In this document: positions 1 through 64,000 of the stretch, piece by piece
How the letters are laid out: each line of letters begins with the position of its first letter
Numbering within the stretch: the stretch's first letter is position 1
Origin: Neisseria perflava
GTDB taxonomy: Bacteria > Pseudomonadota > Gammaproteobacteria > Burkholderiales > Neisseriaceae
Length of the DNA stretch: 64,000 nt
Reading direction: 5' to 3'
Assembly: GCF_002863305.2 (NCBI RefSeq)
Contig: NZ_CP136962.1
Location: 1,612,001 to 1,676,000, forward strand
The notes under the pieces: model-generated
Database searches by the model: none
Told to the model about the DNA's origin: nothing
What the model saw: only the letters and a program-made list of their open reading frames with translations
Position numbers and translations under genes: made by a program

Positions 1-246
1 CTGGGTACAGCGGCGTTTGTTGCCTATATGGCTCGTGAAACCAATCCTGCATTTACGGCCACACAATTAGCCCTCTTTACCAGCCTGTCAGCCGTTCCAC
101 GTACATTTATCAATGCTTCGGCAGGCTATCTGATTGAAGCGATGGGTTACTTTAATTTCTACTGGCTGTGTTTCGCTTTGGGCATACCGGGCATGTTGTT
201 GCTGTTTAAAGTGGCACCATGGAATGGCGAAAAAGTGAGTAACTAG
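1..246 (+). CDS. ampG: AmpG-type muropeptide permease, C-terminal part (5' end outside window)
   Basis: The frame is open from base 1 and ends with TAG at 244-246, giving about 81 residues of the C-terminus of a major facilitator protein. The segment TSLSAVPRTFINASAGYL followed by a hydrophobic helix and a short charged tail resembles the end of AmpG permeases, which import anhydro-muropeptides across the inner membrane for peptidoglycan recycling. Only the last two membrane helices are visible, so the family call rests on this tail. The gene converges on hpf, and an inverted DUS pair lies between them. Confidence 0.7.
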   Translation: MGTAAFVAYMARETNPAFTATQLALFTSLSAVPRTFINASAGYLIEAMGYFNFYWLCFALGIPGMLLLFKVAPWNGEKVSN

Positions 247-275
247 ATTGCCAGTCTAAAACATATAGCAAAACA

Positions 276-306
276 AAAGGCCGTCTGAATGGTTCAGACG
301 GCCTTT
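276..306. terminator. Inverted DUS pair, bidirectional terminator
   Basis: AAAGGCCGTCTGAA and its reverse complement are separated by three bases, giving a long hairpin flanked by A and T runs. It lies between the convergent ampG and hpf genes and can serve both strands. Confidence 0.8.
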
Positions 307-320
307 ATCATACAAACATT

Positions 321-635
321 TTATTCTGCTTCAGGTTTGACAGTGCTGCGGACATCGCCGCTTTTTTCTTTATGTTTCAAAACAGCGCGGTCGAGTTTGT
401 CCATCAAAACATCAATCGCAGCGTACATATCCTGTTCAATCGCTTCAACGTGCAAATCTTTGCCTGCCAGATGGACATCGGCTTCGGCTTTTTGGCTGAC
501 TTTTTCCACCGAGAGCGTGATGGTCACGGAAATGATGTTGTCGGCGTGGCGGCTGATTCGTGCCAACTTGTCGGAAACGTAGTTTTTGATGGCTTCGGTA
601 ACATCAAAATTCAGACCGGTGATTTTCAGATTCAT
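321..635 (-). CDS. hpf: Ribosome hibernation promoting factor (HPF/RaiA family)
   Basis: This 104-residue protein belongs to the short HPF/YfiA family that binds the 30S decoding region and promotes inactive 100S ribosome dimers in stationary phase. It starts MNLKITGLNFDVTEAIKNYV and carries the family's central acidic and basic stretches (SVEKVSQKAEADVHL). A strong AAGGAG ribosome site precedes the ATG. It follows rpoN by about 50 bases; the rpoN-hpf order is the usual one in proteobacteria. Confidence 0.93.
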   Translation of the reverse strand: MNLKITGLNFDVTEAIKNYVSDKLARISRHADNIISVTITLSVEKVSQKAEADVHLAGKDLHVEAIEQDMYAAIDVLMDKLDRAVLKHKEKSGDVRSTVKPEAE

Positions 636-684
636 GATACAGCTCCTTCGGTTGGTTAGTCCGTCAAAACGGATCGGAATATAT

Positions 685-2040
685 CTACTCGGTAAATTTT
701 CGTTTGTGTGCCGGCGGGATGTCTAATGATTCTCTATATTTAGCCACTGTACGTCTGGCGATTTCAATGCCGCGTTGTTTTAATAATTTGACGAGGGCCT
801 CGTCCGAATAAGGTTTGCTGCTGTCTTCACTTTCAATCAGCTGGCTCAAGACAGCTTTGATTGCGCCTTGGCTGAACCCTTCGCCCTCATCGTCGGCATT
901 GACTGCCTGTGTGAAGAAATAGCGTAACGCAAACAGGCCGCGCGGGCAAGACAAATATTTCTGGTTGGCGGCGCGCGAAATGGTGCTTTCCGCCAAACCC
1001 AATTCGGCAGCGGCATCTTTCATCAGCATGGGCGACAGGCCGATTTCGCCGAAGATGAAAAAATCTTCCTGATTTTTGACAATATACTCGGCAAGGCGGA
1101 GGACTGTGCTTTTGCGCAGTTCCAAAGAATCAATGCGCTGTTTGGCTTCGCTGATTTTTTCCTTCCACTCCGGCGCACCCTCTTCCGCCGATTTCATCAG
1201 GTCGCAATATTCCTGATTGAGCTGCAGCTTCGGCCAGGCCGCTTCGTTGCTGATGACTTCCCAGCCGTCCTTGCCCTCTTTCACCCAAACGTCAGGCTGA
1301 ATATAAGGCGTGGGGGTGGCAGAAGCGAAGCCGTAAGCCGGATAAGGATTCAAGCCGGCAATCATATCGAGTGCGGCTTCTATGGTTTCACTGTCGGCCT
1401 GGGGATAAAGTTTGCGGAAACGCAGAACGTTTTGTTTGCGGTTTTTGCCCAAATCTTGAAGCGAACTTTGCACCAAATGCGCGGCCATTTGTCTAGCCGG
1501 AGAAGCCGGCAAACGCATTAATTGCAGCATGAGCGACTCGGTCAAGTCGGCCGCAGCCACGCCGGGCGGATCAAAGGTTTGCAATACATCCAGCGCATTT
1601 TGCAGGGCTTCTTCGTCCAGCATCCATTCCAACGGCGTGTGGTCGATGATTTCTTCGAGGCTGTCGGTGAGGTAGCCTTGTTCGTCCAAAAAATCAATCA
1701 AGACGTGAACATAGGCCGCTTCCACTTGCGAGAGCGGATGCTCGCACACTTGGGCATGCAGATAGTGTTTGAAATCCTCTTCTTCGGCGATGTTGCTCCA
1801 AATATCTTCGGCATCGTCGCCGCTCAACTGCTGACCTGCGCGCGGCATGGTTACCGCACGGTTGAGTCCGCTATCGGCAAACTCATCGGTTTCCGGACGC
1901 TCAAGCAGAGGATTGTCTGACAACCAGTCTTCCACTTCGCGCTCAAGCTCAAGACCCGACATCTGCAAGATGCGCAAAGACTGCTGCAGCCGCTGGTTGA
2001 GCTGCTGGGTCTGTTTGAGTTTAAGGACGAGTGAAGACAT
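685..2040 (-). CDS. rpoN: RNA polymerase sigma-54 factor, apparently full length
   Basis: The 451-residue product has every part of sigma-54. Residues 1-50 form a Gln/Leu-rich activator-responsive region, then come the acidic linker and core-binding region, a helix-turn-helix near residues 343-368 (LGLAESTISRA) and the RpoN box ARRTVAKYRE at about 428-437. It is slightly shorter than the usual ~477 residues, mostly in the linker. Gonococci and meningococci are known for a degraded rpoN-like sequence lacking the helix-turn-helix and RpoN box, so an intact copy is notable. It lies downstream of lptB as in many proteobacteria, with one extra gene between them. Confidence 0.93.
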   Translation of the reverse strand: MSSLVLKLKQTQQLNQRLQQSLRILQMSGLELEREVEDWLSDNPLLERPETDEFADSGLNRAVTMPRAGQQLSGDDAEDIWSNIAEEEDFKHYLHAQVCEHPLSQVEAAYVHVLIDFLDEQGYLTDSLEEIIDHTPLEWMLDEEALQNALDVLQTFDPPGVAAADLTESLMLQLMRLPASPARQMAAHLVQSSLQDLGKNRKQNVLRFRKLYPQADSETIEAALDMIAGLNPYPAYGFASATPTPYIQPDVWVKEGKDGWEVISNEAAWPKLQLNQEYCDLMKSAEEGAPEWKEKISEAKQRIDSLELRKSTVLRLAEYIVKNQEDFFIFGEIGLSPMLMKDAAAELGLAESTISRAANQKYLSCPRGLFALRYFFTQAVNADDEGEGFSQGAIKAVLSQLIESEDSSKPYSDEALVKLLKQRGIEIARRTVAKYRESLDIPPAHKRKFTE

Positions 2041-2198
2041 AATGTTTGATAGTAAATGTGCTTTATGGATTTCAGACAGCCTGTATCTGATGGGCCGTCT
2101 GAAAATATCGGATATATTGTTTATATATTGGATGATTATTTCAATATATTATTCTTTTATCAACCGATAAATGAATTATTCGACAGTAGAGATATTTT

Positions 2199-2834
2199 CT
2201 AATTTAAAATAAACGCAATACGTCGAGTAAAAAACATGGTAACAGGCTTCCCGTGATAGGTAGCGGGTTGAAATTTTGTCTGCAAAACCGCTTTTCGTCC
2301 TGCAGCATCTAAACGCGAGTATCCACTGCTCTTTTTTACCCATACGAATGCTTTGCCATCTATATTGATAAAGACATTTAATACCACAGTCCCTTCCTCA
2401 CCATTCTCTGTAGAAAGCTCTGGATAAGGTGGGGGAGCAACTTGGACAGGTTTCGTCTTTATCTCTTCTTTGAATCCATTTGGCACAGTATAAAAGAATC
2501 TGAATTTTTTAAGGCTTTCCAGTGTCTTACAATCCGTTTGTTGGGTTTTCTGATTATAAGTACACTCTTTATAAGGCTCGACTTGTTTTGGCAAACCTAC
2601 TTCTTGAGCAAGTTTCAACAATTCCAGCGCATCCACTTCCCAATGGAGGCTTTTTCCCAATTTACCCTCTTTATCCACGATAGCTGTCGCCGTTACGATA
2701 CCGGTTATCGGCTTGCCATTTTTATCTATCACGCCTTGGCGCACACCCATATTCTGCAATGGCAGTTCTGGCATTGCATGCACGGCAGTAGCTGCCAAAA
2801 CGGCAAAGGAAGACAAAAAAATTCGTTTCAACAC
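2199..2834 (-). CDS. Secreted protein with TonB C-terminal domain
   Basis: This 211-residue protein begins with GTG after an AAGGTG ribosome site. It has an N-terminal signal peptide ending near AVHA (residue 20) rather than the long uncleaved anchor and proline-rich spacer of true TonB. The last ~80 residues (PYPELSTENGEEGTVVLN, then a C-terminal ARKAVLQ-like helix and strand) match the TonB_C fold. A CTYNQKTQQTDC segment could form a disulfide. It lies 27 bases after lptB and before rpoN, a position normally without such a gene. A periplasmic role is inferred; the partner is unknown. Confidence 0.7.
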   Translation of the reverse strand: MLKRIFLSSFAVLAATAVHAMPELPLQNMGVRQGVIDKNGKPITGIVTATAIVDKEGKLGKSLHWEVDALELLKLAQEVGLPKQVEPYKECTYNQKTQQTDCKTLESLKKFRFFYTVPNGFKEEIKTKPVQVAPPPYPELSTENGEEGTVVLNVFINIDGKAFVWVKKSSGYSRLDAAGRKAVLQTKFQPATYHGKPVTMFFTRRIAFILN

Positions 2835-2861
2835 AGATACACCTTTTCAGACGGCCTAAAC

Positions 2862-3596
2862 TCAATATTTGAAGTTTTCACCCAAATAAACCGAACGGAC
2901 TTGTTCATTGTTGACCAAATCATCCGGCTTGCCTGAAGCCAATACCGTACCATCACTGATGATGTAGGCACGGTCGCAGATGCTGAGGGTTTCGCGCACG
3001 TTGTGGTCGGTAATCAATACGCCGATACCGCGTGATTTGAGGAACTCGATGATTTTCTGAATATCGATGACGGCAATCGGGTCAACGCCGGCAAAAGGTT
3101 CGTCCAACAAAATGAAACGCGGCTGCATGGCCAACACGCGCGCGATTTCGACACGGCGGCGTTCGCCACCGGACAAAGACGGCGCAGGGTTGTTGCGCAG
3201 GCGTTCAATGTTCAAATCGGCCAACAGTTTTTCAAGTTCGGCATCAATGCGGCTTTTGTCTTTCATGCTGATTTCCAAAATGGCGCGGATATTTTGTTCC
3301 ACGGTCATTTTGCGGAAAATCGAGGCCTCCTGCGGCAGATAGCCGACGCCGAGGCGGGCGCGTTCGTGAATGGGCAGGTGGCGCAACTCTTGGCCGTCCA
3401 GCATCACGCTGCCTGCATCGGCGGCAATCAGGCCGACAATCATGTAAAAGCTGGTGGTCTTACCCGCGCCGTTGGGACCGAGCAGGCCGATGACTTCGCC
3501 GCTTTCGATTTCAAGGGAGAAGCTTTTGACGACTTGGCGTTTTTTGAAACTTTTTTGCAGGTTTTGAACCACAAGACGGCTGTTGTTTGCGCTCAT
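2862..3596 (-). CDS. lptB: LPS export ATP-binding protein LptB
   Basis: This 244-residue ABC ATPase powers extraction of lipopolysaccharide from the inner membrane with LptF/LptG. Walker A ([10 protein letters not shown]), the signature [13 protein letters not shown], Walker B with [13 protein letters not shown] and the switch histidine in [10 protein letters not shown] are all present. Length and sequence are typical of LptB rather than other ABC ATPases. It follows lptA and lptC, so the bridge and ATPase genes are cotranscribed on the minus strand. Confidence 0.97.
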
Positions 3597-3623
3597 ATTC
3601 TGTTGACTTTCGATATTGACCTC

Positions 3624-3656
3624 AGGCCGTCTGAACCTTTTTCAGACGGCCTTTTT
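3624..3656. terminator. Inverted DUS pair between lptA and lptB
   Basis: AGGCCGTCTGAA and TTCAGACGGCCT flank five bases, followed by a T run on the plus strand and A-rich sequence on the other side. It sits inside a minus-strand gene series, so it may only attenuate readthrough from lptA to lptB. Confidence 0.55.
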
Positions 3657-3666
3657 GTGTGTTTTC

Positions 3667-4197
3667 TTATTTGTTTTTCTGCGTGCTGGACGGCTGGATG
3701 ACCACGCTGACGCGGCCGGATTTGGCGGCGGATTTCACACCGGATTTGGCGCTGCCGTTGATGGTATAAACCTCGGTTTTGGTGTTGTAAGTGATGACTG
3801 CACCTTCGGCCACATCGCCGCCGCGCTGTACTTTGGCATTGCCGGTCAGGGTAACCAGACTAGCTGCGGAAGAATACGTTACAGTATTAGCTTGGCCGTT
3901 GACCACGCCTTTGCCGCCGTCCAACTCTTGGCTGAATTTGACGGGCGAGCCGGTGGCTTTCATCAACTGCTCGCTTTTGTCGTTGCGCGAAACGGTCACG
4001 CTGCCGGCACGAATATTGAGCGTGCCTTGTTTGATGATGACGTTGCCGGAAAAGGTGGTGCTTTGGTTGTTTTGGTCAAGCGAGCCTTGGTCGGCTTCGA
4101 TTTGAATCGGCTGCTTGCTGTCGCTTTGCAGGGCAAAGGCCGGGCTGGCGGCAAAAACGGCAACAAGGGCTAAGGTTTTACAAATTTTTTGTATCAT
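3667..4197 (-). CDS. lptA: LPS transport periplasmic protein LptA
   Basis: This 176-residue protein has a signal peptide (cleavage after about SPAFA, residue 22) and an OstA/LptA beta-jellyroll domain, seen in the repeated strand pattern QIEADQGSLDQNNQ...TFSGNVIIKQGTLNIRAG. LptA oligomers form the periplasmic bridge that carries LPS to LptD. The start overlaps the end of lptC by 20 bases, indicating translational coupling. A Ser/Gln/Lys-rich tail ends the protein. Confidence 0.95.
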   Translation of the reverse strand: MIQKICKTLALVAVFAASPAFALQSDSKQPIQIEADQGSLDQNNQSTTFSGNVIIKQGTLNIRAGSVTVSRNDKSEQLMKATGSPVKFSQELDGGKGVVNGQANTVTYSSAASLVTLTGNAKVQRGGDVAEGAVITYNTKTEVYTINGSAKSGVKSAAKSGRVSVVIQPSSTQKNK

Positions 4198-4759
4198 AAA
4201 TTGTGGCTTTCACTTTGGAAGGGAAATTCAGCAAACCGGTTTTGTGGTCATAAGTCATGCCGTTTGCCTGACCGCCGGACTGTCCGTATTGGAAAGTAAC
4301 GGGACTGTCGGTATGGGCGTATTGCGCTTCGGTATCGACATTCAAACGTTCGGTTTTGACGATGCCAGCCAAACGCTTGGCATCTGCCGCTTTGTTTAAG
4401 ACAACATTCTGTTCAAAAACGACTTTTTTGTTTTGAATATTGTACGCGGCCTTGTCGCTGCCGACTTCGTACAACAGGCTGCCGTCGCGGTAAAACGAAA
4501 GATGCGGTTTGTCCAAATGCACATCCGCGCTATTCGGATATTGAACGGCATCGACCGCGCTCAGATTTTCTTTCAGACGGCCTTCTTGGTCAAAACGTTT
4601 GCCGTTGATGCCTTTCATCGAATATTGCGGCTCATTCGGATTGAGGACGACTTCTTCGACTTGTACTTCGCTGATGCGGCCGAGCCACGCCGCCAATGCG
4701 CCGAGTGAAACGGCCAACACCAGCGGAAAGGCGATTCCGTAACGCCATCTGATTTTCAT
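4178..4759 (-). CDS. lptC: LPS export system protein LptC
   Basis: This 193-residue protein has a single N-terminal membrane anchor (residues ~9-27) and a periplasmic beta-jellyroll, matching LptC, which hands LPS from the LptBFG transporter to LptA. Its start overlaps kdsC by 4 bases and its end overlaps lptA by 20 bases. The order kdsD-kdsC-lptC-lptA-lptB is the conserved Kdo/LPS export cluster, which supports the call where sequence identity alone is weak. Confidence 0.93.
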   Translation of the reverse strand: MKIRWRYGIAFPLVLAVSLGALAAWLGRISEVQVEEVVLNPNEPQYSMKGINGKRFDQEGRLKENLSAVDAVQYPNSADVHLDKPHLSFYRDGSLLYEVGSDKAAYNIQNKKVVFEQNVVLNKAADAKRLAGIVKTERLNVDTEAQYAHTDSPVTFQYGQSGGQANGMTYDHKTGLLNFPSKVKATIYDTKNL

Positions 4760-5292
4760 CGTACATACTCTTTCAAAGCAGGTTCAAGCGTACCTTGCGC
4801 CTGCATAATCAAATCGCACACTTCACGCACCGCACCTGCGCCGCCGGAACGTTGGGTTACATAATGGGCGTATTGCAACGTAAACCAATGCGCTTCGGGG
4901 ACGGCGACCGCCAATCCGCAACGTACCATCACGGGCAAATCGACAACATCGTCGCCGACAAAGGCGCACTCATGCTCCTCCACACCGGCCTGTTCGCGTA
5001 ATTGGGCATAGGCGGCACGTTTGTCGTGAATGCCTTTGAAGTAATAGTTGATACCGAGCTGCTTCACGCGGATACCGACGGAAGGCGCATCGCGGCCGGT
5101 AATAATTGCAGTTTGCACACCGCCGGCCTGAAGCATTTTCAAACCGTGTCCGTCCAAAGTGTGGAACGATTTGATTTCTTCGCCGTTGTCACGGATAAAA
5201 ATGCGGCCGTCGGTCAAAACGCCGTCTACATCCAGTATCAGCAGTTTGATACCTAAAGCGCGTTGTTGCAGGTCGGAAGAGAGGTTTTGCAT
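4756..5292 (-). CDS. kdsC: 3-deoxy-D-manno-octulosonate 8-phosphate phosphatase KdsC
   Basis: This 178-residue HAD phosphatase removes phosphate from Kdo-8-P to give Kdo for LPS core assembly. Motif I is DVDGVLTDG with the nucleophile aspartate, motif II is the ITGRD segment and motif IV is FVGDDVVDLP. It has no cap domain, as expected for the tetrameric KdsC class. It is coupled to lptC by a 4-base overlap, and kdsD lies upstream behind a DUS hairpin. Confidence 0.96.
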   Translation of the reverse strand: MQNLSSDLQQRALGIKLLILDVDGVLTDGRIFIRDNGEEIKSFHTLDGHGLKMLQAGGVQTAIITGRDAPSVGIRVKQLGINYYFKGIHDKRAAYAQLREQAGVEEHECAFVGDDVVDLPVMVRCGLAVAVPEAHWFTLQYAHYVTQRSGGAGAVREVCDLIMQAQGTLEPALKEYVR

Positions 5293-5305
5293 AAGGTTTC
5301 CTTAT

Positions 5306-5340
5306 TTCAGACGGCCTATTCTAGCATAAGGCCGTCTGAA
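5306..5340. terminator. Inverted DUS pair between kdsD and kdsC
   Basis: TTCAGACGGCCT (5306-5317) and AGGCCGTCTGAA (5329-5340) form an inverted repeat with an 11-base loop. There is no clear T run, so termination is probably partial and the site may mainly serve DNA uptake. Confidence 0.45.
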
Positions 5341-5358
5341 AACGTTTTTGCCGTCAAT

Positions 5359-6333
5359 TCAGACAATTCGTGCCATCAATAAATCATGCATGTTCAAAGC
5401 ACCAATCAGCACGCCGTTTTCTTCGACCACCAGCAAACCGTTCACATGGCCGCTTTGCATGGCTTTCAAAGCTTCGGTGGCAAGGCGGTCGGCGGAAATG
5501 GTTTTCGGCGAAGCGTGCATGATGTCGTCCACTTTTAAACCGGCAAAGCTGTCGCGTTCTTGAAACAGACGGCGCAAATCGCCATCGGTAAATACGCCTT
5601 TCAGACGGCCTTCGGCATCGGTTACCGCCAACATGCCCAAGCCTTTTTCACTCATGCGGACAATGGCTTCTTTCAACGGCGTACCCAACAAAACGGCAGG
5701 CAGGGCTTCGTCTTTGTGCATAATATCCGCCACGCGCAGCAGCAGTCGTTTGCCCAAGCTGCCGGCCGGATGGCTTAAAGCAAAATCATCCGGCGTAAAC
5801 GCACGCGCCTGCAGCAATACCACCGCCAGCGCATCGCCCAATGCCATCACGGCGGTCGTACTGGAAGTCGGTGCAAGGCCGAGAGGACAGGCTTCTTTGG
5901 AAACCGCCGCGGTAATATGGATATCGGCATGGCGCGCCATGGTCGAAGTCGGATGGGCAGTGATACAAATAAGCGTGATGTTTTTGCGTTTCAACGCCGG
6001 AATAATTGCTGCAATTTCATCGCTTTCGCCGGAATTGGAAATGGCAACCACGACATCGTGGTCCACAATCATGCCCAAATCGCCGTGCGCCGCTTCGGCA
6101 GGATGGACGAAAAACGCAGGCGTGCCGGTGGAAGCCATGGTTGCCGCCATTTTGCGGCCGATGTGTCCGGACTTGCCCATACCGGTAATGACGACCCTGC
6201 CCTTACAGTGCAACAATGCTTCCGCCGCACGGACAAAATCATGATCCAAAGCCGCCGCAATTTCACGCAAACCTTCGGCTTCCGTATCCAATACATCGCG
6301 CGCCCAGTCGAGATAAAGTGTGTTTTCCGCCAT
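5359..6333 (-). CDS. kdsD: Arabinose-5-phosphate isomerase
   Basis: This 324-residue enzyme interconverts ribulose-5-phosphate and arabinose-5-phosphate, the first step to Kdo. It has an N-terminal SIS sugar-isomerase domain (GMGKSGHIGRKMAATMASTG, then SNSGESDEIAA) and two C-terminal CBS domains (VADIMHKDEALP and VDDIMHASPKTIS). I chose the ATG at 6333, which has GAAAGG eight bases upstream, over an in-frame GTG at 6342. tal is divergent upstream, an arrangement also known from meningococcus. Confidence 0.95.
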   Translation of the reverse strand: MAENTLYLDWARDVLDTEAEGLREIAAALDHDFVRAAEALLHCKGRVVITGMGKSGHIGRKMAATMASTGTPAFFVHPAEAAHGDLGMIVDHDVVVAISNSGESDEIAAIIPALKRKNITLICITAHPTSTMARHADIHITAAVSKEACPLGLAPTSSTTAVMALGDALAVVLLQARAFTPDDFALSHPAGSLGKRLLLRVADIMHKDEALPAVLLGTPLKEAIVRMSEKGLGMLAVTDAEGRLKGVFTDGDLRRLFQERDSFAGLKVDDIMHASPKTISADRLATEALKAMQSGHVNGLLVVEENGVLIGALNMHDLLMARIV

Positions 6334-6467
6334 CAAAGCCACCTTTCGTGCTTGAATTTAGGTTTGTTTTGCCCAAATTAATCGGCTGTAAACTGTTCAA
6401 ATTCATCGAATCGGCGTAGCATTACCGCCACTTCACAAACAAACCTATTATGTAAAAGGAATCAGAG

Positions 6468-7523
6468 ATGACTATTTTATCGGACGTTAAAGCATTAGGA
6501 CAACAAATCTGGTTGGACAATCTCTCCCGTTCGCTGGTACAAAGCGGCGAATTGGCAGAAATGCTGAAGCAAGGTGTATGTGGCGTAACTTCCAATCCTG
6601 CCATTTTCCAAAAAGCCTTTGCAGGCGATGCCCTGTACGCCGATGAAGTAGCCGCGCTTAAACAGCAAGACCTTACCCCGAAACAACGCTACGAAACCAT
6701 GGCGGTTGCCGACGTACAAGCCGCCTGCGACGTATGTCTTGCCGAACACGAATCTACCGGCGGCAAAACCGGCTTCGTCAGCCTCGAAGTTTCGCCTGAA
6801 TTATCCAAAGACGCACAAGGCACGATTGAAGAAGCGCGCCGCCTGCACGCTGCCATCGGCCGTAAAAATGCCATGATTAAAGTACCGGCAACCGACGAAG
6901 GTATCGAAGCGCTTGAAACCCTTGTTTCAGACGGCATCAGCGTCAATCTGACCCTGCTCTTCTCCCGCACCCAAACCCTCAAAGCCTATGCGGCCTACGC
7001 GCGCGGCATTGCCAAACGTTTGGAAGCAGGACTCGACGTTTCCCATATCCAAGTTGTCGCCAGCTTCTTTATTTCCCGTGTTGATGCCGCATTGGACGCC
7101 ACCCTGCCTGAACACCTCAAAGGCAAAGTCGCCATTGCGCTGGCCAAAGCCGCTTATCAAGATTGGGCGCAATATTTCGGCAGCAGCGAATTTGCCGCAC
7201 TTGCCGAAAAAGGTGCCAACCGCGTACAACTTCTGTGGGCATCTACCGGCGTGAAAAACCCTGCCTATCCTGACACTTTGTACGTTGACAGCCTGATTGG
7301 CGCCCATACCGTCAACACCGTTCCCGATGCCACACTCAAAGCCTTTATCGACCACGGCACCGCCAAAGCCACTTTGACCGAAGGTGTGGACGAAGCCCAA
7401 GCGCAGCTTGCCGAAACCGCAAAACTTGGCATCGATGTCGAAACTTTGGCAACTCGTTTGCAGGAAGACGGTTTGAAACAATTTGAAGACGCTTTCGCCA
7501 AACTACTGGCTCCCTTGGCTTAA
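6468..7523 (+). CDS. tal: Transaldolase
   Basis: This 351-residue enzyme of the non-oxidative pentose phosphate pathway transfers a dihydroxyacetone unit through a lysine Schiff base. The segment [15 protein letters not shown] holds the expected active-site lysine. The N-terminal [12 protein letters not shown] stretch and the length are typical of the longer transaldolase subfamily rather than the ~317-residue TalB type. The start follows AAGGAATCAGAG. It is transcribed divergently from kdsD, so two pentose-phosphate-using genes share a 134-base control region. Confidence 0.95.
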
Positions 7524-7677
7524 GCGGATTAAACGGACGGCCGAGAAACTTAAATCATTTTGACAAGTCTCAGGCCGTCTGAAACCCAAATTCGGGCGTG
7601 TACGGCACGCCCTTTTCTATCACGATTTAAATACCGTGCAGGCCATACTGCCCCTGCCCTACAAAAACCACCCTGCC

Positions 7678-8565
7678 ATGTATATAGGACGTTTCGCCCC
7701 CAGCCCTACCGGCCTGCTTCATATCGGCTCCCTACTGACCGCCGTCGCCTCCTATGCCGATGCGCGCGCTCATCAGGGCAAATGGCTGGTCCGCATTGAA
7801 GACCTTGACCCCCCGCGAGAAATGCCCGGCGCCGCTGCCGACATTTTGCGCACGCTTGAAGCTTTTGGCTTTGAGTGGGACGGCGAAGTCGCCTATCAAA
7901 GCCGCCGTTACGACCTATATCAAGACACCCTCGACCGCCTCAAAGCAGCCGGGCTGGTGTATCCCTGCTATTGCAGCCGCAAAGACTGGCAGGCTGCGGC
8001 AACACATGGCGCAGACGGATTTGTATATAACGGCCGTTGCCGCAATCCTCAGCAAAGACCCGACACGCAAAACAAAACGCCGGCATGGCGTATTCAAGTT
8101 CCCGATCGCGTGATCAGTTTTTCAGACGGCATTGTCGGACATTACGCACAAAACCTGGCACACGATATCGGCGATTTCGTCCTGCTTCGTGCCGACGGCT
8201 ATTGGGCATATCAGCTTGCCGTGGTTGCCGACGACGCCGACCAAGGCATAACGCATATTGTCCGCGGTCAAGATTTGCTCGTTTCCACGCCGCGCCAAAT
8301 CTATCTGCAACAATGCCTCGGCGTTCCCACACCGGCCTACGCCCACCTTCCCCTATTGACCAACAGCCAAGGGCAAAAATGGTCGAAACAAACCCTTGCC
8401 CCGGCTTTGGATTTGAATCAAAAAGAACAACTCCTACGCCAAGTCCTAACCTATCTCAACCTACCCGATGCACCTGCTGTGAACCGTCCTCAAGAATTGC
8501 TCGATTGGGCGGTGGCACACTGGCAAATGGACAAAATCCCAAAATCGTCCATTATCACAGACTGA
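7678..8565 (+). CDS. gluQ: Glutamyl-Q tRNA(Asp) synthetase
   Basis: This 295-residue protein resembles the catalytic half of glutamyl-tRNA synthetase without the anticodon-binding domain. GluQ-RS attaches glutamate to the queuosine base of tRNA-Asp. The HIGH-like motif is in [12 protein letters not shown], zinc ligands are in CYCSRKDW and NGRCRN, and a degenerate KMSKS is in QKWSKQT. The ATG at 7678 puts GRFAPSPTG at residue 4, as in the family; a GTG at 7636 would add 14 residues. No dksA, its partner in many proteobacteria, is adjacent. Confidence 0.93.
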
Positions 8566-8803
8566 ATTAGCACGATTACAACAAAATTACTCTAGGTATT
8601 ACAATATTTCATAAAATTATGTAAGTAATCTTCCGATTCATCCCAAACCATGCCCAAGAAGCGAAAAATCATGTATATTTCAAAAATTTCCTAAAATTGT
8701 CACAAACTGATAATTTCAAGGTTGTAACAACATACGGCTGACGCGTTATTGAGGATGACAAAGCGCGGCAGATCTCCCACGATACGACAAAAAGAATACC
8801 GCT

Positions 8804-9538
8804 ATGCCAAGTGCCATTATTGTAGAAGACGAAGTATTAGCAGCAGAACGCTTACGTGTATTATTGGAAGAGTGCAATGTCGTACTGCTCAACGTCTTTC
8901 ACCATGCCATGCCAGCATTGGAGTGGCTGAGCGTCCACGAAGTCGACATCGTTTTTGCCGACATCGGCATGCCGGAAATCGATGGTCTCGAATTTGTCGA
9001 ACGCATTAAGCGTACCGCCAAACGCCAGCCGGAAATTGTATTCACCACAGCCTACGAAGAACACGCCCTGCGCGCGTTTGAGCTAGCTGCCGCAGACTAT
9101 CTGCTCAAACCAATCAAAATGACCCGCCTGCAAACCGCGCTTGACCGCATCATCGAGAAAAACCGCGAAAAAGCAGACAGTTTCACCCATTTCAAAGTGT
9201 ACAACCGCGAGCGTATGGTTGAAATCCCCTGGCAGCAGGCGCGTTACCTGATGGCGGAACACAAAACCGTCTATCTGTTTACCGGCGACGGTCAAAGCTT
9301 CGAATTACCGAAAACATTGGTTTACTGGGAAGAATTGCTGGGCGACAAAGTCATCCGCATCCACCGCAACGCCCTCGTCTTCCGCCACACCCTCGACAGC
9401 CTGATTCGACTGGACGATGACGAGAACGACGAATCCGTATCCACATGGGGCGCAAAAATTCTTGATATTCCGACCCCGCTGCCCGTCAGCCGCCGACAAC
9501 TGTCCACCCTGCGGAAAATCATTAAAAACAGCATCTAA
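8804..9538 (+). CDS. LytTR-family response regulator (AlgR-like)
   Basis: This 244-residue protein has an N-terminal receiver domain with acidic residues E8 and D9, the phosphorylatable D53 in FADIGMPEIDG, and the TTAYEEHALRAF and LKPI motifs. The C-terminal LytTR DNA-binding domain (about 135-244) includes EHKTVYLFTGDGQSFELPKT and RIHRNALV. This matches AlgR of Pseudomonas. No histidine kinase is adjacent. The AT-rich 238-base upstream region probably holds its promoter. It is convergent with pilC, whose Pseudomonas counterpart pilY1 belongs to an AlgR-controlled operon; any similar link here is inference. Confidence 0.88.
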   Translation: MPSAIIVEDEVLAAERLRVLLEECNVVLLNVFHHAMPALEWLSVHEVDIVFADIGMPEIDGLEFVERIKRTAKRQPEIVFTTAYEEHALRAFELAAADYLLKPIKMTRLQTALDRIIEKNREKADSFTHFKVYNRERMVEIPWQQARYLMAEHKTVYLFTGDGQSFELPKTLVYWEELLGDKVIRIHRNALVFRHTLDSLIRLDDDENDESVSTWGAKILDIPTPLPVSRRQLSTLRKIIKNSI

Positions 9539-9569
9539 AATGCACTCCTTGACTGGCTCTTTTTAAATC

Positions 9570-9606
9570 AAAGGCCGTCTGAAAAGATATTTTCAGACGG
9601 CCTTTT
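9570..9606. terminator. Inverted DUS pair after response regulator gene
   Basis: AAAGGCCGTCTGAAAA and its complement flank a short loop and end in TTTT, a good intrinsic terminator for the LytTR gene on the plus strand. Confidence 0.8.
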
Positions 9607-9765
9607 AACTTCCCAAAACCAATAACAGAAAGCAGAAAAAGAAACGACTAGAGCTTGCCGTTTGGCTTTATCCAAGCTTTCAATTTGATCAAACCTTGTT
9701 TTGCCCTCAAACAAACTTTTCCATTTTTTAATCCAGCATCTCTCATTACTACCACTCAACAGAGA

Positions 9766-9792
9766 AGGCCGTCTGAAAAATTCAGACGGCCT
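9766..9792. terminator. Inverted DUS pair after pilC
   Basis: AGGCCGTCTGAA (9766-9777) and TTCAGACGGCCT (9781-9792) form a tight hairpin 20 bases past the pilC stop on the minus strand. Confidence 0.7.
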
Positions 9793-9812
9793 CGATATCC
9801 AAGCCTTACCGA

Positions 9813-12800
9813 TTAAAAGAACAATTCGCGCCAGCTGATGCGTTTGAGTCCGCATGTCCGGCCTTGTACTTCTAGGCTGACCAGTTGGTTAGACAAGAGA
9901 CTGCGATCACCTTTAGTTGCAAAACATTTATTGTTTGGCACACTCGGCGTAGCGTTCAACTCCTTATCCGTACCCGTGCCGCCACTATCGCCATCGGCAG
10001 TGACCGGAGAATCGTCGGCTTTGCTGGAATTCATATAAGTAAAGTTGATAACGCCATCAAAAGTCATACCGTTGGCGTAATAAATCTGGCCATTATTCTC
10101 GCGCTTGATAAACTGACGATCCTTAGCGGAGATACGAGCATCACGCAATCCCAAACGGCCGCCGTTTTCAGCATTTACGCCCAGAATAATCGTTTTCGCT
10201 GTCGTTTGTGTGGACGTGCTGTCCGGCAAACAAACATCGGTACTGGAAGAATCAGTATGAATTGTTTTGCTTTCATACTTACGAATGGTTACAACGGCTG
10301 TACGCAAAATCATCGTCGGTTTGACAGTCACACGTTCATTCGGACCTAAAGTCAGACTCCAGCCTTTTTTGCCTTCACCAACCTTATTGTCGCTGACATA
10401 AATGTGTTCGCCGTCACTTTCTCTGGTTTGCTGTTCCAACTCACTGCTGTTTGCCAAAACTGCTTTGTCAGATACATCGTCGTAAATACCGTAAACGGCA
10501 TTGATTTGGCCGTTGGTATTATTCAATTCATTCTGATAAATCTCGCTACCCGTACCAAAAATGACGACATACTTGTCTTTACTGCGGCGTGATACCGCAG
10601 GCGCAGACGTAATCGGTTGATTACCCGATCCTTGGAAAATCATTTGCGCAGACCATTTGGACGGTGTTTCACCACTCAAGTCAAAGCGGAACATATTGCC
10701 GTAACGGTCGCCTGCATAGGCAATATCGACAATACCGTCAAAATCGGTGTCTACCAAAGTGGGCGTAGAGAGGCCGCCTTTGCCATTCGGCGCAGGAATT
10801 TTAGCCAAGAGATTACCAGCACTAGAAACATTTTTACCGGCATCTTGCGTACCAGCTTCTTTACCTGTCATATCATAGACATATAAAGCCGTTTCATTGT
10901 CGGTACTGTTCACATCTTCAGTACGATAGCCGCTGGCCAAGAAACCTGCATAGCGCACATCAGATTTGAGATTGACCGGAGTGGTATCGCGCTTGATGGA
11001 AACACGACCGATTTGTGTCGAACCAATGGTATAACCCAGCTTATTGTCAGAGCCTTTTTTTGTTTCAAACAAAGGCACAGTCGTATTCCAACTACTACGA
11101 TCACTGTCAGCCACTGCACCAATATTCAACGCATACGCACCACGTCCGCCCTGACCCATCGCACCAAACATAAAGGTTTGTTTATCCGGTGTTTGACGGA
11201 GAACAAAGCCACCATTGACCATATAGCGGTGTGGCGTACTGGAGCCATAACCATCTCGTGCAATATCTTTCAGAACTTTGCCCAAAGTTGTTGCTTGACC
11301 TTTATCGTCCTCGCGCTCCATGCCTGCCGGAATATAGCTGAGTTTCAAGTCATAAGGATTGCTTGACGTATCATTACGACGGAAAATATGTACCATGCCG
11401 TCATTGGCAGCGGCGACCAAAAACTCTTGGCGGCCTTTAACTTTATCCTTATCCCCAATAGCTGCAACCGAACCGTCTAAAATATCGCCCAAATTACGTT
11501 CATCTTTACTTGCATCATTAGGGTCAGTCGGACGGATACGATAAGACTGGCTATAACCTTTTGCCTCTGCATCCGCTTTGATGGCTTCATCACTCCCTGC
11601 TCGGCCAGTCCATTTCAGCAATGCATTTTTCCATTCCAACTTATCATCTTTCGCACTGCCGTCTGAAATGCCAAAATCGGCGTTTGAAGCCTCATTATCT
11701 GCAACGCTATCGATGAAATAGGTCTTACTGCCATCATTAACCAAAGTAAGACGGTTTTTAAATGATGGCTGGTCAAACTTAGTCGTATCAATAGGCGTAC
11801 CATTGGGGTTTAATTTATAAAACCGCAACTGACTGCTCCAAGAGCCGGTATTTAAATGAACCGTTGCCGCCATATCGGGAACACCCATACTGGTCGTTGC
11901 CGGCGCAGTAGAGGATACTCCTTCAAATTTCGTATTCTTACTGTCATTTTCAATATTATCGACGATGGTTTTGAAAGCATCGAGCAACTTTTCAGGTTTT
12001 GCGGCATTAAAATACCAGTCTGGGCGACTGGCACCCTTTTCCAGATACTCCTTCCCGACTGGAGAGATTCCCTCACCAAAGCCCACGGTAAAAGTCTGAA
12101 CCAATTGCTTGCTATAATCTACGCCTTTAGGATCGCTTGGATCACCATCCCAGCTCTTGCCGGCAGCATCTTTGCCATCTTTTTCTGTTTTGATGTCTTT
12201 TTCTGCCAAAGTCTGACTAAAGAAACGCATACCGCGTTTCTCATTACCATAGTTTCTATCCCAATAAGGAACAAAGGGGTCGCCAAGGCCTTGGACTTTT
12301 CGTTTACCATCTTTTTCACCTAAAAGCACCCAATTTCCTGAAGCATCTTTTGCATATTCAGCATATTGACATTGAAACTTTTTCTCCCCTTCAGGAGTAT
12401 TCGATCTTGGGTCATAAATCGGCAGATCAAAATATCCTTCAAGGCCGTTTCCTGAAAAATATTGTCCTTGCTTATGTTTATCTTCATAAGCTTTTGCTTC
12501 AGACGGCCCGAAATATTGGTATGCAAGTGTATTTGCACTACTCTCAATACGACGATAATAGTTTGAATAGTAATAATCTCGATCATAGTTAAAGTTAGTA
12601 TTAGGAGATAAGCGAGGATCCTCGCCCGGAACCTGGTTACTACAACTCATATTGGCATCACCGTCCGACATCACAATCACATAAGACTTCTGACAACGGT
12701 ATTTGATATTTGGGATGACGAAATTTTTGACGACTTCATAATAACGGCGCGTTGTCGGCGTAGCTTGGTAAGCCAACATCTCATCTACTTTTTTACTGAC

Positions 12801-13310
12801 ATATTCCCAGTTTCGATCGACAGAACCATCCGTAAAGCCTTCAGAATCCTTCATATCACCTTTACCTTTGGTATCATCGGGTCTAGGCAGTTCTGTATAT
12901 GCGTAAATAGCATTATTCTCTTGCCTTTTTTTCTCATCCCATTTCAAATACCGAGGATTATTGTGTAAAGTCTGCAAGCCCCAGTTAAACTGATCTTTGT
13001 ATTCACGCAAAACCTGCTTTAATGCAGATTTGGCAATATTGATCTTCCTGTCTTTATTCGGAACATTATAATTACCCCCGGCATTAGCCAACATACTGCC
13101 CGAGTCATCAATCAAAAACATAATATTGTGTTTGACTTTGGGTTGGCCGCTGACGTCGGTTTTGTTTTGCAGGTAAAAAGGAGTTTGGGCAAACTGCTGC
13201 GTATTTGCCTGAACGGAAATGCTGATGAGTGCTAAAGCGGAAGCGACGCTTGCATAAATGAGGCGATGGCGGCCTGATGGAGCGTTTTGCATAATGTGTT
13301 CTTTTTTCAT
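9813..13310 (-). CDS. pilC: Type IV pilus tip adhesin PilC (PilY1 family)
   Basis: This 1165-residue secreted protein has a signal peptide ending near SVQA (residue 35). A von Willebrand A-like region follows with the MIDAS motif IDDSGSM near residues 66-72 and TYVIVMSDGD-like strands. A C-terminal PilY1 beta-propeller carries the calcium loop DTDFDGIVDIAYAGDRYGN. PilC promotes pilus extension and adhesion and counters PilT-driven retraction. It is somewhat longer than pathogen PilC (~1050). The signal peptide coding region has no poly-G tract, so the usual slipped-strand on/off switch is absent. An extended -10 (TGCTAGAAT, minus strand, near 13362-13370) may drive it. Confidence 0.93.
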   Translation of the reverse strand: MKKEHIMQNAPSGRHRLIYASVASALALISISVQANTQQFAQTPFYLQNKTDVSGQPKVKHNIMFLIDDSGSMLANAGGNYNVPNKDRKINIAKSALKQVLREYKDQFNWGLQTLHNNPRYLKWDEKKRQENNAIYAYTELPRPDDTKGKGDMKDSEGFTDGSVDRNWEYVSKKVDEMLAYQATPTTRRYYEVVKNFVIPNIKYRCQKSYVIVMSDGDANMSCSNQVPGEDPRLSPNTNFNYDRDYYYSNYYRRIESSANTLAYQYFGPSEAKAYEDKHKQGQYFSGNGLEGYFDLPIYDPRSNTPEGEKKFQCQYAEYAKDASGNWVLLGEKDGKRKVQGLGDPFVPYWDRNYGNEKRGMRFFSQTLAEKDIKTEKDGKDAAGKSWDGDPSDPKGVDYSKQLVQTFTVGFGEGISPVGKEYLEKGASRPDWYFNAAKPEKLLDAFKTIVDNIENDSKNTKFEGVSSTAPATTSMGVPDMAATVHLNTGSWSSQLRFYKLNPNGTPIDTTKFDQPSFKNRLTLVNDGSKTYFIDSVADNEASNADFGISDGSAKDDKLEWKNALLKWTGRAGSDEAIKADAEAKGYSQSYRIRPTDPNDASKDERNLGDILDGSVAAIGDKDKVKGRQEFLVAAANDGMVHIFRRNDTSSNPYDLKLSYIPAGMEREDDKGQATTLGKVLKDIARDGYGSSTPHRYMVNGGFVLRQTPDKQTFMFGAMGQGGRGAYALNIGAVADSDRSSWNTTVPLFETKKGSDNKLGYTIGSTQIGRVSIKRDTTPVNLKSDVRYAGFLASGYRTEDVNSTDNETALYVYDMTGKEAGTQDAGKNVSSAGNLLAKIPAPNGKGGLSTPTLVDTDFDGIVDIAYAGDRYGNMFRFDLSGETPSKWSAQMIFQGSGNQPITSAPAVSRRSKDKYVVIFGTGSEIYQNELNNTNGQINAVYGIYDDVSDKAVLANSSELEQQTRESDGEHIYVSDNKVGEGKKGWSLTLGPNERVTVKPTMILRTAVVTIRKYESKTIHTDSSSTDVCLPDSTSTQTTAKTIILGVNAENGGRLGLRDARISAKDRQFIKRENNGQIYYANGMTFDGVINFTYMNSSKADDSPVTADGDSGGTGTDKELNATPSVPNNKCFATKGDRSLLSNQLVSLEVQGRTCGLKRISWRELFF

Positions 13311-13574
13311 CGGATAATCTCAGCTAAAAATGACGTTGTTTTTATTTTTTATGAGGTTACGATTCTAGCATAAACAGCCAGTTTCATGTTTGATTCGGCT
13401 GAATTTCCCTACACCTGCATTTCAAACACAACAAAAATGAAACAATCTGCCTGCTCAGTTTTAAGACGGCCTGACTGAATATTTAGTTCAACCTTATTCA
13501 TCAAGCATTCCAAAAGCAAGGGACTGTACCATAAAGATAAAACGTTTTTAAATTATCGATTATTTGCTCTATGC

Positions 13575-13603
13575 TTGAAATTCCTATCATTTTGACTTAA
13601 AAT
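13575..13603 (+). promoter_or_regulatory. Candidate carA promoter
   Basis: A -35 element TTGAAA (13575-13580) and a -10 element TAAAAT (13598-13603) are separated by 17 bases. Transcription would start near 13610, about 185 bases before carA, leaving a long leader. The rest of the 483-base pilC-carA interval, 13368-13574, shows only AT-rich sequence and one partial DUS. Confidence 0.6.
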
Positions 13604-13629
13604 ACACTGCTTCTACGGCATAGACCGCT

Positions 13630-13719
13630 ATGTCTGAAAAAGCACGTTACACAGCAAAATCAAAGCTGCGGAGCGTGTTTTTTTTTAGCCGAGATTTCCG
13701 AAGGCTGTCTTTTTTGTAA
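13630..13719 (+). CDS. Putative 29-residue leader peptide of carA
   Basis: A short frame, ATG at 13630 and TAA at 13717-13719, encodes a 29-residue peptide with three consecutive phenylalanines from the TTT run and several arginines. It begins about 20 bases after the predicted start of transcription and reads straight through a terminator-like hairpin and its T run. This layout resembles the E. coli pyrBI leader, where coupled translation prevents termination. There is no strong ribosome site, so translation is unproven. Confidence 0.4.
13643..13686 (+). terminator. Attenuator-like hairpin in carA leader
   Basis: Stem 13643-13655 pairs with 13665-13677 over 13 positions, with two mismatches and one G-U pair. 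The loop is nine bases and nine T residues follow (13678-13686). It has the form of an intrinsic terminator upstream of carA within the predicted transcript. Confidence 0.65.
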
Positions 13720-13793
13720 ACAATTTTTATTTTTCAGACGGCCTGACCCATTTTTTTTCGAACCGATCATCATCAGGCAAACAGGATTCCATC

Positions 13794-14924
13794 ATGACCA
13801 CTCCGGCTCTTCTCGTTCTCGCTGACGGCAGCGTATTTCACGGCACATCAATCGGTTACGAAGGTTCGACTTCCGGCGAAGTCGTGTTCAACACTTCCAT
13901 GACCGGCTATCAGGAAATCCTGACCGACCCTTCCTACTGCAAACAAATCGTTACCCTCACCTATCCACACATCGGCAACACCGGCACCAACGCCGAAGAT
14001 GAAGAAAGCCGCAGCGTTTACGCCGCCGGTTTGATTATCCGCGACCTGCCCCTCTTACACAGCAACTTCCGCGCATCCGAAAGCCTGCACGACTATTTGG
14101 TACGCAACAAAACCGTCGCCATCGCCGACATCGATACCCGCCGCCTGACCACCCTGTTGCGTGAAAAAGGTTCACAAGGCGGTGCAATCTTGACCGGTGC
14201 AGATGCCACCATTGAAAAAGCACAAGAACTGATTGCCGCATTCGGCAGCATGGTCGGCAAAGACTTGGCAAAAGAAGTTTCCTGCACAGAAACTTACGAA
14301 TGGACCGAAGGCGAATGGGAATTGAGCAAAGGTTTCGTTACCCCTTCCGAACAACCTTACCACGTCGTCGCCTACGATTTCGGCGTTAAAACCAACATCC
14401 TGCGCATGCTCGCCTCACGTGGCTGCCGCCTGACCGTTGTTCCCGCCCAAACCAGCGCGGAAGACGTGTTGGCACTCAATCCTGACGGCGTATTCCTGTC
14501 CAACGGCCCCGGCGACCCCGAGCCTTGCGACTACGCCATCAAAGCCGTACAAAAACTGATGGAAAGCGGTAAACCGATTTTCGGCATTTGTTTGGGACAC
14601 CAGCTGATCAGCCTCGCCATCGGCGCAAAAACCCTGAAAATGCGCTTCAGCCATCACGGTGCCAACCACCCCGTACAAGATTTGGACAGCGGCAAAGTCG
14701 TCATTACCAGCCAAAACCACGGTTTCGCCGTCGATGCCGACACCCTGCCCGCCAACGCACGCATTACCCACAAATCCTTGTTCGACAACACCTTGCAAGG
14801 CATCGAGCTGACAGACAAACCCGTGTTCTGTTTTCAAGGCCACCCCGAAGCCAGCCCCGGCCCGCAGGATGTCGGCTATCTGTTCGACAAATTCATTGAC
14901 AATATGAAAGCGGCGAAGCAATAA
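13794..14924 (+). CDS. carA: Carbamoyl-phosphate synthase small (glutaminase) subunit
   Basis: This 376-residue subunit hydrolyses glutamine and feeds ammonia to CarB for carbamoyl phosphate, the shared precursor of arginine and pyrimidines. It has the CarA N-terminal domain ([19 protein letters not shown]) and a class I glutamine amidotransferase domain with the nucleophile cysteine in FGICLGHQL and the His-Glu pair in GHPEASPGP. In most bacteria carB follows directly; here 1231 bases intervene. The long leader suggests control by transcription attenuation. Confidence 0.97.
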
Positions 14925-14933
14925 AGCGAATTT

Positions 14934-14968
14934 TTCAGACGGCCGTCAAATCCGGCAGGCCGTCTGAA
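14934..14968 (+). terminator. Inverted DUS pair after carA
   Basis: TTCAGACGGCC and AGGCCGTCTGAA form an inverted pair just after the carA stop. It lacks a strong T run, so some transcription may continue to the next genes. Confidence 0.55.
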
Positions 14969-15015
14969 AATCAAGCGATTCAAAATCCTGTAACTCAAGT
15001 CAGAAAGGAAACCCC

Positions 15016-15273
15016 ATGACTGAAAAACAAATGCGCATCCTCTCCGTTGTCGCTACCCTGACCGCCGTCGGTATGTACGTTTCCTATATCCCACAAATCC
15101 AAAACAACCTTGCCGGCAACCCCGGCTCGCCGTTGCAACCCCTCGTCGCCGCCATCAACTGCACATTATGGGTTGCCTACGGCTTTTTAAAAGAAAAACG
15201 CGACTACCCCGTCATGCTGGCGAACGCCCCGGGCATCATTTTGGGTTTGATTACATTTATCACTAGTTTTTAA
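15016..15273 (+). CDS. SemiSWEET family transporter
   Basis: This 85-residue protein has three predicted membrane helices (about residues 7-25, 40-58 and 66-84) and the PQ-loop motif in SYIPQIQNNLAG, matching bacterial SemiSWEETs, which dimerise to move small sugars. The helix 2 pattern NCTLWVAYGFLKEKRDYP is typical. It has a good AGAAAGGAAACCCC ribosome site. It occupies the interval between carA and carB, known to be variable in Neisseria, and has no evident functional link with carbamoyl phosphate synthesis. The substrate cannot be told from sequence. Confidence 0.88.
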   Translation: MTEKQMRILSVVATLTAVGMYVSYIPQIQNNLAGNPGSPLQPLVAAINCTLWVAYGFLKEKRDYPVMLANAPGIILGLITFITSF

Positions 15274-15280
15274 GGAAGTT

Positions 15281-15324
15281 TTCAGACGACCTGTGCAACA
15301 TAAAAACGCAAAAGGTCGTCTGAA
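15281..15324 (+). terminator. Inverted AG-mucDUS pair after SemiSWEET gene
   Basis: TTCAGACGACCT (15281-15292) and AGGTCGTCTGAA (15313-15324) are exact copies of the N. mucosa/sicca uptake-sequence dialect in inverted orientation, followed by A-rich sequence. A third copy lies at 15409-15420. Confidence 0.65.
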
Positions 15325-15431
15325 AAAAGATTGTCCTAACATCAACAGCGGAATTTTTCAGGTAGCCTTTATCGCAAGACAGATGGAACAAACGCCGCGA
15401 GCGTTTTTTTCAGACGACCTTTGAACCCGTC

Positions 15432-15518
15432 GGTAGGGTGTGTGCCGCAAGGCACGCACGCGGTGGGTTGAGATTTCAGGGAAAATAGAGAATGCGTGCG
15501 TACCGCACACACCCTACC
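15432..15518. repeat. Small inverted-repeat element upstream of DUF1643 gene
   Basis: The 87-base segment is bounded by a perfect 14-base inverted repeat, GGTAGGGTGTGTGC and GCACACACCCTACC. Each end also folds on itself (GTGCC-GCAA-GGCAC on the left, GTGCG-GTA-CGCAC on the right). No transposase is present, so it looks like a REP- or MITE-like intergenic element. It ends about 40 bases before the next gene's start. Confidence 0.6.
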
Positions 15519-15559
15519 ATGCGGGCTACGGCTTGCTATACATTAAACAGGAGCAAATA

Positions 15560-16132
15560 ATGAATCCAATAATGGGCGGTAACATCTATTCTGCGACACT
15601 GGATGGCTGGGAAATTTCTTGGGAAAGTCAAAAAGAATATCGACACTGGTGTATTCAGAAAAAATCAAATAATAACAGAACATTGTTAGTCATTATGTTC
15701 AACCCAGGGAGCTTGAGTGGCGATGGGAAAAATTTATCTGGAGATACAACTCTTCGTATACTTCGTGAAGTATGTGGCAATGCAGGATTTAATCAGGTCA
15801 TTCTAAATCTTTTTGATTACGCCAATCCCCAAACCGCACCTTTGTTCTCAAATTGGGAGAAACGTGATTTAAATAGCAACCTGATATTTGAACATCTTTC
15901 TGAATTTAAATACGATAATTATATTATGGCATATGGAAGCTATCAGTCAGATCTATTATATGAGAAGGATATTTTGGAGCGTATCAATTTAATACAAAAC
16001 ATGCTAAAAAAAGATAAAGAGATTGAGTTGCCAAGAAATCAAAATGGAACACCTAAACACCCAACTGTATGGCAGCGACAAAAATTAAAACCCGATATTA
16101 CTAGAATATTATCTAAGTATAGAGAAAATTAA
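15560..16132 (+). CDS. DUF1643 family protein
   Basis: This 190-residue soluble protein has the DUF1643 pattern: an early [15 protein letters not shown] strand-loop, then [16 protein letters not shown] and [13 protein letters not shown]. Function is unknown; members are often found in mobile or accessory regions. The ATG at 15560 follows CAGGAG at good spacing; an upstream extension would run back through the repeat element and is unlikely. Coding sequence is clearly more AT-rich than the flanking carA and carB and lacks an internal DUS, which suggests recent acquisition. It ends 23 bases before carB. Confidence 0.8.
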
Positions 16133-16155
16133 CTGAAATTATAGAGAGTCATAAC

Positions 16156-19371
<3,216 letters not shown>

Positions 19372-19396
19372 TCAATCCTATCGGATTTAAATAGCT

Positions 19397-19441
19397 AAAA
19401 GGCCGTCTGAAACCTAATTGCTCAGTTTCAGACGGCCTTTT
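19397..19441 (+). terminator. Inverted DUS pair after carB
   Basis: AAAAGGCCGTCTGAAAC and its complement flank a 14-base loop and end with a T run. The rest of the 402-base carB-pilF interval holds the candidate pilF promoter; I see no gene in it. Confidence 0.8.
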
Positions 19442-19589
19442 CATATTTCAAATTCCAACCGTCTGTCCATCAAAACAACCTTTTCTGCCATCTCCAAACA
19501 AGCAATAACAACATGAAATATAATTTCGTTATTGATTGGATTCATACGACAAAATTGTTGTTTTTTCATCATAATCCAAAAATATCGAG

Positions 19590-19618
19590 TTTAACGCCTA
19601 TTCTCCTTGCTTTATAAT
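19590..19618 (+). promoter_or_regulatory. Candidate pilF promoter
   Basis: TTTAAC (19590-19595) and TATAAT (19613-19618) are 17 bases apart, a plausible sigma-70 promoter about 150 bases before pilF. A single DUS lies just downstream. Confidence 0.5.
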
Positions 19619-19773
19619 GGCCGTCTGAAATAAAAATACAATTAAAGCAGAAGCATGTCTTTGCAACTTAAGCAGATTTGCATAATTAGATATATGCTTT
19701 AATCATAATAATGATAAAATAATACGGCTTCCTCTAAATTAAAGGGAAAACTGCACAAGAAACGGAAAATAAA

Positions 19774-21453
19774 ATGAGTGTCGGATTATTGCGTGTTTTG
19801 GTTCAAAGCCAGACCATCTCAAATCAACAAGCGGAACATTACAACAGCCTTTTACAATCGAGCAAAGAAATCCTGCCCAACCTGTTTTCAGACGGCATCA
19901 TCTCCCCTAAAGCTTTGGGAGAGTTAGTCGCGCGCGTATTCAGCTATCCCCTTTTGGATTTGCACTACTACCCGCGCAATAATGTAGTCAGCGACATTCT
20001 GACGGAAGAGCAAATGGTGCAAAACCGTTGCATTCCGATTTTCAAACGCGGACGCAAGGTTTATTTCGCCGTATCCGATCCGACCCAAATCCAAAACTTT
20101 CAAAAAATCGCTTTTGCTTCAGGTTTAAGTGTCGACTTGGTCGTAGTTCCCGACGACCAGCTCAGCTCATTGCTGGAATGGCTGGGTCAACGTTCAACCA
20201 CCATTCTGAAAGAAATCAACGACGAACATGAAGCAACGCAGCAATCGCAATCGCTTTATATCGACAATGAAGAGGCTGAAGACGGCCCTATCCCTCGTTT
20301 CATCCACAAAACCCTATCCGATGCCCTGAACGCGGGCGCATCAGACATCCACTTTGAATTCTACGAACAAATGGCGCGCGTCCGTTTCCGTGTGGACGGA
20401 CAGTTGCGTGAAGTCGTACAGCCGCCTGTCGCCGTGCGCGGCCAGTTGGCATCGCGCATCAAAGTAATGGCGCGTTTGGATATTTCCGAAAAACGCATTC
20501 CGCAAGACGGCAGAATTCAAATTGCCTTCCATAAACACGGCCGTCCGATTGACTTCCGTGTCAGCACTTTGCCGACATTGTTTGGTGAAAAAGTAGTGAT
20601 GCGTATCCTAAATTCCGATGGCACATCACTCAATATCGACCAGCTCGGTTTAGAGCCTTTCCAAAAAGAAATGCTGCTTGAGGCCATTAACCGCCCTTAC
20701 GGCATGGTATTGGTTACCGGTCCGACAGGTTCGGGCAAAACCGTTTCGCTCTATACCTGCCTGAGCATTTTGAATACGGAAGATGTGAACATTTCGACGG
20801 CAGAAGATCCGGCCGAGATTAACCTGCCGGGCGTCAACCAAGTCAACGTCAATGAAAAACAAGGTCTGACGTTTGCCGCCGCACTCCGATCCTTCTTACG
20901 TCAAGATCCTGATATTATTATGGTCGGTGAGATTCGTGACTTGGAAACCGCCGACATCGCCATTAAAGCCGCCCAAACCGGCCACATGGTTTTCTCTACC
21001 CTGCATACCAATAATGCACCGGCCACGCTGTCCCGCCTTTTGAACATGGGTGTCGCGCCTTTCAACATCGCCAGCTCGGTCAGCCTAATTATGGCGCAAA
21101 GGTTGTTGCGCAGACTGTGCCCGAACTGCAAACGTGAAGTTGAGCGCCCGCCGGTTCCGGCATTGAAAAAAGCCGGCTTTACCGATGCGGACTTGGCTCA
21201 AGATTGGAAACTCTACCGCCCGGTTGGCTGCGACAGCTGCCGCGGCAAAGGCTTTAAAGGCCGCGTCGGTATTTATGAAGTCATGCCGGTCAGCGATGAA
21301 ATGCAAAAAGTCATTATGAACAACGGTACAGAAGTTGATATCATGAACATGGCCTATCAGGAAGGCATGGTAGACTTGCGTCGTGCTGGCCTCATGAAAG
21401 TCATGCAAGGCCTGACCTCGTTGGAAGAAGTGACTGCTCATACCAATGACTAA
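19774..21453 (+). CDS. pilF: Type IV pilus assembly ATPase PilF (PilB family)
   Basis: This 559-residue cytoplasmic ATPase drives pilus extension. It has the N-terminal MshEN-type region ([21 protein letters not shown]), Walker A in [13 protein letters not shown], an Asp box and Walker B around [16 protein letters not shown], the His box HTNNAPAT, and the tetracysteine zinc site CPNC...CDSC typical of PilB. The neisserial name is PilF. It heads the plus-strand series pilF-pilG-pilD-coaE-yacG. Confidence 0.97.
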
Positions 21454-21475
21454 ACTGCCATATTTTCGAAAATTA

Positions 21476-21511
21476 AAATAAAGCGGCACGGGGAAACAGT
21501 CCGCTTTATTT
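21476..21511 (+). terminator. Hairpin between pilF and pilG
   Basis: A perfect 11-base stem (AAATAAAGCGG with CCGCTTTATTT) and a 14-base loop lie between the pilF stop and pilG. It is not a DUS pair. It ends in TTTATTTCTT, so it may lower pilG expression or stabilise the upstream RNA. Confidence 0.5.
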
Positions 21512-21532
21512 CTTACTAACAAGGGATAACTC

Positions 21533-22774
21533 ATGGCTCAAGCAGAGCAAAAAAGAAGTCTGTTCGGTTCAAGAAGCAAAGGCAAGCGTTTTACATTTGA
21601 AGGAAAAAACATCGAGACCGAACGTCTTGTCCGTGGTGAAGTAGTTGCCAAAGACGAAGAAGAAGCACGCAAAAAACTCCAACGCAGAGGCATTCGTCCT
21701 TTACGTATCAGCAAAGTCAAAACCGCACGCAAACGCCGTATTACACAAGAAGACATCACGGTGTTTACGCGCCAACTGGCAACGATGATGAAGGCAGGCT
21801 TGCCGCTGATGCAGGCTTTTGAAATCGTTGCTCGCGGCCACTCCAATCCGAGCATGACCGAAATGCTGATGCAGGTTCGCTCCGATGTCGAACAAGGTAG
21901 CGCATTGGGTAAATCGTTCTCCAAATATCCAAAATATTTCGACCGTTTCTATTGCAATCTGGTCAGCGCAGGCGAGTCCGGCGGCGTATTGGAAAGCTTA
22001 TTGGACAAACTGGCTGTCTATAAAGAAAAAACCCAAGCCATTAAGAAAAAAGTCAAAACCGCACTGACCTATCCGATTGCCATTATCGTGGTGGCGATTG
22101 CGCTTATCTTCATCATGATGATGTTTGTACTGCCTGCCTTTAAAGAAGTCTATGCCAATATGGGTGCAGAGTTGCCAAGCCTTACCCAACTTGTCATGAG
22201 CTTGTCTGATTTATTCGTCGACTACGGCTGGATTATGATCATCCTTTTGATTGTTTCGGCCTTCGGCCTGTACAAACTCCATGAAAAATCGCCTACTTTC
22301 CAAAAACGAATCGATGCTTTGATTTTGAGACTGCCTGTTTTTGGCACCATCGTCCGAAAAGCGACCATCGCCCGTTGGGCGCGTACGACCTCCACCCTCT
22401 TCGCAGCCGGCGTTCCTTTGGTGGAAGTATTAGATTCAGTTGCAGGCGCATCCGGCAATATTCTCTATGAAGAAGCCACTCAAGACATCCGCGCCAAGGT
22501 AACCCAAGGCCTGTCGCTGACATCCAGTATGCAAAGTACAGATATGTTCCCCAATATGGTGATCCAAATGGCGGCCATCGGCGAAGAATCAGGCTCTTTG
22601 GATGATATGCTGAACAAAGCAGCCGAATTCTACGAAGATGAAGTAGATAACTCCGTCTCCCGCTTATCTGCCTTGATGGAACCTATCATCATGGTGGTAT
22701 TGGGTTCGCTCATCGGTATTTTACTGATTGCCATGTATCTGCCGCTGTTTAACTTGGGTAATGTCGTAGGTTGA
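21533..22774 (+). CDS. pilG: Type IV pilus inner membrane platform protein PilG (PilC/GspF family)
   Basis: This 413-residue polytopic protein has two GspF domains (about 75-198 and 278-400). The conserved VFTRQLATMMKAGLPLMQAF and RWARTTSTLFAAGVPLVEVL segments begin each domain, and three hydrophobic helices are present. It forms the platform on which PilF assembles pilin. The start follows AAGGGATAACTC. It should not be confused with the Pseudomonas chemotaxis PilG. Confidence 0.97.
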   Translation: MAQAEQKRSLFGSRSKGKRFTFEGKNIETERLVRGEVVAKDEEEARKKLQRRGIRPLRISKVKTARKRRITQEDITVFTRQLATMMKAGLPLMQAFEIVARGHSNPSMTEMLMQVRSDVEQGSALGKSFSKYPKYFDRFYCNLVSAGESGGVLESLLDKLAVYKEKTQAIKKKVKTALTYPIAIIVVAIALIFIMMMFVLPAFKEVYANMGAELPSLTQLVMSLSDLFVDYGWIMIILLIVSAFGLYKLHEKSPTFQKRIDALILRLPVFGTIVRKATIARWARTTSTLFAAGVPLVEVLDSVAGASGNILYEEATQDIRAKVTQGLSLTSSMQSTDMFPNMVIQMAAIGEESGSLDDMLNKAAEFYEDEVDNSVSRLSALMEPIIMVVLGSLIGILLIAMYLPLFNLGNVVG

Positions 22775-22775
22775 T

Positions 22776-23663
22776 ATGCTTGATAGTATTTACTCTGCCA
22801 TCGACGCCCTCTCCGTTCTTGCGCCATTCGCTATTCCTTTAGCCGTTATTTTGGGATTGCTGATTGGCAGCTTTCTGAACGTTGTTATTTATCGCACGCC
22901 GATAATGATGGAACGCGAATGGACACAATTTTCCAAAGAGCATTTGGGTATCGAGCTGACAGACGAAGAAAAACAGCCATTTAATCTGCGTAAACCGGAT
23001 TCACGCTGCCCCAAATGCAAAAGCCCAGTCAAACTTTGGCAAAACATCCCCATCCTCAGCTATGTTTTCCTGGGCGGGAAATGCCACTCCTGCAAAACCG
23101 CTATCGGCATACGCTATCCGCTGATTGAGCTGCTGACAGGTGTCTTATTCGGTATTGTCGCATGGCAATACGGCTGGTCATGGGCAAATATTGGCGGATT
23201 CATTCTGACTGCCATATTGATTGCGCTGACCTTTATCGATGCCGATACTCAATATTTACCCGACAGCCTGACTCAGCCCCTAATTTGGATCGGCCTGCTG
23301 TTTAATCTGAATGATACATTCGTACCCCTGCATTCAGCCGTTTTAGGCGCAATCGCAGGCTATATGAGCCTTTATACTTTATGCGCCGTCTATAAACTTC
23401 TGACCGGTAAAATCGGCATGGGCAATGGCGACTTCAAACTTTTGGCCGCGCTCGGTGCATGGCTGGGCGTAGGTATCTTGCCTGTTCTGATCTTCATAGC
23501 TGCCTTGGTCGGACTGGTGGGCGCACTCATTGCCCGCGTCGGCAAAGGCCAATATTTTGCTTTTGGTCCCAGCCTTGCTGTGGCAGGATGGATTATTTTG
23601 GTTGCCAATGCACCTATTACCCAACTGGTACAATGGTGGCTCGTACAATCAGGATTCCGATAA
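22776..23663 (+). CDS. pilD: Prepilin leader peptidase/N-methyltransferase
   Basis: This 295-residue inner membrane enzyme cleaves and N-methylates type IV prepilins. It has the cytoplasmic double CxxC zinc site (CPKC and CHSC), a conserved GSFLNVVIYRTP start and the two aspartates of the membrane aspartic protease in FIDADTQYLPD and GMGNGDFKLLAALG. It begins one base after the pilG stop and its own TAA overlaps the coaE ATG, so the genes are tightly coupled. Confidence 0.97.
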   Translation: MLDSIYSAIDALSVLAPFAIPLAVILGLLIGSFLNVVIYRTPIMMEREWTQFSKEHLGIELTDEEKQPFNLRKPDSRCPKCKSPVKLWQNIPILSYVFLGGKCHSCKTAIGIRYPLIELLTGVLFGIVAWQYGWSWANIGGFILTAILIALTFIDADTQYLPDSLTQPLIWIGLLFNLNDTFVPLHSAVLGAIAGYMSLYTLCAVYKLLTGKIGMGNGDFKLLAALGAWLGVGILPVLIFIAALVGLVGALIARVGKGQYFAFGPSLAVAGWIILVANAPITQLVQWWLVQSGFR

Positions 23664-24283
23664 TGACATTATGGATAGGCTTGACCGGTGGTATCGGCAG
23701 CGGCAAATCATCTATTGCCCAAATGTTTGCCGAACTTGGCGTACCCATTATCGATGCCGATGCCATCAGCCGTTCACTGACCGCTGAAAACGGCGAAGCC
23801 CTTCCAGCCATCCGCCAACTTTTCGGTGATGAGGTTTTTGACAGCGAAGGCCGTCTGAATCGTATGGCTTTACGGGAAGAAGTTTTCAGACGGCCTCAAT
23901 CAAAAAAACAACTAGAAAATCTGCTTCTACCGTTAATCTTAAACAAAATCCAACAGCAGAAACAAAAACTTGCTTCCTCTACTTACGGCATTGTCGATGT
24001 ACCGCTTTTGATTGAGAATCCGGCATTTAAAGCGGAAGCCGACCGCATTTTAGTCGTAGATGTTCCAGAGTCCGTCCAAGTCGAACGCGTATACCAACGC
24101 AATGGTTTTTCAGAAGAACAAACGCGCCAAATCATGGTCACCCAAGCTTCTCGATGTGACAGACTGCTGCATGCCGACGATGTATTGGACAATACCCATA
24201 GCATGGAAGAAGCAAAAATCAAGGTTGCCCGTTTGCATCAATACTATCAATCCATTGCACAATCACTGAAAGAAACTGCATGA
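23663..24283 (+). CDS. coaE: Dephospho-CoA kinase
   Basis: This 206-residue P-loop kinase catalyses the last step of coenzyme A synthesis. Walker A is in [12 protein letters not shown] and the conserved [10 protein letters not shown] and VDVPLLIEN segments follow. The ATG at 23663 overlaps the pilD stop (TAATG). Adjacency of pilD, coaE and yacG is common in proteobacteria. An inverted DUS pair lies inside the coding sequence near 23851-23896 without disturbing the frame. Confidence 0.96.
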
Positions 24284-24462
24284 CCGCTCCTGTTGTAAAA
24301 TGTCCGACCTGCCACAAAGAAGTCGTTTGGAACACTGACAGCCCCTACCGCCCTTTCTGCAGCAAACGGTGCAAACTCATTGATTTAGGAGAATGGGCGC
24401 AAGAAAAATACACTGTTTCATCGGAAGACGACCCCTTTTCAGATCTGTTGGACGGCAAATAA
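24280..24462 (+). CDS. yacG: DNA gyrase inhibitor YacG
   Basis: This 60-residue zinc protein has CPTC and CSKRC ligand pairs (residues ~9-12 and 28-32) and the family's [11 protein letters not shown] tail. YacG binds GyrB and blocks DNA binding by gyrase. It overlaps the coaE stop as ATGA. Confidence 0.95.
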
Positions 24463-24543
24463 ACTGCGCCGCTTCCTTCAGCCTATCCAAAACAGGCTCA
24501 AAACAGTAAAATACCCTCTTTATTCTAATCTATTCCATCCACC

Positions 24544-25443
24544 ATGCTCACCTTCCAACAAATTATTTTCAAATTACAAAACTATTGGGCAGACAAAGGC
24601 TGCACCGTTATCCAACCTTTCGATATGGAAGTCGGTGCCGGTACTTCGCATCCAGCCACCTGCCTGCGTGCATTAGGCCCGGAGCCTTGGTTTGCCGCTT
24701 ACGTTCAACCCAGCCGCCGCCCCAAAGACGGTCGCTATGGCGACAACCCCAACCGCCTGCAACACTACTATCAATTCCAAGTTGCGCTCAAACCAGCTCC
24801 CGCCAATATTCAAGACCTCTACCTCGACTCCTTGCGCGAATTGGGTATTGATCCTAAAGTACACGACATCCGCTTTGTCGAAGATGACTGGGAAAACCCT
24901 ACTCTCGGCGCTTGGGGCTTGGGTTGGGAAGTTTGGCTCAACGGCATGGAAGTAACCCAATTCACCTATTTCCAACAAGTCGGCGGTATCGACTGCTCCC
25001 CTGTACTTGGTGAAATCACCTATGGTATCGAGCGTCTCGCCATGTATCTGCAAGGCGTGGAAAATGTGTACGACCTTGTTTGGGCAAAAACCCTTGATGG
25101 CAACATCGTGACTTACGGCGATGTTTATCATCAAAACGAAGTCGAACAATCCACCTACAACTTCGAATACAGCGATGCCGATTGGCTCTTGCGCCAATTC
25201 AACGACTATGAAGAACAAGCCAAACGCCTGCTTGCAGTTGAAGACAGCAGTCTTGCCCTGCCTGCTTACGAGCTTGTACTCAAAGCCGGCCACACGTTCA
25301 ACCTCTTGGATGCACGCGGCGCCATTTCTGTTACCGAACGCGCAACCTACATCGGCCGTATTCGTGCACTGAGCCGTATCGTTGCTCAAAAATTCGTTGA
25401 AAGCCGCGAGAAACTGGGCTTCCCATTGCTTAAAAACCAATAA
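24544..25443 (+). CDS. glyQ: Glycine--tRNA ligase alpha subunit
   Basis: This 299-residue class II synthetase subunit forms an alpha2beta2 enzyme with GlyS. Family landmarks include [20 protein letters not shown] and [20 protein letters not shown]. The beta subunit gene glyS, which follows directly in many bacteria, is not next to it and is absent from the window, so it must lie elsewhere. An AT-rich 81-base interval precedes the start. Confidence 0.97.
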
Positions 25444-25591
25444 GCCTGCATATACTTACCACGCCGCCCTTTGATACATTCAAGTGGCGGCGTTTCTATT
25501 TTCAGACGGCCTTGACGTCGATGCCATTGCAAACACTTCCAGCCTGCTTTCAGGTAAAATAAGCCCTTTACTACATAAACCGTCTGAAAAC

Positions 25592-26098
25592 ATGAGTTCA
25601 TCCTCTCCTGCAAAAACGCCCTTTTTCTTACTTTCCCTCGTTGCCATCATTCTTGACCAACTGAGCAAATGGGAAATCTTGAAACACTTTACCGAAGGCG
25701 AACGCCTCAATATCATTCCAGACTTTTTTGACCTGACACTTGCCTATAATCCAGGCGCGGCATTCAGCTTTTTGGCCGACCAAGGCGGCTGGCAAAAATT
25801 CTTCTTTTTAGGTCTGGCAGTCGTCATCAGCCTGTATTTGGCCCGTGCTATCTGGCGTGATGAGTTTGGCCGCTGGGGCAAATTGGGGGCGGCCATGATT
25901 ATCGGCGGCGCGATTGGCAATGTGGTTGACCGTCTGATTCACGGCCACGTTGTCGATTTTCTGCTTTTCTATTGGCAAAACTGGTTTTACCCAGCATTTA
26001 ACATTGCCGACAGCTTTATCTGCGTTGGCGCAGTTTGCTTGGTATTAGATGGTTTGCTGCACAAAAAAACACCTTCAAACGACACAAAGGCCGTCTGA
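25592..26098 (+). CDS. lspA: Lipoprotein signal peptidase
   Basis: This 168-residue membrane aspartic protease cleaves prolipoprotein signal peptides. It has four helices and both catalytic aspartates, in [10 protein letters not shown] and [11 protein letters not shown]. The ATG at 25592 gives the family's usual length; a longer in-frame reading would run back through a DUS. The last codons and the TGA stop are part of an AGGCCGTCTGAA uptake sequence. ispH starts 13 bases later, and lspA-ispH is a common pair. Confidence 0.96.
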
Positions 26099-26111
26099 AA
26101 ACGGAACACAC

Positions 26112-27080
26112 ATGACTCAAAAAACCATTATCCTTGCCAATCCCCGCGGCTTCTGTGCCGGCGTTGACCGCGCCATCAGCATTGTTGAACGTGCACTCGA
26201 AGAGTTCGGCGCGCCCATTTACGTCCGCCATGAGGTCGTTCACAACAAATTCGTCGTGGACAATCTGCGGGCAAAAGGGGCCGTCTTTGTCGATGACTTG
26301 GCGGATGTCCCAAAGGGCGCAACGCTGATTTACTCTGCTCACGGCGTATCCAAAGCTGTACAGGAAGAAGCGGCACAACGTGGTTTCCGCGTTTTTGATG
26401 CCACCTGCCCTCTGGTAACCAAAGTCCATAAAGAAGTAGCCCGCCTCGATGAGCAAGATTACGAAATCATTATGATCGGCCACAAAGGCCACGTCGAAGT
26501 AGAAGGCACGATGGGACAATTGCCTCCGGGTAAAATGTTTCTGGTTGAGACAGTGGAAGATGTAACCGGACTGAACGTCAAAAATCCTGACAAACTTGCC
26601 TACGTCAGCCAAACCACTTTATCGGTAGATGAAACCAAAGACATTATTGCGGCCTTAAATCAACGCTTCCCCAATATCCGCAATCCGCACAAAGAAGACA
26701 TTTGCTACGCCACAACCAACCGCCAAACTGCCGTTAAAGAATTGGCCGAAGAATGTGATCTCGTGATTGTTGTCGGCTCGCCCAACTCTTCCAACAGCAA
26801 CCGCTTGCGTGAAGTAGCCGCATTGCGCGGAGTCGATGCCTATATGGTCGATAATGCTTCCTACCTAAAAAAAGAATGGTTTGAAAACAAAACCAAGGTC
26901 GGTGTTACTGCCGGCGCATCCGCTCCCGAAGTCTTGGTTCGAGAAGTCTTACAAACCATTCAAGACTGGGGACATGAGACCATACGCGAAGGTGAAGGTG
27001 CAGAAGAAAGCATTGTATTTGTCTTGCCCAAAGAATTGCGTCGTGAGGGCGAAAACAAGCAAATCCTAAATAAAGGGTAA
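26112..27080 (+). CDS. ispH: 4-hydroxy-3-methylbut-2-enyl diphosphate reductase
   Basis: This 322-residue iron-sulfur enzyme carries out the last step of the MEP isoprenoid pathway, producing IPP and DMAPP. The three cluster cysteines appear in [22 protein letters not shown] and ICYATTNRQ, and the catalytic glutamate region EVVHN is present. The ATG at 26112 places the first cysteine near residue 13, as in the family. Confidence 0.97.
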
Positions 27081-27102
27081 GTTTGTTATTTGCTTTATTT
27101 GA

Positions 27103-27140
27103 ACTTAAGGCCGTCTGAAAACTTTCAGACGGCCTTAAGT
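27103..27140. terminator. Inverted DUS pair after ispH
   Basis: ACTTAAGGCCGTCTGAAA and its complement give a very long stem between the convergent ispH and ftsZ genes. Confidence 0.8.
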
Positions 27141-27154
27141 TTATTTTGCTAATA

Positions 27155-27184
27155 AAAAAGACCCGCCTTTAAGGCAGGTCTTTT
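27155..27184 (-). terminator. ftsZ terminator
   Basis: A hairpin (GACC-GCCTT / AAGGC-GGTC with one bulge) is followed on the minus strand by TTTTTT, just past the ftsZ stop. It does not involve a DUS. Confidence 0.85.
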
Positions 27185-27199
27185 CATACATGATCCTGA

Positions 27200-28399
27200 T
27201 TATTTCTCAGAAGTATGTTGCTGACGGCGCAAGATAGCCGGAATTTCAAAGTCATCCAGTACAGACTGGTTGCTGAAATCAGCCGCAGTCAGATTCATAG
27301 AACGGATATTGCGGTTGGTACGAACCAGGCTTTCAGCACTGCTTTGGCTTTGAGCTTGAGGCGCTTCTTCCGCACCGCGTACCAATTGTTGGGTACGGGC
27401 AGCAGCACGCAGTTGGTTGTCAGTACCGTTTTCTTTCAAGCCGGTAGCAATAATGGTAATACGGATAGCGTCTTCGCTCATGCTCTCGTCTTCGGCAGCA
27501 CCAAATTTGCATTCCACTTCAGGGTGTGCATTTTGGTTGACGATACGCATAATCTCGTTGAACTCAGACATTTTCAGGCAACCAGGAGCAGTGGTAATGT
27601 TTACCAATACGCCGCGTGCGCCATCCAAAGTAACGTTATCCAAGAGCGGGCTGGAGATAGCTTGGTCGGTGGCCAAACGGGCACGGTCGATACCTTGTGC
27701 GAAACCTGAACCCATCATGGCGATACCGCGATTGCTCATCACAGTTTTCACGTCGGCGAAGTCCAAGTTGATCATGTCGCTCGGGCAAGTCACCACTTCA
27801 GAAATACCGGCAACCGCATCACGCAGTACATTGTCGGCTGCACGGAAAGCTTCACGCATGGTCACGTCTTCGCCCAAGGCAGTCATCAATTTGTCGTTCG
27901 GGATAATAATCAGGGAATCGACGCGCTCTTTGAGTTGATCCAAACCTGCTTGAGCGATATGTACGCGTTTACCTTCGTAAGCAAACGGACGGGTTACAAC
28001 TGCAACGGTCAGGATACCCATTTCTTTAGCGATTTCAGCCACAACAGGAGCAGAGCCGGTACCTGTACCGCCACCCATACCGGTAGTGATGAACAACATG
28101 TTTGCACCGCGGATGGCATCTTCGATAGCTTCGCGATCTTCTTGGGCTGCAGCACGGCCGATTTCAGGATTTGCACCGGCACCCAAACCGCGAGTCAGGT
28201 TTGTACCCAATTGAATGCGTTTAGCCGCATTGTTTTTAGCCAATGATTGCGCATCGGTATTGGCACTGATGAACTCAACACCATGGATAGTGTTGGCAAC
28301 CATGTTGTTGATGGCATTACAGCCGCCGCCACCCAAACCGATAACTTTAATAACAGCAGGGCTTGTTGCTGATTCTGCTACGTCGTAAACAAATTCCAT
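27200..28399 (-). CDS. ftsZ: Cell division protein FtsZ
   Basis: This 399-residue tubulin homolog polymerises into the division ring. The GTP-binding signature GGGTGTGSAPV, the N-terminal GLGGGGCNAINNMV and the T7 loop region NLDFADVKTVM are present. A variable linker ends in the conserved peptide DDFEIPAILRRQ, which binds FtsA and ZipA. A GGAGG ribosome site precedes the ATG. It is the last gene of the dcw cluster, with its own promoter in the ftsA-ftsZ gap. Confidence 0.98.
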   Translation of the reverse strand: MEFVYDVAESATSPAVIKVIGLGGGGCNAINNMVANTIHGVEFISANTDAQSLAKNNAAKRIQLGTNLTRGLGAGANPEIGRAAAQEDREAIEDAIRGANMLFITTGMGGGTGTGSAPVVAEIAKEMGILTVAVVTRPFAYEGKRVHIAQAGLDQLKERVDSLIIIPNDKLMTALGEDVTMREAFRAADNVLRDAVAGISEVVTCPSDMINLDFADVKTVMSNRGIAMMGSGFAQGIDRARLATDQAISSPLLDNVTLDGARGVLVNITTAPGCLKMSEFNEIMRIVNQNAHPEVECKFGAAEDESMSEDAIRITIIATGLKENGTDNQLRAAARTQQLVRGAEEAPQAQSQSSAESLVRTNRNIRSMNLTAADFSNQSVLDDFEIPAILRRQQHTSEK

Positions 28400-28457
28400 T
28401 CAATAATCCTCCGCGCCCCGCTTTATAAGGACGGTTCAAAAATAACTCATTATCCGT

Positions 28458-28487
28458 ATTATATAAGAAGTATCCAGATACTGGCAA
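28458..28487 (-). promoter_or_regulatory. Candidate ftsZ promoter
   Basis: On the minus strand TTGCCA (28482-28487) and TATAAT (28458-28463) are 18 bases apart, about 60 bases before ftsZ. A TATC-TG-GATA palindrome lies in the spacer. The remaining ftsA-ftsZ gap is AT-rich. Confidence 0.65.
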
Positions 28488-28651
28488 AAATCTTCTTACC
28501 ATTCGGCTATCGGCGTTATATTTTTACTACATTTTTTAACAGAAAATATACAAGTTTTAAATTATCCACTTAGCAATTATTTAAAACCGTTTAATTCCAC
28601 TTAAATATTCAGGACAAACGGTTGTTACACCACCTGCCCTGAAAACTTTTA

Positions 28652-29905
28652 TCAGAAATTGTCTCTGAAGAATCTTTGGATTTTTTCCCACAGACCCATT
28701 TTTTTGCCTGAATCATTCAGTGCAATCGCACCGGTTCGGCTGGTTTGTTCACCCTCTTCTGCAGCATAGGCCGTCTGAAGCAGGCCAATTGCCGTTGAAT
28801 AGCGTGGATTGCGGATACGCTCGGATACGCCACCCATTTCTTGTGGAACACCGATACGTGCAGGCAAATTAAAGACTTCTTCCGCCAACTCAACAATACC
28901 GGTCAACATAGAAGCACCGCCGGTCAAAACGATACCGGAAGTCAACACTTCTTCTGGGAAGCCGGAACGGCGCAATTCGTTCAGCGTCAATTCCAAAATC
29001 TCTTCTACGCGCGGGCCGATGATTTCAGCCAATACGCGGCGTGAAATTTGACGTGATTGACGGTCGCCAACACTAGGAACTTCAATCATTTCATCCAAGC
29101 CGTCCATAGTTGGAATGGCAGCACCGTAATGGATTTTGATGTACTCGGCAGCACTGTGCGGCGTACGCAGGGCTTGCGCCAAGTCTTTGGTAATCAAATC
29201 GCCGGCAACGGGAATAACTGCGGTATGGCGGATGGCGCCATTGGTATAAACCGCGATGTCGGTTGTACCGCCACCGATATCGATGACGCACACGCCCAAA
29301 TCTTTTTCGTCTTCAGTCAAAACGGCGTGACCGCTTGCCAAAGGCTGAAGCATGATTTGATCCATTTGCAGGCCACAACGTTGGATGCATTTTTGGATAT
29401 TTTGCAAAGCAGTGTTCGCACCGGTAATGATGTGTACACGGGTGTCCAAACGCACGCCGCTCATGCCGATAGGCTCTTTCACACCGGGTTGGTTGTCGAT
29501 GATGTACTCTTGAACCACGGTATGTAAGATATTGTGATCAGGCGGAATATTGATGGCTTTGGCTGTTTCGATGGCACGATCGATGTCGGCTTGCGATACT
29601 TCGCCATCTTTAATTTTGACCACGCCTTGTGAATTCAGGCTGCGGATATGGTTACCGGCAATACCGGTGACAACGTGGGAAATTTTGGTATCTGCCATCA
29701 GCTCGGCATCTTCTACCGCCTGACGAATGGCTTGCGCAGTGGCGTCAATGTTGGTCACCATACCTGCACGCAGGCCGCGTGAAGGGCTTTGGCCCAAGCC
29801 GACAATGTGGATTTCATTATCTTCCCGAATCTCGCCGATTAAGGCGATGACCTTGGACGTACCAATGTCTAAGGCACTGATATATTTATTTTGTTGTTGT
29901 TCCAT
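28652..29905 (-). CDS. ftsA: Cell division protein FtsA
   Basis: This 417-residue actin-like ATPase tethers FtsZ to the membrane. It shows the phosphate 1 motif ALDIGTSKVIALIGE, the phosphate 2 motif VCVIDIGGGTTDIAV and the adenosine motif IVLTGGASMLTGI. The C-terminus ends in an amphipathic helix (LWEKIQRFFRDNF) for membrane binding. It lies 74 bases after ftsQ. Confidence 0.97.
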   Translation of the reverse strand: MEQQQNKYISALDIGTSKVIALIGEIREDNEIHIVGLGQSPSRGLRAGMVTNIDATAQAIRQAVEDAELMADTKISHVVTGIAGNHIRSLNSQGVVKIKDGEVSQADIDRAIETAKAINIPPDHNILHTVVQEYIIDNQPGVKEPIGMSGVRLDTRVHIITGANTALQNIQKCIQRCGLQMDQIMLQPLASGHAVLTEDEKDLGVCVIDIGGGTTDIAVYTNGAIRHTAVIPVAGDLITKDLAQALRTPHSAAEYIKIHYGAAIPTMDGLDEMIEVPSVGDRQSRQISRRVLAEIIGPRVEEILELTLNELRRSGFPEEVLTSGIVLTGGASMLTGIVELAEEVFNLPARIGVPQEMGGVSERIRNPRYSTAIGLLQTAYAAEEGEQTSRTGAIALNDSGKKMGLWEKIQRFFRDNF

Positions 29906-29979
29906 AATTGCTCGTTCGCTATGTTGTCTGACTGACGGTTTGATTATTTTTGAAACAAGATTGCTTCACGTCTAATCGG

Positions 29980-30699
29980 CTATTCACTGTCGGAAGGATT
30001 TTCAGACGGCCTGTAACGGACTGAAAAACCATCCTTATAACGCATATCGACATAATCGATACGACTTTGTTTTTTACGCAGCAACGATGGCCAAATCTGG
30101 GCAAACTGCTGCAAACGTTTGATTTCGTTTTCACGCCCCAAGCGCACGGTAATGCCGTTGTTCAATACAAGCAGCCATGCCGACCGCGGCGTGTAGATCA
30201 ATTCTTTGATGGTCAGTTTCAACGGACTCAAAATACCGGAAAAGTCCGCATAATGTTTGACCATGTCTTTACCTGTCCCCTGCTGCCCTTCAAATATAGG
30301 CAGGTCCTGTTTCAGACTTGCGGCAAACACATTGCCCTTACTGTCCACCAAGCCGCCAGCGCGCCAGTGTGCAACCGGCACGCGCTCGGTCAGGATAATT
30401 TCCACTGTTTCCGGAAAACGGCGGCGTACCATTGCCGAGTCAATCCAAGGCAACTCCTGAAAAGCGGCCTGCGCCGAATCAATATCGGCACGGAACATAT
30501 TACCCCTGATTTGCTCTCGTGCAACAATTTGCAATTCTTTGCCGGAAGCATATTTCAGCTTGCCCTGAATGGCAATCTGTTTCACAGGAAAATATTTGGA
30601 ATTGTAAAGCCAAGCTATGCCCGAACCTATCAGTAAAAAGGCCATCAGCAACAATAGCCGGCGGGTCAGCCGACCCAGTGCGCCTGCATCATCCCACAT
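29980..30699 (-). CDS. ftsQ: Cell division protein FtsQ
   Basis: This 239-residue bitopic divisome protein has a short cytoplasmic part, one membrane helix (about 13-30), the POTRA domain starting at FPVKQIAIQGKLKYASGKEL and the FtsQ beta domain. It forms a complex with FtsL and FtsB. The start overlaps the end of ddl by 11 bases, so translation is likely coupled. Confidence 0.94.
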   Translation of the reverse strand: MWDDAGALGRLTRRLLLLMAFLLIGSGIAWLYNSKYFPVKQIAIQGKLKYASGKELQIVAREQIRGNMFRADIDSAQAAFQELPWIDSAMVRRRFPETVEIILTERVPVAHWRAGGLVDSKGNVFAASLKQDLPIFEGQQGTGKDMVKHYADFSGILSPLKLTIKELIYTPRSAWLLVLNNGITVRLGRENEIKRLQQFAQIWPSLLRKKQSRIDYVDMRYKDGFSVRYRPSENPSDSE

Positions 30700-31603
30700 G
30701 AGCGGTCTTCAAAATCTCAATACATAAATCAGCAAAATCTACGCCGGTATGGGCTGCAGATTTTGGCACCAAACTGTGGCTGGTCATACCGGGCAAGGTA
30801 TTGATTTCCAAAAGATACAGCTTACCGTCCGTATCTTTTAGGAAGTCCACGCGCGAACAACCGTCCGCACCAATCGCCTGCGCGCCACGCACGGCCAGTT
30901 CGCGCATCAGGTTTTCCTCATCCTCACTCAAATCTTCCGACGGGCATTGATAAACCGTATCGTCGCGGTTGTATTTAGCCTCGTAGTCGTAAAACTCAGT
31001 AGCTGGAATAATATGAATGCTCGGCAGGCCTTTGCCGTTCAATACCGGGCAAGAATACTCGCCGCCGCCGATAAAGCGTTCGGCAATAATTTCACCCTGC
31101 AAATGTTTCAATTCTTCGTAAACGCTTTTCAGACGGCCTTTTTCTTTTACTTTTACCACACCGACGCTGCTGCCTTCCGCGGCAGGTTTCACAAACATCG
31201 GCAGGCCCAATTTTTCTTCAACAGCATCAAAGTCGCTGTCGTCATGCAATACGGCAAACTCAGGAACAGGCAAGCCCACAGCCTGCCAAATCAGTTTGCA
31301 GCGGTATTTGTCCATACCCAGCGCGGAAGCGGCCACACCGCTGCCGGTGTAAGGAATACCCATCAGTTCCAACGCGCCTTGAATTGCGCCATCTTCGCCG
31401 AAAGTGCCGTGCAGAATATTGAAGGCCGTCTGAAAACCTTGTGTTTTCAATTCAGACAACGGGGTTTCTTTGGGATCGAACGCATGGGCATCGATGCCTT
31501 TGCTTTTCAAGGCAGCCAAAATAGCGGCGCCGCTGTCCAGCGAAACTTCACGCTCGCTGGAAAAGCCACCCATCAATACGGCCACTTTGCCTAAATTCTG
31601 CAT
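30689..31603 (-). CDS. ddl: D-alanine--D-alanine ligase
   Basis: This 304-residue ATP-grasp ligase makes the D-Ala-D-Ala dipeptide for the peptidoglycan stem. Motifs include LMGGFSSEREVSLDSG, the HGTFGEDG loop, the glycine-rich PAAEGSSVGVVKV and LEINTLPGMTSHSLVP. I chose the ATG at 31603, which gives the start seen in the family. It overlaps ftsQ at its end. Confidence 0.97.
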   Translation of the reverse strand: MQNLGKVAVLMGGFSSEREVSLDSGAAILAALKSKGIDAHAFDPKETPLSELKTQGFQTAFNILHGTFGEDGAIQGALELMGIPYTGSGVAASALGMDKYRCKLIWQAVGLPVPEFAVLHDDSDFDAVEEKLGLPMFVKPAAEGSSVGVVKVKEKGRLKSVYEELKHLQGEIIAERFIGGGEYSCPVLNGKGLPSIHIIPATEFYDYEAKYNRDDTVYQCPSEDLSEDEENLMRELAVRGAQAIGADGCSRVDFLKDTDGKLYLLEINTLPGMTSHSLVPKSAAHTGVDFADLCIEILKTAHVG

Positions 31604-31630
31604 AATTTCTACTTTCTTAAATACTGATAC

Positions 31631-31660
31631 AGGCCGTCTGAAATATTGTTCAGACGACCT
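31631..31660 (-). terminator. Mixed-dialect DUS pair between murC and ddl
   Basis: AGGCCGTCTGAA (31631-31642) pairs with the mucosa-type TTCAGACGACCT (31649-31660). One G-T mismatch results, so the hairpin still forms. It lies within the dcw series and probably only dampens readthrough. Confidence 0.45.
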
Positions 31661-31691
31661 ATGTGTCCTCAAAGGCCAATATGTCTGTTTA

Positions 31692-33101
31692 TTATGATTG
31701 TTTGGACAATTCCACCAATGCAGACGGAACTCGGTTGATGCTGCCGGCACCCATATTCAGAACAACATCGCCATCTTGCAAAACATTCAGCAGCATTTGC
31801 GGCAGGTCAGCAACGTTTTCGCAGTAAATAGGCTCAAGTTTGCCCAATACTCGGATGGCGCGCGCCAAGGCACGGGAATCGGCTGCAGCAATCGGCTCTT
31901 CGCCTGCGGCATAAACTTCGGTCAACACCAGCGCATCAACGGTATTGAGGACTTTGGTAAAGTCTTCAAACAAATCGCGTGTACGGGTATAGCGGTGCGG
32001 TTGAAAAGCCAAGACCAAGCGTTTTTCAGGGTATGCACCGCGCGCAGCGGAAAGGGTTGCCGCCATTTCGACAGGATGGTGGCCATAATCGTCTACCAGC
32101 AAAGCAGTTCCGCCGTTTGGCAATTTAATGTCACCATATTTTTGAAAGCGGCGGCCGACACCTTCAAAGCCGAGCAAGCCTTTTTGGATCGCTTCAACTG
32201 ATGCTCCAACTTCCAGCGCAACACCGATAGCCGCCAGCGCATTGAGGACGTTGTGGCGACCGGGCATATTCAAAACAACTTCAAACGGCTCTTGCTCATG
32301 TCCTTTCATTTGAACATGAACGGTAAATTTCATTTGCGCGCCAACGTTTTCAATATCGGTTGCGTAGATATCGGCAGTATCGTCCAAGCCGTAAGTGGCG
32401 TAAGGTTTGCTAATTTTCGGCAAAATCGCGCGGACATGTTCGCTGTCGATACACAAAAAGGCTTTACCGTAGAACGGCATACGGTGGATAAAATCGACAA
32501 ACGCCTGATGCAGTTTCTCAACGCTGTGACCGTAAGTGTCCATATGGTCTTCGTCGATATTGGTCACGACGGACATAATCGGCGTCAGATACAGGAAAGA
32601 AGCATCGGATTCGTCGGCTTCGGCAACAATGTATTCGCCTTTACCCAAACGGGCGTTGGTACCAGCGGCGTTGAGCTTGCCGCCGATAACGAAAGTCGGG
32701 TCAAGTCCTGCCGCGCCGAGAATAGAAGCGGTCAGGCTGGTGGTTGTGGTTTTACCGTGCGTACCGGCAATGGCGATACCATCACGGAAGCGCATCAATT
32801 CTGCCAACATCAACGCGCGCGGAATCACGGGAATCTGCTGCTCCAACGCGGCAACAACTTCAGGATTATCTTTTTTGACGGCAGTAGAGGTAACAACCAC
32901 GTCGGCGCCATTGACGTGTTCGGCAGTATGACCTGGGTAAACTTGGATGCCGAGAGCGCTCAAATGCTCAGTAACGGCATTACGCGCCTGATCCGAACCG
33001 GAAACTTTAAAGCCCAAATTGTGTAAAACTTCGGCAATACCGCTCATGCCGACGCCGCCGATTCCGACAAAATGGATGTTGGTCACTCGATTTTTCATCA
33101 T
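31692..33101 (-). CDS. murC: UDP-N-acetylmuramate--L-alanine ligase
   Basis: This 469-residue Mur ligase adds the first stem amino acid. It starts with [17 protein letters not shown], has the ATP-binding [11 protein letters not shown] and the family [11 protein letters not shown] and HPVEMAAT segments. Order and length fit MurC. A second ATG lies one codon in. Confidence 0.97.
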
Positions 33102-33205
33102 AACGTTGCGTTCCGGTTGGTTTTTAGTGCGTAAAGGCGTTATTTTAAAGGGCTATCCGCTTCTGCGCTATGCTTTTATTGTAAAGGAATTTTAACAAAA
33201 GCAAT

Positions 33206-33250
33206 AAAGGCCGTCTGAAACGCCGTTAATCAACTTTTCAGACGGCCTTT
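33206..33250 (-). terminator. Inverted DUS pair between murG and murC
   Basis: AAAGGCCGTCTGAAA and its complement enclose a 16-base loop in the 166-base murG-murC gap. It may reduce transcription of the downstream dcw genes. Confidence 0.5.
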
Positions 33251-33267
33251 AATCGAAGTCTGCCTGC

Positions 33268-34335
33268 TTATTCAGTGCAGGATATGGCAATTTCCGCCAC
33301 ATCGTCCGCACTGTGCGGTAACGCCAAGGTACGGGCATTTTTCGCCCACTTCAGGCATTTTTCACGGTTTAATCCGCCGAGGATTTCGGCCAGTTTTTCT
33401 GCCGTCAGTTGGGTTTGCGGCAGCAGCAAACCAGCTTCGGCCTGCACCATAAAGCGCGCATTGGCTGTTTGATGATCGTCCACTGCGTGCGGATATGGCA
33501 CCAGCAATGCACCCAAACCTGCAGCCGTCAACTCGGCAATCGTCAGCGCGCCGGCACGGCAAATCACCAAATCGGCATCGCGGTAGGCAGATACCATATC
33601 GGTAATAAATTCAACGTACTCGGCTTGCACACCCAATGCATCATAATCCGCCTGCAGGTTACCCAATTTATTGCGGCCGGACTGATGATACATTTGCGGA
33701 CGGGCAGCCTCAGGCAATAATGCCAAAGCTTGCGGAACGGTTTTGTTCAACACATCCGCACCCAAACTGCCGCCCACCACCAAAACTTTCAGACGGCCTT
33801 GACGGTTTTCAAAGCGTTCTTCAGGAACAGGCAATGCCGCAATATCGGCACGGACAGGATTACCCACCAATCCGCCTTCATGCTGGAAGGCTTTGGGGAA
33901 AGCGTACAGGACACGTTTTGCCCAACGCGACAGTTGACGGTTGGACAAACCGGCTACGGCGTTTTGCTCATGAATCACAATCGGCACCCCGGAAATTTTT
34001 GCTGCCAAGCCGCCGGGGAAAGTAACGAAACCGCCAAAACCGATAACGCACTCGACACGGTGTTTCTTAATAATCTGTTGCGCCGCACGGACGGTTTTAT
34101 ACAGCGTAAACGGCAACATCAGCTTGCGCTTGATGCCGTTGCCACGAATGCCTTTAATGGCCAGCGTTTCCAAGCGTATGCCGTATTGCGGCACGATACG
34201 CTCTTCCATCGAATCCTGACTGCCCAGCCAAATCACATGATGGCCGCGCTTTTGCAGCGACTCGGCAACCGCCAATGCAGGGAAAATATGGCCGCCCGTA
34301 CCGCCGGCCATCAGCATAAAAGTTTTACCGCTCAT
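33268..34335 (-). CDS. murG: Undecaprenyldiphospho-muramoylpentapeptide beta-N-acetylglucosaminyltransferase
   Basis: This 355-residue GT28 glycosyltransferase converts lipid I to lipid II at the inner leaflet. The first glycine loop is AGGTGGHIFPALAVAE, the second is VIGFGGFVTFPGG, and the UDP-GlcNAc site is in CRAGALTIAELTAAG. The ATG at 34335 has GGTGGAG upstream, which also spans the ftsW stop, so the two genes are nearly contiguous. Confidence 0.97.
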   Translation of the reverse strand: MSGKTFMLMAGGTGGHIFPALAVAESLQKRGHHVIWLGSQDSMEERIVPQYGIRLETLAIKGIRGNGIKRKLMLPFTLYKTVRAAQQIIKKHRVECVIGFGGFVTFPGGLAAKISGVPIVIHEQNAVAGLSNRQLSRWAKRVLYAFPKAFQHEGGLVGNPVRADIAALPVPEERFENRQGRLKVLVVGGSLGADVLNKTVPQALALLPEAARPQMYHQSGRNKLGNLQADYDALGVQAEYVEFITDMVSAYRDADLVICRAGALTIAELTAAGLGALLVPYPHAVDDHQTANARFMVQAEAGLLLPQTQLTAEKLAEILGGLNREKCLKWAKNARTLALPHSADDVAEIAISCTE

Positions 34336-34339
34336 GGTT

Positions 34340-35602
34340 TTACTCCACCGAATAACCGCGCATTTTTTGGCGGTTTTCATAATCAATGCGCAATAACAAA
34401 GTAACGCACACCAGCATGATAAAGACAGCCGAACCGCCGTAAGACATAAACGGCAAAGTTAGACCTTTAGTAGGCAGGATACCGATGTTCACACCGATAT
34501 TGAAGAAACTTTGAATACCAATCCAAATGCCGATGCCGTTGGCGATGTACGCGCTGAACATCAAGCCCGAATCACGTGCCTGTTTGCCGATGGAAAACGC
34601 GCGCCACACCAGCCAGCCGTAGCAGAACACCAAAACCAGCATCCCGACAAAGCCGAATTCTTCACCGATAACGGCAAAAATAAAGTCCGTATGCGGCTCG
34701 GGCAGGTAAAAGCGTTTACCCAGGCTCGCACCCAGACCCTCGCCAAACCAGCCGCCGCGCACAATAGCCATCAAAGACTGCGTCAACTGATAACCCTTGC
34801 CCAAAGGATCACTCCATGGGTTCAAAAACGCCGCCACACGCGCCATACGGTAAGGTGCAGCCCAAATCAGCAACCCCATTCCGCTCAATACCGTCAACAC
34901 CAGCACGGCGAAATATTTCCACGGGAAGCCTGCCAGAAACAGCATGCCCATAGTAATCACGACAATCACGACAAACGAACCAAAATCCGGTTGCAACATA
35001 ATTAAAATCAAGCTGATGGCAATCGACACAATTGGCCACAACAGAGTTTTGAACTTGATGGCGCGTTCCTTGACCCGCACCCTGGCCTCCGCCTTAAACG
35101 GGCAGGACAGCAAATCACCGATACCCGAAAATAGGGATGACCAGCCTAAAGAATCCAAGCCACGCAACATTTCTTCACGGCGCGTAAACAGGCTGGACAA
35201 ATACAAGACCGTCGCCAATTTGAAAAATTCAGTCGGTTGCAGGTTGAGCGGTCCGATATGAATCCAGCGCGTCGCGCCGTTAATCTCACGGCCGACAACC
35301 AGCACCACCGCCAACAGCAAGCACGAAACAGCAAAATAAAACGGAACAATCCGCCGCCAGAAGCTCATCTTCAGCAGGAAAAGCGGCAAGCATATGGCCA
35401 CCGTAAACAGGATAAAGATTGCCTGCTTAGACACAAAAGAAAACTGGCTGTCCCCTTCCGATGCCGCATACACAATAGAAGCCGAATAAATCATTACCAG
35501 GCTGAAGACCGTCATTAAGACGACCATCCACAAGAGAGAAACATCAAACTTCCGACCATCGCGCGCAATCGGCCGGTCAAGCATTTTGGAAAGACTAATC
35601 AT
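34340..35602 (-). CDS. ftsW: Septal lipid II polymerase FtsW
   Basis: This protein of about 420 residues is a SEDS-family membrane protein with ten predicted helices. The SEDS signature region LPEPHTDFIFAVIGEEFGFVG and the GINIGILPTKGLTLPFMSYG-like end (here NIGVNIGILPTKG) are clear. It polymerises septal glycan with its partner PBP, here PenA. Start choice is uncertain: ATG at 35602 is used, with another ATG six codons in. An inverted DUS pair precedes it. Confidence 0.95.
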   Translation of the reverse strand: MISLSKMLDRPIARDGRKFDVSLLWMVVLMTVFSLVMIYSASIVYAASEGDSQFSFVSKQAIFILFTVAICLPLFLLKMSFWRRIVPFYFAVSCLLLAVVLVVGREINGATRWIHIGPLNLQPTEFFKLATVLYLSSLFTRREEMLRGLDSLGWSSLFSGIGDLLSCPFKAEARVRVKERAIKFKTLLWPIVSIAISLILIMLQPDFGSFVVIVVITMGMLFLAGFPWKYFAVLVLTVLSGMGLLIWAAPYRMARVAAFLNPWSDPLGKGYQLTQSLMAIVRGGWFGEGLGASLGKRFYLPEPHTDFIFAVIGEEFGFVGMLVLVFCYGWLVWRAFSIGKQARDSGLMFSAYIANGIGIWIGIQSFFNIGVNIGILPTKGLTLPFMSYGGSAVFIMLVCVTLLLRIDYENRQKMRGYSVE

Positions 35603-35632
35603 GAAAACATCCGTAACGGCTTGAATAAAATA

Positions 35633-35670
35633 TTCAGACGGCCTGCTAATGGGCAAGAAGGCCGTCTGAA
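35633..35670 (-). terminator. Inverted DUS pair upstream of ftsW
   Basis: TTCAGACGGCCT (35633-35644) and AGGCCGTCTGAA (35659-35670) form an inverted pair in the 294-base gap between the L,D-transpeptidase gene and ftsW. Apart from this and a single DUS at about 35828, I see nothing in the gap. Confidence 0.45.
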
Positions 35671-35896
35671 AAAATGAATTAACGTTATTTTAAAGGTTTA
35701 TTTCCAAACCAACAATTCAGAATCTACGGTTCAAAAAAGAGAAAGCGTGTTGACCTATCCTTAGGAAGGATTGGCGGCTTATTTTAGATAAAAATCCCAG
35801 TATCAAGTCCCCTGCCCTACCGAGCTTTTCAGACGGCCTAACAAGCAATCGATACCAGTTTTTAACCTACTCTCATCACTTCAGCAAGCATGAAAC

Positions 35897-36457
35897 TTAC
35901 GGCAGAATCTCAATTTCCGCGTTGTGTTTTACACTGCGGTAGAGTTCGTCGACTTCTTCGTCCGTTACCGCGATGCAGCCATTGGTCCAGTCTTTTTGCA
36001 GGTGTTTTTTGCCAATAAAACCCCAGCCGTTTTTCATGCCGTGGATTTTAATCAACCCGCCCGGGCTTTTGCCTTGTGCCGCTGCGTAGGCTTTATCGGC
36101 TTCGTTGGGATAGGAAACGCCGAGGTTTTTATGGTAGCCGCTGTTGGGATTACGCTCATTGATGCGGTATTTTCCTTCGGGCGTTTTGCCGTCGCCTTCA
36201 AACTGTTTATGCCCGACCGGTTGCTTGCCCAACGAAATGGGATAGGTTTTCAGCAGCCTGCCTTGCGAGTAGGCCGACATGGTGCGCTTGCTTTTATGCA
36301 CGACCAATCTGTCGATAACTGCATCTTCAGGTAACGGCGCTTCACTTGGCATAGTAACGGTTGTCATGGAACGAATCGGCGCGGCAAACCAAAACACCAA
36401 AGCGGCGACAGCCGAAAGCACGACTGCCGCCAAGCCGATTTTCAACCCGACTTTCAT
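35897..36457 (-). CDS. L,D-transpeptidase (YkuD family), membrane-anchored
   Basis: This 186-residue protein has an N-terminal signal anchor (about 5-27) and a YkuD domain (about 49-185). The catalytic motif is HGMKN followed by DWTNGCIAVTDEEVDELY, with the nucleophile cysteine in TNGC. Such enzymes form 3-3 crosslinks or attach proteins to peptidoglycan; which one here is unknown. It lies 13 bases after murD inside the dcw cluster, not a standard dcw position. Confidence 0.9.
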   Translation of the reverse strand: MKVGLKIGLAAVVLSAVAALVFWFAAPIRSMTTVTMPSEAPLPEDAVIDRLVVHKSKRTMSAYSQGRLLKTYPISLGKQPVGHKQFEGDGKTPEGKYRINERNPNSGYHKNLGVSYPNEADKAYAAAQGKSPGGLIKIHGMKNGWGFIGKKHLQKDWTNGCIAVTDEEVDELYRSVKHNAEIEILP

Positions 36458-36470
36458 CTTTCAGACGGCC

Positions 36471-37808
36471 TTACAAAGCTTTGAACGCTTCGATAAACAC
36501 TTCCGAACGGTGCGCATAGCCTTTGAACATATCGAAGCTCGCGCAGGCGGGGCTGAGCAGCACGATATCGCCCGCTTCGGCTTGAGCGTATGCCGTCTGA
36601 ACCGCTTCTTCCAAAGTAGCGCAGTCGGTTATATTCAGACCGCAGCCGTCCAAATCGCGGCAGATTTGCGGCGCATCGACACCGATCAGGAACACGCCTT
36701 TTGCCCTGCCGACAAGCGCGTCGCGCAGGGGCGTGAAGTCCTGCCCTTTGCCCATGCCGCCCAAAATCACGAAGAGCGGATTTTGCAAACCGGCAATCGC
36801 AGCGGCAGTCGCACCGACGTTCGTGCCTTTGCTGTCGTCAATAAATACCACGCCGTTTTTCTCGCCGATTTTTTCCACACGGTGCGGCAGGCCTTGGAAG
36901 GTTTTGACGTGTTCGAGCAATGCCTCGCGCGGCAAACCGATAGCCTCACACAAAGCGACGGCAGCCATAACGTTGGCGGCGTTGTGCAAGCCTTGCAGCA
37001 GGATGTCTTGCGTGGCAATCAAATCTTCATTGCCTTGTTTCAGTTGGCCTGTCTCGCGTTCCAACCAAAAATCGGCTTCGTGCTCCAACGAAAACCATTT
37101 CACATCGCGCCCGGCGCGCTTCATGGCACGACAGAACGTATCGTCTGCATTCAAAACCTGCACGCCATCGCCACGGAAAATCTTGTCCTTGGTATGCGCA
37201 TAGTCAAGCAAGTCGTCGTAGCGGTCGAGATGGTCTTCGGAGATGTTCAGCACCGTCGCCGCAGTTGGGCGCAGGCTTTCGGTGTTTTCCAGTTGGAAGC
37301 TGGAAAGCTCCAACACCCACACGTCCGCCTTTTTGCCTTCGCGCTGCAATTCCGCTTCCAAAACCGGCGTGCCGATATTGCCCGCGATGACAGTATCCAG
37401 CCCGCACTTGATGCAGAGATAGCCGACCAAGCTCGTTACCGTGGTTTTGCCGTTGCTGCCGGTAATTGCAATCACCTTGTCGCCGCGACGGTTCACAATG
37501 TCCGCCAGCAATTCGATGTCGCCCAACACGCGTCCGCCGTTTTGCTTGAACGCCTCAATATCCGGCTGCCGCTCGCTGATGCCGGGACTGAGCGCAAGAA
37601 TATCGAAACCATTATCCAACGCATCTTTCAGACGGCCTGTGTAAAACACCAGCCCGTCAAACATCTTACCAATTTGCGACACGCGCTCGGCTTTCAGCTC
37701 CGCATCATACGCAGCAACCTCTGCGCCGTTTTTGCGCAGATAGGCAATCATGGAAATACCCGTGCCACCAAGCCCGGCGACGAGGATTTTTTTATTTTGA
37801 AAAGTCAT
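36471..37808 (-). CDS. murD: UDP-N-acetylmuramoyl-L-alanine--D-glutamate ligase
   Basis: This 445-residue ligase adds D-glutamate to the stem. It has the N-terminal [15 protein letters not shown], the ATP loop [26 protein letters not shown] and the C-terminal [20 protein letters not shown], diagnostic of MurD. Standard dcw gene, here separated from mraY by about 5.9 kb of accessory genes. Confidence 0.97.
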
Positions 37809-37853
37809 TTTGGTTTTGTCCTATGGTTTTTCAGACGGCCTTTGAATAAGGAT

Positions 37854-38669
37854 TCAATATCCTTTCTGATCCAATTTTCGATAAGCATCACAACCTTGTT
37901 GTAGTCCGTTATCACAAGCCTTACCAAACCACTCTTTGGCAATCTTATAGTTCTGACGAACACCTTCTCCTTTGGCATACATCACACCAAAATTGTATTG
38001 AGCTTGCGCAAACCCTTGTTCTGCCGCCTTGCGATACCACTGCACCGCCTGTACAAGGTCTTGACGGACTCCTTGCCCATTAGCATACGCCACACCCAAA
38101 TTATATTGAGCATTAGCCAATCCTTGTTCTGCCGCCTTGCGATACCACTGCTCTGCCTGTACAAGGTCTTGACGGACTCCTTGCCCGTTGGTATACGCAA
38201 CACCCAAATTATATTGGGCTTGAGCATCCCCTTGTTCTGCCGCCTTGCGATACCACTGCACTGCCTGTGCATAGTCCTGACGGACTCCTTGCCCATTGTC
38301 GTACATCACACCCAAATTATATTGGGCTTCTGCAACCCCTTGTTCTGCTGCCTTGCGATACCACTGCACCGCCTGTACATCATCTTGACGGACTCCTTGC
38401 CCTTGGTCATACATCAAACCCAAATTATATTGGGCTTTTGCAACCCCTTGTTCCGCAGCCTTGCGATACCACTGCACTGCCTGTGCATAGTCTTGACGGA
38501 CTCCTTGCCCTTTTGCATACCTCAGACCCAAATTAAATTGAGCTTGAGCATTCCCTTGCTCTGCAGCTTGAAGCGTTTCCTTAAAATCCGGCACATTATC
38601 AGCCCAAACAGCCTGTGCTAAGCCTAAAGACAGCAGGGCTACCATTATTTTTTTTAATAATTTATTCAT
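37854..38669 (-). CDS. Sel1-like repeat protein, SLR copy 1 (six repeats)
   Basis: This 271-residue secreted protein has a signal peptide ending near AVWA (residue 23) and six 36-residue Sel1 repeats of the form AEQG-AQAQYNLGVMY-GQGVRQD-AVQWYRKA. It ends in a short tail with two cysteines (FGKACDNGLQQGCDAY) that could form a disulfide. SLR proteins are alpha-solenoid scaffolds for protein contacts. Meningococcal NMB0419, an SLR protein, lies at the equivalent dcw position and has been linked to host cell interaction. The ATG at 38669 starts the best signal peptide; an in-frame ATG lies four codons upstream. Confidence 0.9.
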   Translation of the reverse strand: MNKLLKKIMVALLSLGLAQAVWADNVPDFKETLQAAEQGNAQAQFNLGLRYAKGQGVRQDYAQAVQWYRKAAEQGVAKAQYNLGLMYDQGQGVRQDDVQAVQWYRKAAEQGVAEAQYNLGVMYDNGQGVRQDYAQAVQWYRKAAEQGDAQAQYNLGVAYTNGQGVRQDLVQAEQWYRKAAEQGLANAQYNLGVAYANGQGVRQDLVQAVQWYRKAAEQGFAQAQYNFGVMYAKGEGVRQNYKIAKEWFGKACDNGLQQGCDAYRKLDQKGY

Positions 38670-38741
38670 TCTAAAATCCATTTCTTTCAAATTATTGTTT
38701 CTGTTTTATCCTAGGGTTTCAGACGGCATTTCATAAACCGC

Positions 38742-39662
38742 TCAATAATCCGATTCTAAACGACGGTAACCGTCACATCCTAGCCGATTACCGTTATTAC
38801 ATGCCATACCGAGCCACGCTTTGGCAACTCTTAGGTTTTGGCGGACACCTTGTCCATTAGCATACATCGCACCCACATTATATTGGGCTTTGACATGACC
38901 TTGCATTGCTGCCTTTTCAATCCACTTCACTGCCTGCACATAGTTTTGACGGACTCCTTGTCCATTGGCATACATCACACCTAAATTATATTGGGCTTTG
39001 ACATCACCCTGCTTTGTAGCTTTACGATACCATTTAACCGCTTCGACATAGTCTTGGCGTACACCTTGTCCGTCGGTATACATCACACCTAAATTATATT
39101 GGGCTTGAGCATCACCCTGTTCTGCCGCTTTTCTATACCATTTTGCCGCTTCGACATAGTCTTGGATCATACCTTGCCCATTAGCATACATCACACCTAA
39201 ATTAAGTTGGGCTTCAGCACTTCCTTGTTCCGCTGCTTTATGGAACCATTTCGCCGCTTCAGCATAGTCTTGATGTACGCCTTGTCCGTTGACATACATT
39301 ACACCCAAATTGGATTGGGCAGCTGCATCCCCTTGTTCTGCTGCCTTGCGAAACCACCGCACTGCCTCTGCATAATCCTGGCGCACACCTTTTCCGTTGA
39401 CATACATCAACCCCAAATTAGATTGTGCTCGGGTATCTCCCTGTTTCGCTGCTTTACGATACCACTTGACCGCTTCAGCATAGTCTTGACGCACGCCTTG
39501 TCCATCAGCATACATTACACCCAAAATATATTGAGCAGGAACATAACCTTGTTCCGCCACCCACAAAATTTTCTGAACATCAGGAACCTCTTCCGCATAC
39601 ACTGTTTGTCCTATACCGAAAACCAGCAAGGCTACCATCATTTTTTTTAATAATTTATTCAT
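38742..39662 (-). CDS. Sel1-like repeat protein, SLR copy 2 (seven repeats)
   Basis: This 306-residue secreted protein has a signal peptide ending near TVYA and seven Sel1 repeats, many with EAVKWYRKA or EAAKWFHKA ends instead of the QAVQWYRKA of copy 1. The C-terminal tail differs most from the others (LGMACNNGNRLGCDGYRRL) but keeps both cysteines. The leader MNKLLKKMMVALL closely matches copies 1 and 3. The conserved spacer upstream is shared with copies 1, 3 and 4. Confidence 0.9.
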   Translation of the reverse strand: MNKLLKKMMVALLVFGIGQTVYAEEVPDVQKILWVAEQGYVPAQYILGVMYADGQGVRQDYAEAVKWYRKAAKQGDTRAQSNLGLMYVNGKGVRQDYAEAVRWFRKAAEQGDAAAQSNLGVMYVNGQGVHQDYAEAAKWFHKAAEQGSAEAQLNLGVMYANGQGMIQDYVEAAKWYRKAAEQGDAQAQYNLGVMYTDGQGVRQDYVEAVKWYRKATKQGDVKAQYNLGVMYANGQGVRQNYVQAVKWIEKAAMQGHVKAQYNVGAMYANGQGVRQNLRVAKAWLGMACNNGNRLGCDGYRRLESDY

Positions 39663-39727
39663 TTTAAAATCTATTACATTCAAATTATTATTTCTGTTTT
39701 ATCCAAGGGTTTCAGACGGCCTTAGAT

Positions 39728-40867
39728 TCAAAATTCTGTACCATCCAAGTGGCGATACCCCTCGCAGCCTTGCTGCAATCCATTCTGACATGCCTTACCA
39801 AACCACTCTTTGGCAAGATTATGATTTTGACGAATGCCTCGTCCGTGATAATACATTAACCCCAAATTATATTGAGCTTCAGCAAGCCCTTGTTCTGCCG
39901 CCTTGCGATACCACTGCACTACCTGTGTATCATCTTGACGGACTCCTTGCCCCTTGGCATACATTAAACCCAAATTATATTGAGCTTCGGCAACCCCTTG
40001 TTCTGCCGCCTTGCGATACCAATGTACTGCCTGCTTATCATCTTGACGGACTCCTTGCCCTTGAACATACATCACACCCAAATTTAATTGAGCCTTTGCA
40101 TCCCCTTGTTCCGCTGCCTTGCGATACCAATGCACTGCCTGCCTATCATCTTGACGAACTCCTTGTCCTTGGGCATACATCCAACCCAAATTATATTGAG
40201 CTTGTACATCTCCTTGTTCTGTCGCCTTACGATACCAATGCACTGCCTGCTTATCATCTTGACGGACTCCTTGACCTTGGGCATACATCACACCCAAATT
40301 ATATTGGGCACCCACTAAGCCTTGTTCTGCCGCCTTGCGATACCAATGCACTGCCTGTGCATCATCTTGACGGACGCCTCGCCCATTGTCATACATCACG
40401 CCCAAATTATATTGTGCATAAGCATCCCCTTGCTCTGCTGCCTTGTAAAACCACTGCACTGCTTGCGCATCATCTTGGCGGACTCCTTGTCCTTCTTCAT
40501 AAGCCACACCCAAATTATATTGGGCACCAGCTAAGCCTTGTTCTGCCGCCTTGTGATACCATTTGACTGCTTCGACATAGTCTTGACGGACTCCTATCCC
40601 ATCAGCATATTTTAAACCTAAATTATATTGGGCAACGGCATCCCCTTGTTCTGCTGCCTTACGATACCATTTGACTGCTTCGACATAGTCTTGACGGACT
40701 CCTTGTCCTTGAGTGTACATCAGACCCAAATTATATTGAGCAGGAGCATCCCCTTGTTTTGCAGCTTGAAGCGTTTCCTGAAAATCCGGCACATTATCCG
40801 CACAAACCTCCTGCACTAAGCACAAAGATAATAGGATTCTCATTATTTTTTTTAATAATTTATTCAT
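39728..40867 (-). CDS. Sel1-like repeat protein, SLR copy 3 (nine repeats)
   Basis: This 379-residue secreted protein has a signal peptide ending near EVCA and nine Sel1 repeats. Repeats 5-8 are nearly alike (GQGVRQDDKQAVHWYRKA), which suggests recent internal duplication. The tail FGKACQNGLQQGCEGYRHLD is nearly identical to that of copy 4. Its first mature residues (DNVPDFQETLQAA) match copy 1, so copies 1 and 3 share one end and copies 3 and 4 the other. Confidence 0.9.
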   Translation of the reverse strand: MNKLLKKIMRILLSLCLVQEVCADNVPDFQETLQAAKQGDAPAQYNLGLMYTQGQGVRQDYVEAVKWYRKAAEQGDAVAQYNLGLKYADGIGVRQDYVEAVKWYHKAAEQGLAGAQYNLGVAYEEGQGVRQDDAQAVQWFYKAAEQGDAYAQYNLGVMYDNGRGVRQDDAQAVHWYRKAAEQGLVGAQYNLGVMYAQGQGVRQDDKQAVHWYRKATEQGDVQAQYNLGWMYAQGQGVRQDDRQAVHWYRKAAEQGDAKAQLNLGVMYVQGQGVRQDDKQAVHWYRKAAEQGVAEAQYNLGLMYAKGQGVRQDDTQVVQWYRKAAEQGLAEAQYNLGLMYYHGRGIRQNHNLAKEWFGKACQNGLQQGCEGYRHLDGTEF

Positions 40868-40932
40868 TTTAAAATCCATTACATTCAAATTATTATTTCT
40901 GTTTTATCCTAGTTTTTCAGACGGCCTTTGAT

Positions 40933-42075
40933 TCAAAATTCTGCACCATCCAAGTGACGATACGCCTCGCAGCCTTGTTGCAATCCATTCTGACATGCCT
41001 TACCAAACCATTCCTTGGCAAGAGTATGATTTTGACGAATGCCTCGTCCGTAATAATACATCTCGCCCAAATTATATTGAGCATCAGCTAAGCCTTGTTC
41101 TGCTGCCTTATGGTACCACTGTGCTGCTTGTACGTAGTCTTGACGGTCTCCTTGCCCAGTGGCATACACTACACCCAAATTAAATTGAGCTTTGGCATTT
41201 CCTTGTTCTGCCGCCTTGCGATACCACTTCACAGCTTGTACGTAGTCTTGCTCAACTCCTTGGCCATTAGCATACATTACACCCACATTTAATTGCGCAA
41301 CCATATCACCTTGCTCTGCTGCCTTTCTGTACCACTCAATCGCCTGTACATAATCTTGTCTTACACCTTTTCCGCTAGCGTACATACCACCTAAATTATA
41401 TTGTGCATCTACATTCCCTTGCTCTGCTGCCTTGCGATACCATTCTATAGCCTGCGTGTAATCCTGACGTCCCCCTTTACCATTTGCATATGCTAAACCC
41501 AAATTATATTGACCTGCCGCATCCCCATGTTCTGCAGCTCTACGAAACCATTTTAACGCCTGTGCATAGTCTCGCTCGACACCTTGCCCATTAGCATACA
41601 GCAAACCTAGATTTAACTGAGCAGCTGTGTTTTCCTGATCTGCAGCCTTATTAAACCATTTTGCAGCTTGAGCATAGTCTTGATTAATACCTTGCCCATT
41701 CTGATACAGCATACCCAAATTATTTTGGGCTCCAGTATCACCCTGTTCGGCAGCCTTACGATACCATTCTGCCGCCTGTACATAATCTTGACCAACACCT
41801 TGCCCTAGCTGATACATTACACCCAAGTTAAATTGAGCTTTAGCATTCTCTTGCTCTGCTGCCTTACGAAACCACTGCACTGCTAGCCTGTTGTCTTGAC
41901 TAATACCCTGTCCATTCGCATACATTGCTCCAATACTTAATTGAGCTTCTGGATCTCCTTGCTCCGCAGCTCTCAACATATTCTTAAAATCCGGAATACT
42001 TTCAGCTAAAGCTGCCTGCCCTAACCCAAAGCAAGCCATCACGCCCATTATTATTTTTTTCATCGAAACCTTCAT
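40933..42075 (-). CDS. Sel1-like repeat protein, SLR copy 4 (nine repeats)
   Basis: This 380-residue secreted protein has a signal peptide ending near AALA and nine Sel1 repeats that are more diverged from each other than in copy 3 (AEQEN, ADQEN and AEHGD starts). The C-terminal tail is nearly the same as copy 3. The start at 42075 gives MKVSMKKII; an ATG four codons later is possible. Confidence 0.9.
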   Translation of the reverse strand: MKVSMKKIIMGVMACFGLGQAALAESIPDFKNMLRAAEQGDPEAQLSIGAMYANGQGISQDNRLAVQWFRKAAEQENAKAQFNLGVMYQLGQGVGQDYVQAAEWYRKAAEQGDTGAQNNLGMLYQNGQGINQDYAQAAKWFNKAADQENTAAQLNLGLLYANGQGVERDYAQALKWFRRAAEHGDAAGQYNLGLAYANGKGGRQDYTQAIEWYRKAAEQGNVDAQYNLGGMYASGKGVRQDYVQAIEWYRKAAEQGDMVAQLNVGVMYANGQGVEQDYVQAVKWYRKAAEQGNAKAQFNLGVVYATGQGDRQDYVQAAQWYHKAAEQGLADAQYNLGEMYYYGRGIRQNHTLAKEWFGKACQNGLQQGCEAYRHLDGAEF

Positions 42076-42145
42076 TCTAAAATCTATCACATTCCAATTA
42101 TTGTTTCTGTTTTATCCTAATTTTTCAGACGGCTTTTAAAAAGAT

Positions 42146-43063
42146 TCAATACCCTGTCTGATCCAATTTTTGATAAGCATCACAGCCCTGTTGCGATCCA
42201 TTATGGCATGCCTTGCTAAACCATTCTTTAGCAACAGATTGATTTTGAGGAACACCTTGTCCGTAATGATACATAACACCTAAATTATATTGGGCCTCAG
42301 AATTTCCTTGCTCCGCTGCTTTACGATACCAATATAAGGCCTGCTTATCATCTTGACGAACACCGAATCCATTATGATAAGCCACGCCAAGATCTGATTG
42401 AGCTTTGATATTTTCTTGATCTGCTGCACGATGTAGCCATAGCACCGCCTGTTTAAAATCTTTTTGCACGCCTAAACCATGCATATACCTTGTAGCCACA
42501 GTATATTGTGCTTGATTATCTCCCTGCTCCGCCGCCTTTCGATACCATTGGAACGCCTTCTCAGGAGCTTTACCGACACCTAATCCGTTATCATACATAA
42601 TGGCTAAATTGTATTGGGCATCAAGATACCCTTGTTCTGCCGCCTTTTCATACCATTGAGCTGCTTGATCATAATCTTGTTCAATGCCTTTACCAAAAAA
42701 ATAGATTGTTCCTAAATCATACTGAGCTTTAGCAAAGCCTTGTGCAGCAGCTTTTTGAAACCAATATTTGGCTTGCTCATAATCTTGAGCAACACCTTGT
42801 CCCTTATAATATAATCCCCCTAGATTGCTCTGCGCTTCAACATCCCCCTGTTCTGCCGCTCTACGGAACCAATGTTCTGCCTGTTTATAATCTTTGGTAG
42901 CCCCTTTCCCCAAGTAATACATCAAACCTAAATTAAATTGGGATGCAGCATTCCCTTGTTTGGCTTCTTGCTCTGTTTCTGCAAAATTTGGGATATCACT
43001 TGCATTAGCCATCTGTCCGAATCCAAACAAAGCAACTGCTATTCTTCTTAACCAATTTTTCAT
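42146..43063 (-). CDS. Sel1-like repeat protein, SLR copy 5 (seven repeats)
   Basis: This 305-residue secreted protein has a signal peptide ending near MANA (residue 21) and seven Sel1 repeats that are the most diverged of the set (for example DYEQAKYWFQKA and APEKAFQWYRKA). The tail FSKACHNGSQQGCDAYQKLD keeps the paired cysteines. As the first and most distinct copy in the reading direction it may be the oldest member of the array. Confidence 0.9.
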   Translation of the reverse strand: MKNWLRRIAVALFGFGQMANASDIPNFAETEQEAKQGNAASQFNLGLMYYLGKGATKDYKQAEHWFRRAAEQGDVEAQSNLGGLYYKGQGVAQDYEQAKYWFQKAAAQGFAKAQYDLGTIYFFGKGIEQDYDQAAQWYEKAAEQGYLDAQYNLAIMYDNGLGVGKAPEKAFQWYRKAAEQGDNQAQYTVATRYMHGLGVQKDFKQAVLWLHRAADQENIKAQSDLGVAYHNGFGVRQDDKQALYWYRKAAEQGNSEAQYNLGVMYHYGQGVPQNQSVAKEWFSKACHNGSQQGCDAYQKLDQTGY

Positions 43064-43115
43064 TTTACATTCTCTCTTATATTCTTTAATGTCATAGCAG
43101 CATTTTCAAACAGAC

Positions 43116-43604
43116 TTAATCTGAAAATTCCTCAAAAAATCCGTTTACACCGTAGCTACTCAAAATCTGCTGCAATTCCGGTGTGCGCACCCATGGGTCA
43201 ACCGCCATTGGCGGTATAGGCGGTTCGATACCGTCTTCGTTTTGGTTACGACACCAATCTGCCATGGCAAAAACTTGGATTAAAACCGGCTCGGCAAGTG
43301 CTTTGTCGATGTCCAGTTCGCTCATGGCTTGGGCAAAGCAGGCGATCCATTCGTTGCGGACTTGTACGTTGACGGCAAAAGGCATATGGCGGGCACGCAG
43401 TTGGGGATGGCCGTATTTTTCGACAAAGAGTTGCGGGCCGCCGAGCCAGCCGCTGAAAAATTCGTAGAGCTTTTCGCGTATCAGGGTCATGTCTTCGCCG
43501 TGCATTTGGCGCAAGGCTTGGTATTGCGGCTCAAGTTCCATCAAGTCGTAGAAACGGTCGGTCAGGGTGCGGATGCCGGTTGCGCCGCCAAAAGATTGGT
43601 ACAT
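43116..43604 (-). CDS. Group II truncated hemoglobin
   Basis: This 162-residue protein has the truncated globin pattern: GGATGIRTLTDRFYDLM at the start, LYEFFSGWLGGP in the middle, and the proximal histidine in RARHMPFAV, with Trp in the NEWIACFAQAM helix. Group II members bind oxygen or nitric oxide and may aid detoxification. It has a C-terminal proline-rich extension. It sits between mraY and the SLR array; a link to cell wall synthesis is not apparent. Confidence 0.9.
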   Translation of the reverse strand: MYQSFGGATGIRTLTDRFYDLMELEPQYQALRQMHGEDMTLIREKLYEFFSGWLGGPQLFVEKYGHPQLRARHMPFAVNVQVRNEWIACFAQAMSELDIDKALAEPVLIQVFAMADWCRNQNEDGIEPPIPPMAVDPWVRTPELQQILSSYGVNGFFEEFSD

Positions 43605-43684
43605 GTTTGGGGACTTTCTGTGTGGATTATTGCGGGATTTATTTTGAGACGTAGGATTCAGGCAAGCATGCTTACCTTACATAA

Positions 43685-43713
43685 TGGCCGTCTGAAACTT
43701 TCAGACGGCCTTT
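43685..43713 (-). terminator. Inverted DUS pair after mraY
   Basis: TGGCCGTCTGAAA and its complement form a compact hairpin immediately after the mraY stop, so the globin and SLR genes downstream may be partly insulated. Confidence 0.6.
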
Positions 43714-43719
43714 GGAGAT

Positions 43720-44802
43720 TTAGCGGATTTTAAGGGTACTCAAACCAATCAGCACCAAGACGATGGTGATAATCCAGAAACGGACGACGACTTGGGTTTC
43801 TTTCCAGCCTTTTTGTTCGTAATGGTGATGAATCGGCGCCATCAGGAAAATGCGTTTTTTGGTGCGTTTGTACCAACCGACTTGCAACATAACGGAAATG
43901 GCTTCGACAACAAACAGGCCGCCCATGATGACGAGGACAAATTCTTGGCGGATGATGACGGCAACGGTACCGAGTGCCGCACCGAGCGCGAGTGCGCCGA
44001 CGTCGCCCATAAAGACTTGCGCCGGATAGGCGTTAAACCACAAAAAGCCGAGACAGGCGCCGCACATGGCGGTACAGAAAATCACCACTTCGTTTGCGCC
44101 GGCAACGTAAGGCAATTGCAGGTATTGGGCAAATTGGGAGTGGCCGCTGGCATAAGCAAAGATGGCAAGACCGGCGGCAACAAGTACAACGGGGAATGCG
44201 GCCAAGCCGTCCAAACCATCGGTCAGGTTAACGGCATTGGATGTGCCGACGATGGTCAGGTAGGACAATACCAAGAAGCCGACTACACCAAGCGGCAAGG
44301 CAACTTGTTTGAAGAAGGGAACAATCAGGATATTGTTGGCGGAATTTGTCGCAAGGTAGAACAATGCCAAACCAGCGATGATGGCAACGCTGGACTGCCA
44401 CACCATTTTAAATTTGGCAGACACGCCGTTAGGGTCTTTATAAACCACTTTGCGCCAGTCGTCGTAAAAACCGAGTGCGCCGGTAGCAAGCAGGACGCCT
44501 AAGAGAATCCAGATATAAGGATTTGCCCAGTTGCCCCACAAGATTGTGGACACGGTAATGGCGGTCAAAATCAGCGAGCCGCCCATGGTTGGCGTACCGT
44601 TTTTGATCAGGTGGGTTTGAGGGCCGTCGGTACGGACGGCTTGGCCGACTTTAAGCGCAGTCAGCTTGCGGATGGTCCACGGACCAAGCAATAGGGAAAA
44701 CGCCAAAGCAGTCAAAGCCGCCATGACAGCGCGGAATGTGGTGTATTGAAAAATATTCAGACCGGTTAACCAGTTACTGAAATGTGCGAGCCATAAAAAC
44801 AT
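43720..44802 (-). CDS. mraY: Phospho-N-acetylmuramoyl-pentapeptide-transferase
   Basis: This 360-residue membrane enzyme makes lipid I from UDP-MurNAc-pentapeptide and undecaprenyl phosphate. Ten helices are predicted. Signature segments are [11 protein letters not shown], the catalytic aspartates in [20 protein letters not shown] and [11 protein letters not shown], and the C-terminal HHHYE motif. Confidence 0.97.
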
Positions 44803-44865
44803 GGGGCTTCCTTTTTTGTTTTTGTTGTTACAGCGGGCTTATTGCCCAATTAAAAATCAATCGGT

Positions 44866-44891
44866 ATGCCGTCTGAAATTTCAGACGGCCT
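44866..44891 (-). terminator. DUS hairpin after small secreted peptide gene
   Basis: ATGCCGTCTGAA, the pathogen-type AT-DUS (44866-44877), is paired with TTCAGACGGCCT (44880-44891) just past the small gene's stop. Confidence 0.55.
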
Positions 44892-44903
44892 TATTGAGTA
44901 AGA

Positions 44904-45053
44904 TTATTTCTCTACCACGCAAATCGGATAGTTTCCAGGATTCTTTCCGCCGCCCAAGTCCAAGCAGGTATCTTCATAGATAAATGCCTGTACTTTCATT
45001 CCGGCATAAAACGCGGCAATCAGCAAACCAGTCAATAGTAAAATCTTTTTCAT
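44904..45053 (-). CDS. Small secreted or membrane peptide, 49 residues
   Basis: An ATG at 45053 and TAA at 44904-44906 encode a 49-residue peptide. It starts MKKILLLTGLLIAAFYAGMK, an apparent signal or anchor, and continues with a short region holding two cysteines (EDTCLDLGG and PICVVEK). It lies 15 bases after murF and about 100 before mraY on the same strand, flanked by DUS copies. I do not recognise a family; a disulfide-bonded periplasmic peptide is the simplest reading. Confidence 0.6.
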   Translation of the reverse strand: MKKILLLTGLLIAAFYAGMKVQAFIYEDTCLDLGGGKNPGNYPICVVEK

Positions 45054-45068
45054 ATTTCAGACGGCCTT

Positions 45069-46433
45069 TTAAGCAGTTGTTGCTGCCAACGCCTCGACCA
45101 CTTCTTCCATCTTCATAAAGCGCGAGCCTTTGACCAATACAGTAGCGCGTTCGGGCAAATCGTGGCTCAACACTTGAATCAGCGGATCTTTGTCAGCAAA
45201 CCACAAACCTTCCGCGCCAAATGTTTCTGCCGCTTCAACGCTGTTATCGCCGACAAAATACGCGGCCTCGATGCCTTTATCCCGTGCATACGCACCAACT
45301 TCGGCGTGCATGGCGACTGCCTCATCCTCACCCAATTCGCCCATGTCGCCCATCACAAAAATACGCGGCGCAGGCATAGCGGCAAGCACATCAATGGCAG
45401 CTTTCATGCTATCAGGGTTGGCATTATAAGTATCGTCAATCAAAGTTGCATCTTTAATGCCTTGCTTGATATTCAGACGGCCTTTGATATTACTGAAATT
45501 TTTCAGACCGTCTGAAACTTCGGTAAGGCTCAAGCCTGCCGCCAAAGCCAGAGCCGCCGCTGCTACGGCATTATGCACATTGTGACGGCCGGGGACCGGC
45601 AGTACCACGGCAACACGTTCATTACCACGCACCAAATCAAATTCGCAGGACAACGGTTTCAACTCAATATTTTCCGCATGGACATCGCCACTGGCAACAC
45701 CGAAAGACTGAGCGTTCAATTGTGCAGTAGCCGCTTCAAATGTAGCGATATTGGCATCTTCGCACGGAATCAACGCAATGCCGTCTGAAAGCAAACCTTC
45801 GTAGATTTCACTTTTGGCTTTGGCAATATCACCAACCCCATCAAAACCGCAACCAACATGCGCGCGCAAAGCGTTATTGACCAGAGCGACATTCGGACCG
45901 GCGATTCGGGTCAGCAAAGACAATTCGCCAAAATGGTTCATACCCATTTCAATGACGGCATAGCGGTGTTTTTCGTTCAGTTTCAACAAAGTCAGCGGCA
46001 GGCCGATATGGTTGTTGAAATTGCCGGCAGTCGCCAACACAGCTTCATCACCGAATCGATGACGCAATACGCCGGCCAACATCTCTTTAACCGTCGTTTT
46101 GCCGGAAGAGCCGGTAATACCAAAGACAAACGGATTCACATTTTCACACCACGCCTTCGCCAGTTTTTGCAAAGCCGCAAGCGTATCGTTAACCTTCAAT
46201 GCGCCTTTCAAAGCCGCACAATCTTCGCGCGAGACTACAACCGCCGTCGCCCCCGCTGCCAATACATCTTCAACAAAGTCATGCGCGTCAAAGCGTTCAC
46301 CGGCAAGCGCGAAAAATACGTCGCCGTCCTGAATATCGCGGCTGTCTGTAACGATACGCGAAACGGGTTGATTTTCAGACGGCATCGGAAGGTCGAGAGT
46401 TTGGCAGATGAAATTTAGGTCTAGTGGTTTCAT
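45069..46433 (-). CDS. murF: UDP-N-acetylmuramoyl-tripeptide--D-alanyl-D-alanine ligase
   Basis: This 454-residue ligase adds D-Ala-D-Ala to the stem tripeptide. It has the MurE/F N-terminal domain (VTDSRDIQDGDVFFALAGERFDAHDF), the ATP loop ITGSSGKTTVKEML, the EMGMNHFGE segment and DDTYNANPDSM, all diagnostic of MurF. Confidence 0.97.
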   Translation of the reverse strand: MKPLDLNFICQTLDLPMPSENQPVSRIVTDSRDIQDGDVFFALAGERFDAHDFVEDVLAAGATAVVVSREDCAALKGALKVNDTLAALQKLAKAWCENVNPFVFGITGSSGKTTVKEMLAGVLRHRFGDEAVLATAGNFNNHIGLPLTLLKLNEKHRYAVIEMGMNHFGELSLLTRIAGPNVALVNNALRAHVGCGFDGVGDIAKAKSEIYEGLLSDGIALIPCEDANIATFEAATAQLNAQSFGVASGDVHAENIELKPLSCEFDLVRGNERVAVVLPVPGRHNVHNAVAAAALALAAGLSLTEVSDGLKNFSNIKGRLNIKQGIKDATLIDDTYNANPDSMKAAIDVLAAMPAPRIFVMGDMGELGEDEAVAMHAEVGAYARDKGIEAAYFVGDNSVEAAETFGAEGLWFADKDPLIQVLSHDLPERATVLVKGSRFMKMEEVVEALAATTA

Positions 46434-46464
46434 GGTTTCTTTCGTTTGTTTTTTTCAGACGGCC

Positions 46465-47478
46465 TCACATAACCATCTGTAAATGTTTCATCATAGATTT
46501 AGGCGTAACAAAAGTTAAACCGTACATACTGCCTAATGCCACTGCCTGGCTTTCCTCTAAATCGGCAACCAGTATCACAAAGCGGTCATCCGGCAAATTC
46601 AATCGTTTTTTCAAGCGTACATATTTTTCAATGTCTCGTCTGAACTCCCCTGATTTACATTCCACCACAACCGGCTCTTTACCCATCGGCAAAAATACAA
46701 CATCTAACTCCTGTTTATCTTCATTGTCGAATTTGACTTTTACATTTCGAGCGCAAGAAAAAGCATAATCCTTACCTTTGTGTTTTGCTTCTTCAAGCAT
46801 TTTGCCCAGCGCAAACCATTCAAGCCAACCACCACAAAAAAAGTGCTTGATGGCAGTAGCACGTTGCAGATTCAAGCGAACAATTTTTTCCTGTTTCTGA
46901 TAGAAATACTTAGAAAACAGAGTATGGCTATAAAATTGTCGGCATAGATTATTCATTGTTTGCCCATCTTTTTGCGACATTTTGCCTATATCCAAACTAA
47001 TGCTTGTGTGGTTGTGACTATATGCCCAACTAATCTGCCCCAACATATTTTTAGTAATCTGATAATTGTTGCCTAATTTAATGGCAGCCTCATCAAAAAA
47101 ACCGCTCATATTGACCGCCTGAAAGTTAAACATCGGCACAATATTGGCTCGGGCAAACCATTGCCGTATTGGTTCATGTTGTTTTTCAGTAGCTAAAATG
47201 TCGGTTTCCGATAAATTGACGCCTGCCAGCAGATTATAATTTTGATTTTCCGAACCAGTATCTTGCTGTGTATTTTCCTCCCTGCCGTCTTCCTGTTGCT
47301 TCAAAGCCTGCAATTCCCGGTTCACTGAAAAATAACGTTCCAACAATTTACTGACAAAAAATAAAGTGTCGTAAACCTTAACCGGAGCCGTGCATTTTGG
47401 ACAAGCAATTTCACTCATTCCAGATTCGTAGTAATGCTCATTCATGCAACCGCATTTATTGCAGCGAAAAATACCCAT
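46465..47478 (-). CDS. Zinc-ribbon protein with Card1-like PD-(D/E)XK nuclease domain
   Basis: This 337-residue protein begins with a zinc ribbon (C6, C9, C26, C29), then an unassigned middle region rich in Gln and aromatic residues. The C-terminal domain has the order GGWLEW (E220), ELDVVF (D259) and VVVECKSGEF (E273, K275), the PD-(D/E)XK nuclease pattern, most like the DUF1887/Card1 (Can2) effectors of type III CRISPR systems. No CARF ligand-binding domain is evident, and no CRISPR array or Csm/Cmr genes are in the window. It lies between murF and the M23 gene and starts after AAGGGAATATT. Nuclease activity is inferred, not shown. Confidence 0.65.
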   Translation of the reverse strand: MGIFRCNKCGCMNEHYYESGMSEIACPKCTAPVKVYDTLFFVSKLLERYFSVNRELQALKQQEDGREENTQQDTGSENQNYNLLAGVNLSETDILATEKQHEPIRQWFARANIVPMFNFQAVNMSGFFDEAAIKLGNNYQITKNMLGQISWAYSHNHTSISLDIGKMSQKDGQTMNNLCRQFYSHTLFSKYFYQKQEKIVRLNLQRATAIKHFFCGGWLEWFALGKMLEEAKHKGKDYAFSCARNVKVKFDNEDKQELDVVFLPMGKEPVVVECKSGEFRRDIEKYVRLKKRLNLPDDRFVILVADLEESQAVALGSMYGLTFVTPKSMMKHLQMVM

Positions 47479-47531
47479 AATATTCCCTTATTATTTGTTT
47501 CAAAATTTATTTCAGACGACGTTTGAAAATT

Positions 47532-48053
47532 TTATCTTTCCTGATTAATCAGCGGATACGGATTTACCGCGCCGCTGGGCAGATACACGCCGTAATGCAG
47601 GTGGGCCGGTGTGGTTTTAGCGTTGCCGGTTTTACCGACATAGCCGATGACCTGCCCTTCTTTGACTCGCTCATACAGGCGGATACGGGCAAATTTATTC
47701 AGGTGGGCATAGTAATGCCACGCACCCGGCCCTTGAATACCAATAACTTTACCGCCCAATCGGTTGCGCCCGATTTTGGTTACGATGCCGGGCGTGGTAC
47801 TGCGTATCGGCGTATTTTTCTTAGCAAAAATATCCACACCTTCATGCCTGCGCCCCTGACTGCGCGCCGCGCCCCAAGTATCGTCAAAACGTTTGCCTTT
47901 AACAGGATTGGGCAGGCTTTGCTCGGCAGGAGGCTGTTGTGCCCTCAACTGCTCGATTTCGGCAGTAGGACGCGGAAGTTGTTTGGTTGTACAGCCTGCG
48001 AATAAAACTACGGCTGCACTGATTAATAAGGTTTTTGTCGGCATTTTCAGCAT
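47532..48053 (-). CDS. M23 family peptidase lipoprotein
   Basis: This protein of about 173 residues has a lipoprotein signal (VVLFAGC lipobox near residues 17-23) and one M23/LytM domain. The zinc ligands are present as HEGVD and HLHYGVY, so it should be an active endopeptidase or amidase activator rather than a degenerate factor. The ATG at 48053 has AGGAG nine bases upstream. It lies after murE in the dcw cluster, consistent with a role in septal peptidoglycan remodelling. Confidence 0.9.
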   Translation of the reverse strand: MLKMPTKTLLISAAVVLFAGCTTKQLPRPTAEIEQLRAQQPPAEQSLPNPVKGKRFDDTWGAARSQGRRHEGVDIFAKKNTPIRSTTPGIVTKIGRNRLGGKVIGIQGPGAWHYYAHLNKFARIRLYERVKEGQVIGYVGKTGNAKTTPAHLHYGVYLPSGAVNPYPLINQER

Positions 48054-48233
48054 CAAATCGGTCTCCTTGTTGTCCAGACGGCCTTGTTAAAAAGTCCTCT
48101 AAAACAAACAACTGTGATGGGTTTAATGGCTGACGTGCCGTAATGCGTGTGTCGTTTTGCTTTTGTTGTATATGTTTAAATCTTTTTCAGACGGCCTTAA
48201 GGTTTCGGGTCGTCTGAACATTTGCGATATGGC

Positions 48234-49712
48234 TTAACCGCGCTCTGCCAACGCTTTTTCTGCGATTTCAAAATCGGAGAAATGGTGCTTCACGCCTTGT
48301 ACATCCTGATAGTTTTCATGCCCTTTACCGGCAATCAGAATGATGTCGTTCGTGGCAGCCTGCTCAACCGCATAACGGATGGCGACGGCACGATCAACTT
48401 CGACACGTTCAGGATTAGGCACGGCAGGCAGGATGTCGTTGATGATGTCTTGCGGATTTTCCAAGCGTGGGTTGTCGCTGGTTACGACAACTTTATCCGC
48501 ACCCTGTACGGCTGCTGCGCCCATCAATGGACGTTTGCCACGGTCGCGGTTGCCGCCGCAGCCGAAGACGCACCACAAAGCCGCGCCCTGCGGTTTGATT
48601 TCCTGCAAGGTAGAGAGTGCTTTTTCCAATGCGTCAGGTGTGTGGGCGTAATCGACGACGACCAAGGGCTTGCCGCTGTTCATGATGCAGTCCATGCGAC
48701 CTGAGGCGGGACGGATTTTTGCCAGTACAGCCAATACTTTATCAAGCGGATAACCGTTGGCACAAAGCAAGGCGATGCAGGCGGCGAGGTTTTGTGCGTT
48801 GAACCGTCCAAGCAGACGAGTGCGGCATTTTCCTTCGCCCCATGGGGTTTGGAATACGGCTTCCATGCCGTCTGAAGAGGCGGTGAAATCGGTAATGCGG
48901 ATGTCGGCGTGTTCACTGAAACCATAGCCGTAAACGGCTAAATCGGGACAGTCTTTTTTCAGACGGCCTGCGAGTTCCGCACCGTATTCATCATCGACAT
49001 TGATGATGGCGTGTTGCAGACCATGCCAGTAGAACAGGCGCGATTTGATGGCACCGTAGGCTTCCATGGTACCGTGATAATCGAGGTGGTCGCGGGTGAG
49101 ATTAGTGAAGATTGCACTGCAAAACGGCACGCCGTTGACGCGTGATTGGTCAAGGCCGTGGCTGGAAACTTCCATCGCGGCGGCTGTTGCGCCTTGCTGG
49201 CGGAAGCGGTAGAGCAGGGTTTGAACATCGACAGGAGCAGGCGTGGTATGCGTGGTCTCTTCCAATGCGCCCCAAAAACCGTTGCCGACTGTGCCGATAA
49301 TGGCGGTTTTTTCGCCCAACAGATCGGCAGCTTGCGCCAGCCATTGTGTGATAGAGGTTTTGCCGTTGGTACCGGTTACGCCCCAAACTTTAAGGCCGTC
49401 TGAAACATTGCCATAAACCTGCGCCGCCAACATACCGGCGCGATGTTTCAGATCTTTAATGCCTTGATTGGGAACGTTCCATTCGGGATTCCATGTGAAT
49501 TTTCCGTCATCATCCCAAAAAACAAAGGTTGCACCGTTGGCGATGGCGGCAGGAATATAGTTACGGCCGTCTGTATATTCGCCCTGGCAGGCAACGAAAA
49601 TGTCACCCTGTTTAATTTGTCGGCTGTCTGAATGCAACAAACGCCCTGCTGCGTTTTCACACAGCAGAGGCGGAAAGTTGGTTTCAGCCAAGGGAGTTAA
49701 CTTGCTGAACAT
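48234..49712 (-). CDS. murE: UDP-N-acetylmuramoyl-L-alanyl-D-glutamate--2,6-diaminopimelate ligase
   Basis: This 492-residue ligase adds meso-diaminopimelate to the stem. The ATP loop is VTGTNGKTSITQWL, SSHGLDQ holds the conserved histidine, and VTSDNPRLENP contains the DNPR motif specific for meso-DAP rather than lysine. The ATG at 49712 is preferred over an in-frame TTG two codons upstream. Confidence 0.97.
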   Translation of the reverse strand: MFSKLTPLAETNFPPLLCENAAGRLLHSDSRQIKQGDIFVACQGEYTDGRNYIPAAIANGATFVFWDDDGKFTWNPEWNVPNQGIKDLKHRAGMLAAQVYGNVSDGLKVWGVTGTNGKTSITQWLAQAADLLGEKTAIIGTVGNGFWGALEETTHTTPAPVDVQTLLYRFRQQGATAAAMEVSSHGLDQSRVNGVPFCSAIFTNLTRDHLDYHGTMEAYGAIKSRLFYWHGLQHAIINVDDEYGAELAGRLKKDCPDLAVYGYGFSEHADIRITDFTASSDGMEAVFQTPWGEGKCRTRLLGRFNAQNLAACIALLCANGYPLDKVLAVLAKIRPASGRMDCIMNSGKPLVVVDYAHTPDALEKALSTLQEIKPQGAALWCVFGCGGNRDRGKRPLMGAAAVQGADKVVVTSDNPRLENPQDIINDILPAVPNPERVEVDRAVAIRYAVEQAATNDIILIAGKGHENYQDVQGVKHHFSDFEIAEKALAERG

Positions 49713-49738
49713 AAACAATGTCTCTTTGATTGTTTGGA

Positions 49739-51487
49739 TTATGACGATACTTTGACAGTAGCGGTATTACTTAAAGGTTTGGTCGGGGAAACGCCCAAGA
49801 TGTTCAAGCTTCCGCTCATGACTTCTTTGAATACGGGACCGGCAACCACGCCGCCGTAATAGCCGTTGGCAGTCGGTTCGTCGATGGTAACGGCCACAAT
49901 CACGCGTGGATTTTTAGCCGGAGCAAAACCGATAAACGTACCGACGTGCTTGTTGTCTACATAGCGGCCATTGACCAGTTTACGCGCCGTACCGGTTTTC
50001 GCACCTACGTCAAAACCATCCACAGCACCGGCAGTACCGGTACCGCCGGCTTCAGTAACGGAAACCATCAACTCGCGCACTTTTTTCGCAGTAGAGGCTT
50101 TGATGACGCGCTTGCCTTTAGGTGCAACCGCTTGTTTTTCAAAGCTGACCGGCAACAATTCGCCGTCATGGGTCAAGACAGTATAGGCACGCGCCAATTG
50201 CAGCAGGCTTAATTGCAGGCCATAACCGAAAGACATAGTTGCCTGTTCGATTTTTTGCCATCTGCGCCAGCTTCTCAACAAACCTGCAGTCTCACCAGGA
50301 AAGCCTGAATGCATGCGCACGCCTACACCTAAATCGTGATAGAAATCGTACATTTCTTTAGGCGTAAACATGGCAGAAAGTTTACTGGTACCGACGTTGG
50401 AAGATTTTTGCATAATGCCGCGCACATCCAAAGTAGGATAAACGTGGGTATCTTGTACGGTAGCCGGACCGATTTTGTAAGGCAGGGTATTAAATGTGTC
50501 GGTCGCATCCACTTTGCCTGAATCCAATGCTTTAGCAATGGTAAACGGCTTCATGGCAGAACCTGGTTCAATCATGTCGGTTACAGCGCGGTTGCGGCGC
50601 TGTTCGCTATTGGCTTGACCCGGTTGATTCGGATCGTAAGCCGGGCTGTTGACCAAAGCCAAAATTTCGCCGGTTTGCGCATCCAATACCACAACAGTAC
50701 CTGCTTTGGCTTTGTGATAAGCCACCGCTTTGTTTAACTCGTCATAAGCCAGCGTTTGAATACGCTGATCCAAAGACAAAATCATGTCTTGGCCGTTTTT
50801 AGGCACGCTGTTGCGCGGAGAGTCGAGGCTGTCTACGATGTTGCCTTTGTTGTCGCGCAATACGACTTTCGCGCCATCTTCACCGCGCAGGCTGTCTTCA
50901 CGAGAAAGCTCCAAGCCCTCCTGACCTTTGCCGTCGATATTGGTAAAACCGATAACATGCGCAAACAGATTGCCCATCGGGTAATGGCGTTTCAATTCTT
51001 TTTGGAATGCAATGCCTTTAATGCCCAATGCTTTGATTTCTTCTGCTTTCTCGTAGCTGAGTTGACGTTTCAAGTAGATAAAGCCTTTGTCTTTTTTAGA
51101 CAATTTATTTTTCAAAACTTCAACAGGCACATCAGCAATGGCCGACAATTTTTCCAACTGCTCGTCAGTCGGCATTTCCTCCATACCGGAAGGCATGGCA
51201 TACAATGATTCGGTAGGCGCACTCAAAGCCAATGTAGCACCATTGCGGTCGGTAATCATACCGCGTGATGCCGGCAGCGGAAGCGTACGCACAAAACGTT
51301 GGTCGCCCTGATTTTTCAAAAATTCATGCTGACTGGTTTGCAGATAAACCCCGCGTACCAACAGACCGGTAAATGCCAGCGCAACAGCGCCCAGCACCAA
51401 ACCGATTCGCCCGTTACTTGTCAGCGGCTTTTTCGTTTTTGTTGTTCCAGACAGCATTTGAGGTTTATATTCGTTCTTAATTAACAT
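49739..51487 (-). CDS. penA: Penicillin-binding protein 2 (FtsI-type transpeptidase)
   Basis: This 582-residue septal transpeptidase has an N-terminal anchor, a PBP dimer domain and the transpeptidase motifs SAMK (S310), SSN (S362) and KTG (497-499). Numbering matches gonococcal PBP2 without gaps and there is no Asp-345a insertion. Residues M312, T316, L504, V510, V515, N541 and V566 correspond to states found in mosaic gonococcal or reduced-susceptibility meningococcal alleles, while N512 and G545 are wild type. This fits a commensal allele of the kind thought to have donated such blocks. It follows ftsL and precedes murE. Confidence 0.97.
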
Positions 51488-51565
51488 GTTGAACTTCTCA
51501 TGACTTAGCTGCTCAGTGAGCCATCAAATCCCGTAAATCTTGCACCAATGCAAGGCTCTGTATTC

Positions 51566-51829
51566 TTATTTTTTGCGTTCCAGCATAGCCGTATTATGCG
51601 CACCCGGAGGAAGCAGATGTTGCTTTTCGGCCGCCACTTTAATCAACTTGTGGTTTGCCAATCTTGCTTGCTCCAATTTCAGGCGCGCGTAATCCTGTTC
51701 CAACTGAATTTCCCGTTTTTGTGCCTTATCCAACTCGATAAAATGCAAACGGGACTGGTTTTGCTTAAACACTACGGCAAAGGCTGAGACCGTCACCAAA
51801 ACCAGTAATAAAATATTCAACTTACCCAT
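51566..51829 (-). CDS. ftsL: Cell division protein FtsL
   Basis: This 87-residue bitopic protein has one membrane helix (residues ~4-21) and a periplasmic heptad coiled coil (KREIQLEQDYARLKLEQARL). It fits FtsL, which joins FtsQ and FtsB and activates FtsW/FtsI. Sequence conservation is low in this family, so position between rsmH and penA is a large part of the evidence. Confidence 0.92.
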   Translation of the reverse strand: MGKLNILLLVLVTVSAFAVVFKQNQSRLHFIELDKAQKREIQLEQDYARLKLEQARLANHKLIKVAAEKQHLLPPGAHNTAMLERKK

Positions 51830-51892
51830 CTCAAACTTTCAGACGGCCTGTCAACAGGACTATCTCTTACGACAGCGTTTAGACGCCATCCC

Positions 51893-52855
51893 CTACTCAA
51901 TAACCGAAAATTCGCCACTGCTTCGCTCCGCCACACGCAAAACTGCACTGCGCGCACGCGGATTGGCTTCAGTCTCTGTCGAATCCGGTTTGATTGCTTT
52001 GCCCACAGCCTTCAAAGGCGGCTGAGGTAAATCCGCTTCCTTAACCACTGCCCAACGGGGCAATGGCGCATGTTGCGAATATTTTTTAATAAACTGCTTC
52101 ACAATTCTGTCTTCCAGCGAATGGAACGCAATGACAGCCAAGCGTCCACTCTCTTTCAGACGGCCTGCAACCTGCGGTAAAACTGCCTCTACCTCTTCGA
52201 GCTCGCGGTTAATAAAGATGCGAACTGCTTGGAAGGTGCGCGTTGCAGGGTCTTGTCCGCGCTCACGAGTACGGACGTTTTGCGCCACAAGCTGCGCCAA
52301 CTTGCGGGTTGTATCGATGGGACTCTCCTCGCGTTGCGCAACAATGGCGCGCGCAATCTGGCGACTAAACCGCTCTTCACCATAATTCTTAATTACCTCG
52401 TGTAAATCCTGTTCGGATGCGGTTGCAATCCATTCTGCCGCAGACATCCCACGAGTCGGATCCATCCGCATATCCAACGGCGCATCAAAGCGGAAACTGA
52501 ATCCGCGGCTGCCATCGTCAATTTGCGGCGACGAAATCCCCAAATCAAAAAGCGCACCGTCAATCTTATCGATGCCCAATTCATCCAAGGCCGTCTGAAA
52601 TGTCTCAAAACCATTGTGTACGACACTGACGCGTTTATCTTGCGCTGCCAGCTCATTGGCTACCGCAATCGCCTCAGGGTCTTTGTCAAAAACAACCAAA
52701 CGCCCCTGCTCACCCAAACGCGACAAAATCAGTCGGGAATGCCCTCCCCTACCGAACGTACCGTCCACATAAATCCCGTCTTCACGGATTGCCAACGCAT
52801 CCACCGCCTCATGCAACAAGACAGTAACATGCTGATAATTTTCAACTTTACTCAC
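51893..52855 (-). CDS. rsmH: 16S rRNA (cytosine1402-N4)-methyltransferase
   Basis: This 320-residue SAM enzyme methylates C1402 of 16S rRNA. Family marks are [12 protein letters not shown], the SAM loop [21 protein letters not shown] and [14 protein letters not shown]. The start is GTG and overlaps the mraZ stop as GTGA, so the two are translationally coupled. Also known as mraW. Confidence 0.97.
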
Positions 52856-53307
52856 AATTGCAAATCCGTTTGACTCAATTGGAAAGCCAATTCATCAGGA
52901 TCGATATCCAAAGCCTGATTCATTTCCTCTTCCCAATGTTCGCGGCCCCACAACTCCATACGGTTTGCACGGCCAACCAAAGTAACTTCTTTTTCAAAAT
53001 CCACGCGTTTGCGCAGATTAGCCGGAATCAAAACGCGTCCGGCTCTGTCCCACTCCAAAATCTCCGCATTGTGCAGCAGCAAATTCTGATACCGTTGTAA
53101 AGATTCATTGCCGGCCACTTTCAACTTCAAAATCTGCTCGGCTTTTTCTTCCCAAACGGGCTCGGGATACATCAATAATTTTTTTCGGGAATCCAGTGTG
53201 ACCACAATTGCAGGCGTATAACGGCGCAGCAAAATATCGCGGAATTTGGCAGGAATCGCCAACCGCCCTTTACTGTCCATACTCAATTCATGAGCACCGC
53301 CAAACAC
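52852..53307 (-). CDS. mraZ: Transcriptional regulator MraZ
   Basis: This 151-residue protein has two SpoVT-AbrB-type MraZ repeats, each with the DXXXR core ([14 protein letters not shown] and [14 protein letters not shown]). MraZ rings bind repeated TGGGN boxes and control the dcw promoter. I chose the GTG at 53307, which gives the usual FGGAHELS start and GGGGTG upstream. It heads the dcw cluster, and matching boxes are found upstream. Confidence 0.95.
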
Positions 53308-53340
53308 ATCACACCCCAAATTCGATTAAAATAAAACAGA

Positions 53341-53359
53341 GTGGGATTAAAAATCCCAC
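53341..53359 (-). promoter_or_regulatory. Leader hairpin of mraZ
   Basis: GTGGGATTAAAAATCCCAC is a perfect 8-base stem with a 3-base loop inside the predicted 130-base mraZ leader. On the minus strand it is followed by TCTGTTTTATTTTA, so it could act as a weak attenuator. Confidence 0.45.
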
Positions 53360-53411
53360 CTTCCTAAAATCTTTCGTTTTCACTTCCACGGAACACTTTT
53401 TAGGAAAAAGT

Positions 53412-53436
53412 AACCACTTTCACCCACTATGCCCCA
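53412..53436 (-). promoter_or_regulatory. MraZ box operator, three TGGGN-type repeats
   Basis: On the minus strand TGGGG (53432-53436), TGGGT (53422-53426) and TGGTT (53412-53416) repeat every 10 bases, separated by CATAG and GAAAG. This is the known MraZ operator arrangement, placed just after the predicted transcription start, so MraZ probably represses its own operon here. Confidence 0.8.
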
Positions 53437-53445
53437 CTAACCGAC

Positions 53446-53474
53446 ACTATAAGAAATTTTGGCAATCAGGTCAA
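53446..53474 (-). promoter_or_regulatory. dcw cluster (mraZ) promoter
   Basis: TTGACC (53469-53474) and TATAGT (53446-53451) on the minus strand are exactly 17 bases apart, predicting a start near 53439. The MraZ boxes lie directly downstream. Confidence 0.75.
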
Positions 53475-53580
53475 ATCCGTTTCTTATCTGAAATAAAACA
53501 CTAAACGATTTAAATTCAACATCTTATATATGTAATGATGCATGACATATGGGTTTATTAAGTGTCTCGTTTAGCATTAA

Positions 53581-53627
53581 ATACTATATGTAGTATTATT
53601 TATAGTATAAAATACTACATATAGTAT
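53581..53627. promoter_or_regulatory. Paired NrdR-like palindromic boxes
   Basis: ATACTATATGTAGTAT (53581-53596) and ATACTACATATAGTAT (53612-53627) are exact reverse complements of each other, each also close to a palindrome, with centres 31 bases apart. Each matches 13 of 16 positions of the NrdR box consensus acaCwAtATaTwGtgt, including all strongly conserved ones, and the spacing is that of NrdR tandem boxes. They lie just upstream of the promoter of the methyltransferase gene, which is an unexpected target. Confidence 0.5.
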
Positions 53628-53639
53628 TTTTATACTCAA

Positions 53640-53668
53640 TTACCACCCCTCTCATAAGGGGCTATAAT
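53640..53668 (+). promoter_or_regulatory. Promoter of the methyltransferase gene
   Basis: TTACCA (53640-53645) and TATAAT (53663-53668) with a 17-base spacer lie 40 bases before the ATG at 53708. Together with the mraZ promoter this explains the 400-base divergent gap from 53308 to 53707. Confidence 0.65.
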
Positions 53669-53707
53669 ATACAAACAAATTCAAATTTTTTACATTATCT
53701 AACAGTC

Positions 53708-54859
53708 ATGAAGCCTCAACTCCCCCTCCCCTCCCCTAATGCACAAGCCTCTTCAGCACACTTAACCAAGCTCATAAAAAACGAAATTGAACAACATCAA
53801 AACTGGATACCCTTCTCCCGTTTTATGGAGCTTGCCCTTTACACACCTCAATACGGCTATTACAGCGGAGGCAGCCATAAAATCGGTACAGACGGCGACT
53901 TCATTACTGCCCCCACCCTCTCCCCTCTATTCGGACAAACCCTTGCCAAACAACTTGCCGAATTACTGCCGCAAACAGCAGGCAATATCTACGAATTTGG
54001 TGCAGGCACAGGTCATCTCGCTGCCACACTCTTGCAAAACCTTTCAGACGGCCTAAATCATTACTATATTATCGAACTATCAGCAGAGCTTGCAGAGAGA
54101 CAACGCCAATATATTCTTAAACATACTTCCCCCGAAGCAGCCACAAAAGTCATCCACCTCACCACATTACCCGAACACTTTGACGGCATCATCATCGGCA
54201 ACGAAGTATTGGATGCCATGCCGGTTGAACGCTTGATTTATCAAGATGACGGGTTTCAACAAATCGGCGTCAGCCTAAAGAATGACGAGCTAATCGAAGC
54301 CATCAGACCATTAGCCCAAGCCGAACTTACGCAAACAGCCGCCTTATACTTCCCTCCCCTTCCCTCATACACAAGCGAGCTGCATCCGGCACAATATGCC
54401 TTTATCCAAACCCTGGCCGCCAAATTGCAGCGCGGCGGCATGATATTTATCGATTACGGCTTCGATGCCGCTCAGTATTACCATCCGCAACGTAAGGAAG
54501 GCACATTTATCGGCCACTATCGCCACCACACCATCCATGATCCGTTTTTCAATATCGGTCTGACCGATTTGACTGCGCACGTTAATTTCACCGATATTGC
54601 ACGTGCCGGCACGGAATCAGGTTTGGACTTAATCGGCTACCTGCCCCAATCTTATTTCCTGCTCAATCTCGGCATCACTGACCTGCTGGCACAAATCGGC
54701 AGCCCGGATTCGGTTGAATATATCCAAGCCGCTGCCGCAGTACAGAAACTGATACATCAGCACGAAATGGGTGAACTTTTTAAAGTGATCGCTTTTGGCA
54801 AAGACATCGATATTGATTGGACAGGCTTTAGCCACGGCGATATTTGCCATAAGCTATAG
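53708..54859 (+). CDS. SAM-dependent methyltransferase, MidA/NDUFAF7 family
   Basis: This 383-residue protein has the DUF185 fold: the start FSRFMELALYTPQYGYYSGG, the SAM loop YEFGAGTGHLAATLL and the GNEVLDAMPVERL motif. The mitochondrial relative NDUFAF7 methylates an arginine of a complex I subunit; the bacterial substrate is unknown. It is divergent from mraZ and followed by two tRNA genes. An internal DUS lies at about 54041-54052. Confidence 0.9.
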   Translation: MKPQLPLPSPNAQASSAHLTKLIKNEIEQHQNWIPFSRFMELALYTPQYGYYSGGSHKIGTDGDFITAPTLSPLFGQTLAKQLAELLPQTAGNIYEFGAGTGHLAATLLQNLSDGLNHYYIIELSAELAERQRQYILKHTSPEAATKVIHLTTLPEHFDGIIIGNEVLDAMPVERLIYQDDGFQQIGVSLKNDELIEAIRPLAQAELTQTAALYFPPLPSYTSELHPAQYAFIQTLAAKLQRGGMIFIDYGFDAAQYYHPQRKEGTFIGHYRHHTIHDPFFNIGLTDLTAHVNFTDIARAGTESGLDLIGYLPQSYFLLNLGITDLLAQIGSPDSVEYIQAAAAVQKLIHQHEMGELFKVIAFGKDIDIDWTGFSHGDICHKL

Positions 54860-54921
54860 CCTGACAACCTACTTTTTATTTTTTAAAAACAATAAGAAAT
54901 AAAAAAAAGCTAAATTAGCGC

Positions 54922-54949
54922 TTGCCAAATATTCAAAAAAAACTATAAT
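54922..54949 (+). promoter_or_regulatory. tRNA operon promoter
   Basis: TTGCCA (54922-54927) and TATAAT (54944-54949) with a 16-base spacer lie 16 bases before the first tRNA. Confidence 0.75.
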
Positions 54950-54965
54950 AGCGACTTCACGAAAC

Positions 54966-55042
54966 GGCGAATTAGCTCAGTCGGTTAGAGCAGAGGAATC
55001 ATAATCCTTGTGTCCGGGGTTCGAGTCCCTGATTCGCCACCA
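54966..55042 (+). tRNA. tRNA-Met (CAT)
   Basis: A 77-base cloverleaf with encoded CCA. The 7-base acceptor stem is GGCGAAT/ATTCGCC and the anticodon loop is ATCATAA with anticodon CAT. The D arm AGCTCAGTCGGTTAGAGC and the T arm with GTTCGAG are normal. The acceptor starts with a paired G-C, unlike initiator tRNA. I favour elongator Met; a lysidine-modified tRNA-Ile2 cannot be fully excluded by sequence reading. Confidence 0.9.
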
Positions 55043-55048
55043 AATTTC

Positions 55049-55124
<76 letters not shown>

Positions 55125-55130
55125 CTAAAC

Positions 55131-55163
55131 AAAAAAGCTCTTGTTAAATACAAGAGCTTTTTT
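55131..55163 (+). terminator. tRNA operon terminator
   Basis: AAGCTCTTG and CAAGAGCTT form a stem with a TTAAATA loop, followed by TTTTT. Confidence 0.9.
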
Positions 55164-55222
55164 GTTTGGGTTAATTAATAACCAGATAAGGCATCAGAGC
55201 TTCCCTTCAATACCTAATCAAT

Positions 55223-55254
55223 AAAGGCCGTCTGAAACATTTCAGACGGCCTTT
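55223..55254. terminator. Inverted DUS pair after sspB
   Basis: AAAGGCCGTCTGAAA and its complement lie just past the sspB stop on the minus strand, with flanking A and T runs. Confidence 0.8.
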
Positions 55255-55263
55255 TGTCTTTGA

Positions 55264-55668
55264 TTACTTCACAAGCTTCAATACTTTTTTCGGTTTTTCT
55301 TCCGCAGATTCAGCTTTTTTATCTTCCGTTGCAGCAGGACTGGTAGAAGCAGGCTGATATGGTTCTACCTCAAACCCCATACCCTCTCCACTTTCGCGAC
55401 CAAATATACTGACAATATGACCAACCGGAATCCAAATCTCGTGCGCTACGCCAGAAAAGCGGGCAGAGAAATTGACCCATTCGTTGTCGATATTTAAATT
55501 ATGGCTGGCAGTAGGGCCAATATTTAAAACAATCTCATTGTCACGTACATACTGCAGCGGAACACGGGTATGTTCGTTTACCCAAGCGACGATGTGTGGT
55601 ATTTGGTTATTATCCAGACACCATTCATACAAAGCGCGCAAAAAATACGGTTTGGTTGAAGTTGCCAT
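55264..55668 (-). CDS. sspB: ClpXP protease specificity-enhancing factor SspB
   Basis: This 134-residue adaptor delivers ssrA-tagged proteins to ClpXP. It has the SspB domain (KPYFLRALYEWCLDNNQIPH, then IWIPVGHIVSIFGRESGEGM) and ends in the lysine/valine ClpX-binding tail KKVLKLVK after a flexible acidic linker. It follows sspA by 11 bases. Confidence 0.96.
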   Translation of the reverse strand: MATSTKPYFLRALYEWCLDNNQIPHIVAWVNEHTRVPLQYVRDNEIVLNIGPTASHNLNIDNEWVNFSARFSGVAHEIWIPVGHIVSIFGRESGEGMGFEVEPYQPASTSPAATEDKKAESAEEKPKKVLKLVK

Positions 55669-55679
55669 AAATCCGTCCC

Positions 55680-56285
55680 TTAACGACGCATGGCTTTTTC
55701 AGCCGGCGTCAATGCTTCAATAAAGGCTTCGCGTTGGAAAATGCGCTCGGCGTACTTCAGCAAAGGCGCAGCAGATTTACCCAGTTTGATGTCGTAATAA
55801 TCCAAACGCCACAACAGCGGAGACAAGGCAACATCAATCATAGAAAAGTCATCGCCCAAGATGTATTTGTTTTTAGTAAAAGATGGTGCCAACAATGTCA
55901 AACCATTGCCAATGGCTTCACGCGCTTTAGCTTGTTCTTTATTGGTAGATTCAGGGTTTTCCAACACTTGTACCAAGCTGAACAATTCTTTTTCCATACG
56001 GTACAGCACCAAACGGCCGCGACCGCGCATAACAGGATCACCCGGCATCAACTGAGGATGAGGGAAACGCTCATCAATGTATTCGTTGATGATGTTTGAT
56101 TCATGCAAAATCAAATCACGCTCAACCAAGACCGGTACTTGGTTATACGGATTCATCAAAGCCAAGTCTTCGGGTTTATTGAACACGTCCACATCTTTGA
56201 TTTCAAAATCCATGCCTTTTTCATACAACACAAAACGGCAACGTTGGCTGAATGGACAAGTAATACCCGAATACAAAGTCATCAT
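55680..56285 (-). CDS. sspA: Stringent starvation protein A
   Basis: This 201-residue protein has the glutathione S-transferase fold used by SspA, which binds RNA polymerase in stationary phase. The N-terminal thioredoxin-like part starts MMTLYSGITCPFSQRCRFVL and NPYNQVPVLVERDLILHES marks the fold. It is cotranscribed with sspB; the bc1 genes lie upstream behind a terminator. Confidence 0.95.
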   Translation of the reverse strand: MMTLYSGITCPFSQRCRFVLYEKGMDFEIKDVDVFNKPEDLALMNPYNQVPVLVERDLILHESNIINEYIDERFPHPQLMPGDPVMRGRGRLVLYRMEKELFSLVQVLENPESTNKEQAKAREAIGNGLTLLAPSFTKNKYILGDDFSMIDVALSPLLWRLDYYDIKLGKSAAPLLKYAERIFQREAFIEALTPAEKAMRR

Positions 56286-56453
56286 AATCTTCTACTCCTG
56301 ATCAATCTTTTCAGACGGCCTTAAGCCTTATAAAAATTCTGAAAGAATTATACATAATTTCAAATACTTAATCCATAAATTTAAAATAACACACTGTTTA
56401 TATTAAGTAATTTTAAAATTTACATTATTTCCGCATAAACCAATTTCACAAAC

Positions 56454-56486
56454 AAAAAGGCAAACCTGAAACAGGTTTGCCTTTTT
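56454..56486 (-). terminator. petC terminator
   Basis: AAAAAGGCAAACCTG and CAGGTTTGCCTTTTT form a perfect long stem 13 bases past the petC stop. It is not a DUS and separates petABC from sspA. Confidence 0.9.
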
Positions 56487-56498
56487 GATTCAAAAGAA

Positions 56499-57287
56499 TT
56501 AATGAACGTCTTTCCAGAATTCTTTTTTCAGGAAGTACGCCAACGGCAACATTACGGCAAACAGGAATGTCAAAACCATGTAACCGATACGGTGGCGTTG
56601 CAATTGAGCAGGCTCACCCATGTATACCAGGTAGTTTACCAAATCGCGCACATACGCATCGTACTCTTTTTGGATTACTTTACCGTTAGGCAGACGACGG
56701 CTGTGCAGACCGGTAGATTCCCAATACAGTTTAGGAGTCAGGTTGCCATGCTCGTCTTTAATCATAACGGGCTGACCTTTGGCATCCAACTCAACGGCTT
56801 GAACACCTTGTTGCTCCCACAATGGGTGAGGCATACTCGCGCCGGCCAAAACAGTATTGTTCCAACCGTTCGGACGAGTTGGGTCTTTATAGAAACCGCG
56901 CATATAAGCGTACAGGTAGTCTGCACCTTTAGAACGAGCAATCAGGGTCAAATCCGGCGGAGGCGCACCCAACCATTTGGAGGCATCTTTCGGATCCATT
57001 GCCGCTACCATTACGTCACCAACGTTGTCTGTTGTGAACATCAGGTTTTTCTTGATTTCATCTTCAGTCAAACCAATATCTTTCAGACGGTTGAAGCGCA
57101 TACCGCTTGCAGAGTGGCAAGACAAACAGTAGTTTGTAAAGATTTGCGCACCGTGCTGCAGACTGACTTGATCACGCAGGTCGATATCGACTTTTTCGTA
57201 GTTTGCATGGCCGCCGCTGGCGACGGCTGCACTCATAGGCACTGCCAGCAATAAGGCAGCAAACCAGTTTTTCAAAGTTTGTTTCAT
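56499..57287 (-). CDS. petC: Cytochrome c1 of the bc1 complex
   Basis: This 262-residue protein has a signal peptide ending near SAAVA, a heme c site CLSCH (about residues 55-59), the sixth ligand methionine region, and a C-terminal anchor helix (YMVLTFLFAVMLPLAYFL). The ATG at 57287 has GAGGG at good spacing and gives the usual length; an in-frame ATG at 57302 overlaps the petB stop. Confidence 0.96.
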   Translation of the reverse strand: MKQTLKNWFAALLLAVPMSAAVASGGHANYEKVDIDLRDQVSLQHGAQIFTNYCLSCHSASGMRFNRLKDIGLTEDEIKKNLMFTTDNVGDVMVAAMDPKDASKWLGAPPPDLTLIARSKGADYLYAYMRGFYKDPTRPNGWNNTVLAGASMPHPLWEQQGVQAVELDAKGQPVMIKDEHGNLTPKLYWESTGLHSRRLPNGKVIQKEYDAYVRDLVNYLVYMGEPAQLQRHRIGYMVLTFLFAVMLPLAYFLKKEFWKDVH

Positions 57288-57301
57288 TTTCGCTGCCCTC
57301 A

Positions 57302-58651
57302 TCAGATATTGGTTGCAAACAAGTAAGCACCGACAACGGTAATACCGACGTAAACAAAGAACATAATTTTTTGTTTAGTAGTGCTCATGGTTACGCGTTC
57401 AGGAACTGGTTTGTTGGTATCCAGTTTGGTATAGAACGGCATACCCAGGAAGAATGCAAAGTAGACGAAAGACAGGATACGTGCAACCAAAGTACGAGTA
57501 TCAGTTGCTACCATTGCACCCAAAATACCCAAACCGATGAAGGCAATGATGAACAGAACCAACGCAGTTTTGAAGATTGGGCCACGATAGCGGACAGATT
57601 TAACCTCGCCTTTATCCAACCAAGGCAACAAGGCGATCAGGACAACTGCTGCACCCATACCGATTACACCCCATACCTGAGTACCGGCAAAGGAAGGAAT
57701 CGCACGCAAAATTGCGTAGAACGGAGTGAAGTACCATACCGGCGCAATGTGAGGAGGTGTTTTCAGCGCATTTGCTGCATCGAAGTTTGGCGCTTCCAAG
57801 AAGTAGCCGCCGCCTTCAGGTGCAAAGAACAACACAGAACAGAAGACAATCAGGAATACAACAACACCCAAGATGTCTTTAACAGTGTAGTAAGGATGGA
57901 ATGGGATACCATCGCGTGGAATACCGTTTTCGTCTTTGTTTTTCTTGATTTCAACGCCATCAGGGTTGTTAGAACCCACTTCGTGCAGGGCGATGATGTG
58001 AGCCACAACCAAGCCGAGCAATACTAGAGGTACTGCGATAACGTGCAGGGCGAAGAAGCGGTTCAAAGTAACGTCGGAGACGTTGAAGTCACCGCGGATC
58101 CAAGTGGACAAATCAGGACCGATAACAGGGATGGCGGAGAACAGGTTAATAATTACCTGCGCACCCCAGAAGGACATTTGACCCCAAGGCAACAGGTAAC
58201 CCATAAAGGCTTCTGCCATCAATGCCAAGAAAATCAGGGAACCGAAAATCCACACCAATTCACGAGGTTTTTTGTATGAACCGTAAATCAGACCACGGAA
58301 CATGTGCAGATAAACGACGATGAAGAAGAAAGATGCGCCGGTGGAGTGCATGTAGCGGATAATCCAGCCGCCGGACACGTCGCGCATGATGTACTCTACT
58401 GCGGTAAAGGCAGCAGGCAGATGGTAGGCGTTAAGGTTGCCGTCCGGTTTGTAGTTCATGGTCAGGAAAATACCGCTGACGATTTGAATTACAAGGACAA
58501 GCAGGGCCAAAGAGCCGAAGTAATACCAGAAGTTGAAGTTCTTCGGCGCATAGTATTGAGCCAAATGCTCATTCCACATTTTAGACAGAGGGAAGCGAGC
58601 GTCCATCCAGCCTAACAATGCTTTTGCTTTGCTATTGGTTTGGTTTGCCAT
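57302..58651 (-). CDS. petB: Cytochrome b of the bc1 complex
   Basis: This 449-residue quinol oxidase subunit has eight predicted helices and the four heme-ligand histidines (in IRYMHSTGASFFFIVVYLHM and FALHVIAVPLVLLGLVVAHI). The Qo-site PEWY motif appears as PVWYFTPFYAIL, with valine in place of glutamate. It lies between petA and petC in the usual order. Confidence 0.95.
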   Translation of the reverse strand: MANQTNSKAKALLGWMDARFPLSKMWNEHLAQYYAPKNFNFWYYFGSLALLVLVIQIVSGIFLTMNYKPDGNLNAYHLPAAFTAVEYIMRDVSGGWIIRYMHSTGASFFFIVVYLHMFRGLIYGSYKKPRELVWIFGSLIFLALMAEAFMGYLLPWGQMSFWGAQVIINLFSAIPVIGPDLSTWIRGDFNVSDVTLNRFFALHVIAVPLVLLGLVVAHIIALHEVGSNNPDGVEIKKNKDENGIPRDGIPFHPYYTVKDILGVVVFLIVFCSVLFFAPEGGGYFLEAPNFDAANALKTPPHIAPVWYFTPFYAILRAIPSFAGTQVWGVIGMGAAVVLIALLPWLDKGEVKSVRYRGPIFKTALVLFIIAFIGLGILGAMVATDTRTLVARILSFVYFAFFLGMPFYTKLDTNKPVPERVTMSTTKQKIMFFVYVGITVVGAYLFATNI

Positions 58652-58669
58652 AATTATCGTTCCTTATTT

Positions 58670-59251
58670 TTAGTCTTCGCCCACCAAAACAGTTGTATCG
58701 CTCAGATATTTGTAAGGCGGTACAACCAAGTTGGTCGGTGCAGGAACACCTTTGTATACTCGGCCTGCCATGTCGAATTTCGAACCGTGGCACGGGCAGA
58801 AGAAGCCGCCTTTCCAGTCTGCGCCCAAATCCGCAGGGGCAACGTCGGGACGGTAGGTCGGAGAGCAACCCAGGTGGGTACAGATACCGATAGCGACGAG
58901 GAGGTTCGGCTTGATCGAACGGGTCTCGTTTTTACAGTTTTCGGGCTGATGATCCACTTCGGAATTAGGATCTGTAACTGCGCCATCCAAACTTTTCAAG
59001 TCTTTGAGCTGTTGATCTGTGCGGTTGACCAGCCAAATCGGTTTACCCTGCCATTCGGCAGTCAGCATTTGACCTGCTTCGATTTTGCTGACATCTACTT
59101 CGACAGCAGCACCGGCAGCCTTAGCTTTCTCCGATGGGAAGAAGCTGGCCACGAAAGGCGTAGCTACGCCTAGAGCCGCCACACCGCCTGCACCGCATGT
59201 AGCCAGTGTCAGGAAACGGCGGCGACCGTTGTTGATTTCTTGATTATCCAT
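58670..59251 (-). CDS. petA: Rieske iron-sulfur subunit of the bc1 complex
   Basis: This 193-residue protein carries an N-terminal twin-arginine signal anchor (GRRRFLTLATCGAGG) and a Rieske domain with the cluster ligands in CTHLGCSPTY and CPCHGSKFD. It passes electrons from quinol to cytochrome c1. It starts the petA-petB-petC operon. Confidence 0.96.
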   Translation of the reverse strand: MDNQEINNGRRRFLTLATCGAGGVAALGVATPFVASFFPSEKAKAAGAAVEVDVSKIEAGQMLTAEWQGKPIWLVNRTDQQLKDLKSLDGAVTDPNSEVDHQPENCKNETRSIKPNLLVAIGICTHLGCSPTYRPDVAPADLGADWKGGFFCPCHGSKFDMAGRVYKGVPAPTNLVVPPYKYLSDTTVLVGED

Positions 59252-59374
59252 TATTCAGTCGTCCTAAAATTTTGGGAATACCGAGCCATTAAACAGCGTA
59301 ATTCTACCTAGTTTGTTGTAATACTCAAAGCATTATTTAAAATAAGGTAAAGTTTTTATGATATTGCTCAATAC

Positions 59375-60124
59375 TCAGGCAGGGTTGTTTTCATCAAAGT
59401 GAACCACTTCGATACCGAATTTTTCTGCCACGGCATCGCCTAAGGCGCGTACGCCGTAGCGTTCTGTCGCATGATGGCCGGCACTGATAAATGCCACACC
59501 CGTTTCGTTGGCAAGATGATATTGCGCTTCGGAAATTTCACCGGTCAGATACGCATCGACACCTTCGTCTACGGCCGTCTGAAAAAATCCCTGCGCACCG
59601 CCGCTGCACCAGGCAATACGTTTGATTTCGCGTTCTAGATCGCCGATAACGGTCGGCTTGCGGCCGAATGTTGTCTCAATGTGTTCAGACAACTGCGCCA
59701 GCGTTTGCGTGGTTTTCAGACGGCCTGTATTCAACAGGTTTTGCTCACCGAATTGTTTTTCGAGCGCCCAATCAAGTTTCTCGGCCAACTGTGCGTTATT
59801 GCCTAATTGCGGGTGCGCGTCCAGCGGCAGGTGGTAGCCCACCATATTGATTTGGTGTTGCAGCAAGGTTTCAATGCGTGCTTTTTTCCAACCGGTAATC
59901 GTGACAGGCTCACTTTTCCAAAACATGCCGTGGTGAACCAAAAGCATATCCGCCCCCTGCCCTACGGCAAAATCGATTACAGCTTTGCTGGCGGTAACCG
60001 AAGTAGCGATTTTGGTAATTTTTTCCTTGCCTTCGACCTGCAAACCATTGGGCGCATAGTCCTTAAACAGCCCGACCTGCAAAGTCTCATCACACCAAGC
60101 CAGAATTTCGCGGCGTAAAGCCAT
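59375..60124 (-). CDS. Nif3-like dinuclear metal-binding protein (YbgI family)
   Basis: This 249-residue cytosolic protein has the Nif3 signature: DYAPNGLQVEG, the metal-binding LLVHHGMFW, YHLPLDAH and C-terminal ISAGHHATERYG with HFDENNPA. Members form a toroid with a di-metal centre; some have GTP cyclohydrolase-like activity, but the role is not settled. The ATG at 60124 has AAGGAG upstream. It is divergent from metR. Confidence 0.93.
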   Translation of the reverse strand: MALRREILAWCDETLQVGLFKDYAPNGLQVEGKEKITKIATSVTASKAVIDFAVGQGADMLLVHHGMFWKSEPVTITGWKKARIETLLQHQINMVGYHLPLDAHPQLGNNAQLAEKLDWALEKQFGEQNLLNTGRLKTTQTLAQLSEHIETTFGRKPTVIGDLEREIKRIAWCSGGAQGFFQTAVDEGVDAYLTGEISEAQYHLANETGVAFISAGHHATERYGVRALGDAVAEKFGIEVVHFDENNPA

Positions 60125-60299
60125 ATTCCGCTCCTTATATCTATCTTCAAAAACAGCCTCGCATTCTAACCGCAAAATCTGTTTATGCCTCAAATTCTTA
60201 CATTCCGATTTCAGCAATCATTCCCAACATTAATCATTTGCACATCATCATGAATTATTTTAATATACCCCACCTTACCCACCGGCCGTCTGAAAACAC

Positions 60300-61226
60300 A
60301 TGGACTCTATTATCGAATTGCGTCATCTCAAAACCTTGCTGGCTTTAGAAGAAACCGGCAGCGTTTCCCTTGCCGCCAAACGGGTTTTCCTGACCCAATC
60401 CGCCCTGTCGCACCAAATCCGCGCCTTGGAAAATTATTACGAAACGCCGTTGTTTGAACGCAAATCCACACCTTTGCGCTTCACACCTGCCGGTATGCGC
60501 CTATTGCAACTGGCGCGCGAGCTGTTGCCGCAGGTTGCCGCCGCCGAACGTGATTTGGTGCGGATTATCGAAGGCGAAGCCGGCGAACTCAGACTTGCCG
60601 TCGAATGCCACACCTGCTTCGACTGGCTGATGCCTGCCATGGGCGAGTTTCGCCCCTTATGGCCGCAAGTTGAATTGGACATCGTTTCCGGCTTCCAAGC
60701 CGATCCGGTTGGGCTGCTGCTGCAACACCGAGCCGACCTTGCTATCGTTTCCGAAGCCGAGCCGCTCAACGGCATCAGCTACCGCCCTCTGTTTGCCTAT
60801 GAAATGGTTGGCATCTGCGCAGAAGATCACCCGCTTGCCGACAAAGACGTTTGGGAAGCGGAAGACTTTATCGACGAAACCTTGATTACTTATCCCGTCC
60901 CCGACGAGATGCTGGATTTGCCCAAAAAAGTGCTGCTGCCCAAAGGCATTAATCCGCCGCGCCGCCACAGCGAGCTGACCATTGCCATTATCCAGCTGGT
61001 TGCCAGCAAACGCGGCATCGCTGCCCTGCCCTATTGGACGGTCATGCCGTATCTGGAAAAAGGCTACGTCGTCCACCGCAAAATCACTTCAGACGGCCTG
61101 CAAAGCAAACTTTATGCAGCCATTCGTACGGAAGATGCCAACAAAGGCTATCTGGACAACTTCTGCCAAATTACGCACGACCGCTGTTTTGCCGACTTGC
61201 CGGGTTTGAGCGAATTGGAAATGTAA
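60300..61226 (+). CDS. metR: LysR-type regulator MetR
   Basis: This 308-residue regulator has a winged helix-turn-helix (LEETGSVSLAAKRVFLTQSA) and a substrate-binding domain with the MetR mark VECHTCFDWLMPAM. MetR responds to homocysteine and controls methionine synthesis genes. No met gene is adjacent in the window. An AG-DUS ends four bases before the ATG. It ends in a DUS-pair terminator. Confidence 0.92.
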   Translation: MDSIIELRHLKTLLALEETGSVSLAAKRVFLTQSALSHQIRALENYYETPLFERKSTPLRFTPAGMRLLQLARELLPQVAAAERDLVRIIEGEAGELRLAVECHTCFDWLMPAMGEFRPLWPQVELDIVSGFQADPVGLLLQHRADLAIVSEAEPLNGISYRPLFAYEMVGICAEDHPLADKDVWEAEDFIDETLITYPVPDEMLDLPKKVLLPKGINPPRRHSELTIAIIQLVASKRGIAALPYWTVMPYLEKGYVVHRKITSDGLQSKLYAAIRTEDANKGYLDNFCQITHDRCFADLPGLSELEM

Positions 61227-61239
61227 ACTTGAAACAATC

Positions 61240-61274
61240 AAAAGGCCGTCTGAACAATTTCAGACGGCCTTTTT
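61240..61274. terminator. Inverted DUS pair between metR and pseudouridine synthase gene
   Basis: AAAAGGCCGTCTGAA and its complement enclose a short loop and end in TTTTTT, serving the convergent metR and rluA-type genes. Confidence 0.8.
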
Positions 61275-61300
61275 TAATATACACAAAAATCTCACTGCTT

Positions 61301-61951
61301 CTATTCGGATTCATCCGAATCCAAACACGCCGACAAATCGATTTCAGACGGCCATGTTTTATCAGGCGTAACCCGAATATCGAAATGCTCGCCGCGATAG
61401 TCGAAAACCAAACGCCAAGCGTGCAAAAACAGATGTCCCGCCGCATCGCCGCCATACAGCGTATCGCCCAAAATCGGACTGCCTATGCTTTTCATGGCCA
61501 CGCGCAGCTGATGGGTTTTGCCGGTAAACGGTTGCAACACAAACAGACGCAAACCGGGCTGCAGGCTTTGGCTGCTGAAACGGGTAATGGCAAAATTATC
61601 CTCGTCTCGCGTCAGCTTCCATGTACCGCGCCGCGAACGCGCCATACCGCCTTTCACCCAGCCCTGCTTTTTCGCCGGCTTGTGCGTACCGAGTGCCAAA
61701 TAAGTTTTACGCATGGTTTTCTCGGCAAACTGTGCCGACAAAGCCGCCGCGCTGTCGCGGTTGAGCGCAAACAGCAACAGGCCACTGGTGGCCTTGTCCA
61801 ATCGGTGAATCAGCCACACGCGTTCAACGCCGAGTTGCTGCGCCAGCGAAGCGGTCAGGCAAACATCCCCTTCCGATTCGCTCTGCACCGATACGCCGCA
61901 AGGCTTATTGATGACCACAAAGTCTTCGTGTTCAAAAACAATGTCCCACAT
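61301..61951 (-). CDS. RluA-family pseudouridine synthase
   Basis: This 216-residue protein has the RluA catalytic motif LIHRLDKATSGLLLFA with the active aspartate, plus NKPCGVSVQS and GKTHQLRVAMKSIGSPILGD. It has no S4 RNA-binding domain and is shorter than RluC/D, so it is a single-domain type; the target RNA is unknown. It ends in an acidic tail. It starts one base after the stop of the transporter gene upstream. Confidence 0.9.
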   Translation of the reverse strand: MWDIVFEHEDFVVINKPCGVSVQSESEGDVCLTASLAQQLGVERVWLIHRLDKATSGLLLFALNRDSAAALSAQFAEKTMRKTYLALGTHKPAKKQGWVKGGMARSRRGTWKLTRDEDNFAITRFSSQSLQPGLRLFVLQPFTGKTHQLRVAMKSIGSPILGDTLYGGDAAGHLFLHAWRLVFDYRGEHFDIRVTPDKTWPSEIDLSACLDSDESE

Positions 61952-61952
61952 T

Positions 61953-62531
61953 TCAGACGGCCTTCAACACAATACCGTCGCCAAGCAGGGTCAAAATACC
62001 CAGTAAGCAGAACAAGATACATGCAACAATACGCACTGCTTTGGCTGGAATTTTGCGCATCAGCATTTCGCCCAAATACACGGCAGGCACAGAAGCAATC
62101 ATCAAACCGGCAATACTGCCGAACACGACCAGCAGGATAGATTGGTATTTTGCTGCTAAAAGAACTGTTGCAATCTGCGTTTTATCGCCGATTTCAGCCA
62201 AGAAAAACAGGACGACCGTCGCCGTAAATGCGCCGTATTTCAGCCATTTGCCATCAGGGTCTTCGTCTTTATCCGGCAACAGCAGCCATAATCCGACTGC
62301 AATAAAACTGCCGCCGACCACCCATTTCATGACTTCGGGCGAAATAGCAGATGCCAGCCAGACACCGAGTGCGGCTGAAACAAGATGGTTCAACAGGGTT
62401 GCAATAAAAATACCGGCAACAATCGCGTTTTTGTGGGCAAAACGTGCTGCCAAAAAGAGCGCGAGCAATTGCGTTTTATCGCCGATTTCGGCAATGGCAA
62501 CGCCCAGCGTCGAGGAGAAAAAAGCTTCCAT
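61953..62531 (-). CDS. UPF0016/GDT1 family cation exporter, probably manganese (MneA-like)
   Basis: This 192-residue membrane protein has six predicted helices in two homologous halves, each with the family motif EIGDKTQ (in AEIGDKTQLLALFLAARF and AEIGDKTQIATVLLAAKY). Bacterial members such as MneA export Mn2+. The upstream RNA contains a yybP-ykoY manganese riboswitch, which strongly supports manganese as substrate. It is followed directly by the pseudouridine synthase gene. Confidence 0.92.
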   Translation of the reverse strand: MEAFFSSTLGVAIAEIGDKTQLLALFLAARFAHKNAIVAGIFIATLLNHLVSAALGVWLASAISPEVMKWVVGGSFIAVGLWLLLPDKDEDPDGKWLKYGAFTATVVLFFLAEIGDKTQIATVLLAAKYQSILLVVFGSIAGLMIASVPAVYLGEMLMRKIPAKAVRIVACILFCLLGILTLLGDGIVLKAV

Positions 62532-62564
62532 GATTTAAGATACTCAACCGACAAGCGGGCAAAC

Positions 62565-62608
62565 AAAAAGCGCTGTGCATACCGCCCGCAAGGGTATGGA
62601 CAACGCTT
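62565..62608 (-). terminator. Riboswitch expression platform terminator
   Basis: AAGCGTTGTCCATACC and GGTATGCACAGCGCTT form a 16-position stem with one mismatch and one wobble, then TTTTTG on the minus strand, about 35 bases before the exporter gene. Confidence 0.8.
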
Positions 62609-62735
62609 ACGTCTTGCCTGTCTTCCGATAAAGCAGAGAAGATACCGCTGCCACGGCCGCACAAGCCGATTATGTTGACAACGGTTTCGGCATTGCGCCG
62701 AATGGCTACTCCCGTAAGAGTGAAGCGCGAATTGT
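62565..62735 (-). promoter_or_regulatory. yybP-ykoY manganese riboswitch
   Basis: On the minus strand the conserved GGGAGTAGCC (62704-62713) is followed by a short hairpin (TTCGGC-GCAAT-GCCGAA) and TTGTCAACATA (62671-62681), the two conserved halves that bind Mn2+ in this class. A strong terminator hairpin lies downstream, before the transporter start at 62531. Mn2+ binding would be expected to favour antitermination. The outer boundaries are approximate. Confidence 0.85.
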
Positions 62736-62775
62736 AAGGCAAACCATAGCCTGAAGCAACAAAAAGAAAAACAAA

Positions 62776-62817
62776 AGGCCATCTGAAACCTCATTCAAGC
62801 AGGTTTCAGACGGCCTG
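62776..62817 (-). terminator. Inverted DUS pair after ABM lipoprotein gene
   Basis: A variant DUS (AGGCCATCTGAA) pairs with TTCAGACGGCCT around a stem extended by AACCT/AGGTT, just after the lipoprotein gene. Confidence 0.75.
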
Positions 62818-62820
62818 CGA

Positions 62821-63291
62821 TTACTTGCCGCATACTTCAAATTTACGGCCGAATCCTTTGCCATTATATCCGCCAAAACCATGCGGCATATCGTTTTCAA
62901 TCACTTTAAACAAACCCGGGCTGGCTGTAACCCCTTCAGGCATATTATCCGGCAGGGCCTGACGCATCTTGGCAGTAGCGGCTTTAAAATCTTCCATATT
63001 GCGCCAACGGGCTACGTTGACCAAATGATATTTACCGTTTGGATCTATATTTTGGTGCAGGTGCGTAGCTATATAGCCCGGCTGGGTTTTCAAAAAATCA
63101 CGCGCTTTTTGCCAAGAAGCCAAAGCTTCGGCTTCTTTACCCTGCGGCACTTCAAAAGTATTAATGAGGACAACACTGTTTTGAAAGGCTTCACATTTTT
63201 CCTGCCACTGTTTGGCATTTGCAGTACAACCGACAGCGACAAAGGCAGTGACGGCAATGGCAATCAGAGCTGTTTTTTTACGGATATTCAT
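62821..63291 (-). CDS. Lipoprotein with antibiotic biosynthesis monooxygenase (ABM) domain
   Basis: This 156-residue protein has a lipobox (AFVAVGC, residues ~16-22) and an ABM-type ferredoxin-like domain starting VVLINTFEVPQGKEAEAL and continuing through GYIATHLHQN and YHLVNVARWRNMEDFKAA. Many such domains act on hydroxyquinones or heme; an exported lipoprotein form is unusual. AAGGAG precedes the ATG. It follows cytochrome b561 in an apparent operon. Confidence 0.8.
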   Translation of the reverse strand: MNIRKKTALIAIAVTAFVAVGCTANAKQWQEKCEAFQNSVVLINTFEVPQGKEAEALASWQKARDFLKTQPGYIATHLHQNIDPNGKYHLVNVARWRNMEDFKAATAKMRQALPDNMPEGVTASPGLFKVIENDMPHGFGGYNGKGFGRKFEVCGK

Positions 63292-63330
63292 ATGGATAGC
63301 TCCTTATAGGTTTAAATTGATGTGAGATAT

Positions 63331-63768
63331 TTAAGCTCTTCCGAACATTCGGGGCATTACGGATTCGCCTTTGATGTAGTGGTAAACGACCATGCCGATA
63401 TGTCCCAGAGACAAGAACAGCAACGAAAATGCCAGTACTCCGTGAATCTGTCCTTCCTGAGTAATTTGTCTCATAACACCTGTGACTGGAACGGCAAGCA
63501 TCAGGAGATACATTGCCCAATGTCCAAATTTGGCAGCCATACTGCCAACCGGTCGATTGCTGGACTGGCGGATTGCCCGCATCACACGCCAAGCAGACAA
63601 TATCAGCAGAAGAAAGCCAACCGCCTTATGAGGATTAGTCAAAAACTTCAGACTTTCATCCATATTCCAAGCAATGGCGGTTGCAAACATAAACAGATAG
63701 CAGGTCGCCATAGTCCAATGCAGAAAGCGGGTTGTAGTGCCGTAACGTTGCGGAATATCAGGTTTCAT
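63331..63768 (-). CDS. cybB: Cytochrome b561
   Basis: This 145-residue inner membrane protein has four helices and the four heme histidines expected for the bacterial b561 family (TTRFLHWTMA, NPHKAVGF, KFGHWAMYLLM, LGHIGMVVYHYIKG). It probably moves electrons from quinol; the partner is unknown. It is shorter than E. coli CybB (176). Its neighbours suggest a small redox operon. Confidence 0.9.
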   Translation of the reverse strand: MKPDIPQRYGTTTRFLHWTMATCYLFMFATAIAWNMDESLKFLTNPHKAVGFLLLILSAWRVMRAIRQSSNRPVGSMAAKFGHWAMYLLMLAVPVTGVMRQITQEGQIHGVLAFSLLFLSLGHIGMVVYHYIKGESVMPRMFGRA

Positions 63769-63791
63769 GATGTTTTCTCTTAAATTAACAA

Positions 63792-63998
63792 TTAAATGGA
63801 TTTCAATTTGGGTTTACGGATAGAAAATCCGTCTTTCATGCTCAGTCCCAACGGCGTCAGATTAGCTATACCGGCAATCAGTTCTACGATTTGAACGATA
63901 TAAAACACGATGTCAAACTGTCCGGCAGAAGCGCGGTTATTCAAGAAAAAGGCACAAGGCAGCAAAATCAGCATTCCGTTGGCAGCGATAAACGGCAT
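63792..63998 (-). CDS. Integral membrane protein, possibly partial at the window edge
   Basis: The visible 68 residues include two hydrophobic helices (about 7-21 and 29-47) and a basic end [12 protein letters not shown]. The ATG lies two bases from the window edge, so the true start may lie beyond it. I do not recognise the family. It is 23 bases upstream of cybB on the same strand and is probably cotranscribed. Confidence 0.55.
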
Positions 63999-64000
63999 GC

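Follow-up and report, generated by a model that had tools for sequence, protein, structure and literature searches.

In the naturally transformable Haemophilus influenzae, the SlrV/Msf proteins are described as products of tandem SLR (Sel1-repeat) genes, with a signal peptide and 36-residue repeats. Strains carry zero to five such genes with differing repeat numbers, almost all of the proteins have two spaced C-terminal cysteines, and the repeats cluster across genes (PMC4792463). The description of these arrays also includes a contribution to survival inside macrophages. The minimal mobile elements of Neisseria are described as conserved borders with differing whole-gene cassettes between them (PMC3082526). 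For the SLR protein NMB0419 of N. meningitidis, the literature reports a link to epithelial interaction, expression within the Fur regulon and a connection with intraepithelial replication. The locus presented here lies in a 64,000-nucleotide stretch of a Neisseria perflava genome, referred to as the window. We consider it probable that it is a variable-cargo locus resembling the minimal mobile elements, and that its cargo is a lineage-specific family of probably exported SLR proteins with an alpha-solenoid fold.

The SLR array and its borders

Five SLR genes, all on the minus strand, are arranged head to tail at positions 37854-43063. Each encodes a probably exported SLR protein with a CX7C tail: slr5 (42146..43063; 305 aa, 7 repeats), slr4 (40933..42090; 385 aa, 9 repeats), slr3 (39728..40888; 386 aa, 9 repeats), slr2 (38742..39683; 313 aa, 7 repeats) and slr1 (37854..38690; 278 aa, 6 repeats). 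Four of the five ORFs were listed from TTG or GTG, with an ATG a few codons downstream. The repeats, of 36 aa each, were counted in the consensus register, and Pfam confirmed these counts as PF08238 Sel1 stretches in each gene (E values of 7e-75 to 7e-115). All five genes thus belong to the Sel1-repeat family by Pfam, and a solenoid is predicted for slr1. This bears out the five paralogs with 6, 7, 9, 9 and 7 repeats listed in an earlier first-pass annotation of the same DNA. The two-cysteine tail that it ascribed to each copy was also recovered, and the signal peptide is likely: every protein ends in ACxNGxxxGC, with two cysteines seven residues apart, and begins with a leader, read from the sequence, that is basic, then hydrophobic, then A-x-A or V-x-A. 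Judging by this leader, the five proteins are probably exported.

The AlphaFold2 model of slr1 is a solenoid with pLDDT values of 92-98 across the repeats, and among solved structures its fold comes closest to those of an Oxalobacter SLR protein, c5321, LpnE, LceB and HcpC. By analogy with this fold and with the relatives, the CX7C cysteines are predicted to form, probably, a disulfide that caps the solenoid, and the proteins may function as periplasmic or released binding scaffolds. As has been suggested for SlrV/Msf, they may have diversified to bind different partners, either of the host or of other bacteria. A role in host contact is plausible only through kinship to NMB0419 and H. influenzae msf as described in the literature.

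The array is bordered downstream by murD (36471..37808, minus strand) and upstream by a truncated globin gene (43116..43604, minus strand; PF01152). It had been placed between mraY and murD; this holds for the murD side, while direct contact with mraY does not, as the globin gene intervenes. Besides this gene, a strong stem-loop stands between the array and mraY, namely an inverted pair of DNA uptake sequences (DUS) located 3' of mraY (43687..43709), which is terminator-like but has no T-run (-21.1 kcal/mol, z -5.3). The names of the flanking genes murD, mraY, murF, ftsW and murG are consistent with Pfam. The longest exact direct repeat within the array is only 41 nt, which makes collapse or invention of the array during assembly unlikely.

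Shared ends between copies 1 and 3 and between copies 3 and 4, claimed previously, are real: the 5' ends of slr1 and slr3 are 85% identical and the 3' ends of slr3 and slr4 90.5%, with values of 26-76% for the remaining copy pairs. The description of the copy 3 repeats as near-identical was overstated, since their best pair reaches 85% nucleotide identity; the highest value for any repeat pair in the array is 88.9%, in copy 1.

Each spacer contains a DUS on the minus strand: between slr5 and slr4 (42124..42133), slr4 and slr3 (40916..40925), slr3 and slr2 (39711..39720), slr2 and slr1 (38718..38727), and slr1 and murD (37830..37839). The commonest form in the window is AGGCCGTCTGAA, and the slr2/slr1 spacer carries the AT form, ATGCCGTCTGAA. 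A DUS on the gene strand was found in the spacer following 25 of the 27 SLR genes counted (the spacers of genome G027, whose array contains a run of N, were excluded). Among the 22 other co-directional spacers of the window, as defined by mechanical ORF calls, exactly one gene-strand DUS was present in 6 and any DUS in 12. Spacers in Neisseria often contain a DUS in any case, and the 25 are not independent events, because related spacers inherit them by duplication.

Variable cargo and traces of exchange at murD

The gene murD was present in all 46 Neisseria genomes analyzed. The slot 5' of it contained from 0 to 6 SLR genes, or unrelated genes, and the SLR genes in the slot had from 1 to 13 repeats each; with one genome per species, this variation is variation between species. 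SLR genes were found at murD in 13 genomes and were not seen there in the other 33, one of which (G011) has a contig end about 100 bp 5' of murD. In one of the genome searches 16 candidates per genome were scored, and misses are possible there. The sequence of G024 is cut 475 bp 5' of murD, where its SLR gene is partial, and G027, with its N run, has at least five tails. In four genomes (G008, G020, G025 and G027) mraY is located elsewhere, and in the last three of these the array still lies beside murD despite the displaced mraY. Related genes of only 1 or 2 repeats occur in G021 and G016. The last gene before murD resembles slr1 at its start and end in G038 and G036 but has 7 and 9 repeats, respectively, compared to 6 in slr1. 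In G037, murF and mraY are close to those of the window, yet the cargo is of the AT-DUS type seen in G006 and G040, and we read it as a swap.

Some of these differences can be traced to single genes. Over the whole gene (942 bp), slr2 is 99.3% identical at the nucleotide level to gene b of G001, and murF, mraY, murD and the globin gene of the two genomes are 93-95% identical. The shared block begins in the leader and ends at the DUS of the slr2/slr1 spacer. By this cassette-exact identity, slr2 is a single cassette exchanged between species. Gene a of G036 is, at the level of sequence, a clear fusion of two SLR genes: its first approximately 250 bp, about 70 of which belong to the leader, are 96-100% identical to gene a of G001, and the remainder is 98-100% identical to gene b of that genome.

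Shortening is seen in a database protein, P0121, which corresponds to the G038 protein without exactly 144 aa, i.e., four repeats. At the joint of this deletion the G038 gene shows 22 nt of identity, and short-read collapse was judged an unlikely cause because the joint shares only these 22 nt. The four-repeat loss in P0121, known from the protein alone, is therefore probably real. In a search with the N-terminus of slr1, 13 of the 26 candidates were hits, and 12 of these hits are 163-167 aa long with 3 repeats; such even lengths possibly reflect database or assembly bias. The corresponding search with the slr2 N-terminus returned zero candidates, and a search with whole proteins was swamped by the repeats, as 7992 of the 7993 candidates scored were hits. 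The first-pass annotation spoke of ongoing recombination. Recombination itself is supported, more strongly than the window by itself allowed, by the differences in gene and repeat number, the chimera and the cassette common to two species, while the word "ongoing" draws on a comparison of species.

The downstream border has a history of its own. At fourfold-degenerate sites, murD of the window is 78-86% identical to murD of 11 distant genomes, compared to 43-64% for murF, mraY, ftsW and murG. The addition of nine genes (13 in total) extends the latter range to 31-68%, omitting two shadow ORFs antisense to murD and ldt as well as the cargo rows, i.e., the globin gene, 46465-47478 and 47532-48053. 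Of these, the globin gene, a less uniform border, gave 77% in G010 and 56% in G020 and G025, 46465-47478 gave 77 and 82%, and 47532-48053 gave 64% in one genome. By these values, murD is homogenised across Neisseria species and its neighbours are not. The shared murD type is also found in four genomes without an SLR gene at murD (G008, G010, G015 and G023), and its spread is therefore not tied to SLR cargo. An allele common across species while its neighbours differ matters for the use of murD as a species marker.

Origin and role of the array

The genes look like swappable cassettes whose gain, loss, shortening and fusion between species most likely came about through uptake of DNA and its recombination. 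The unit of exchange would be a cassette composed of the leader, an SLR gene and its DUS-bearing spacer. We infer transformation as the route: foreign DNA would enter by competence, with the DUS favouring uptake, and would recombine through homology shared in murD, the spacers, the signal-peptide and tail sequences and the 108-bp repeats. Whole genes could be gained or lost in this way, repeat numbers would shift in steps of 36 aa, and chimeras would join the start of one gene to the body of another. Carried along with the cargo as a conserved border, murD would be co-imported and so become similar across species. A more tentative version, which we regard as possible, is a recombinase-free, integron-like generator, in which DUS-delimited paralogs are rewritten by transformation with murD as the homology anchor, homogenised merely as a border.

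The diversity of the array might also bring no benefit, having arisen by tandem duplication and decay in a recombination-prone spot. Among the window repeats dN/dS was 0.18, indicating purifying selection overall (33 of 38 repeats), and no repeat position lay clearly above the mean synonymous rate, the largest ratio being 1.04 over 162 of the 186 repeats from 10 loci; the last repeat of each gene and loci L137, L138, L142 and L143 were excluded. Overall, diversifying selection on the repeats was not found. These values bear no mark of strong diversification and are compatible with neutrality, as are the short genes (1 or 2 repeats) of G021 and G016 and the four genomes of the shared murD type with none at murD. 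However, all five window ORFs are open and every tail is retained. Variable residues recur at fixed repeat positions, including 6-8, 11, 15, 18, 19, 24, 28 and 32, whereas positions 10, 17, 20, 22 and 33 are invariant across the 33 inner repeats of the window. We regard neutral amplification as unlikely. An orphan stockpile of immunity proteins against T6SS phospholipase D (PLD) effectors, of the sort represented by the tandem PA5086-PA5088 SLR proteins, is more doubtful still. SLR immunity proteins are described for PldB of Pseudomonas aeruginosa and, within a run of five SLR genes, for VgrG4 of Klebsiella. In an N. subflava strain, the T6SS clusters are described as containing PLD effectors together with immunity genes that resemble PA5087 and are duplicated (PMC10210955). 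The slr1 protein matches PA5087 (5jkp) at 1.6e-12, and TssB is present in 6 of the 13 genomes that carry SLR genes beside murD. It is absent from the other seven (G001, G038, G014, G016, G021, G024 and G040), and the neighbours of the array are the globin gene, murD, an L,D-transpeptidase gene and mraY, with no effector gene among them, although an orphan stockpile would need neither. The slr1 model fits PA5086-5088 poorly (TM about 0.44), behind c5321, LpnE and HcpC. The single PLD-linked gene considered, in G025, is of another type: it has a lipobox and lacks CX7C throughout, hmmscan at 0.001 detected no Sel1 repeat in it, and the genome search gave a single weak stretch (3.9e-4). This gene also adjoins a DUF2345 end, which we take to be VgrG-like.

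The proteins have also been suggested, in the first-pass annotation, to be scaffolds for cell wall enzymes, and a scaffold for such or for division enzymes could be kept in the dcw cluster for co-regulation. The array does adjoin murD and the L,D-transpeptidase gene, and SLR and TPR proteins with envelope roles are described in other bacteria. This suggestion found no support, given the 33 of 46 genomes (including the one with a contig end) in which no SLR gene was seen at murD, the three arrays that stay at murD though mraY is elsewhere, the stem-loop that ends mraY ahead of the array, and the unrelated genes that the slot also carries. We consider it very improbable; the slr proteins probably lie outside the murein machinery.

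The array is one end of a series across Neisseria in which the number of cassettes of a single family runs from 0 to 6. Because gain, fusion, shortening and transfer can all be seen in this series, it is a clean site for measuring how transformation reshapes a gene family between species, and it could show whether this reshaping is faster when every spacer has an uptake tag. Should the proteins bind partners on host or rival cells, they would offer a ready-made set of variants for mapping recognition.

Comparison with described systems

The set of three SLR proteins PA5086-PA5088, as described, is like the array in being a set, but it is effector-linked, its fold match to slr1 is poor and the one PLD-linked SLR gene seen in Neisseria is of another type. 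NMB0419, which presumably occupies the same slot at murD in N. meningitidis, is a single gene, whereas the window array comprises five. SlrV/Msf and the window array both consist of tandem genes for SLR proteins, probably exported in the window judging by sequence, with gene and repeat numbers that vary (here between species), and two spaced C-terminal cysteines are found in all five window genes and, by description, on the Haemophilus side. The SlrV/Msf locus lies near prfA and the Neisseria array beside murD. Unlike SlrV/Msf, the Neisseria array has a DUS after nearly every gene, shares a cassette between species and is flanked by a homogenised essential border, murD.

Like minimal mobile elements, the locus has conserved flanks between which the whole-gene cassettes differ from genome to genome, the upstream border being mraY or the globin gene and mraY being displaced in four genomes. 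Minimal mobile elements are defined as entering by homologous recombination and as lacking their own recombinase. None of the window ORFs in the slot was recognised as a recombinase, and the mosaic edges and the homogenised murD would fit such a route. The locus differs from minimal mobile elements in its cargo, which often consists of tandem genes from a single family.

SLR genes in the slot upstream of murD

Five ORFs encoding Sel1-repeat (SLR) proteins were found on the minus strand at positions 37854-43063 (ORF calls, Pfam). The proteins of slr1 (next to murD), slr2, slr3, slr4 and slr5 comprise 278, 313, 386, 385 and 305 aa, with 6, 7, 9, 9 and 7 Sel1 repeats, respectively, exactly the counts of the first-pass annotation. 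Each begins with a leader, basic and then hydrophobic, followed by A-x-A or V-x-A, and all five close with ACxNGxxxGC, the two-cysteine tail previously claimed. The proposed location between mraY and murD was correct on the murD side, while on the mraY side the array adjoins a truncated globin gene (PF01152). mraY is followed by an inverted pair of DNA uptake sequences (DUS; predicted fold -21.1 kcal/mol, z -5.3). The GC content is 44% in the array, 52% in mraY and 55% in murD.

MurD is present in all 46 Neisseria genomes compared, and the regions upstream of murD were scanned for SLR genes in every one. Such genes lie directly upstream of murD in 13 genomes: six in G020, at least five in G027 (whose locus contains a run of N), four in G025, two each in G001 and G036, and one each in G038, G037, G040, G006, G014, G016, G021 and G024. 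They carry from one (G021) or two (G016) up to 13 repeats (G025). The G016 locus has sequence in common with a record named N. gonorrhoeae. All 13 genomes fall among the 17 with MurD at least 96% identical to that of the window, and no SLR genes were seen at murD in the other 29 of the 46 (G011 among them not being assessable); the genomes are related, hence this is no test of independence.

Profile matches to the last repeat plus tail were considered strong when they reached position 54 or beyond with E 2.9e-20 or better. There were 28, 27 at murD and one elsewhere (G008, beside mnmG); weaker matches away from murD occurred, for example, in G034, G033, G028 and G003. In an order-wide search of 399 genomes (at most 16 candidates scored per genome), at least four genomes had strong matches, all of them Neisseria. 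The family's one SLR gene found away from murD is placed after mnmG (G008 locus L186, 6386-10240). An ORF downstream of this SLR gene repeats the final 40 residues of mnmG at its own end, as would result if part of mnmG had been duplicated upon insertion. In G008, G020, G025 and G027, mraY is far from murD or on another contig, and the dcw cluster appears to be split.

Recombination traces and DUS-bearing spacers

The slr2 gene and gene b of G001 are 99.3% identical across all 942 bp, compared to 93-95% for murF, mraY, murD and the globin gene of the same two genomes. The shared block extends from the leader to a DUS; past this point the window continues with slr1, and G001 with murD. This DUS is of the AT form (9 in the window, versus 61 of the AG form). 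The first ~250 bp of G036 gene a (~70 bp of them leader) are 96-100% identical to G001 gene a, after which the identity is 98-100% to G001 gene b. Protein P0121 equals the G038 protein minus exactly 144 aa (four repeats), with a 22-nt identity in the G038 gene at the site of the loss, and P0128 joins an slr1-like start to an slr3/slr4-like tail. Another database protein, P0131 (PF12587 listed in its record), has the family's SLR start and four repeats, followed by an unrelated C-terminal part replacing the usual tail.

Within the array, the shared ends claimed earlier for copies 1/3 and 3/4 were recovered: the 5' ends of slr1 and slr3 are 85% alike and the 3' ends of slr3 and slr4 90.5% alike, the remaining ends not being alike. 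Starts and tails thus have different histories. Mean DNA identity of repeats within a gene is 80% for slr1, 76% for slr3, 70% for slr2, 66% for slr4 and 59% for slr5; the most similar repeat pair in the whole array reaches 88.9%, and exact repeats extend to at most 41 nt.

The commonest DUS in the window is AGGCCGTCTGAA, which we take to be the AG-DUS form. In G020 and G025 the spacers following SLR genes carry AGGTCGTCTGAA, presumably the mucDUS dialect, likewise the commonest form in both loci. PMC3630211 assigns AG-DUS to N. subflava, N. flavescens and others, and uses mucDUS as a dialect name; the host of the window is accordingly presumed to be a commensal of this type. Of 27 spacers following SLR genes (13 loci, window included), 25 contain an exact gene-strand DUS core, compared to a DUS in 12 of 22 other co-directional window spacers (mechanical ORF calls), six of which had exactly one on the gene strand. 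By these counts, DUS are usual in Neisseria spacers and unusually regular after SLR genes; duplication accounts for part of this regularity.

Movement of murD between species, and other cargo of the slot

Base-by-base comparison covered 17 of the 46 genomes, 11 of them distant. Percent identity to the window at fourfold sites was 78-86 for murD, 43-55 for ftsW and 50-55 for murG (11 distant genomes), and 47-55 for murF and 51-64 for mraY (seven distant genomes). For 13 genes of this region, the four neighbours just named among them, identity was 31-68% (nine genomes), and G002, the sole control of ordinary divergence, gave 52% for murD. In the distant genomes murD identity is level throughout and falls at either end; the exceptions are genomes that also share the L,D-transpeptidase gene downstream. 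Since its neighbours are so much less similar, murD has evidently passed from species to species, in keeping with a border gene that is brought in together with cargo. As G010, G015, G008 and G023 show, this can happen without SLR genes.

Three genomes (G038, G015 and G008) have a cassette of lipoprotein-like, Peptidase_M91 (borderline; G038 copy 25.5 bits, cut-off 25) and membrane-protein-like genes in the slot, the three copies being 92.6-97.5% identical. It lies at 3857-6744 of locus L127, with counterparts in L139 and L133, and one of the three genomes also has an SLR gene. Elsewhere the slot contains other small genes or next to nothing. A gene of 96-119 aa recurs upstream of murD in L114, L126, L153, L155 and L156; the L114 copy, the one searched for domains, has a GIY-YIG domain. 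Between murD and ftsW lies another variable slot, filled in the window by an L,D-transpeptidase (YkuD) gene (35897-36457) that is present in 7 of 17 genomes compared (blastn). Beside murF, the gene at 46465-47478 gave a sub-threshold match to a Card1-like endonuclease (24.7 bits, cut-off 26.4). It occurs in two of seven distant loci reaching that far and may be another exchanged cargo, given fourfold-site identities of 77 and 82%.

Predicted proteins and comparison with known SLR systems

The sequence evidence supports well the reading of this locus as a cassette-exchange hotspot with SLR cargo, and transformation likely drives the exchange at murD. A definition of minimal mobile elements is given in PMC3082526. 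No earlier paper on the murD SLR array was found among the openly licensed literature; background on NMB0419 or SLR proteins came from PMC8895040, PMC7327166 and PMC5559437, and further material from PMC7336808 and PMC2639597.

The function of the SLR proteins of the murD array is something that we infer. The AlphaFold2 model of slr1 is a regular solenoid (mean pLDDT 89.9, leader below 50). Most of the variation falls on particular positions of the repeat, including 6-8, 11, 15, 18, 19, 24, 28 and 32. The dN/dS ratio is 0.18 over 33 repeats of the window and 0.22 over 162 repeats from 10 loci.

An unlikely rival reading takes the SLR genes to encode immunity proteins against phospholipase D (PLD) effectors. 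PMC10210955 describes PLD effectors and immunity genes of the T6SS of an N. subflava strain, and PMC7108748 and PMC13133936 describe SLR immunity proteins. Tandem lipoprotein-like genes resembling the PLD-linked gene of locus L175 were observed in L176 (two, 6199-8151) and L177 (three, 5426-8913); no PLD gene was recognised beside them, and they are possible orphan immunity arrays. Foldseek placed the slr1 model closest to an Oxalobacter SLR protein, then c5321, LpnE and LceB, with HcpC further down; against the PldB immunity SLR proteins PA5086-5088 of P. aeruginosa the TM score was about 0.44. SLR arrays are also known from H. influenzae, as SlrV/Msf (PMC4792463).
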